36,699 nucleotides of DNA from Chloroflexota bacterium (lineage in GTDB: Bacteria > Chloroflexota > Anaerolineae > Anaerolineales > UBA4823): positions 2,995,493 through 3,032,191 of the forward strand of contig CP070785.1 in NCBI GenBank assembly GCA_020346705.1. The letters run 5' to 3'. The notes under the pieces are model-generated. The model saw nothing but the letters and a program-made list of their open reading frames with translations, was not told where the DNA came from and made no database searches. The stretch's first letter is position 1, and every line of letters begins with the position of its first letter. This document shows positions 1 to 36,699 of this stretch, in pieces. Position numbers and translations under genes: made by a program.

Positions 1-386
1 ACTAATAGTGTATCCCATTCTATATCTGAATTACCTTGAACGGGAAGCTGGGTACTTCCGCCTGGTTGGGTGTCCAAAGCGATGTAAAAATCAGATACTG
101 GGAAAGGATTGACTTCCAGTAAGTCAAAACGCAGCTGAAGATCGCTACCCGCGTTTCGCACATATCCAGCGATGAAGTCCCCACCAATAATTTCATCATC
201 ATAAGTGGAAAGTGATTGCCAATCGGCAACCTTCCAATGCGAGCTTGGATCTTCTTCTTTAACTGGCGTGCAGGAGGCAATCAGAAATGCGATACTGAGC
301 GACAGAATTAATGACAACCTTGATTTAAAAAGAAATTGCCAAGAAAGAAGTGGGAAAAGCTGCAAGGAATGAACCAGTCGATCCAA
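1..386 (-). CDS. Lipoprotein, N-terminal part, cut by window edge
   Basis: The minus strand is open from about 386 to the window edge (128 codons, no stop). It begins with a basic, hydrophobic signal region and a lipobox ending I-A-S-C, so the product should be an exported, lipid-anchored protein. After the Cys it continues as a soluble domain rich in Asp, Gly and aromatic residues (HWKVADWQSLSTYDDEIIGG, then FYIALDTQPGG), which I do not recognise. The start is uncertain. A TTG at 386-384 follows a GAAAGG sequence and gives about 45 residues before the Cys, long for a lipoprotein signal. An ATG just upstream is in another frame and stops after four codons. The C-terminus lies outside the window. 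Function unknown. Confidence 0.6.
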   Translation of the reverse strand, partial: MDRLVHSLQLFPLLSWQFLFKSRLSLILSLSIAFLIASCTPVKEEDPSSHWKVADWQSLSTYDDEIIGGDFIAGYVRNAGSDLQLRFDLLEVNPFPVSDFYIALDTQPGGSTQLPVQGNSDIEWDTLL

Positions 387-544
387 GATAATTATTTTCC
401 TTTCATGATTGAAAGCAATTTCACTTATCACCTATGGTAGCATTAGTCGTGCAGCAGGCGTGGGTGGGAACCAAAAGCGGTTTACCAATCATAACCAAAA
501 TTGAATCGCTCGGTAATCGATCAATTAGCATTTCAAATACTTAA
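387..544. other. Divergent intergenic region
   Basis: This stretch separates the minus-strand lipoprotein gene from the plus-strand riboswitch leader and must hold both promoters. I see no convincing -35/-10 pair, no sigma-54 type GG-N10-GC element near either start, and no open reading frame with a ribosome binding site. Confidence 0.4.
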
Positions 545-690
545 GGACTTCGATAAAGGCAAACCCGTCGTGAGGCGGGGACGCAAAACCAAGGGTCTCT
601 GGAAATTCGCCAACAGATTATAAGGCGAAACCACAATTCGGAGAAGGAAACATTCTTTGTTGGTAGAGATAGCCTGGTTGCCGAAAAGTC
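545..690 (+). promoter_or_regulatory. c-di-GMP-I (GEMM) riboswitch aptamer
   Basis: The sequence carries the GEMM core: GGCAAACC at 558-565, a helix CCCGTC/GGCGGG closed by a GTGA (GNRA) tetraloop at 564-579, GGACGCAAAACC at 579-590, and ATAGCCTGGTTGCCGA closing the fold at 669-684. GACTT (546-550) can pair with AAGTC (686-690) as the closing helix. By alignment to the Vibrio cholerae Vc2 aptamer, the base equivalent to G20, which discriminates c-di-GMP from cGAMP, is G (558), and the intercalating A47 is kept (585). This favours c-di-GMP as ligand. The third helix (TCTCT 596-600 with AGAGA 665-669) encloses an unusually long insert. The lipoprotein gene starts about 100 bases downstream. I see no intrinsic terminator with a T-run in that space, so control may act on translation initiation; the mechanism is not resolved. 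Confidence 0.88.
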
Positions 691-780
691 TACTCGATGG
701 AAAGAATCCGGGATAGGCTTATTCTGGTTTGGGTATGCGAGTTGGAAGCAGCTTGGTTTGGAGCCAGCCTGATTATAGGT

Positions 781-788
781 TGAGGTGA
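781..788 (+). promoter_or_regulatory. Strong ribosome binding site of the riboswitch gene
   Basis: TGAGGTGA sits a few bases before the ATG at 793. It fixes the start codon and is the obvious element that an expression platform could hide. I did not find a clear complementary anti-SD segment in the aptamer. Confidence 0.6.
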
Positions 789-792
789 CAAT

Positions 793-2292
793 ATGGGTCA
801 AAAGGACTTATCGCGAATAAGTTTTCTATTCCTGCTCATTCTCCTGGCATTTTCTCTTGGGGGTTGTAATTTGGGGGAATTTAGCGAGATTAATAATGAT
901 TGGTCTAAAAAGATTCTTTCCTGGGATAAAAAGCAACAGCCGCACAATTCTAGGCAGACAAATCCAGGTACGTATCCAGTAGATTTGATCTTCATTGATT
1001 TTTACGAGTATTTTGGGGGTGAAACAGTACTTGGTCCAGCGATTTCAATTGCCACGACATCGGAAGGTCAGACAAAACAATATACTGAATCCGGTCTAAT
1101 GATCTTTGATCCCACCGCACCTGAAAGCAGTAGATTTACATTCGCGCCACTCGGTCTGGAATTGGGAGCTTCCGAGGGTGATTTGCTGGGTAAAGCTTAT
1201 ACCACTGGAAGGATTGTTAATGATTACTTTGTCATCTCCATATTTTTGGAGAAATATGAGAGTCTAGGCGGAGCACGGTTTGTAGGTAAACCGATAAGTG
1301 AAGCCTATTACAATACGGAAAAGGGAAGGATAGAACAATATTTTGAAAATCTTGGTTTTTATCAGCTAGATGGCGATTCAACTGTTCACTTGATGCCGTA
1401 TGGCGCGTATGCTTGTGATCGCAACTGTAGAGACCAAGAGCCCATCGCAGGTATTCCAGTATTACAGTCCGTGCTCCCAGATAAATTCATACAGAAAACT
1501 CTGGAGTTAGGTCTACCTTTTGTTGGGAAACCGCTTACTGGCGTCCATTACGCTCTTGATGTAAGGCAGGAAGTTATTTTTGAGAACATTGTCTTGGTTG
1601 CAGGTGATGACCATGCAGAAGAAGTTAATATTCGCCCAATTGCAGTAGAGTTCGGTGAGCATGCCCAACATCCGGAAGAATCGCACGATTTACCCTTAAG
1701 TGTCTTCTATGAAATTGAGGATGGAATCGGTTATGATGTGCCGCTATATTTCGTTGAATTCCTAAATGCAAATGGAGGTACAAAGATCGCAGGAGACCCC
1801 ATCAGTCACGTTTTTTCACCAGAGCCTAGTGTTTATTGGCAGTGTTTCACAAACCTGTGTCTGCAGTTTAACCTCAATATGGAAGGCAATGAGAGATTGC
1901 GTCCAGTACCTCTAGGGTTTGAGTACAAGGACAAGCAGAACGGAAGAGTTGTTGATTTCCAGTCCGGTCAAACCTTGGAAAAGTTGGATATGAAGGTTTG
2001 GGAAAGATACCCATATGTCTCTTCGAACAATTCTCAGGAGATCAATGTCGCTCTATATGAAGATGGCAAACCATTGAATAATTTTGAGCCGGTGCTTGTG
2101 GTGACCATGCCGGATGGCAGCCAGCGAAAAGCTTATTTTGATCCAAGTGATAAAACTGGTCGTTCTGCGATTGGCTTGGCCCCAATTGATGCACCCAATG
2201 GGACATTAATTGCTTACAAAGTGTGTTTATTCGGGTTTGAAGGTGAACCAAGATGTGTGGGGGATAATTATTTAATCTGGGATTCTAATTGA
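793..2292 (+). CDS. Riboswitch-controlled repeat surface lipoprotein
   Basis: The 499-residue product has a signal peptide with lipobox S-L-G-G-C (Cys25), so it should be anchored to the outer face of the membrane. The body holds about four copies of a loosely conserved unit of the form aromatic-x2-aromatic...GG...(V/L)GxPIS...QYFE, for example FGGETVLGPAIS, LGGARFVGKPIS, LPFVGKPLTG and NGGTKIAGDPIS. A C-terminal Ig-like beta segment follows (about residues 400-499, beginning near INVALYEDGKP). Such repeats recur in chloroflexal surface proteins, where they are mostly unnamed; I cannot assign a ligand or enzyme activity. The c-di-GMP riboswitch leader suggests a role in attachment or matrix. 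The gene is monocistronic and ends just before the bidirectional terminator it shares with the convergent operon. Confidence 0.85.
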   Translation: MGQKDLSRISFLFLLILLAFSLGGCNLGEFSEINNDWSKKILSWDKKQQPHNSRQTNPGTYPVDLIFIDFYEYFGGETVLGPAISIATTSEGQTKQYTESGLMIFDPTAPESSRFTFAPLGLELGASEGDLLGKAYTTGRIVNDYFVISIFLEKYESLGGARFVGKPISEAYYNTEKGRIEQYFENLGFYQLDGDSTVHLMPYGAYACDRNCRDQEPIAGIPVLQSVLPDKFIQKTLELGLPFVGKPLTGVHYALDVRQEVIFENIVLVAGDDHAEEVNIRPIAVEFGEHAQHPEESHDLPLSVFYEIEDGIGYDVPLYFVEFLNANGGTKIAGDPISHVFSPEPSVYWQCFTNLCLQFNLNMEGNERLRPVPLGFEYKDKQNGRVVDFQSGQTLEKLDMKVWERYPYVSSNNSQEINVALYEDGKPLNNFEPVLVVTMPDGSQRKAYFDPSDKTGRSAIGLAPIDAPNGTLIAYKVCLFGFEGEPRCVGDNYLIWDSN

Positions 2293-2315
2293 GAGATGAT
2301 TGGAACACCGGAACC

Positions 2316-2356
2316 AAAAATCTGACGCACTTGTACAAGTCCGTCAGATTTTTTCT
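2316..2356. terminator. Bidirectional intrinsic terminator
   Basis: AAAAATCTGACG and CGTCAGATTTTTT form a long stem whose centre ACTTGTACAAGT is itself self-complementary. An A-run lies on the left and a T-run on the right, so the hairpin can terminate both the plus-strand lipoprotein gene and the long minus-strand operon converging on it. Confidence 0.85.
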
Positions 2357-2395
2357 CTTCTAGAATTTATTTTATCAGAGCAGCAAATTGACAAA

Positions 2396-5152
2396 TTACC
2401 GAGATACTGCCATTTTGACAACCTTACCGCTATCGTCAATTGTAAGTCTAGCAAAATGGTGGTGGGTTTGAATGGCTCCAGAGGAGGATATTGTCTTCTC
2501 GACATGCTTGCTCAGAGTGACGACATTATGGGAAGGTAATTCGTGTGATTTTGAAATATTGTGATTATTAGACGTTGGACAGGAATGCCCTTCTCCTGAA
2601 CATCTGGCTTTTGTTCGGCTGTATTGAATGTTTGCATCTTGCATGCCAGGCAGATATTGTTCTACAATTGTTTTCACTTGAGCTAATGTCTTGCTAGGGA
2701 TGGGTGGATTTCCTTGAAGCGAGTGAGACTCGCCGGGTCCATCAACATGACAGGTTCCATTGCGATCGCAGACTGTATTTACAGAGGCAGGGGGATGCAA
2801 TGCCCGCATGACCATTTTTGACTGAGCGGATAGATTTGAAAATTGTGCTAATGGGTCACCAAACAACAAGAAGGAAATCAGTGTTTTCTGGTCCTCTCCA
2901 TCCAGGTATCCTTGACGACGATGCATCTCTTTCGCCAGGTGGATCTTAGCCCTTCTCAACGCCTCTCCTGCAAGCAGACCTTCCCTTAAGAACTTCCAAA
3001 ATGCATGGCCCAACAGATCAGCGGCGATCAACGGGGTAGAGATCGATCCATATGATGTACAGGTTGAACCAACCACGGTCTGGCTCCCAGAATCGAGGAA
3101 TTTGAGAGCCAATGCTTCGTCAATATTTTTGCCTGAGATATGTGCACCATAACAGGCTTCGCTGAAAATGACTGAGGGAGCTTTTCCACTATTGACCACA
3201 TCTTGAGGGCGGAGTGCAATGGGATAGTCAGGAAGATCAGCTGGTTCACTTGGATCACGCTGTCCGTACCAGTTGCTTGAATCTTGCAAACCGTGCAAAT
3301 TAAAATATCCCATTCTGGCAATCGGGAAACCCCCATTTTTTCGACCATCCTGATCTTCGTTAGCTTGAACAGGTGGAGAGACAAGCATGGTATGCGGAGC
3401 ACCGATAGGCCTGAAAACAGAAAGTGAGGCCCGGCGCCAAATTGCCGCGGTGTAGCCCCAACTTGATTTTTTTCTTCCGGATGAAAATATATTTCGCAGG
3501 CGCAGCCATCCCCACAGTCTTTGAATCCAATTTTTTTTCTGTACCTTCTTTTTGTGATGTTCTGCGATTCGATTTAACCCATTAATTAGCAACGCAGCAT
3601 CTTTTCCAACACCTCCCGGTAGTCGCCCAACGGGCCACTCAGGCACGAAGTAATTTTCGTCCCTGGTTGTGTATGGATTGTCCGATGGGACTTCAACATC
3701 CACATCATCTACAGGATTGGGGAGGTGGTGATAAGGGACGACTTCAGGCCCACCAACAATTAACACCGCGCCAATCATCTCGCCATGCTTCATCAAAAAT
3801 GCATCAATATCTGCTAAAGCGAGTTTTAGGGACCAGGGATCATCAGCAGAAACGGGATTTAAATTGTAAGAGGACATGCATTCCGAATCGTCAGCATAGA
3901 CTAGAACAGCTCCCCAGTCTTTTCGGGATGAAATGCTTTTCGTGACCCGGATCATGCCATCGTGAACTTTCGCAACCTGGTCAGGTGGATAGTGATTTTC
4001 CAATCCTTGCCGGGTAGTGAATGTCACATAGACAGGAAAACGCCCATCTTTTTGGGAAAGCGATCGCTTTTTTAATCTTGAGGCAACTTTTTCAAGTTCG
4101 CCCTGGATTGACAATAATGATTCCGGGATCGTACTTTCATTCTGTGTGACCATGATACCGCTCGCTGCAGCGGTTACCCTTCTTTCCGGTTCTCCAAGTT
4201 GAATAACAGCAGGAGTAGCTTTTTTATTTCCGCGGTTAGTGTATTTTTCATCTAGTTTTCTAGTGTTTTCGGTTTCCCCTGGATCATGTGTGAACTGATA
4301 AGTTGTCGGGGAGGCCTGCTGGGGAAGACGATTTCTCCCAAAAAGGGCAGCAACATCAGCCGGGACCGGTATATCGATTGGTGCTTCCAATCTATCAGTC
4401 CAGATATCAGCATATGGATTATTTGCTCCCCAAATGCGGGTGGCAACCTGTTTAGTAACATCCTGGGAAGCTCCCTGGTGGAGCAGACTGACTGCCCTGT
4501 CGCTCTCTCCGCTGTCCATCAACGATTCTGCAAGAAAGTATGTTGGTGCTACCGTGCTTGGAAAACGTTGACGGTAGAAATCAGATAAGTTTTGGATGGC
4601 TTGAGATGGTAATTCAGAGGCGCGCAAAATGTGCAGATGGGTCACTGCTACCAGGGCGGGCAAAGGATCCACAACTAAAACCTGATGGATATATTCTTCT
4701 GCATTGGCTACTTCACCGAAGGCCAATGCCTGTCGAGCATGACGGACTCCTTCTGCCCAAGATGGTAAGGGCGCTGAAGCTTTAATATTTTCACCGAGGG
4801 AATGGATCGCCGATTGACAATCGGCTATGTAGAATGCGTTCTTGGAATCGGCTGGATTTCTCGATACTTTTTCTAAGGCATCCGACAACATTTTCCAACC
4901 GTCGATGAATTCAGGGTCTGCCAGGCATAGATCGGTTAAGTGTTGGACTGCTTGATCCTTTTGGCCTGCGTTTAATAGTAGCTGACCAAATTTAAGGCGA
5001 ACTGGTAAATCACCTGGGAAGTGTGCCAGCCACATGAGAGAAATTTGTCGAGCAAAGCGTAAGGACCCGGTATAAATTGCCGAATCTAGCAAAGTGAGTA
5101 ATTCGGATCGGGTAGTGAGGATAGGATGAGGTCGAACCTTAGAAAGCGTCAT
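2396..5152 (-). CDS. TPR protein with caspase-like (clan CD, C25/CHAT-type) peptidase domain
   Basis: The 918-residue protein has no signal peptide and is probably cytoplasmic. Residues 1-250 are TPR-like helices; 270-360 are low-complexity linker. Residues 375-530 resemble the N-terminal part of gingipain-type (C25) domains, with VLIVGGPEVVPYH, SDNPY and VGRLPGG. The caspase-fold catalytic pair is visible as His620 in FNLHGL and Cys667 in FSEACYG, followed by GEALRRAK and a FLLFGDP segment typical of these domains. It is therefore likely an active cysteine protease; C25 versus CHAT cannot be decided by eye. The last roughly 95 residues form a separate module that recurs in the small protein at 12101-12370. 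It is the last gene of the long operon, 6 bp after the TPR gene. TPR-linked caspase-like proteases act elsewhere in regulated proteolysis or defence; the substrate here is unknown. Confidence 0.82.
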   Translation of the reverse strand: MTLSKVRPHPILTTRSELLTLLDSAIYTGSLRFARQISLMWLAHFPGDLPVRLKFGQLLLNAGQKDQAVQHLTDLCLADPEFIDGWKMLSDALEKVSRNPADSKNAFYIADCQSAIHSLGENIKASAPLPSWAEGVRHARQALAFGEVANAEEYIHQVLVVDPLPALVAVTHLHILRASELPSQAIQNLSDFYRQRFPSTVAPTYFLAESLMDSGESDRAVSLLHQGASQDVTKQVATRIWGANNPYADIWTDRLEAPIDIPVPADVAALFGRNRLPQQASPTTYQFTHDPGETENTRKLDEKYTNRGNKKATPAVIQLGEPERRVTAAASGIMVTQNESTIPESLLSIQGELEKVASRLKKRSLSQKDGRFPVYVTFTTRQGLENHYPPDQVAKVHDGMIRVTKSISSRKDWGAVLVYADDSECMSSYNLNPVSADDPWSLKLALADIDAFLMKHGEMIGAVLIVGGPEVVPYHHLPNPVDDVDVEVPSDNPYTTRDENYFVPEWPVGRLPGGVGKDAALLINGLNRIAEHHKKKVQKKNWIQRLWGWLRLRNIFSSGRKKSSWGYTAAIWRRASLSVFRPIGAPHTMLVSPPVQANEDQDGRKNGGFPIARMGYFNLHGLQDSSNWYGQRDPSEPADLPDYPIALRPQDVVNSGKAPSVIFSEACYGAHISGKNIDEALALKFLDSGSQTVVGSTCTSYGSISTPLIAADLLGHAFWKFLREGLLAGEALRRAKIHLAKEMHRRQGYLDGEDQKTLISFLLFGDPLAQFSNLSAQSKMVMRALHPPASVNTVCDRNGTCHVDGPGESHSLQGNPPIPSKTLAQVKTIVEQYLPGMQDANIQYSRTKARCSGEGHSCPTSNNHNISKSHELPSHNVVTLSKHVEKTISSSGAIQTHHHFARLTIDDSGKVVKMAVSR

Positions 5153-5158
5153 ATTTGG

Positions 5159-8100
5159 CTAGACTTCTGATGAAACTGGTTGGCGGTTATGGACCAAGTT
5201 TAATGCTACCAGGGCAGCGAGTTGGCGGTGGATTGCAACATCATCTGGTGCTTTGGCTGCTGCTTTACGAAGCATCTTTTCGGCAGCAGGATAATCACGG
5301 CTGGCTTTGAGCAGTAACCCTGCTTGGTAGTACGGCCGGGGATCAGATGGATGGAGACGAATTGCCTTCTGGTAAGTCTCCAGCGCTTGTTCATATTGGC
5401 GACGTTCTGTCAAGGTTTCGCCCAGTGTGAGATAGCTTTCCATGCTGGAGGGTGCGATGCGGATCGCTTCTGATAAATGATGGATAGATTGATCCAATTG
5501 GCCTGATTGTTGTAAGAGGGCACCTAACAAGTTATGCAAATGTGCCTGTTCGTCGAGAGGAAGTTGACCGCTGCTGCGGTGTAGTGCCTGCTGGGCGGAT
5601 TGGATTGCCTCTGGATTCTGTCCTGAAGCTGCTAAAGCTTCAGCCAGCGGCGCCAGGACTAAAGGCTCATCCGGATATTCTTCGGCGATTGATTGGAGCG
5701 CTTTAAGATGGGCCTCTGATCCTTCGAATTGAGAAATCAAACTGGCCCTTTGAAGAAGTAGTGGTAGTGGATCTGAGGAGAGAGGGATAGCTTTATCGAC
5801 GATATTTAACGCCCTTTCCGCCTGACCAGAAGCAGATAAGGCCTGAGCTTGCAAGTGGAGTGCCTCTGGAGAATCGGGATCAACTCGCAATGCGGATTCA
5901 GCAAAAGTCTTTGCTTTCCCTGGATCACTCATTTTCAGTGCAATTCTTGCACTCAAGAGCAATGGTGTTTGCTCATCAGGTGCCATTTTAGCTGCCAATT
6001 GGGCGTTTTTCATCGCCTGAGCGTAATCCCGATTTTCATATTGGGCGTTTGCCAACGCAAGGTATGGTTCAATATGATCCGGTGCGATGCGCAGGGATTT
6101 CCTGAGCACTAATATTGCCTCACCAGCTTCACCATTTGCCAAATGGGCTTGACTCAGATCGAAATAGTGCTGGAGGAATTTTGGTTCCATTTCAATCGCT
6201 CTATTAAAATGGATGATCGCTTCAGCAAAATCATCGTTGAGGCGAGATAATTGACCGAGATAAGATTGCCACCGAGGTTCATTTGACCAAAGGGTGAGAG
6301 CAGTTTTCATTGCAGTTAACGCAACTTGCCAATCCCCTAATCTCTCTGCAATCTTTGCTTGAATCACATAATAGATCGCCTCTGTTGTATTGTGGTCTAA
6401 GGCGGAATGGATGGCATCCATTGCTTGTTCCAAGGCGATCTGGTCTTTTCCAGTAGAGCATAATGCCATAGCATAAGCGGCGTAAATACAATGGTGCAGC
6501 GTTTCAGAATCTGCTTTACTCTGTATCGAGTGGTAGAGTTGGGCAGAGGCAGATGAATCACCTGTGCGAGCTACAGCCAATAATAGGGCAGCATTGTCTG
6601 AAGGTTCGAGGTTGGCGATCTCAATGGAACTGATTGTTTTAGTATCGGGGTGGAAAGCAACTTCCCCCCGAAAACTCCAACGATTGATTGGCGCAGGCTT
6701 TTCTGCCTGAAGATCTTCTGGAAGGCAGGTGATAGATTCCTGTAGTGCATCCTCAAAGATTCGATGAGATCGGGGGGATAAAGCACTCTCTCCAGGGGCG
6801 TGATTGACGATATCTAAATATTCACAAAGGCGCTGGAATTCTGCGCGTTCTACAAATAATCGCGCTCTCTGTAAGTGAACATTTGCATCCTTTGGAGAAA
6901 TTGAAGCTGCACTTTCCAGGAGCTCATATGCCAGGTCCCATCGATACAGCTCAATTGCAGATCGTGCAATTCCCAATAAAGAATTTGGTTGGATGTTATC
7001 GGTTATTTTCTTATGATCTGGATCCTTGATGTGTACAATTGCCGTATCGAGTGATTTCAAAGCTGACTCCCGGTCCCCTTGTCTGATCGCCATCCGCGAT
7101 TGAAGTGCTAATACCCGGGGATGTTGAGAGTCTAGAAGAAATGCATCATTCAAGGCAGCTGCTGCCGCGACTTGTTCTTCTCTCTCTAAAGCAATTTCAG
7201 CGACGATGCAGTAGTAGTCCAAAAGAGAAGGCTTCCCAATAATCTGCTGGAGTTGTGGTTCACCATTGGTACCCGTCGGAGGTGAGGAATCCTGGTTCTC
7301 CAAGATGACGTCTTCAACTATATTTGACCGCGCTAATTCAGCAACCAAACCCTGTGCTGGGAGTGAATATAGACCTGACTTGAGGGTTTCACTGGCGATC
7401 TGAGCATGGTCAAAAGCGCGGATTAAATTCCCTTGATCGCGCAGTACATGTGCAATTTGAAAATGTACATATGGATTTTCAGAATCAAGGATTAATGCAT
7501 GTTCAAGGCAAGCCTGAGCTGCATCTAAACGATCTAATCTTGATAGTAAACCAGCCTTATATGTGTGCAGCAGTGCATTTTCAGAATCCTGGTCAACACC
7601 CTTGTCGATGGTTTTAATCGCCAGTTCGGTCTTACCAGCTTCAGTATATGTATTTGCCAATTCGAGGATCAAAGCAATTGGAGGGTAAGGTTGAAGCTCG
7701 AGAGCACGTTCTAAACAAGCTGCTGCTGATTCGTCATCCCCCAATTCACTCAAACCATCAGCAGCCTGGTAGAGATCTTCTGGTGTTGAATAAGGACTAG
7801 ACAGAGCACTCAAAAAAGCATCTTTGGCATCCTCGCCTTTTCCCATCTTGATATATACCAGGCCCAGTCGGATAATCAAATCCGTACGTTTTGGTGCGAG
7901 TTGGGCTCCTCGGGTTAAGGCAGGAATGGCTTCGGCGATTACGCCTAGCTCGCCAGCTTGATCAGCGAACCAGGATAATACTTCGACGTCATCTGGAGCC
8001 AAGTGGACGGCTGTCCGGGCAGCAAAAAGCGCTTCTTGTGTGAGAGAAATGGCGGAGTAAGCCTCGCAAAGTATTTGTGCAACCTGGGTGTTCTGAATCT

Positions 8101-10669
8101 CCTCCCGATCTGTAACCTGCAAAGCTGCAATCGCAACTTCTGGTTGATCGAGTTGAAGGGCAACGCGACCCATTCCTACTGCCAATTCAGTTCGCCAGAT
8201 ATCTCCTCGACCCAGATCGGTCTCGAGGGCTTGTGAATAAGTAAGTAAAGCGTTCTCTATTTCGCCTGCAGCTTCCTGAGCTTGAGCGAGTAATGCAGTA
8301 GCGAGCTCTTGATCCTCTGAATTATCCTCACCTGAACTGCTTTCCTGGTTTTTAAGTATCTCGAGAGCCTTATGAAGAGAAAAAACCGCTTCATCAGGAT
8401 TTTCTCCGGCCTTGAGCAGTACCCGGGCATACTCAATATACGGTTGAGGATCAGCAGGTTCAGCGGCTACTGCTATCGCTAGCGGGGCAAGGGCAGATTT
8501 TTCATCGCCTACTTCCATAATTGATTTTGCATAACTATATGCTAATCCTGGAAATGATGGGTATGCTTGATATGCTTTTCTAAAGACCTGGTTAGCTTCC
8601 TCTGCATGCCCAAGTTTTTCTAAAACCTGCCCATAAGAAAGAGCAATTTCGCAGAGTTGTTCGCGGCTGTGATTGAACTTATCAATTCCCTTCCCATTCC
8701 CTTTTGCTAAATTTTTCCGTGTTGGGATGAAGTTAGGTTCAGTCACCAGCTGATAAGCACGGGCGAAGGCAGACTGTGCTTGGGAAGGTGAGTTCTCTTT
8801 GATATAGACTTGTCCCAACGCATAAAAAAGAGAAGGATCATCTGGCACTGCATGGGATGCGGTGCGCAAGGTTTCAATCGATTTTTCGAATTGCCCAGCT
8901 CGCTGGTGAGCTTTCGCCAGCGATAACCAAGGAGCAGGTTTGTGAGGGGCAAGCTGTGTTGCCAGGTCGAAGTGTTCTAATGCCTGATCGATATCTCCGA
9001 TAGATGTGAGCGCTTCACCAAGAAGCGCATGGGCTTGACCATTGGAAGGATCTAAATCGATCGCCTTTTGGCAAACGTCCAAAGCCTGTTGGGGTTGATC
9101 TCCATGTATTGAACAGTTTGCCAGGGCAAGCAAATCATCTAGTAGGGGCCAAGAGGGGGAAGATGGTTGTGCAAAACGATGTTCGAGGATTGCCCGGCGC
9201 TCGACAAGAGATGTGGACCAATATCCTGCGCCTTCTAAACTTTGGGCAAGTTGGCGTCGGTATTCAGGATTGGTAGGAGTAATTGCTGTTGCTAACTCAG
9301 CTGCTTCAATTGATTTTTCGTATTCTCCTGCCGAACGACCGGTCTTTGTAACCATTATCAGTGCTTCTGGATCGTCTGGTTGGATTTGCGAAGCCAAAAC
9401 AGCTGCTTGGTAAGCTTCCTTGTATGAAGCCAGGTTTATCAATTGGTGGATTAATTCCGATAGGTATACAAGAGCATCGTGATGTGAACCAAAGAACTGT
9501 TCTAGAGATTCGGGATTAAACTCATAGATTTCGATAAAGGCATTTAATGCCTGGTTTGCAAATAAGCGTGCCTGGCTGATGTCTTCATTATTTAGTGCCT
9601 GGTGGATATTAGTCAACCAGCGGATCGGAGTTTGTGAGCTACCTTCCAATTCAGGCAGGATCGCCAGTGAATCTTCTAGTCGATCTGATTGTAGAAGATC
9701 AATAATTAGGCTGGCAGGTGGTGTTAATTTCGGAGGATTGGCAATACTTGTCCAAAGTGATAAGGATTGTTCAACATTATTTTCGGATAGAAGAGTTTCC
9801 CTCACTAATTCATTAGTGATTTTTGCCTGGATACCATTGATGATATTTAATGATTGGGATTTGATGCTATCCGCCTTCTCTGTCTGACGTGCTAACGTGT
9901 AAATATCTGCAAAATGGAGAAGGTCTGTTAATTGGAAGAGTTCTTCTTCAGGAAATTCGGTTGTACCAAAAATTGGATCGTCTTGTTGATTTAAAAGCCG
10001 TTCATTAGCGAGCTGGAAAGTTAAATCTGGTCGGAATTTGTTCAGAGAATTTAATAATAAGGTTGTCTCGTGGAGAGAGGTTTCCGACAGTAGTCTTTGT
10101 AATTGGTTTGTTAACTCCTGAGTTGGAATTGGCTGGCAAAGAATTGCATGAACAGCCATAGGGATTAAATTCGTCTTCTGACTCCTGTAAATCAATGCGA
10201 TCAGGAAGTCCAATTGATCTGGAATAAATCCTAGGTAGATTGAGAAAGGAGTCTCCCAATTGCTTGGATCAGTTTGTGGTCCTAGTATCTCTTCGATCAG
10301 CAATTGGTAATTATCTTCATAGCGGTTAAATATCCCAACAGAAATTTGAGCTGCGAGCTTCAAGGTCATCCCATCTTGTCGAGGTTTTCCTTTATCAGCC
10401 AAGAAATCATCCAATGCACCCTCGGCCGCTTTGAGTGTTTTTTTGTCAACCGATTTTAGATCGCTGCTATCCAAACAAATTGCCGCCAAGTAATTGGGGG
10501 ACCAATCCCTCGGCTCGGATATTTTTTTCGCCGCGATTTCAAATAACTCCGGATCATTGAGTGATTGCCATATCACTGCATCGTGCTTCAATGCTGGAAT
10601 TACCCAAGACCAGCTTGCTTCTGGAATGGATGATTTCAAGGTAGAAATTAATGAGGGATTTGAATGCAT
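5159..10669 (-). CDS. Giant TPR repeat protein (1836 aa)
   Basis: From about residue 420 to the end the protein is a long run of 34-residue TPR units with the usual pattern (for example PDDPEALI, AIEMEPKFLQHYFDLSQAH, AIRLHPSDPRPYYQAGLLL); the N-terminal 400 residues are helical but less regular. There is no signal peptide and no membrane segment, so I infer a cytoplasmic scaffold or sensor. It ends 6 bp before the TPR/caspase-like peptidase gene and the two are surely cotranscribed, so it may be the partner, activator or substrate-presenting subunit of that protease. The start ATG has only a weak upstream purine stretch. The whole gene is intact, with no frameshift seen. It has no recognisable enzyme domain. 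Confidence 0.85.
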   Translation of the reverse strand: MHSNPSLISTLKSSIPEASWSWVIPALKHDAVIWQSLNDPELFEIAAKKISEPRDWSPNYLAAICLDSSDLKSVDKKTLKAAEGALDDFLADKGKPRQDGMTLKLAAQISVGIFNRYEDNYQLLIEEILGPQTDPSNWETPFSIYLGFIPDQLDFLIALIYRSQKTNLIPMAVHAILCQPIPTQELTNQLQRLLSETSLHETTLLLNSLNKFRPDLTFQLANERLLNQQDDPIFGTTEFPEEELFQLTDLLHFADIYTLARQTEKADSIKSQSLNIINGIQAKITNELVRETLLSENNVEQSLSLWTSIANPPKLTPPASLIIDLLQSDRLEDSLAILPELEGSSQTPIRWLTNIHQALNNEDISQARLFANQALNAFIEIYEFNPESLEQFFGSHHDALVYLSELIHQLINLASYKEAYQAAVLASQIQPDDPEALIMVTKTGRSAGEYEKSIEAAELATAITPTNPEYRRQLAQSLEGAGYWSTSLVERRAILEHRFAQPSSPSWPLLDDLLALANCSIHGDQPQQALDVCQKAIDLDPSNGQAHALLGEALTSIGDIDQALEHFDLATQLAPHKPAPWLSLAKAHQRAGQFEKSIETLRTASHAVPDDPSLFYALGQVYIKENSPSQAQSAFARAYQLVTEPNFIPTRKNLAKGNGKGIDKFNHSREQLCEIALSYGQVLEKLGHAEEANQVFRKAYQAYPSFPGLAYSYAKSIMEVGDEKSALAPLAIAVAAEPADPQPYIEYARVLLKAGENPDEAVFSLHKALEILKNQESSSGEDNSEDQELATALLAQAQEAAGEIENALLTYSQALETDLGRGDIWRTELAVGMGRVALQLDQPEVAIAALQVTDREEIQNTQVAQILCEAYSAISLTQEALFAARTAVHLAPDDVEVLSWFADQAGELGVIAEAIPALTRGAQLAPKRTDLIIRLGLVYIKMGKGEDAKDAFLSALSSPYSTPEDLYQAADGLSELGDDESAAACLERALELQPYPPIALILELANTYTEAGKTELAIKTIDKGVDQDSENALLHTYKAGLLSRLDRLDAAQACLEHALILDSENPYVHFQIAHVLRDQGNLIRAFDHAQIASETLKSGLYSLPAQGLVAELARSNIVEDVILENQDSSPPTGTNGEPQLQQIIGKPSLLDYYCIVAEIALEREEQVAAAAALNDAFLLDSQHPRVLALQSRMAIRQGDRESALKSLDTAIVHIKDPDHKKITDNIQPNSLLGIARSAIELYRWDLAYELLESAASISPKDANVHLQRARLFVERAEFQRLCEYLDIVNHAPGESALSPRSHRIFEDALQESITCLPEDLQAEKPAPINRWSFRGEVAFHPDTKTISSIEIANLEPSDNAALLLAVARTGDSSASAQLYHSIQSKADSETLHHCIYAAYAMALCSTGKDQIALEQAMDAIHSALDHNTTEAIYYVIQAKIAERLGDWQVALTAMKTALTLWSNEPRWQSYLGQLSRLNDDFAEAIIHFNRAIEMEPKFLQHYFDLSQAHLANGEAGEAILVLRKSLRIAPDHIEPYLALANAQYENRDYAQAMKNAQLAAKMAPDEQTPLLLSARIALKMSDPGKAKTFAESALRVDPDSPEALHLQAQALSASGQAERALNIVDKAIPLSSDPLPLLLQRASLISQFEGSEAHLKALQSIAEEYPDEPLVLAPLAEALAASGQNPEAIQSAQQALHRSSGQLPLDEQAHLHNLLGALLQQSGQLDQSIHHLSEAIRIAPSSMESYLTLGETLTERRQYEQALETYQKAIRLHPSDPRPYYQAGLLLKASRDYPAAEKMLRKAAAKAPDDVAIHRQLAALVALNLVHNRQPVSSEV

Positions 10670-10727
10670 AATACCGCCAAGGATCTCTCTAATAGAAGAA
10701 CAATTGTTGGAATCACCTAAGGAGTAT

Positions 10728-11057
10728 TCAGGAAATTTGCAAGACCAGCCATGTAGCCACGGTCATCAGCAAAAATCCCAAAATTGCCAGGAAGACCCCA
10801 ATACCAGCCGAGGTACGGACGAGTTCGTTTGTTGCACTTAACAAATTTGAGGCATTCCCTACTAATCCAGCTACATCCTCGGCAATTCCCTTTTTCGCCA
10901 GTCTTGCAGTTTGGGTCGCCAGAGCTCGGACTTCTTTTCCTGCAGACCGGGTGATCAGCAAAAGGATTCCGATCAAGAGCGTGATCGCGCCAAGGATAAA
11001 CAAGCCGATTACCATCAGGAGTTTTAGTTCAGGCAGGTTTAAATTAAGGATATTCAT
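10728..11057 (-). CDS. Small two-helix membrane protein
   Basis: 109 residues with two hydrophobic helices, about 12-35 (LLMVIGLFILGAITLLIGILL) and 85-106, joined by a roughly 45-residue soluble, amphipathic helical loop (EVRALATQTARLAKKG...). The start follows AAGGAGGGG at ideal spacing. The gene sits 9 bp after the LCP-like gene and 58 bp before the giant TPR gene. I do not recognise the family; the arrangement would suit a membrane anchor for the neighbouring soluble proteins, but that is inference. Confidence 0.75.
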   Translation of the reverse strand: MNILNLNLPELKLLMVIGLFILGAITLLIGILLLITRSAGKEVRALATQTARLAKKGIAEDVAGLVGNASNLLSATNELVRTSAGIGVFLAILGFLLMTVATWLVLQIS

Positions 11058-11066
11058 GTCCCCTCC

Positions 11067-11843
11067 TTATGGAGAATTGAGGGATAAGGTTGGAAACTCG
11101 CATGTGAGCTTTAATTGATTTTTATTTTGGAAAGATCGCTGGATAGCGATCTCGTCCAAGTTAATCTTAGAGTGAAGGTGAGGTTTTATCAAATCAAGTC
11201 GGTTAATTAAATGACTTGGTTCAGCTATGCTTGATAGCTCCTGACAAACGCTTCGCCAGATTTTTTCTTGCCCATCCAGACTGAGATCGATCACCTTTCC
11301 AGTCCCTGGTAGCATCACCCCTTTTCCGAGAGATTCAGATCCCTGATATATGTAACTGTCATCAGTGAAATTCTCGATAACATGTGACATACCTTCCAGA
11401 TCGATGATCAGATAGTCGTCCCATAAGATTTGTTCACTAATTCTTTCCAAAAAATTCATATTTGGTTTTTTTTCTGAGTTTATGGAAAAGATCTTTTCCC
11501 ATTTAATATTTTCCACACTAAAATTTTGGTTGCCTGCAGGAAATATTGGTACCAGGGTTAATGATTGGGAGTCTGAAGAAGTGATTAACAGCCATAACCC
11601 GATCAACGAAGGATGGTAGGGGGTGAGCCGATCGACTGCGATTATCAATAAATTCCATTGACCATTATCAATTTCTGGAATCGGATTTCCATAGTTATGC
11701 GGTTGGTTAAATTCTTTTAGCTGTAAGACCATACCGATTGATCTCCCACCCATAATTCCGATTAAAAACAAGACCAGAAAAACTGATACAAACAATAATT
11801 GGTCTGGGACATTAATTCTCCCGCGAGGTGTTTGATCGACCAT
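11067..11843 (-). CDS. Divergent LytR-CpsA-Psr (LCP)-like membrane protein
   Basis: 258 residues with one N-terminal membrane helix (about 15-38) and an extracytoplasmic domain. NLLIIAVD (near residue 64) and DYLIIDLEGMSHVIENF (near 142) match the LCP pattern 'N-hydrophobic-GVD' and 'D-hydrophobic-x-DF-x-GF-x-x-hydrophobic'. LCP enzymes transfer wall polymers from lipid carriers. Here the segment that normally reads 'IPRD' is PIFPAG, so the conserved Arg/Asp of the active centre appear to be missing, and the domain is short. I read it as a degenerate, possibly non-catalytic LCP homologue. The start has no clear Shine-Dalgarno sequence. It lies in the ftsZ operon, which fits an envelope or division role. 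Confidence 0.6.
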   Translation of the reverse strand: MVDQTPRGRINVPDQLLFVSVFLVLFLIGIMGGRSIGMVLQLKEFNQPHNYGNPIPEIDNGQWNLLIIAVDRLTPYHPSLIGLWLLITSSDSQSLTLVPIFPAGNQNFSVENIKWEKIFSINSEKKPNMNFLERISEQILWDDYLIIDLEGMSHVIENFTDDSYIYQGSESLGKGVMLPGTGKVIDLSLDGQEKIWRSVCQELSSIAEPSHLINRLDLIKPHLHSKINLDEIAIQRSFQNKNQLKLTCEFPTLSLNSP

Positions 11844-11852
11844 GGTTGTTGA

Positions 11853-12083
11853 TTAGAACAGTGAGATCAATACCCCAGTGATTACACCGATACCTAAGCC
11901 TGCTACTGCCCACCAAATCAGGCGCTTTTGGTCAATTTTCTGGTAGAAATTCAACGCAGCTGGTCCAAATCCCAAGTAGAACCACCTGATAGATTGTTGG
12001 AAGGGTTGAGATTCGCTCATTAAACCAATCAAAATCTGCCAAAAATTTAATTCGATTCGGGAAGATAGATGTCGTATGCTCAT
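11853..12083 (-). CDS. Small single-pass membrane protein
   Basis: About 76 residues from the ATG at 12083, ending in a membrane helix (LIWWAVAGLGIGVITGVLIS). The reading frame is open back to an ATG at 12131, which would overlap the preceding gene by 31 bases; 12083 is preferred because it avoids the overlap and has an AGG a few bases upstream, though the signal is weak. No family recognised. It lies between the small FtsZ-adjacent protein and the LCP-like gene with short gaps, so it is part of the same transcript. Confidence 0.6.
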   Translation of the reverse strand: MSIRHLSSRIELNFWQILIGLMSESQPFQQSIRWFYLGFGPAALNFYQKIDQKRLIWWAVAGLGIGVITGVLISLF

Positions 12084-12100
12084 ATACCTAATTATTTTTC

Positions 12101-12370
12101 TTATATTCCATTTTTGAGGTTGAAAATCCATAACCGCGATGTCGAAATCTTGATGATTTTGCCACTATCATTCGCTGTAACTCTCACAATACGGGTGATG
12201 GATTTTCCATCAGCAGCTTTCGATTTCCCACGGTAGGTAATCAGATAAGTCGAAGGAGAAGATTTTGTTTTGGAGGAGGATTGGCGTTTCACGTTTGGTA
12301 TCACTCCCGAAACTTCTGGAAACTTACTGGAAACTTGTGAAGAAATTGATTTAAGCTGTCGGTCATCCAT
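12101..12370 (-). CDS. Small protein sharing a module with the caspase-like peptidase
   Basis: 89 residues, soluble, basic and Ser/Lys-rich in the middle. Its C-terminal half (VTANDSGKIIKISTSR, followed by about 10 more residues) closely resembles the extreme C-terminus of the peptidase encoded at 2396-5152 (LTIDDSGKVVKMAVSR): 8 of 16 positions identical, most others conservative. The N-terminal parts of the two modules also look alike (an amphipathic helix followed by a basic linker). This is a stand-alone copy of the peptidase tail domain. It lies 12 bp downstream of ftsZ with an AGAGG site about 10 bases before the ATG. A role as adaptor or competitor for the same binding partner is inference. 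Confidence 0.72.
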   Translation of the reverse strand: MDDRQLKSISSQVSSKFPEVSGVIPNVKRQSSSKTKSSPSTYLITYRGKSKAADGKSITRIVRVTANDSGKIIKISTSRLWIFNLKNGI

Positions 12371-12382
12371 GTGAAAGAACCT

Positions 12383-13561
12383 CTAATTTTGAGAGGAAGT
12401 ACGAGAACGGCGGCGTAAGAATGCAGGGATATCCAGATCGTCTGATGCTATTACTTGAGGAATACCTGCAGGTACAGCTTCGACAGGTTTCGAAACTTCA
12501 ACAGTTTGAGGTGTTGGTTCGTGGACAGGTGGCTGGCTTAGTGGGGAATTTTCTTCAATTTTTAGGGAGATACCAGGCATGATTTCTTCAAGCGTAGGAG
12601 CTCCCAGGCCGGTGATAACCAGAATTACCTGCGCTCTCCCCAACATACGTTCATCATTCGAAATTCCAAAAACAATTTCTGCTTGGTCGCCAACTCGGGA
12701 ATGAAGATCATTCAACACCTCGCTGACTTCATAAAGCGTCAGGTCCTCTCCGCCTGTGAAATTGGCGATTATGCCAGCTGCCTGGTTAATTGAGATTTCC
12801 TCGAGGAGTGGGTGTTCGAGAGCCTGATCAACAGCAAGCCGGGCTTTATTAAGACCTTTGCCATGTCCGATGGACATAAATGCACCACCACCGATTTTCA
12901 TTAGTCTGCGGATGTGAGCGAAGTCTACATTAATCATGCCCGGTTCAGTGATAAGTTCAGTGATGCCCTGGACAGCCTGGCGGAGGACCTCATCTGCGAG
13001 GCGGAACGCTACTTCCAAAGGCAGATCACGAGGCGCGACCATCAACAACCTGTCGTTGGGAATAGCGATCAATGTGTCCGTATGCTGGACAAGTTCAGCC
13101 AGTCCAAGGTTCGAATTACTTTGTCTGCGACCCATCTCGAAGGAGAAGGGTGTGGTCACAATTGCAATGGTGACAGCCCCCATCGATCTGGCAATCCTGG
13201 CTGCAACAGGGATGGAGCCCGTACCAGTGCCTCCGCCCATCCCAGCTGTCAGGAAAACCATGTCTGCTCCCTCTAGGGCCTCCGCGATTTCTCGCTCGCT
13301 TTCTTCTGCAGCCTGGCGGCCGATCTCTGGATTTCCCCCTGCTCCTAGACCACGGGTGACGTCAGGTCCCAGCTGTAATTTCTTATCTGCCAAGCTGGTC
13401 TGCAGTGCCTGATAATCAGTATTTGCGGCTAAGAATTCAATTCCTGATATTCCCAACTCGATCATACGGTTGACGGCATTACAGCCTCCACCCCCCAAAC
13501 CCAAAACTTTTAATACCGGTAAGTTTGTGGGAATTTCATCCATCTCGAAATATTCACTCAT
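12383..13561 (-). CDS. ftsZ: Cell division protein FtsZ
   Basis: 392-residue tubulin-like GTPase that forms the division ring. Visible are GLGGGGCNAVNRM near residue 21, the tubulin signature GGGTGTG at 109-115, the NTD and NDRLL segments of the nucleotide pocket, and INVDFAHIRRLM at the T7 loop. After a variable linker of about 60 residues the protein ends with DLDIPAFLRRR, a typical C-terminal peptide that binds membrane tethers. Length is normal. No ftsA, ftsQ or mur gene is nearby. Instead it lies in an operon with a TIM-barrel-like gene 13 bp upstream and small/envelope/protease genes downstream, so its usual cell-wall cluster context is absent. Confidence 0.97.
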   Translation of the reverse strand: MSEYFEMDEIPTNLPVLKVLGLGGGGCNAVNRMIELGISGIEFLAANTDYQALQTSLADKKLQLGPDVTRGLGAGGNPEIGRQAAEESEREIAEALEGADMVFLTAGMGGGTGTGSIPVAARIARSMGAVTIAIVTTPFSFEMGRRQSNSNLGLAELVQHTDTLIAIPNDRLLMVAPRDLPLEVAFRLADEVLRQAVQGITELITEPGMINVDFAHIRRLMKIGGGAFMSIGHGKGLNKARLAVDQALEHPLLEEISINQAAGIIANFTGGEDLTLYEVSEVLNDLHSRVGDQAEIVFGISNDERMLGRAQVILVITGLGAPTLEEIMPGISLKIEENSPLSQPPVHEPTPQTVEVSKPVEAVPAGIPQVIASDDLDIPAFLRRRSRTSSQN

Positions 13562-13574
13562 CTACAGCCTCCAC

Positions 13575-14918
13575 TTATTTTTCTGCTAATTGTGTTGCAA
13601 TACTTGTGCCATCCCCATTAATGCGCTCTACTTTGCAACCGGAATTCCGTAGCTGGTCTAGTGCTGCTTCTGGAAATTGATCCGTATTCCCAACCACGGT
13701 CACTTGTTCCGCGAGGAAGGCATAATTCAAGGAAAAACCGATCATTGGACGGTACTTACGGATGAACGGGCGAGCAGCATTTAGATGCCAATCGGTAATT
13801 CCCCACTCGAAGGCAGGCAAGACTAGGTAATGAGGGATGGGATGATTTTGAATTTGGGGTAATGGAGATTTTTGATTTGCGGGGGCGGCAGTTCCATCAG
13901 CCCACGCATGCCATCTGACCAAAGCTTGGGCTCGAGGACTCCCTTTTTCCCCGGGAAGAAACCAGGCCTGGTCAGCGTGGGGGCTTTGTGGTTCGCTGCA
14001 TAGTAGCCAAAAATTCCCACATAAAACTTCAGGCGGCAGTGCATTGATATCCTCCATGTTCGGGATGTTCTTGGAGCCTGGAGTAGGACCAGCCAGTGCT
14101 TGTACCATTCCAAGGATTCTTCTCACCTGAGATTGCTGATCACTATTGGTGGATTTTCCATCTTTATGCGAACTACCCAAATGAAGCAAGATTAAAGGAC
14201 GTGATTCTCCTAGAACTGCCTGCGCAATGGGTATATACCAATCAGCAATTGAGAATCCACGTTGATTCTCTCCCCCTGGATTTGTCTTGTAAGGACGAGT
14301 CTCAGGCCATCTTTCTGGTCCTCCACTACCCCAATCAAGTGGAAGATTCCCTGCGAAGGCATTGGCAGACAATCCCATTCTTTCTAAAACAAAGAAATTT
14401 CCACGACGTTCGATAGCTTGTAAGGAAGCGCGTAAGAAAGCTGTATCCCAATAATCACCTCCCGGAGTTAGAGGTGGGAAAACGGGAACTAAACCAGTTT
14501 TCGCGGCTACTTCTGCAGGAAAAATGAACCGATCAAGGAAGTGTTCAACAAGATCAATTTGAGACCAGTCAGTTGGAGACCAAGAACTTTTCTGATTTGG
14601 TGAATCATACAGTATGATGTAATTAACTCCCCAGCGGGCGTAATTGTTGAAAAGCAAGTCCAGTTCTTTTTTCTGGGGAGGATTATCTAAACCGAGTTTT
14701 AAGTGGAGGATAGGTTCGATACCATTATCAATCAACCCATTAATAAAGAACTCAGGGATAGACCGGTTGCTCGGGGTATCTAATACCAACCAGGATGCTC
14801 CAAGCGTTTTTAATTCTGGTAACCAGGTAAACAAATCGCTTTCCCGGTAATGGGATGTGTCGGGAAAATAATGAAATCCTATGCGATTGTTTTGTGGGGG
14901 AGTTGGGAAAGTTGGCAT
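13575..14918 (-). CDS. TIM-barrel-like protein, possible glycoside hydrolase fold
   Basis: 447 residues without signal peptide. The N-terminal half has the rhythm of a glycosidase-like (beta/alpha)8 barrel: IGFHYFPDTSHYRESDLFTW, then GASWLVLDTP, then GIEPILHLKLG, then WGVNYIILYDSPN, and later PLILLHLGSSH. The C-terminal about 90 residues look like a second alpha/beta segment (YLVLPAFEWGITDWHLNAAR, QVTVVGN). I cannot name catalytic acids with confidence. Cytoplasmic location would be unusual for a glycosidase acting on external polymers. The ATG follows AGGAGCG, and a sigma-54 type promoter lies 24-39 bases before it, so this gene heads the ftsZ transcription unit. Confidence 0.6.
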   Translation of the reverse strand: MPTFPTPPQNNRIGFHYFPDTSHYRESDLFTWLPELKTLGASWLVLDTPSNRSIPEFFINGLIDNGIEPILHLKLGLDNPPQKKELDLLFNNYARWGVNYIILYDSPNQKSSWSPTDWSQIDLVEHFLDRFIFPAEVAAKTGLVPVFPPLTPGGDYWDTAFLRASLQAIERRGNFFVLERMGLSANAFAGNLPLDWGSGGPERWPETRPYKTNPGGENQRGFSIADWYIPIAQAVLGESRPLILLHLGSSHKDGKSTNSDQQSQVRRILGMVQALAGPTPGSKNIPNMEDINALPPEVLCGNFWLLCSEPQSPHADQAWFLPGEKGSPRAQALVRWHAWADGTAAPANQKSPLPQIQNHPIPHYLVLPAFEWGITDWHLNAARPFIRKYRPMIGFSLNYAFLAEQVTVVGNTDQFPEAALDQLRNSGCKVERINGDGTSIATQLAEK

Positions 14919-14941
14919 GGTCTCGCTCCTATGTTAATTGG

Positions 14942-14957
14942 TGCAAGAGCTATGCCA
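14942..14957 (-). promoter_or_regulatory. Candidate sigma-54 promoter of the TIM-barrel/ftsZ unit
   Basis: Read on the minus strand: TGGCATAGCTCTTGCA, a close match to the -24/-12 consensus with exact GG-N10-GC spacing. Transcription would start near 14931, giving a leader of about 13 bases that still contains the AGGAGCG ribosome site before the ATG at 14918. It lies in the 58-bp gap after the response-regulator gene. Confidence 0.7.
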
Positions 14958-14958
14958 G

Positions 14959-14976
14959 GAATTCCAATACTGGAAT
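14959..14976. repeat. Short inverted repeat in the gap before the TIM-barrel gene
   Basis: ATTCCA-GTAT-TGGAAT (minus-strand reading) immediately follows the stop codon of the response-regulator gene and abuts the sigma-54 type promoter. On this strand no T-run follows it, so it is not a normal terminator of the upstream gene; on the plus strand a T-run follows but no gene precedes it. It could be a weak hairpin or a protein-binding site. Confidence 0.4.
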
Positions 14977-16152
14977 CTATTTTTTTAAATTTATGATTTC
15001 TTCCGGCAAGTGAGAAAGATCGAGGGCTGCCTCATCACAAAACAACATCGCACGATCAATAACGTGGCGCAGCTGGCGAATATTCCCTGGCCAGTCATAC
15101 TCCATCAAGGCTTCCATCGCACGGGGTTTAACATCTTCAATATTCAAACCCATTTGCGGATTATTCAAGCGGATGAATAAGCCAACCAATTCTGGGATAT
15201 CTTCCTTATGTTCTCTCAATGGCGGAATATGGAGATCGACTACTTTTAGCCGATAATACAAATCCTCCCGAAATTCGCCGTCAGCCATCATTTTTGGTAA
15301 ATTACGGTTGGAGGCGGCAATTACCTGAACGTCAACTTTAATTAAGTTGGTTCCACCGACCCTGCGGAAGCTGCGTTCTTCCAAGGCTCTTAGTAATTTC
15401 ACCTGTACATCAATAGGCGCGGATGATATTTCGTCCAAAAAAAGGATGCCTTCATCCGCGATTTCCATCAATCCCGGTTTCCGTTTCTCAGCACTGGTGA
15501 AAGCACCTGCCTCGTAACCAAATAGTTCAGCCTCTACTACAGTGGTTTGAACTGCCGGTAAGCTGATATCAATGAATGGTTTTCCAGAGCGAGGGCCTAT
15601 CCCATGTATAGCCCGAGCCAGAACCTCCTTGCCTGTGCCTGTCTCACCTGTGATCAAGACAGATACTGAAGCTTCAGCAGCTCTTTGGGCATGATCCAGA
15701 AGTGTCCGCATGACTGGCGATTGACCAACGATAAAATTTAAATTCTTGTGTTGTGACTCTCGCAAATGGGAGAGTTCCCGTCTCATGGAGACAACTTCAC
15801 CTGCACGAAGAATGGATTTCTCCAGCTCTTCCAGTTCAATCGGTTTCTGTAAGAAATCATGAGCCCCGTTCTTCATCGCATAAACTGCATTATCAACATC
15901 ACCGTGAGCGGTAATGACAATTATTGGTGGACGGTGTGGGATATGCAGAGTTTCTTCTAAAAGGACAGGTCCATATCCATCTGGCAACCGCACATCTAGC
16001 AATACAATCTCTGCATTGCCGCTCATCACCTGTTCCCGCGCTTCACCCAATGTCGCAGCTTGAAGAACCTCATAACCTTTACCATTTAGAAAAGAAGCGA
16101 TATTTAGTCGCGCGTTTTCTTCATCATCGACAATTAAAACAGTAAGACTCAT
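14977..16152 (-). CDS. NtrC-family sigma-54 activator lacking a DNA-binding domain
   Basis: 391 residues: receiver domain (1-120, phosphoacceptor Asp53 in LLDVRLP, acidic D9/D10, KPIE near 106) and AAA+ ATPase domain (about 140-370; Walker A GETGTGKE, Walker B ILFLDEI, arginine-finger segment FREDLYYRLKV). The sigma-54 contact loop reads GAFTSA instead of the usual GAFTGA. The protein stops about 20 residues after the AAA+ C-terminal helices, so the Fis-type helix-turn-helix is absent. DNA-binding-free activators exist (Helicobacter FlgR, Chlamydia CtcC) and work from solution. The gene follows the kinase by 3 bp and is its evident partner. It should hydrolyse ATP to open sigma-54 promoters, and the promoters found here need no upstream activator site. 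Confidence 0.9.
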   Translation of the reverse strand: MSLTVLIVDDEENARLNIASFLNGKGYEVLQAATLGEAREQVMSGNAEIVLLDVRLPDGYGPVLLEETLHIPHRPPIIVITAHGDVDNAVYAMKNGAHDFLQKPIELEELEKSILRAGEVVSMRRELSHLRESQHKNLNFIVGQSPVMRTLLDHAQRAAEASVSVLITGETGTGKEVLARAIHGIGPRSGKPFIDISLPAVQTTVVEAELFGYEAGAFTSAEKRKPGLMEIADEGILFLDEISSAPIDVQVKLLRALEERSFRRVGGTNLIKVDVQVIAASNRNLPKMMADGEFREDLYYRLKVVDLHIPPLREHKEDIPELVGLFIRLNNPQMGLNIEDVKPRAMEALMEYDWPGNIRQLRHVIDRAMLFCDEAALDLSHLPEEIINLKK

Positions 16153-16155
16153 AAA

Positions 16156-18129
16156 TTATTGATTTACCTCTAGTTCTTGGAATAAGGGAAAGATGACTTG
16201 AAAGACTGTTCCCCCTGGGACACTTGATACACTGATCGTACCTTGATGGGTGGAGATTATTCGTTTTGCTATCGACAATCCCAATCCGGTTCCATTTCGA
16301 TTTGTGGTCACGAATGGCTCAAAAATCCGGTTAATGATGTCTTGGGGGATACCTGGTCCATCATCGATCACATTTACTTCAATATGGTCGCGGCCGCCTC
16401 CCGGGAGGGAAGGCCGGAGTTGGATGGATAGGTTACCACCGTTGTCTTTCATAGCTTCAACTGCGTTCCCAATTAAATTGCTGAAAACCTGTTCGAGAGA
16501 ACGTGGATCACCCCAGATAGTCGTTCTCTCCACGCTGGATTTGAATTCATGTTCAACCTCTAATCTGGCCAGGCGAGGACGCCATCTTTCAAGTAATGTC
16601 GGGATCAGTTCTGCCAATTCTACCTGCTGAAATTTGTTCTCAGGTGGTCGGGAGAATGTTAACACGGATTGCATTAGATGGGTTAAGCGATTGCAATCAT
16701 CGAGAAGACGGGTGATCACTTCCTGGTTTGGATCATCCTCAGGGAGATTGAACGCCATTAGTTGTAAACCAGTGCTGATATTGTTAATTGGGTTGCGCAC
16801 TTCATGAGCGAATATCGCCGTAACCTCACCTAACAATGCCCGCTGTTCTAGCTGCTGGTTGCGCACTTCGAACTCTTCATGGGCACTCAAGTCCCGGATG
16901 AAGATTACAACCCCTGTTACCAGGTCGTCTTCAATCAACGGTATGGTGCTGATATGGGCAAGAAATGCGATCCCATCGCGACGATGCAAATGAACCTCTC
17001 CAAGGTTTGGAGTGGAGATACCTTGTTGCGCAGACTGCAAGGCTGGGATTAAGTTGGCAGGACCGATTAATACATTGCTTGCAGATTGACCACAAATATC
17101 TTGTGCTGCATAACCTAATAGGGTCTCTGCTTGTGGATTCAATTCTGTAATCTCGAGATCTGGGGATAGCAGTATGACTCCATCTTGAGTGGAATCTTTG
17201 ACCAATTCCCTGAAAGCCAAATCGTGCTGCAGCTTCTTCTCTGCAATCAGGATGTTTTCCAGGATGGATTTTTGTTGGATGATCCCTTCAACGGAGGTTG
17301 ATAACATCTTGGCAATAATCTTGTTATCATCTGGAATACCACCTTGAAAAGCCGCAAACGCCAATATTCCAAGGAAGCTACGCTCGCTGCCAATAGGAAA
17401 AGTTTGGATGTAGCCCATTTTGGCAACCCTTGCCGCGCGAGATAATGAATGTTGTGCATGTTCTCCGGGTTCCCAGGTTGTTTCCTCAAGGAAATCATTG
17501 GTGTCGTCAGGAGCGATAATATCGGGAAAAATGTCAGGGGTGCCTAGCGAGATCTTTTTCTCAAATCCCGGGCGATCAGATTTTACAAGGAATAGGGCGA
17601 TATTGTTGGCACCAGTCAAGCCAGCACCTGCTTCTATTGCTAGCTCAAGAGCCTGATCCGGTTCAGATTCTTGTGCTGAAAGCACCAGCTTATATAGATT
17701 AGTTAATCTCTCTGATTGGCGTCGTTGTTCTAATGCAGCTTTTTCGCGATTACCAGATGGTTCGCATAGCACAATTCCCCAGGTTCCTTGCCTGCCCAGT
17801 GCAGTAAGTTCTACACGCACATCAACGGGATTTCCTTGCCGAGTGGCGAGCTTGTCAAAGTAGACCTCTGGATTACTAGAAATGGAGAGATTTTGAATAT
17901 GGTTGAAAAGAAAAGGCAGCAAAGCTCCAATATCAGATGCAATGAGCTCGGATCTGGTAAAGGCAGTTAGTTCGGTAGCCCTTGCATTTGCCAGAACGAT
18001 TTGATTTTTCTCCAAATCCAATAACAGGCAGGCTTGCGGTAAGTAATCTAATAATCCTTCCACCTCTTGTAGAGATGGTTGGCGATTGCGGAGGAATGGA
18101 ACATTCGGAATGGGGAGTGAACGATTCAT
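16156..18129 (-). CDS. NtrB-like PAS-GAF-PAS sensor histidine kinase
   Basis: 657 residues without membrane segments, hence a cytoplasmic sensor. Order: PAS (about 20-125), GAF-like (about 140-290), PAS (about 305-420), HisKA with phosphoacceptor His442 in FAHEVRNP, and HATPase with NLIGNAVEAM, DDGPGIP and NGTGLGLSIAK. It should phosphorylate the activator encoded 3 bp downstream. It starts within TAATG, sharing one base with the rpoN stop codon, and its GGAGGT ribosome site lies inside the end of rpoN, so translation is coupled. The ligand is unknown. Confidence 0.9.
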   Translation of the reverse strand: MNRSLPIPNVPFLRNRQPSLQEVEGLLDYLPQACLLLDLEKNQIVLANARATELTAFTRSELIASDIGALLPFLFNHIQNLSISSNPEVYFDKLATRQGNPVDVRVELTALGRQGTWGIVLCEPSGNREKAALEQRRQSERLTNLYKLVLSAQESEPDQALELAIEAGAGLTGANNIALFLVKSDRPGFEKKISLGTPDIFPDIIAPDDTNDFLEETTWEPGEHAQHSLSRAARVAKMGYIQTFPIGSERSFLGILAFAAFQGGIPDDNKIIAKMLSTSVEGIIQQKSILENILIAEKKLQHDLAFRELVKDSTQDGVILLSPDLEITELNPQAETLLGYAAQDICGQSASNVLIGPANLIPALQSAQQGISTPNLGEVHLHRRDGIAFLAHISTIPLIEDDLVTGVVIFIRDLSAHEEFEVRNQQLEQRALLGEVTAIFAHEVRNPINNISTGLQLMAFNLPEDDPNQEVITRLLDDCNRLTHLMQSVLTFSRPPENKFQQVELAELIPTLLERWRPRLARLEVEHEFKSSVERTTIWGDPRSLEQVFSNLIGNAVEAMKDNGGNLSIQLRPSLPGGGRDHIEVNVIDDGPGIPQDIINRIFEPFVTTNRNGTGLGLSIAKRIISTHQGTISVSSVPGGTVFQVIFPLFQELEVNQ

Positions 18130-19547
18130 TAAACCTCCGCCAAAGCTTGGGTTTGTCTGAGATGCGAAGGAAGGATACCTTCCATTGCCCGGTATTTAGC
18201 GACTGTCCGGCGGGCAACAGAGTATCCTTGTTCATTGAGGAGTTCGGAGATTGCATTATCACTGAGGGGATGCTCCTCTTCGCAGATGATTTGTTTTAGG
18301 GCTGTCCTAACCTGGAGACTCCGATCGAAGAATTTTGAAAGTGGGATAATATGCCCATTGGGCATCTGGACCGTCTTACTTGATACCGCTCTCGAGATAG
18401 TTGATTCATGTACCTCAAGCTCTTCAGCCATTTTTGCGCGAGTTTGTGGCAGGAGATGGCTGTCTCCATTGAGGATGAATTCACGCTGGATAACCGCGAG
18501 TTTGCGAAGTAACCGCACGATCGTTGTTGTTCGCTGCTGGAGGCACTTCACCAATAATTCCGCCTGTCCCAGATCGGATTTCCACTGCTCCGATTTATCT
18601 TGATCAACTTGATTAGTGGCTTCCCTGAAAAGGGGATTCACGCGCAATATTCCTGCATATGGTGAAAAAACCTCAACAACCAGAGCGCCATCTGGCGTTG
18701 TATCTGTCTGGGAGATGATCGCATCGGGGTGTGTGAAGACCGGTGGATTATCGCTCTGTCCGGTTCTTATATCTCCCCAAAATGCACGACCAGGGAAGGG
18801 GTTAAGATTGTCACTGATAAAACGAGCAATACTCTCGACCTGATGAACTTGGATATCGATTTTTCTGGCTAACTCAGTATACTGGTGTCGGCTAAGCAGA
18901 TCCATTCCTTCTTGAATAGCCTTCTCGGCATGCGGAGGGACAGGTTTCTGTTCTCCGAGCACCTCCAATTGGACTATCAGCGCGTCTTTTGGTGAAGGTG
19001 ATCCTACACCAATTGGATCAGCGTGCTGGATTAAATCAATTACACCTTCTACTCGTGACATGGGCACGTGATAGTAACGAGCAACTTCAATGACCGGAAC
19101 CTCCAGTAAACCATCCTCATCAAGATTAGATAAGATGAAAGCAGCAATTTGTCGATCTTCAATTGGTAGTTCTGGAGCAATTTGTTTCAACACGTATGTT
19201 GGCAGATCCTCTATGGCAAGCTGCAGATCCCTCTCCTGGGGATTATCTTGATCGTTGTGTGTGTGGACAAAGTCATACCGCGGTGAGACAAATACGATCG
19301 GCTGATCGGGCTCTGGAGATTGTGCTGGATGGCAGCGAGGGCAGGGTCCATTATCGGAATACTGACGATCACACACCGGGCAGCGGCGTGGATCTTTTAC
19401 CTCCAATGCAGGATTCTTTGCCAATTCTGATTGGATCTTTTGATCCAGTTCGACTGCGGAGAGTTCGATCAAAGCCATGGTTTGTGCCAAATGGGCAGTG
19501 GTTAATGGGCGTAATTGGGTTGACGGTCGTATTCGAGTTTGAAGCAT
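18129..19547 (-). CDS. rpoN: RNA polymerase sigma-54 factor with inserted Cys4 knuckle
   Basis: 472 residues. Region I is recognisable (LAQTMALIELSAVELDQKIQ...LAKNPALE) though poor in glutamine. The core-binding region (LPTYVLKQIAPELPIEDRQI...ILSNLDEDGLLE) and the C-terminal DNA-binding part follow, with the RpoN box as VARRTVAKYR near the end. Between region I and the core-binding domain a knuckle with Cys56, Cys59, Cys69 and Cys72 (CPVC...CPRC) is inserted, which should bind zinc; classical RpoN has an acidic linker there. The gene heads the regulatory operon rpoN-kinase-activator. A sigma-54 type promoter about 65 bases upstream suggests autoregulation. Confidence 0.95.
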   Translation of the reverse strand: MLQTRIRPSTQLRPLTTAHLAQTMALIELSAVELDQKIQSELAKNPALEVKDPRRCPVCDRQYSDNGPCPRCHPAQSPEPDQPIVFVSPRYDFVHTHNDQDNPQERDLQLAIEDLPTYVLKQIAPELPIEDRQIAAFILSNLDEDGLLEVPVIEVARYYHVPMSRVEGVIDLIQHADPIGVGSPSPKDALIVQLEVLGEQKPVPPHAEKAIQEGMDLLSRHQYTELARKIDIQVHQVESIARFISDNLNPFPGRAFWGDIRTGQSDNPPVFTHPDAIISQTDTTPDGALVVEVFSPYAGILRVNPLFREATNQVDQDKSEQWKSDLGQAELLVKCLQQRTTTIVRLLRKLAVIQREFILNGDSHLLPQTRAKMAEELEVHESTISRAVSSKTVQMPNGHIIPLSKFFDRSLQVRTALKQIICEEEHPLSDNAISELLNEQGYSVARRTVAKYRAMEGILPSHLRQTQALAEV

Positions 19548-19611
19548 TTTGTCACATCTCTTGGTTAAGTATTGTCGTAGGATGGAAAATTTTGTGAGTC
19601 AACCCAAATGG

Positions 19612-19627
19612 TGCAAGTTTCATGCCC
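19612..19627 (-). promoter_or_regulatory. Candidate sigma-54 promoter of rpoN operon
   Basis: Minus-strand reading GGGCATGAAACTTGCA keeps GG-N10-GC spacing and the TTGCA -12 element; the following two bases (CC) match the site before the TIM-barrel gene. The predicted transcript starts near 19601, leaving a leader of about 54 bases to the rpoN ATG at 19547. Confidence 0.6.
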
Positions 19628-19759
19628 GCCCGCAAAACAACAATACCGTCTATGATTATCGAGATAAGCATGTCGTTTGTCAAGGCAAAATCTACAAAAT
19701 GGGGTTTACAGATGTGAAAGGTGCTCAGACTCAGGTCCGGTTTCCGAATTTGAGCTTTT

Positions 19760-20179
19760 TTATTTATCAGGAGTTGGAGCTACTTGTACTAAGATTGTGT
19801 CACCACCAGGGGGAGTGTGCATGACTGCTATATGGCTGGCGCCATCACTTGGAATTAATGTGCTACCGGTGCAGCTGCCAATCCACTGATCCTCCACTCC
19901 TTCATGTGGATACAGAGTACAGTCTACCGGAACCTGGTTGTCGGCAACAATTGTGGAATTTTTTGCAATTTGCCAGCCGGCCAGTTGCCATAATGCAGTA
20001 GTCGGTTTTGTGGAAGCAACAAATACACTCCCCTCAAAAGATAACATTCCTTGGGGGTTGAGTGACTTATTATTCAATTCAGAAATGCTTTTACCTTCCT
20101 GGAAAATCGAACAAGCTGAAGCCATCACCAAGATAATCAGCAAGACCAATTTGATTAATAACAAGTTTACATAATTCAT
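19760..20179 (-). CDS. Small lipoprotein
   Basis: 139 residues from the ATG at 20179 (a GTG directly before it is possible). The hydrophobic signal ends in lipobox ASAC (Cys23), so the product is exported and lipid-anchored. The mature part is about 115 residues, beta-rich, with two Cys residues (DCTLYP and GSCTG) that could form a disulfide, ending HTPPGGDTILVQVAPTPDK. No family recognised. A sigma-54 type promoter lies about 50 bases upstream, which ties this gene to the adjacent rpoN regulon. It is separated from rpoN by 212 bases and is transcribed towards it. Confidence 0.72.
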   Translation of the reverse strand: MNYVNLLLIKLVLLIILVMASACSIFQEGKSISELNNKSLNPQGMLSFEGSVFVASTKPTTALWQLAGWQIAKNSTIVADNQVPVDCTLYPHEGVEDQWIGSCTGSTLIPSDGASHIAVMHTPPGGDTILVQVAPTPDK

Positions 20180-20229
20180 CACGCCTGCCCTTCAAATCAT
20201 TCGGACACGATCAGGCTTTCAAGTAATCG

Positions 20230-20246
20230 TGCAAGAAGCAGGCCAA
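20230..20246 (-). promoter_or_regulatory. Candidate sigma-54 promoter of the lipoprotein gene
   Basis: Minus-strand reading TTGGCCTGCTTCTTGCA: exact GG-N10-GC spacing, perfect TTGCA and the shared CTTGCAC element. The start would be near 20218, giving a leader of about 40 bases before the ATG at 20179. Confidence 0.68.
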
Positions 20247-20404
20247 ACAAATATGCAAAGTTTGAATTTCCTAGTTTTTAATATTTTCTTTGCAATAGCA
20301 TAAATTTGAGGAAAGGACTTATTGCATTAACCTATGAAATCCAATTTCCCCCCAGGTTTCACAAGAATGATGTTTCCCCCTCCGCAGAAATATCGAAAGA
20401 TCAT

Positions 20405-21808
20405 TTACAGGACAGAATTCTTATTTCGAAATAGGATTATTACTCGATCGGTTTTCTTGATTTTATCTTGACGGATCAATTCGAAAAAGACACTGAACTT
20501 TTTAAGAAAATTTTCAAGGGTGTAATCAGAGAAAATATCTTTGCGAACCTGAAGCAACTTTTTAACTTGGGGATCCTCTTTGGGAATGAATTCGATAATC
20601 AGCCACTGACAAATTTGGCTAAAAAATTCGGCCAGTTTCCTCAGCGGAACATTATTCCCAATCACGAGGTGGTGTATCAGCGCCAGGGCTAAGACTGAAT
20701 CTACTGGACCTCTCTCAACCAGCGATAGACGCTCAGAAAGCGCCCAGCCCAATCCTGGACTTGGATTGGTTAAGTCCGAAACCAAGGGCAGGACACGCTG
20801 TTCGCCTTCCTTGATTGTTTGAAGGTAATTCAGCTCGACAGCACCTGGATCGATATCGAATGCGATCGTATTAATGTTCAATTGGCTGGCGATTCTGCTA
20901 AATCTACCTGTGTTGGCCCCCATATCCCAGGCATTTGCAGATTGGGTTTTTTGAAGGTATTTGGCTACGAGATCCATTTTGTGCTGGAGAGCCTCTGGGG
21001 AATAATTGTGAAATCGTTCATATTGAGCCCAATCTGTGCTGCTAGGTTTCCAATCTAATTTCTTTATTGCTGATTTCATATTATCAACTAGGCCTAGAAG
21101 CTGGTGTTTCTGCATCTCGCGGCGTGATTTTTTTAGATCGATCTCTTTGTCTGCATATTGTGCTTGTGATTTCGCATGCATGTGGATATGCATGTTGAGT
21201 GATAAATTCAAGTTCGTCTTCTTAGGCAGTAATTTGCTGGCTAGGTCTAGCGGGATTCCATCGATATACACTCGAGAGAGCTGGTTCAAACGCACATCTG
21301 TATAAGACATCAACGCAAGAGGTGCGAGAAAATGTTGGCAGAATTGGCGATATGCTGCCCATGGCTGTCCTTCCTGATAACGCTCAAATGACAAAGTATC
21401 GATAAGGATCGGATTCCCATGGTGGAATTGGATATTGTATGCGCTGCAATCTTTTAGGGACATGCCCTTATGCATAGAAACAAATTGAATATCCAACGTT
21501 AGAAGTGCTGCAGCTTTTAACTGGCTGAAACTCCATTCATATGGATATGAAATAAATGTAACCGGTTCTGGTTTGATGATAATCTTTTCAGGTGGGGAAT
21601 TCCTATTGTACTCTTCCTGCTCATCATGTGTGACCAAGTGTTTTGCGGAAGTGAGCTCCTCGTAGAGATCAGACTCAATCAGCGTGAAATAGTCATCATA
21701 ACCTGATGGATTTATTTGGCGGTATAGAGTTCCTTGATCTGTGAAAAGAAAACCAGCCGGGTCACGGAAAGAGCTGGCAACTTCCCTATCACTCTTCGGA
21801 TTCTTCAT
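20405..21808 (-). CDS. SAM-dependent methyltransferase with kinase-like N-terminal domain
   Basis: 467 residues. The C-terminal half is a class I methyltransferase: motif I NAWDMGANTGRFS near residue 293, then NTIAFDID, and ALALIHHLVIGN as the post-IV segment. The N-terminal half carries LKDCSAYNIQFHHGNPILID, which mirrors the catalytic loop and metal-binding Asp of protein-kinase-like folds (D...N...D). This long architecture is known in methyltransferases annotated as NoeA-like; the substrate is unclear, perhaps a surface glycan or lipid. Its start overlaps the end of the small membrane-protein gene by 20 bases, indicating translational coupling, and the sulfatase-like gene lies further upstream in the same unit. 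Confidence 0.78.
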   Translation of the reverse strand: MKNPKSDREVASSFRDPAGFLFTDQGTLYRQINPSGYDDYFTLIESDLYEELTSAKHLVTHDEQEEYNRNSPPEKIIIKPEPVTFISYPYEWSFSQLKAAALLTLDIQFVSMHKGMSLKDCSAYNIQFHHGNPILIDTLSFERYQEGQPWAAYRQFCQHFLAPLALMSYTDVRLNQLSRVYIDGIPLDLASKLLPKKTNLNLSLNMHIHMHAKSQAQYADKEIDLKKSRREMQKHQLLGLVDNMKSAIKKLDWKPSSTDWAQYERFHNYSPEALQHKMDLVAKYLQKTQSANAWDMGANTGRFSRIASQLNINTIAFDIDPGAVELNYLQTIKEGEQRVLPLVSDLTNPSPGLGWALSERLSLVERGPVDSVLALALIHHLVIGNNVPLRKLAEFFSQICQWLIIEFIPKEDPQVKKLLQVRKDIFSDYTLENFLKKFSVFFELIRQDKIKKTDRVIILFRNKNSVL

Positions 21809-22019
21809 CAGGGTCGCGCTTTGTAAACAAGTTCCGAAAAAAATCTGTTACTTTTCTTCTATACACCCCTAATACAAATAATGCTCCCATCAAACTGGCT
21901 AACACTAATTGAATGAAATAACTCCCCGAGCCTGGATCGAGGTATGCAGTATCCCGTCCGAGGATGTCGATCAGTGTGGGATATATATGCAATGTGAATA
22001 AATTACTGCTTAGGTCCAT
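21789..22019 (-). CDS. Small membrane protein of the 'YLDPGSGS' type
   Basis: About 76 residues from the ATG at 22019, which has GGAG six bases upstream; an earlier in-frame ATG at 22061 has no ribosome site. The core is AYLDPGSGSYFIQ followed by one membrane helix and a basic/acidic tail (VTDFFRNLFTKRDPDEESEE). Small proteins with this YLDPG(T/S)GS motif commonly accompany sulfatase-like and methyltransferase genes, as here. The function is unknown; a partner of the membrane enzyme is plausible. Confidence 0.72.
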   Translation of the reverse strand: MDLSSNLFTLHIYPTLIDILGRDTAYLDPGSGSYFIQLVLASLMGALFVLGVYRRKVTDFFRNLFTKRDPDEESEE

Positions 22020-22113
22020 AAAATGCTCCACAGATGGATTTTCGATCTGGAATGATATCATAAGCGCAATAAATTATTGGTGGTTGAATATCCAACTTTG
22101 AAATAGCAAGAGA

Positions 22114-23703
22114 CTACTCGCTTGGATTACACTCGATTGAAATTAATGGGCTTTGCTTACCAAGTATACTTTTATCCTCAAGGAGGCCGTAATTTCCCGC
22201 ATAATATTCATCGAATATCACCCGGAAGGTGTTTACCGGTGTGATGCTTGGATATAAGATCTCTTGATTTATGCTAGTCGGTTCACCATTTGGTTTTTGT
22301 GGAAAATAATAAGCACTTAATATTCCGAGGCGATTAGCTTCATCTATATCTAGACCCTGGTAATCAAGCGTCGCGCCATGATCTCCTTGAATGATGATAA
22401 TCGGATCAGGATCTGAATTCTCAATAAGTTCGTCGACGATCCTGAGCAATCTTTTATTAAGATAAGTAATCTGATCAGCATAGGCGGTTATTTCGTCAGG
22501 TGGTGAATTTTGGAGGGGATTTCCAACAGCATCTAATACAAATGGTGGGTGGGGAAAGATGATGTGTGCGTACACAAATTTCGGTCCGGTTACAGTCCCC
22601 GGCATCTCAGCGACTTGATCTAAGACGAATAATACTCTTTCTCTATGAGCAGCACGCGGGTTGTTGACAAAATCCTCTAATACCTCCAGCTGCGTGCGTT
22701 CGATCAAAACTGGGATATCAAGGATTAATTTGACAACTGTCGTACCTAAAAATAATTGTTCAAAAGAATTGAGTCCCCCGCGCAGGAAAAATATGGTCTG
22801 TTCTTGAGTCGGATCTAGATGGAGGTCAGCCGCATCCCATCGCAACCATTTATAGCCAGACTCAAAGGTCACAATTGTATACCCTAACTCAGAAAAATTA
22901 CTCTGGACTCTCCCGGATCTAATCATGCCGTCCAATGTGGATCCCGGAAAGACAACCTCGGGAATTTCTTCACCGCCATCAAGATAGGTCATGTTGAGGG
23001 TAGATGCGAGGGAAAATCGCGTATCAGAGTAATTTGACATGCTGCAATGGGCAACAAAAAAACCGATTTCTTCTAGCTTTTTCAGGAAGTCAGCATTACT
23101 CGAGTCAAGGTATTCGGATATGAAATCTCCCCTAGGATAGCCGTCTACCACGATGTAATAAACATCTGGTGGAGTTTTTTGGTTTTCAATTTGGACATCC
23201 TCGGATTTGGTTGAAGTTAATTCTAGTTGACGTTGTGCTTGAAATTCAGTCACCTGGTATGTTCCAATTTGAAGAAGAGGAAAAATAAGCAAAATTAATG
23301 AGAATGCATTCAAGAAGCGCACGCTAACTGACAAATCTCTTTTAGTTCTAATAATCAACCAGGTCATCAGAATGAAAATGAACACATATAAAGGTAAGAG
23401 CGTTCTGTGTCTACCGATCGAAAATTCTAATATCGACCAGCTTCGGGATACTAGATTTATATGGCCGTATGAATAAAAGAGGAGCAGGAATATTGTGGTC
23501 AGTAACGCAGATTTTATGGAGTTTTTGGTCAATATTAACAAGATGGTATTTATCACCAACACGAACAACACCGATCCAATCAAAGATCGGAACCCATCGA
23601 TCAGATCCATTTCTGCAGAATTATGGGCGATTAAAGCCAGGACAGGGTATAAACCAAATAGAAATGGAAAGAAATAGAATTTGCTGAGCCAGGAACTTGT
23701 CAC
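22114..23703 (-). CDS. Membrane-bound sulfatase/phosphotransferase-like protein (alkaline phosphatase superfamily)
   Basis: 529 residues with about five N-terminal membrane helices (residues 5-165), then an extracytoplasmic alkaline-phosphatase-superfamily domain: metal-site DVYYIVVDGYPR, candidate nucleophile region SNYSDTRFSLAST, YAHIIFPHPPF, and the metal-binding IIQGDHGA. The layout recalls LtaS-type or phosphoethanolamine-transferase enzymes, but the exact reaction cannot be told. The start is GTG without a visible Shine-Dalgarno site, 21 bp after the hemolysin III-like gene; the next in-frame ATG would remove the first helix, so the GTG is preferred. Confidence 0.8.
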   Translation of the reverse strand: MTSSWLSKFYFFPFLFGLYPVLALIAHNSAEMDLIDGFRSLIGSVLFVLVINTILLILTKNSIKSALLTTIFLLLFYSYGHINLVSRSWSILEFSIGRHRTLLPLYVFIFILMTWLIIRTKRDLSVSVRFLNAFSLILLIFPLLQIGTYQVTEFQAQRQLELTSTKSEDVQIENQKTPPDVYYIVVDGYPRGDFISEYLDSSNADFLKKLEEIGFFVAHCSMSNYSDTRFSLASTLNMTYLDGGEEIPEVVFPGSTLDGMIRSGRVQSNFSELGYTIVTFESGYKWLRWDAADLHLDPTQEQTIFFLRGGLNSFEQLFLGTTVVKLILDIPVLIERTQLEVLEDFVNNPRAAHRERVLFVLDQVAEMPGTVTGPKFVYAHIIFPHPPFVLDAVGNPLQNSPPDEITAYADQITYLNKRLLRIVDELIENSDPDPIIIIQGDHGATLDYQGLDIDEANRLGILSAYYFPQKPNGEPTSINQEILYPSITPVNTFRVIFDEYYAGNYGLLEDKSILGKQSPLISIECNPSE

Positions 23704-23724
23704 TTGTATGGGATGTATATCAGT

Positions 23725-24399
23725 CTAAATGGGAGCTATGAAAAAGAGCACTGCAAAATAATGGCAAATACTGCCCCCTAATACGAAGAAGTGCCATATT
23801 GCGTGCATGTAAGGAATTTTCTGGAGGGCGTAAAAGATAACCCCGACAGTATATAAAAAGCCACCTGCCGCCAGCCAGATTATGCCTCCGATAGGTATGC
23901 TGACCAGCATTTCACGGAAAACAAAAACACATAACCATCCCATCAGCAAATACGAAATCACCGACAATATTTGAAATCTCTCGATAAAGAAGATTTTAAA
24001 AGTGATTCCGATTAAAGCAATCCCCCAGACGATCACCAATAAAGTCCAACCAGTTGTTCCACGAAGCCCAACCAATAAGAACGGTGTGTAGGTGCCTGCA
24101 ATCAATAAATAAATCGCAGAGTGATCGAAGATTTTAAATATCTTCTTGGCTCTAGGTTGCTGCAATCCATGATATAGAGTTGAAGATAGATATAGGATGA
24201 CCAGACTTGCCCCAAAGATGCTGAAGCTGATGATCTTGTACACATCACCGTTGAGAACAGCCAAAACAACCAAGATAGTCAATCCGGCAATGCTCAATCC
24301 GGTTGCAATTCCATGAGTTATACTGTGAAAGACCTCCTCACCAATCGTGAACGGTCTCTCATTCTTAGGGGTAAAGAACGCTTCAATTCGACTGAACAT
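23725..24399 (-). CDS. Hemolysin III / PAQR family membrane protein
   Basis: 224 residues with seven predicted membrane helices. The conserved histidines of the family are present in HSITHGIATG (helix 1), SSTLYHGL, FDHSAIYLLIAGTYTPF and, near the C-terminus, HAIWHFFVLGGSICHYFAV; these form the putative zinc site of PAQR proteins. The family name comes from a Bacillus cereus hemolysin, but most members are thought to act in membrane-lipid homeostasis. It heads a minus-strand unit with the sulfatase-like, small membrane-protein and methyltransferase genes. The start has a weak ribosome site. Confidence 0.88.
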   Translation of the reverse strand: MFSRIEAFFTPKNERPFTIGEEVFHSITHGIATGLSIAGLTILVVLAVLNGDVYKIISFSIFGASLVILYLSSTLYHGLQQPRAKKIFKIFDHSAIYLLIAGTYTPFLLVGLRGTTGWTLLVIVWGIALIGITFKIFFIERFQILSVISYLLMGWLCVFVFREMLVSIPIGGIIWLAAGGFLYTVGVIFYALQKIPYMHAIWHFFVLGGSICHYFAVLFFIAPI

Positions 24400-24438
24400 C
24401 TAAAATTATCTTATTTTGTAATGGTGTTTCGTCAGGTT

Positions 24439-24444
24439 ATTATA
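24439..24444 (-). promoter_or_regulatory. Candidate -10 element of the hemolysin III operon
   Basis: A perfect TATAAT on the minus strand 40 bases before the ATG, without a good -35 hexamer at standard spacing. Weak support. Confidence 0.3.
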
Positions 24445-24610
24445 AAGCCAAGCAACCAATTCTTGATTAAAGTTTGTTATAAGATTCCAGGTGGACTTAA
24501 TAGGATTTTTCCGGGGTGAAGCTCGGCTATCCATGGAATGGGAATATCTGTATGAATGGAATTGGATCAACCATTGGCATTTCAGATTCTTGTATTTAGG
24601 AGTTTTAGTG

Positions 24611-24985
24611 ATGACATATCTCAAGGTTTTATCAATTGACCATGCAAACATTAATGTTAAAAGTTTGGAAGAAAGTGTATTGTTCTACTCCACCTTATTT
24701 GGGTTCGAATTGAAGAAAGAACAACCTGAACAAAATTCTAAAATTATCGGAAATGAACTGGTAAAGCTGTGTCTTTATGAGAATCCAGATCAGGTTTACA
24801 CCAAGGGGATCAACCATATCGGATTTCACATTGAGAATTTTGATGAGATCGTTGAGAAATGCAAGGGGATGAATATTAGCATGCCTTACGGCGTAATCGA
24901 GTGGGAATCGTCAAGATCAGTATATATAATTGATCCGAATGGTTATGAATTGGAGATGAGCGAAATTCAGGGCGGAGGATTGTAG
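24611..24985 (+). CDS. VOC (glyoxalase/bleomycin resistance) superfamily protein
   Basis: 124 residues from the ATG at 24611, which has AGGAG nine bases upstream; the frame stays open further upstream but those residues do not belong to the domain. Two beta-alpha-beta-beta-beta repeats are visible: DHANINVKSLEESVLFYSTL...FELKKE and INHIGFHIENFDEIVEKCK...YIIDPNGYELEM. Candidate metal ligands are His (DHANI), His (NHIGF) and Glu (YELEM). A single-domain protein of this size normally works as a dimer. The substrate cannot be inferred, and the gene stands alone on the plus strand. Confidence 0.88.
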   Translation: MTYLKVLSIDHANINVKSLEESVLFYSTLFGFELKKEQPEQNSKIIGNELVKLCLYENPDQVYTKGINHIGFHIENFDEIVEKCKGMNISMPYGVIEWESSRSVYIIDPNGYELEMSEIQGGGL

Positions 24986-25062
24986 ACCATCTTATTCCCA
25001 CTAGTTGGCTATGACATAGAAAAAATTTGTTGGTAAGTCGATTATAGTAAATACTTGAGAAA

Positions 25063-26883
25063 TCACATTTCCAGATAACGCTCAATCCGCTTATGGATCA
25101 CTTTCAAGCTATCTTCCCAGAAATTGATGGATCGAATATCTATTCCGAAACGGGAAGCCAAATCCGCTGCATTGGCTAATCCAGTGCTGGCGAGTAAATC
25201 TCTTAGCTGGGGGACGAAATCCTTTCCGCGCTGCTGATATATGGCATATAGCCCAGTGCTGAAAAGCAATCCGAATGCATAAGGAAAGTTGTAAAAGGAA
25301 AGATCTGCACCATAGTAATGCGGTTTCCATGCCCACATATAAGGGTGAAGGTGCTCATCATCCAGGGCCTCACCATAGGTCGCTTTTTGCGCGCGGGTCA
25401 TGATCTCGCAGAGTTCATCGGGTGAGAGATCTGCCTGTTCACGGCGTTCGTACACTTCTTTCTCGAACAAATAACGGGAGGTGATATCAATGATAACCTG
25501 GGTATCACCCACAAGAATAGTCTCTAAAATTGCCAGTTCCTCTTCGGGACTGGAGGCTGCTGCCAATGCGGCATCCATGATGATGGTCTCACAAAATATT
25601 GAAGCGGTTTCTGCCAGTGTCATCGGAGTTATATATTGAAGGAAATTTTTTCCACGTTGGCATTCGATGTGGTATCCATGCCCAAGCTCATGGGCGATCG
25701 TTGAAACCTGATCAAGGGATCCGTCAAAATTGCATAATATGCGCGATTCTTCAACTTCTGGGATACGCATGCAGAAGGCACCGCCACGTTTTCCATCGCG
25801 AGGTTCGGCATCAATCCAATTATGGTCAAATGCATACCGAGCAAATTCTGCCAGTTCCGGCGAGTATGCCCCAAAATTATTGATGATGAAATCCCTGGCT
25901 TCATTCCAACTGAATTTGTGATTGATTTTTCCGACTGGAGCAAAAAGGTCCCACCAGGGTAGAGATTTTTTATTAAACCTGCGAGCCTTCGCCTTTAAGT
26001 ATCGACGGAATGTGGGAAAGGAGGCTTGCATGGCGCTCATCATGGCCTCAAAAGTGTCTCTATCAATGCGGGCCTGGTCCAAAGATGAGTGGAGCGCATC
26101 CTCTCGAGCGCGGCGTTGATTCAGCACATTGTTAAAACCCGTGACACCATTCAAGCAGGCGGCTAAAGGTTCGCGGAGACTCTCGAGCGCTTCAATCTCA
26201 GCCCTGAAGGCCCTTTCCCTGACTTCTGGCTCAGGATTATAACGCCGGATATTTTGCAAGGCTGGTAGGGGAAGCGATTGAATCCCACCGTTAACTCTGA
26301 ATTTGATGTTCATTTGCGATGTGATTGTTCCCTGCAATTTCCCCCACGCCCTGATCCCACTTAATGATAGATCGTTGACAAGAGATTCTTCTTCCGAATT
26401 CATTAAATACCTGCTTTGTTCGGCAGATTCTTGCAAGAAAAAAGCATGTTCGGAGGCGGTTGTATTTGATGAAATTATCATGGGAAGCATTTCTCCCAGA
26501 CCACCCAACCAGCCGCAAACCATGGATTTTGCTTGTTCAGCGCGGACGAATTGAACTTGAACCTTCGAGTAAAGGTGCATAGCCAGTGTGTTATAAGAAT
26601 CGGTAGTAGTGAATGATTTTAAATAATTCTTTAAAGTGTAAGCTTTGAGGAAAATCTCGTTCAATTGATCGATCACTTCTGTCATTCTCTCACTGATTAC
26701 TCTTCTATCTGGATTTCCATGAAGAGCTTTATTTCGATCGATATTATTTCGTTCAAAATATTCTTCCAGATTATCGAGCATCGCAACTATCTGGTCGATG
26801 GATTCTTCAAACTCGGGTGAATCCAGACCAGGATAAACGTTGTTTAAATCCCAATGGGGGAGTTTTGGATCGGTGACATCCAT
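25063..26883 (-). CDS. pepF: Oligoendopeptidase F-type metallopeptidase (M3B)
   Basis: 606 residues, the normal length of PepF. The zinc motif is HELGHGYH near residue 400, with the downstream Glu ligand in AETASIFCE. The N-terminal helical region (WDLNNVYPGLDSPEFEESID) and the C-terminal segment (HPYMWAWKPHYY...YNFPYAFGLLFSTGLY) are characteristic. It is a cytoplasmic enzyme that cleaves short peptides. The ATG follows AGAGGA. It lies 69 bp downstream of the LLM oxidoreductase gene on the same strand. Confidence 0.95.
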   Translation of the reverse strand: MDVTDPKLPHWDLNNVYPGLDSPEFEESIDQIVAMLDNLEEYFERNNIDRNKALHGNPDRRVISERMTEVIDQLNEIFLKAYTLKNYLKSFTTTDSYNTLAMHLYSKVQVQFVRAEQAKSMVCGWLGGLGEMLPMIISSNTTASEHAFFLQESAEQSRYLMNSEEESLVNDLSLSGIRAWGKLQGTITSQMNIKFRVNGGIQSLPLPALQNIRRYNPEPEVRERAFRAEIEALESLREPLAACLNGVTGFNNVLNQRRAREDALHSSLDQARIDRDTFEAMMSAMQASFPTFRRYLKAKARRFNKKSLPWWDLFAPVGKINHKFSWNEARDFIINNFGAYSPELAEFARYAFDHNWIDAEPRDGKRGGAFCMRIPEVEESRILCNFDGSLDQVSTIAHELGHGYHIECQRGKNFLQYITPMTLAETASIFCETIIMDAALAAASSPEEELAILETILVGDTQVIIDITSRYLFEKEVYERREQADLSPDELCEIMTRAQKATYGEALDDEHLHPYMWAWKPHYYGADLSFYNFPYAFGLLFSTGLYAIYQQRGKDFVPQLRDLLASTGLANAADLASRFGIDIRSINFWEDSLKVIHKRIERYLEM

Positions 26884-26952
26884 GATACATCCTCTGAATA
26901 GTAATAATCAGTATTAGATCAAAACACTTTATACTCGGGAAATAATAGGATT

Positions 26953-27804
26953 TTATTGCGGTATTAGTTCTGCGTACTCATCCAGCAAGCTCAAGGATTC
27001 AAGTTCACTTCTCGCTTCAAAAGAGATCACAATCTTTTTGATCCCATGCAGTAACATATCCTCAAGTGTACTTTCATCTGGTGGGGACCAACAGAAAATT
27101 GATAACTCAAATCCTTCAGGTTCCCGTCCAGCCATTTGAGCAGTAAGATGAAGCTTTGATATCCCATCTTTTAGTGTGGTCCAATCTGTTTGCCCAAGGA
27201 TCGGCATCCATCCATCACAATGCTGAACGATGAAACCCAATGATTTGGAACCAGTTCCTCCACCCCCTATTATTGGTGGGAATGGGGATTGGAAAGGTTT
27301 GGGAAAAGATTTCATACTACTAAAATGGACAAAATCACCATGATACTCCGCTTCTTCCTCGGACCAGATGGCTTTCATCGCACTCATTTGTTCATCAATA
27401 TGGCGATAGCGTGACGAATAGCTGACGCCGTGATTTTCCATTTCTCCTGCTAACCACCCTGGACCAACCCCGAAGATAAACCTCCCTGAAGATATCTGGT
27501 CCACAGTGGCAACCGTTTTAGCCAAAGCGATGACATCGTGTTCGAGAACTAATGAGACTCCTGTACCAATTCTTATTGTATGAGTCGCCGCAGCGGCCAA
27601 TGTCGAGGCAATGAATGGATCAAAAGTTTGCCAGTAGTAATCAGGAAGCTTGCGGGATCCATCACCGGAGTTTAGGAAATCTGTGGGGATATGGGTATGT
27701 TCCGAAAACCAGACGGATTCGAAGCCTCTGTCTTCGGATTCCTTGGCAAACACAGATGGCTGAATAGAGTGTTCTGTTGCGAAAAGGTGTGTACCAAATT
27801 CCAT
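26953..27804 (-). CDS. LLM-class (F420-dependent type) oxidoreductase
   Basis: 283 residues from the ATG at 27804, chosen because GAGG lies nine bases upstream; a GTG at 27819 would add five residues. It is a luciferase-like TIM barrel: FGTHLFATEHSI, FESVWFSEHTHIP, LAAAATHTIRIGTGV, GRFIFGVGPGWLAGE and FPPIIGGGGTGSKS. The sequence resembles the actinobacterial/chloroflexal group thought to use coenzyme F420, but cofactor choice (F420 or FMN) and substrate are not determinable here. It is transcribed ahead of pepF and divergently from the selenoprotein gene. Confidence 0.88.
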   Translation of the reverse strand: MEFGTHLFATEHSIQPSVFAKESEDRGFESVWFSEHTHIPTDFLNSGDGSRKLPDYYWQTFDPFIASTLAAAATHTIRIGTGVSLVLEHDVIALAKTVATVDQISSGRFIFGVGPGWLAGEMENHGVSYSSRYRHIDEQMSAMKAIWSEEEAEYHGDFVHFSSMKSFPKPFQSPFPPIIGGGGTGSKSLGFIVQHCDGWMPILGQTDWTTLKDGISKLHLTAQMAGREPEGFELSIFCWSPPDESTLEDMLLHGIKKIVISFEARSELESLSLLDEYAELIPQ

Positions 27805-27952
27805 GAGTTTGTTCCTCACTTCTTGATTAAGTGTCGAGATTGGTATTTCGATCCCTTAAGATTCCTAGAATAAAATTCTTATTGAAGATTTTATCCAATT
27901 ATCGAGAAAACTCAAGATAAGTTCAGCAACCGGTGGTGTTTCCGCCTCCAGG

Positions 27953-27958
27953 TATAAT
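27953..27958 (+). promoter_or_regulatory. Candidate -10 element of the selenoprotein gene
   Basis: Perfect TATAAT 46 bases before the ATG at 28004; no good -35 hexamer at 17 bases. AGGAGA a few bases before the ATG supplies the ribosome site. Confidence 0.35.
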
Positions 27959-28003
27959 GCTTCATCATCCTAAAAGATTTTTGACTATTCCAGGAGATTC
28001 TAT

Positions 28004-28963
28004 ATGGACAAGATTAAAGATCTGGGGACTTTCGAAGATTTCAAAAACTCGTTTTCTTACGGCAGCAGGTCGGATATGAATTTCAAGTTTTTAAAGTCTT
28101 TACCAGATGAAGAAGCTGGACTATTCTTCCAGGAATTATTGTGGAAGTTAGGGGATGCCAGTAATGATAATTCTATCGAGCCGCTGATGAATCACATTTA
28201 CGAATGGCAAATTAAAGCTTACTCGGGTAAATCAAATTGGCAATATCCCGAATCACCTTTTACACCTTTACAAAAATCACTGGTTGATACAAAGATTGGG
28301 CTGATGACAACCAGCGGTCATTTTATCGAGGGGGATGATCCGGAACCATTTGGTGTCAAAGATATGGGGGCGAAAGAGGCACAAAATCGGATTTCCGAGT
28401 TTCTAAAATCCGAGCCTATACTTTCGACAATTCCAATGGATACCCCCAGAGAAAAGCTCAGGCTACGGCATGGAGGTTATGACAATAGGGCTGCGCTTGA
28501 GGACTACAATACGGTTCTACCGCTCGATCGGATCCTGGAATTGAAACAGGCTGGATCAATTGGACAGATAGCTGAGAATACCTATTCATTCGTAGGAGCT
28601 TGCGCCCAACGAAGATTAGTCAATCAGGTTGCCCCCCGATGGGCAGATATGCTGAAGGGAGAAGGAATTGAGGCGTTGATCTTGGTCCCGGTCTGACCGG
28701 TTTGTCATTTGTCCGTTGGACATTTAGCCCGCACATTTGAACAGTCTGGAATTCCAACGATTTCATTCGGCATCATGGCCTTCAAAAGTCGCATGATCCC
28801 AATGTCGATCCCCCGCCTTGTGCTCACACCAGAATTATTAGGGAAAACACTTGGAAAACCAAATGATAAAAAATCCCAACTTAGATATCTGGAAGCTGGT
28901 CTAAATCTTTTGGAAAATGCTTCCCAAGGGTATTCTACGGTAATATTCGAGCGGGGTGATTAA
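28004..28963 (+). CDS. Selenoprotein of the glycine/sarcosine/betaine/proline reductase B family (in-frame UGA = Sec)
   Basis: The frame runs 319 codons from the ATG at 28004 to TAA at 28963, interrupted only by TGA at 28694-28696. Read as selenocysteine (U231), the motif is ALILVPVUPVCHLSVGHLAR, the UxxC centre of the GrdB/PrdB family; the sequence on both sides (GIEALILVPV before, FEQSGIPTISFG after) is one continuous family domain. A hairpin with the features of a bacterial SECIS follows directly. Classical members reduce glycine, betaine, sarcosine or D-proline in complexes with pyruvoyl subunits; no such partner gene is near, so the substrate is unknown and a stand-alone thiol/selenol redox role is possible. 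Automatic annotation will split this into two false genes (28004-28696 and 28709-28963). No selA/B/C gene lies in the window. Confidence 0.87.
28697..28729 (+). promoter_or_regulatory. Bacterial SECIS-like hairpin
   Basis: Directly after the UGA, TGTCC (28710-28714) pairs with GGACA (28718-28722) around a GTT loop whose first base is G; GG (28699-28700) can pair with CC (28728-28729) below an internal loop. The UGA-to-loop distance of 18 bases and the G at the start of the loop fit the published bacterial SECIS consensus. Confidence 0.7.
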
Positions 28964-29003
28964 TTCGATTCACATCCGATCCGGGTCATAGACAAAATGA
29001 TCG

Positions 29004-29192
29004 CTACTTCGGAAACATTGAGTTTGCCAATAGACCGAAGGCAAGCGCGGCAGCCAGGAAGCAAAGCCCTGCACCGACATAATTATACTCATTTACCACA
29101 GCCAATAACCCAGCGAGGAAGGCAACTACTCCAACGATAAAACCACCAATTACACTGAGACCTGCCCAAACCGGATTCGATTTTGTTTCCAT
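29004..29192 (-). CDS. Small two-helix membrane protein
   Basis: 62 residues with two hydrophobic helices (about 11-31 and 38-58) and a short turn between them (VVNEYNYVGA). AAAGGAG stands five bases before the ATG, so translation is well supported. It is convergent with the selenoprotein gene and monocistronic. No family recognised. Confidence 0.78.
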   Translation of the reverse strand: METKSNPVWAGLSVIGGFIVGVVAFLAGLLAVVNEYNYVGAGLCFLAAALAFGLLANSMFPK

Positions 29193-29625
29193 TCTTACTC
29201 CTTTGTTTCATAGATTGAAGTTTATCGATAGAAATAATTACCTCAAGTTGCCACCTACCCTGCGGATGTCTTTCTGAGGAGCCCTTCAGTACTTCAGGAT
29301 AAACTACGCGACGAAGAATCTCAGTCCTGGGCGAAGAATCAGCTGAACTATGGAGAGATTCTTCGCTCGTACCTCACTCAGAATGACGTGATGTCCGGTT
29401 GGTAGAAACTTAAGTAAATTAACAGTTGCCATATCATTTACCCATGAGAATCGGATTAAATTCAATTTGTCATTTCAATAAATCAAAGGCTAATTGGTAC
29501 ATTCACGACAGCAAACAATTTTGTTACAAAGCAGACAAAATCCTTCTAGCCGGAATTCTTACAAGTTTACATCAATGAGTCAAAGGTTGCTAAAAGTACT
29601 CTATTCCAAGTTGTTATGAGAAACA
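29193..29625. other. Intergenic region holding a palindromic repeat
   Basis: About 430 bases without a supported gene. 29268-29387 is occupied by a REP-like palindrome. The remainder, including about 240 bases downstream of the pentaheme cytochrome gene, shows no clear intrinsic terminator, RNA gene or ribosome-bound frame. Confidence 0.5.
29268..29387. repeat. REP/MITE-like palindromic element
   Basis: The ends are near-inverted copies: GTCTTTCTGAG at the left and CTCAGAATGAC at the right. Inside, GAAGAATCTC (29313-29322) and GAGATTCTTC (29354-29363) are a perfect 10-bp inverted pair, and a partial third copy GCGAAGAATC lies between them. The half-site (GAGATTCTTCGCT...CTCAGAATGAC) is a form I recognise as a common intergenic repeat in many environmental bacterial genomes. 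No transposase gene is present, so any mobility would be in trans. Confidence 0.72.
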
Positions 29626-31230
29626 TTATCGGGCGTTGGTCAGTGGCAGATAAATCTGCCACCAGGGATTTATTATAATTGATTTGCTCGCCTGCTCCAT
29701 AATTACATCCGGATTATCCCAGCCTTTAGTTGATAGCGTATCGTAGAAAAGTCGTCGAAAGCGAAGCTCAACAAGTAAGCGTATTGTTTCGCCAGCTGAT
29801 GGGGCTGCAAAGGTATAGGTGGATGAATCGGTCTCTCCAGCTGCTACGCGATTATCGCTGAGGATACTTGTTTGATTCCAGTAGCTTACTACCGGGAAAT
29901 TTCCACTTTCGGTATCGCGCAATACTTTTGCAAATGCTTTTCCAGGTTCTCCTGCTTGTGATCCACCCCAGTCTGGAATCTTGGGACCAGAAAGTTGCGG
30001 CAAAGGTTTGTCTTGTCCATCAAGAACCTCTACAATCAGAATAAGATGGCGTCCTGGATGATCCGTTGGAATATGATGACCAACATCAGTATTGGTTACC
30101 TCCACCGAGACAATGATTTTTCCACCTACCTGGACCAAATCCACAAATAATTCAACAGAGTTTTGCAGCAACTCAGTATTTTCTGCACCTACCTGCAAGT
30201 GAGAAGGGATGCTCTCGGGGGGGTGTGGTAAACCACCGACTTCAGGCAAAGCGAAAAAAGAATCCCCATTGGGTGGCATATGGCAATTCTGGCAGGTTAT
30301 TCCTTCATTCGCATATGAGCTATTCAACCATTCATTATAAGATTCATAAATTGGTGTACCCCAGAAACTGAATTGGTGACATGGTGCGCAGAACTGGCTT
30401 TCAGAAATTATTGGGAGATATGTGTCCGGGTCGGGTATGTCATCAAATGGACCGAAGAAGATATTGTCATTGCTGGGAGGCCTTAAAACTTTCTGGCTTC
30501 TGACACCGGGTGAGTTTGGAAATACAGTACCAGTATTTCCGTTAAGGAAAACTCCTCCCACTTTGTGGCAGAAATCGCAATGAATCCCAGCTGTTATTTC
30601 TCCCCTGACGTTGTTCATGTTTGTCGTCAGATATCCATCCACTGCCGAACCAGGCGCATGACAGTTGGCACAATTCCCGGCAGTGTCAGGAAAATCACTT
30701 AAATAACCTGGAGCAACTTGATTTAATCCGCTGATATCCGTGCCGTTATACATGCTGAAGAAACGCGGATTGCTGATCGCTTGTCCGTGTGCGTTCACCT
30801 CCCATTGGGGCATGATCATCGGATGGCAGTTGCCGCAGGCTTTATCTGATGAGCCAGCCACAGGTGAAATCCATTGATAATCTGGGTTGTCTGTGCCGTG
30901 GTAAGGTCGCAGGGTTAGTGATATCCCGCTCGCCGGAGGTACAACCTGGAGACTGGTAACATAATAGCCATCTGCCCAGGCAGTCACCTCGACTTGTTCG
31001 CCCGGGTTTAAACCTTCCAGAGTAAATTCACCACTAGTATCGGAATAAACCTGATTATCAGTGGCTCTAATTCGAACGCTCGCACCTTGGATCGGTCCGT
31101 TTGCATCAATTACGGATCCGCTGATGGAAACAGCATCTGCAGCGGAACTTGGATTGTCAAATCCAAATGCGAGCCCACCAAATATGAGAGCTACAAATAG
31201 AAAAACAAACCGAGAGAATATAATCTTCAT
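29626..31230 (-). CDS. Exported pentaheme cytochrome c with carboxypeptidase-regulatory-like domain
   Basis: 534 residues: signal peptide (1 to about 24-32); a carboxypeptidase-regulatory-like beta sandwich (about 34-110, VSISGSVIDANGPIQGASV...DTSGEFTLEGLNPGEQ); then five CxxCH haem sites at 132, 187, 218, 281 and 313; then a C-terminal beta-rich domain (about 355-515). The protein ends WWQIYLPLTNAR, matching the tail of the upstream-encoded protein. Expected location is the cell exterior, as an electron carrier or multihaem oxidoreductase; the haem arrangement recalls cytochrome c554-like families but I cannot fix the reaction. The start overlaps the preceding gene's stop as ATGA, so translation is coupled. 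Confidence 0.85.
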   Translation of the reverse strand: MKIIFSRFVFLFVALIFGGLAFGFDNPSSAADAVSISGSVIDANGPIQGASVRIRATDNQVYSDTSGEFTLEGLNPGEQVEVTAWADGYYVTSLQVVPPASGISLTLRPYHGTDNPDYQWISPVAGSSDKACGNCHPMIMPQWEVNAHGQAISNPRFFSMYNGTDISGLNQVAPGYLSDFPDTAGNCANCHAPGSAVDGYLTTNMNNVRGEITAGIHCDFCHKVGGVFLNGNTGTVFPNSPGVRSQKVLRPPSNDNIFFGPFDDIPDPDTYLPIISESQFCAPCHQFSFWGTPIYESYNEWLNSSYANEGITCQNCHMPPNGDSFFALPEVGGLPHPPESIPSHLQVGAENTELLQNSVELFVDLVQVGGKIIVSVEVTNTDVGHHIPTDHPGRHLILIVEVLDGQDKPLPQLSGPKIPDWGGSQAGEPGKAFAKVLRDTESGNFPVVSYWNQTSILSDNRVAAGETDSSTYTFAAPSAGETIRLLVELRFRRLFYDTLSTKGWDNPDVIMEQASKSIIINPWWQIYLPLTNAR

Positions 31231-34200
31231 CTACTTAAAACTACCGGCAAGTATGTTCCCAAAGGAACGCTGCCTATGAATATCTCTTCACCTATTAGGG
31301 TAATTGTGTTGCCCCTTGATTGGCCACCTACGGCTAACAGGTTGATACTTACTTCATCAGCCAGGCCCTTTCGACGACCTTCATGGGCCATGAGGCTTAG
31401 CATAGAAAACTTGTCATGCAAGGCTTCAGGATCGTAAGAGAAGCTGAATAATCCGTTTGCATTTGGTGTGAGGCTACCCTGTCCCATCACGATTCCTTTA
31501 TCGTGGATGGTGTAGTGAACCTTGGTCGTTCCTGCTGGCGCGATACCACGTATTACGATAGGTTTGATGGTGTTTGCAGGTATAGGGATAAATCCTGGGA
31601 AAGGAGTAACGATGGTCAATGGGACTGAACTTGGTTCGACGACATAGAACTCGTATTGTCCATTCGTGCCCAAAACAGTCCCAGTGTTATGACTTGCCGG
31701 GATAACGCCATTGCCGACATATGGGCGGTCGTGTTCGACAAACACATCCACCGTCCATCGACCTGGTTCGTCTGCAGTGAAATCGAAAGACGGATCATAA
31801 AGCCAACCGATCTTGTTAGCGTGCCATGCTCGATTCCTGACTACACCGGTTGGCGATGTGATGGTTACTTCAACGCGGCTATCTAATGGTGGTCCAACAT
31901 GTCCTGAGAAGGCAACCGTATTACCAAGCTCAAGAATATCTCCTGGCCGTACGCTTTTTGGTAAGAAGAACATATCAATATCTTTTCCAAGAAGAGAAAT
32001 AATTGGTCCCCCGTTTATCCCTGCCCCGGTAGCGCCTTGGAAAGGTGCCGTGACACGGGTGCATCCATAGACATCACATCCGGGCGGAAGAAGTACCCAA
32101 AGGGAGCTGTAGATAGCATATTCATTGATGTTCTGGTCTGGAACCCGGAAGACAACACCTCCAAATTCCCACTTAATATCCCCTGGCTGATCACCGTCAG
32201 CTGGTTCACCGATTTGATAGCCATAGGTGTCATTGAAGCGCCAATAGGCCGTTCCCATGCCATCTTCTGAAATGATCTCCCGGACGTGAACATCAGGACG
32301 TTCCGAAGATCCATACCAATAACCCCACATATCTATTTCATCCTGGTATGTTGACGGATCACGACCGCTTGTGGTCGTGATGAATAATGGTGCTTCGTGA
32401 ATATCTAACCTTTTTTCCAATCCTGCCAAGGTGTGATCTTCTGGAGGCCAGCGGAAATGATTTTTTGAGCGCGGATAATGAGTACGAATGAGATTGTAAA
32501 TCGTTTCATTTGGAACGGTTAAATCTTTCAACGTGATAATTGAATGGATTGAATCTCCTCTTCTGGAGGCAGGCGCCATCTCCTCGCCCCAGTGGATATC
32601 TCCACTAAAGTAAGGGTAGTAGTTTTCGATACCGATTTTCTCTGGGGGAAGATCCTGGTTCCTGAACCATGGAAGCATATCATCGATCGTATCGCCGTGA
32701 TAATCCAATCCACGCCGGCCGTGAGCTTCAATCATAGAAGTATTTCCTTCGACCACATTCCCCCAGGTGAGGTAACCTGCCCAGTGAGTCCCATCTTCAG
32801 CCGCATACTCCGCAGTGATATCGACTCGGAATTCACCAGGTGAATTGAACCTGAATTCTGTACCTGGTGCAGGTTGGAAATACCCATATTTGTTGGCTGT
32901 ACCTGTTATGACGCTTTCTTGAGATTGGTTTGGATTGGATAGCGGCATGTGAGTTACCCGGATTTCGACGTCTGCTGCCACCGGTGGAAAGACGTGCAAT
33001 CCTGGGGCAAAGGCATCGCCTTGCTCGTAAGGTGTGGTGGGTAATTGAGCCGGATCAAGATCAAGCACTCGGGCAATCGTTACATCATAACTGTTGTTAA
33101 TTGGATATTGGTTTCCATAAATATCTTCAACATGACCCGAGAGGATAATTTTGTGAGATCCATACTGATCGAAAGAATATGAAAATCCTGGTAGAGAAGC
33201 ATAAAGGTGATAAATATCCCCTATATTTCCGGTACCTTCATGCAATATACTGCCGTCAGGTAAACTGGGAGTACGAACTGATGATTGCAGAACTTGAGCA
33301 GGACCGATCACATTGGAGCTGCCATCCGGTTTGAACACCTCGGCTTGAATTGATCCTCCAGGTAATTTTAGTGGGATCACCGGTGGTGAGGGAAACCTGC
33401 GGTCAGTAGACGAAATCCAATTTGAGCCTGGTTCCAATCGGTAGACGATCGGCTTGTTGGTACGCTCTTCAATTCGTGGAAGGACTACTTTATGAGGCGG
33501 AAATATCGTGCGGGTAACCATCTGGTACTCACCCTTATTTTCATTGGCCTGAACCCCGCGATGGCCATTTGACATGTAGTCCCCGAATAACGTCCATGGA
33601 ATGTTGGGTGGATTTGGGGAGCCAATCGTGATTGGTGGCAACGCAGCAAAAGGATCAAAGTGATACCAAACGACGACCAGCCTGGTACCAGAAGCTAAAG
33701 TAACTCCACCGTCATCAATATATGCCTCGAATTTATAAATGCCATCGGCCATCCCTGGATGGATATCAAAAGTAGTAGAAAAATTTCCCTGGGCTGTATT
33801 AGAACTTATGCAACTCAATCCGGAAACTGACGCAGATATGAGAGGCACTCTTTCAGGAGGTCCTTCGTGTTCGATGGGCAATCCGGTCGGCGTAAACATA
33901 AAAGAACTAAACCAAGGGCCACCCAATCTAGATTTTCCATCCGCTCCAAATAGGTCTGTCAAGTGGAAGTGCAGCTGCGGCGTAAAGGTTGGCGAATTAG
34001 AGCAGTTCATACCAGGCGAAGTAACGCTAAATTTTCCGGTAACAGTTACCAATTCGCCAGGCTGCAGTTGTAAATTACCTCCAGGCCCTGCAGCATTTCC
34101 GCTGATCCACCATCCCGCCCAATCTGGTCCTTCTCCCGGGCCAAAAAACCCTGCACTGTGAAAAGGTATCCCCGGATTACCTGGGTTTGAGCCGGGCACA

Positions 34201-34667
34201 AAGATAGTCGTTCCAGGGAGTGGGTTCATATAACTGAAATCCCCTCCCGGATTGAGAGCATGTTCCCAGAGAAGATCGATTAAATCAGTTCTGGGACTGT
34301 ATTTAATCAGCAGAGAAGAACCTGGTGGGGCAAATAACGTGGCTTGAAATCCACCACTGCCATCAGCGGCTGTGGTAATTACATTCCTGGTGCTCAGATT
34401 AACAATTGCTACGCCAACATCGGCGGGTACGGCTCCAGCAGCTCCGGTTACCACTGAATATCCATCTGTATTCGGTGAGCCAACACTGATTTTGTTCGCA
34501 TCAGGCGGTGCAGTTGGGGGAGCAGAAAATGATGCAGATTCAGACTCTGCCTCAAAGTTGGATCCTGCCTCTTTAACTCCTTGAGCGGAAGAAGAATCTC
34601 CAACACCGAGTGGAATGAACAAAACAGCAATCGCAGCAACGGAAATGAGAATTCTTCTTGGGATCAT
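31227..34667 (-). CDS. Large exported protein of unknown function, redox operon
   Basis: 1146 residues with a signal peptide (1-29, cleavage near SSAQG) and an excellent AAGGAGG ribosome site. It is beta-rich: an N-terminal Ig/carboxypeptidase-regulatory-like part (GAVPADVGVAIVNLSTRNV...DGSGGFQATLFAPPGSSLLI), several further sandwich-like segments, a more mixed central part (about 690-800, YYPYFSGDIHWGEE...DDMLPWF...HYPRSKNHFRWPPEDH), and a C-terminal Ig-like domain ending LGTYLPVVLSR. The aromatic/His/Asp-rich centre could bind metal or ligand, but I recognise no catalytic motif and no CxxCH. It lies 11 bp after the diheme cytochrome gene and overlaps the pentaheme gene by four bases, so all three products probably act together outside the cell. 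Confidence 0.8.
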   Translation of the reverse strand: MIPRRILISVAAIAVLFIPLGVGDSSSAQGVKEAGSNFEAESESASFSAPPTAPPDANKISVGSPNTDGYSVVTGAAGAVPADVGVAIVNLSTRNVITTAADGSGGFQATLFAPPGSSLLIKYSPRTDLIDLLWEHALNPGGDFSYMNPLPGTTIFVPGSNPGNPGIPFHSAGFFGPGEGPDWAGWWISGNAAGPGGNLQLQPGELVTVTGKFSVTSPGMNCSNSPTFTPQLHFHLTDLFGADGKSRLGGPWFSSFMFTPTGLPIEHEGPPERVPLISASVSGLSCISSNTAQGNFSTTFDIHPGMADGIYKFEAYIDDGGVTLASGTRLVVVWYHFDPFAALPPITIGSPNPPNIPWTLFGDYMSNGHRGVQANENKGEYQMVTRTIFPPHKVVLPRIEERTNKPIVYRLEPGSNWISSTDRRFPSPPVIPLKLPGGSIQAEVFKPDGSSNVIGPAQVLQSSVRTPSLPDGSILHEGTGNIGDIYHLYASLPGFSYSFDQYGSHKIILSGHVEDIYGNQYPINNSYDVTIARVLDLDPAQLPTTPYEQGDAFAPGLHVFPPVAADVEIRVTHMPLSNPNQSQESVITGTANKYGYFQPAPGTEFRFNSPGEFRVDITAEYAAEDGTHWAGYLTWGNVVEGNTSMIEAHGRRGLDYHGDTIDDMLPWFRNQDLPPEKIGIENYYPYFSGDIHWGEEMAPASRRGDSIHSIITLKDLTVPNETIYNLIRTHYPRSKNHFRWPPEDHTLAGLEKRLDIHEAPLFITTTSGRDPSTYQDEIDMWGYWYGSSERPDVHVREIISEDGMGTAYWRFNDTYGYQIGEPADGDQPGDIKWEFGGVVFRVPDQNINEYAIYSSLWVLLPPGCDVYGCTRVTAPFQGATGAGINGGPIISLLGKDIDMFFLPKSVRPGDILELGNTVAFSGHVGPPLDSRVEVTITSPTGVVRNRAWHANKIGWLYDPSFDFTADEPGRWTVDVFVEHDRPYVGNGVIPASHNTGTVLGTNGQYEFYVVEPSSVPLTIVTPFPGFIPIPANTIKPIVIRGIAPAGTTKVHYTIHDKGIVMGQGSLTPNANGLFSFSYDPEALHDKFSMLSLMAHEGRRKGLADEVSINLLAVGGQSRGNTITLIGEEIFIGSVPLGTYLPVVLSR

Positions 34668-34678
34668 AACCTGCCTCC

Positions 34679-36607
34679 TTAGTGCGGGAGAGTCAATAAA
34701 AAAGCGATCAAATCAGTGAGCTGCTGCTCTGTTAGATGGGAGGTAATCCCGTGCTTGTCATCAGGATTATTATTTGTCAATACATCCATAAGGGTTGCAG
34801 CACTACCATCGTGAAGGTATGGGGCGCTATCAAACAGATACCGCAATGTTGGCGTGTCAAATCTAGGACCGAACCACTCACCTGGACGATCTCCAGTCCC
34901 GACGTCATGTTGATTTAGATCGGTATAAAGGGGTGGCGGGTGGCAGGTTTGGCATTCTGTTACCGACGATGCAAATACCTCTTTCCCACGAAGTTCTGCT
35001 GGTGAAAGATCATGTTTACGTACCGGTACCTGGAGGCTATCAATGAATGCCGCTAATGCGTCGAGATCAGACGATCGGCCTTGGTTGGGGGTACCTAAGG
35101 TTGGGTGCATATCTCCTGGGATAAGCCCCGTTCCGAATTGCTCTAAGCGAACGCTGAACTCACTGTCCGCTGACTCATCCCACTCGGCTGACCAACGCAA
35201 GGGGTAGGTTTCGATCATACCCAGAAGACTGGTTGTATTGCGTTTGATAAGCGGCTGTTCACCGGGAGGCACCGGGCCCAGGAACTGGATAAGCCAGGTG
35301 CGACCATCCTGTTCGCCTTCCACATGGCAGGTGTTGCAGCTGATCCAGGCTGCCTGAGCCAGATCTGCCCTGGCGCTGCTGTGGAACAACTTTTTTCCTG
35401 TTAATAATAAAGGCGGGAGAGAAATTGCAGTGGTGGTTATTTCCTTTGTTATGGTGTAATTGTACGCATCAATTACACTCACAATCCCTGCTAGTGCATT
35501 GTAGACAAAAGCTGTGCTGCCATTCTGGCTGATAATGATCCCTCGAGGATTATCCCCTACTTTTATGTTTGCCGTCCGTGTGGGTATGTTCGGATTGCTG
35601 ATGTCAATGACGGAAATATCGTTGCTGGCAGCATTGACCACCCACAATTCAGTTTCGTTTTTAGTTAGAGCAACATCCCACGGTAATCCGACCGGTCTAT
35701 CTATTTCTGGCAAGGAAATATGTTCCGCAATCTGGTGGCTGTTTGTGTTGAGATTAATGACTGAAACTTTCGGGAAAACTGTGCTATCAAATTGGTTGTT
35801 CAAACCCAGTCCATTTCCCATCGTTTGTGTGAGATATGCGCGCGTGCCAGTTTCATTGGTGATCACGGTAGGAGCTGGAGCAACATTAGGCCAGGTGGGA
35901 ATAGAACGAATAGAACCGCGAACGAAATCGTCTACGGGACCATTTGTAACATTAGGAATTATTGGCTGGGATAAATCATTATCAGTGAAAGTTGAGCCTC
36001 TAAATACATCAGGTAGGAAGATGGTAAATGGTTGAACTTTCATCCTGGTGATTTCGCCGCTGATGAGATGGCTGACAAGTAAGTAAGATCCATCAGGTGT
36101 AAAGCTCAATCCATATGGGCGATCTCGTACCGGGTAAGAGAAGAGTGTTTTGTAGGTTTGCGTGGAGATAAATCTGACGGTATCCTGCCCCATTTCTGAG
36201 ATAGCTAGGAAGCGACCATTGGGTGATATTGCAGCTCCTACTGGGCGTTCCCCAACACTGATATCCGTTAGCTTAGACTGAGCTTGGAGATCAATTACTG
36301 ATATCGAATCAGAGCCATGGTTGGTTACAAATGCCAAGTTTTTATTGATAGCTAATGCTCGCGGATCATTGCCAACAGGTATTTCCGCTTGTACTAAGAG
36401 CGTCTCTGAATCAATAATCGTAATCGAGTCTGAATCTGGATTTACGACACAAAGAGTTTTACCATTGGAAGTAAGCGCAAGCATATGACTGGAGGTGGAT
36501 GCCTGTTTAATAACTGTTGAATTGGCTGAAATATTGGTGAAAAGGAAAATCCAGAGCCCGAAGGCCCCCAGCATTACAAGGTAGATAAAATTTACCAGAC
36601 CCCGCAT
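34679..36607 (-). CDS. Beta-propeller diheme cytochrome c (peroxidase/MauG-like C-terminal part)
   Basis: About 642 residues from the ATG at 36607; a GTG at 36616 would add three, and neither has a good ribosome site. An N-terminal membrane helix or signal (7-27) is followed by a YVTN-type seven-bladed propeller (about 40-385; repeats such as VGNDPRALAI, VGERPVGAAISPNGR, VGDNPRGIIIS). Then come two CxxCH haem sites, CNTCH near 424 and CQTCH near 552, with the DTPTLRYLFDSAPYLHDGS segment typical of cytochrome c peroxidase/MauG-like diheme proteins. The protein should act outside the membrane as an electron-transfer enzyme. It is the first gene of the three-gene redox operon. Confidence 0.85.
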   Translation of the reverse strand: MRGLVNFIYLVMLGAFGLWIFLFTNISANSTVIKQASTSSHMLALTSNGKTLCVVNPDSDSITIIDSETLLVQAEIPVGNDPRALAINKNLAFVTNHGSDSISVIDLQAQSKLTDISVGERPVGAAISPNGRFLAISEMGQDTVRFISTQTYKTLFSYPVRDRPYGLSFTPDGSYLLVSHLISGEITRMKVQPFTIFLPDVFRGSTFTDNDLSQPIIPNVTNGPVDDFVRGSIRSIPTWPNVAPAPTVITNETGTRAYLTQTMGNGLGLNNQFDSTVFPKVSVINLNTNSHQIAEHISLPEIDRPVGLPWDVALTKNETELWVVNAASNDISVIDISNPNIPTRTANIKVGDNPRGIIISQNGSTAFVYNALAGIVSVIDAYNYTITKEITTTAISLPPLLLTGKKLFHSSARADLAQAAWISCNTCHVEGEQDGRTWLIQFLGPVPPGEQPLIKRNTTSLLGMIETYPLRWSAEWDESADSEFSVRLEQFGTGLIPGDMHPTLGTPNQGRSSDLDALAAFIDSLQVPVRKHDLSPAELRGKEVFASSVTECQTCHPPPLYTDLNQHDVGTGDRPGEWFGPRFDTPTLRYLFDSAPYLHDGSAATLMDVLTNNNPDDKHGITSHLTEQQLTDLIAFLLTLPH

Positions 36608-36649
36608 CTTGTCCACAGCAATGCTTTGAACGGAAGATTGCCTATTAAT

Positions 36650-36655
36650 ATTATA
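36650..36655 (-). promoter_or_regulatory. Candidate -10 element of the redox operon
   Basis: Perfect TATAAT on the minus strand within an AT-rich stretch, about 43 bases before the ATG at 36607. No convincing -35 hexamer. Confidence 0.35.
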
Positions 36656-36699
36656 TATTCATAAACTTGATTACGAACAGGAAATCTTGGTTTATTTTT

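Follow-up and report, generated by a model that had tools for sequence, protein, structure and literature searches.

Does the in-frame TGA at position 28,694 of this 36,699-nt stretch of Chloroflexota DNA (the window) end a gene, or is it read as selenocysteine (Sec), and if so, what kind of protein results? The frame from 28,004 to 28,963 contains this TGA as its only in-frame stop, followed by 88 more codons and a TAA. A mechanical list of open reading frames splits it into products of 230 amino acids (28,004–28,696) and 84 amino acids (28,709–28,963), the two broken genes that a reading of the sequence alone (the sequence-only reading) had expected of standard gene calling. The window is free of N gaps. 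Since 3 of its 19 larger genes end in TGA, this codon serves there as an ordinary stop, with no genome-wide recoding. The features discussed below are collected in Table 1.

Table 1 Features of the selenoprotein locus, in window coordinates
Feature	Position	Strand	Remarks
AGGAG-like ribosome site	~27,992–27,996	+	upstream of the selenoprotein gene
Whole selenoprotein gene (predicted)	28,004–28,963	+	319 residues; Sec is residue 231; TAA at 28,961–28,963
Subfamily's conserved helical N-terminal region (FKNSFSYGSRSDMNFKFLK...)	28,034–28,250	+	absent from PrdB; no Pfam match
C-terminal domain, part up to the Sec codon	28,448–28,696	+	matches GRDB (PF07355); with the sequence beyond, PrdB (TIGR04483)
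In-frame TGA, putatively read as Sec	28,694–28,696	+	either TGA or a Cys codon here in all 64 loci read
U-P-V-C redox motif (UxxC)	28,694–28,705	+	U/C231, P232 and C234 invariant; strand-to-helix junction in the predicted model
Bacterial SECIS hairpin (predicted)	28,710–28,722	+	5-bp stem TGTCC/GGACA; loop GTT at 28,715–28,717; 18 nt after the TGA

Decoding of the TGA codon

A TGA that is translated is expected to be retained in homologues, with similarity extending beyond it. Among 84,980 species genomes scanned, 13 relatives turned up, and 11 of these extend to the TGA site. All 11 full-length relatives (45–71% identical) have TGA at the same codon, where the motif reads UPVC or UPMC/UPIC, and similarity continues to the end; no close homologue terminates at this position. 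The frame thus does run on past the TGA (VPV-U-PVCH), as had been proposed. When distant relatives are included, 46 of 64 loci have TGA at this column and all 18 TGA-free homologues have TGC or TGT, with no other codon observed, indicating that Sec and Cys exchange at position 231. Such exchange at one site is a standard mark of a selenoprotein family. The region 3' of the TGA is under purifying selection (dN 0.17 and dS 2.9 in comparison with the nearest relative). A PrdB-like gene is found in 100 of 400 sampled Chloroflexota genomes, most with one TGA.

Incorporation of Sec in bacteria is expected to require a SECIS hairpin downstream of the UGA. Published limits for bacterial SECIS elements are a loop of 3–9 nt, a stem of 4–16 bp, a spacing of 16–37 nt, a G in loop positions 1–2 and an MFE of at most −7.5 (PMC13188914). 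The hairpin in the window, with its 3-nt loop led by G and an MFE of −7.8, lies within these limits. An Rfam search gave no match near the gene, and the energy of the window sequence alone was not significant against shuffled sequences (z −0.21). As a lone hairpin of such energy is not unusual, the evidence for the SECIS is comparative. A pair count over 12 sequences was too conserved to reveal covariation, and a larger set of 42 distinct Sec sequences was needed; there, the helix of eight pairs reaches 92.3% pairing, and six of these pairs show changes on both sides. The covariation score of 0.436 (shuffled mean 0.120) was reached in none of 500 shuffles, and the signal was destroyed when the helix was slid along the alignment. 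In 17 distinct Cys sequences, by comparison, the same columns are 55% paired without covariation, and the helix is absent. Stem sequences vary by group (GTGTCC/GGACAC, CAGTCC/GGACTG, GTGACC/GGTCAC, GCACACC/GGTGTGC), but in nearly all sequences the short apical loop keeps its position; in the window, the unbroken stem comprises just five of the eight aligned pairs. The earlier claim of a hairpin with a leading loop G at the expected distance is therefore well supported, and we regard the covarying helix as the strongest single indication that the UGA would be decoded as Sec. These observations, together with the TGA conserved in full-length homologues, provide strong comparative evidence for a hidden UxxC selenoprotein, and we infer that the gene is genuine.

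Decoding is also expected to depend on dedicated machinery. The window's own assembly is a 3.27-Mb draft, 73% complete, presented as a single contig whose pieces, in the stretches read, are joined by exactly 100 N, so that the order of genes from one piece to the next may be artificial. It contains tRNA-Sec (73.3 bits, anticodon TCA, i.e. UCA) and SelA (536.7 bits, above cut-off), so the machinery is present in part in this incomplete assembly, but neither SelB nor SelD was found above cut-off in it. The SelB-like matches inspected are EF-Tu and IF-2, and the SelD-like matches fall below cut-off. Only part of the machinery sought was thus recovered; each of the two missing components occurs in most relatives, and we attribute their absence here to assembly incompleteness. 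Among the 15 genomes with a subfamily gene (own included), tRNA-Sec and SelD are each above cut-off in 13 and SelB in 10; every one of these SelD sequences contains one TGA. The assembly of the nearest relative lacks SelD and has SelB only as a cut copy, while well-assembled genomes from the same order as the window have SelD with one TGA.

More broadly, SelA is present in 331 of the 400 Chloroflexota genomes. Comparison by hand of the two sets of results showed that SelA is missing from 5 of the 100 genomes in which a PrdB-like gene occurs; this gene has Cys in three (G009, G140 and G228) and TGA in two (G188 and G270). G270, listed as 95% complete and with an empty SelA search, has several TGA-containing PrdB-like genes (C17, C23 and C11; L042 and L085), which could reflect either a different route to Sec or an assembly gap.

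Structure, gene neighbourhood and possible roles

Superfamily membership was assessed with PF07355 (GRDB), which the protein matches with 47 bits against a gathering threshold of 22, over profile positions 266–345 of 347, i.e. the C-terminal part. The predicted model (mean pLDDT 86) consists of an alpha/beta domain plus N-terminal helices, with Sec231 between a strand (224–228) and a helix (232–247) and Cys234 in the first helical turn. Comparison of this model with the PDB returned only common Rossmann-like matches (Z of about 8 or less), none convincing, which leaves analogy with PrdB and GrdB as the basis for interpreting catalysis. In its predicted geometry at Sec231, its UxxC motif and its Sec/Cys exchange, the protein looks like a thiol/selenol redox enzyme.

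Comparison of the subfamily loci revealed no neighbour that is conserved throughout. Synteny of five upstream genes is shared only with the closest relative, and a multiheme cytochrome match between the window and locus L020 proved to be a generic domain match. Elsewhere in the window, a long minus-strand block, judged by eye, encodes an 1836-residue repeat-rich (TPR-like) protein (5,159–10,669) and an FtsZ/tubulin-like protein (12,383–13,561). At other loci the neighbours lend a mild redox flavour. DsbD and thioredoxin-like genes lie directly upstream of the subfamily gene at L018, and a PrxQ-like gene at L019, where DJ-1 is also among the neighbours. A MerR regulator and a mercuric reductase (MerA, over cut-off) lie close to the gene at L021 (6,423–9,947), and disulfide reductases occur among the neighbours at L021 and L024. 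Because these genes differ from locus to locus, functional linkage to them is weak.

These redox neighbours, together with the UxxC motif, are consistent with a role in thiol peroxidase or disulfide-type antioxidant defence rather than in reductive cleavage of small molecules, which would leave Sec decoding unaffected. The variation between loci argues against such a role, as does the fact that the relatives with known function, PrdB and GrdB, cleave C–N bonds, and we consider it possible but doubtful.

A possible substrate hint comes from loci L024 (7,047–12,195) and L026 (3,487–7,598), where the subfamily gene is directly followed by DUF427, an ABC transporter of the betaine/OsmF type and an FAD disulfide reductase. 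GrdH is the betaine member of the GrdB/PrdB superfamily, and the transporter (OsmF/ProV-type) could signal a Sec-dependent reductase of betaine-like or other quaternary amines that works without GrdE-type adaptors; this, too, concerns only the role. The transporter genes are limited to these two closely related Chloroflexi genomes, however, and are found neither in the window nor at the other loci, and the GrdH model gives only 51.5 of 775 bits. A quaternary-amine substrate is therefore unlikely.

Relationship to proline and glycine reductases

The protein resembles PrdB, the D-proline reductase subunit, in its C-terminal domain with an HGGYD-like motif, in its Sec within UxxCH and in its in-frame TGA; PrdB (TIGR04483) is also its best curated match. 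If it were a true PrdB, with prdA and prdC at another site or in the part of the genome that the assembly lacks, it would be expected to score and cluster as one. Yet, with 102.5 bits, it falls far short of the equivalog cut-off of 300; genuine PrdB proteins used as controls reached 310 and 401. A tree of 72 sequences has the subfamily on one side of a branch (90/89); PrdB clusters with a set of Cys proteins (99/90), and GrdB stands apart (100/100). The subfamily further differs from PrdB in an additional conserved N-terminal region of ~80 residues (SYGSRSDxxFKFLK), and the window protein has UPVC where PrdB has UGTC. PrdB's partners PrdA and PrdC are lacking, and a PrdA/GrdE-family partner (PF09338) was found neither in the window's own 73%-complete genome nor in the 14 other subfamily genomes; a Peptoclostridium record, used as positive control, gave three matches. 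That this is PrdB proper is thus very unlikely, and the earlier observation that no reductase partner genes lie nearby extends to all 15 genomes.

Likeness to GrdB, GrdF and GrdH (selenoprotein B of glycine, sarcosine and betaine reductase) is similarly confined to the Sec-bearing C-terminal region. GrdB, at ~435 amino acids, has a different N-terminal half, the subfamily genomes lack a GrdE-family gene, and the match to TIGR01918 (GrdB/GrdF/GrdH) reaches 47.6 bits, below the cut-off of 65.45. The assignment to the GrdB/PrdB family consequently stands at the level of the superfamily, while curated cut-offs and the tree place the protein outside PrdB and GrdB themselves. Its description as a stand-alone selenoprotein of this superfamily, related to the Sec subunits PrdB and GrdB, appears largely right. 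Finally, although the window's assembly is a gapped draft, it is hardly credible that the TGA marks a pseudogene (a gene for a Cys or Sec protein with a nonsense mutation) or an error of assembly, given the same-codon TGA in 11 independent assemblies and in more distant relatives, the covarying SECIS, the selection 3' of the TGA and the lack of N gaps.

Sec proteins with the motif U-G-[LI]-CNQSVGL form a large Chloroflexota group (L043–L045, L047–L048, L050, L052–L055, L057, L060–L065) that is related to the subfamily but separate in the tree, and apparently also without a name.

The reading that we favour, with a probability of roughly 85%, is that of a genuine Sec-decoded, stand-alone relative of PrdB and GrdB, a UxxC reductase that acts without PrdA/GrdE and is re-reduced by a thioredoxin-type donor. 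The UGA would be decoded under the direction of the downstream hairpin and the tRNA-Sec/SelA/SelB/SelD system. By analogy with PrdB and GrdB, Sec231 would most likely attack an electrophilic substrate, a selenide-sulfide would then form between Sec231 and Cys234, and the thioredoxin-type donor would re-reduce it. The protein would function without the pyruvoyl/adaptor subunit (PrdA/GrdE) used by PrdB and GrdB, and its own N-terminal helical region may, speculatively, contribute to that role. Only tentatively do we go further and propose a separate, self-sufficient Sec reductase in which this N-terminal helical domain would replace PrdA/GrdE and the electrophilic substrate would, as the sequence-only reading had suggested, be new for GrdB/PrdB enzymes, distributed across largely uncultured Chloroflexota, Acidimicrobiia and proteobacterial-type lineages.

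Relatives in other bacteria and in the ocean

Sec-containing PrdB has been known from ocean metagenomes since 2005, and this kind of selenoprotein is itself not new: 42 such sequences were reported from the Sargasso Sea in 2005 (PMC1088965), and the Global Ocean Sampling data of 2008 contained 235 PrdB sequences with Sec and 110 with Cys (PMC2398784). Like the window protein, these are UxxC Sec proteins assigned to PrdB/PF07355; they are abundant and have Cys homologues. They are described only as proline reductase and were compared with the window protein by description; the ocean sets probably include its relatives. A stand-alone subfamily that lacks PrdA and has an N-terminal region of its own appears to be undescribed in the literature searched.

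Cys homologues of similar length (~300 amino acids) occur in Haematobacter and Roseomonas, where they are annotated as "glycine/sarcosine/betaine reductase selenoprotein B family protein". As in the subfamily, no reductase partner genes are listed around them. They differ in having CPxCH where the window has UPVCH, in lacking a SECIS and the subfamily's N-terminal region, and in their neighbouring genes. In Roseomonas haemaphysalidis (L030, 7,899–10,284), the Cys form lies end to end with selO, encoding a protein adenylyltransferase.

The gene escapes ordinary gene calling and falls under the NCBI naming thresholds for GrdB/PrdB selenoproteins, while its wider relatives are common in the sampled Chloroflexota, most of them with a TGA. 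The ocean "PrdB" counts have so far been taken as proline reductase. That interpretation is probably wrong if PrdA is missing there too, as it is from all 15 subfamily genomes; in that case, these proteins would represent a common environmental selenoprotein without a known substrate.
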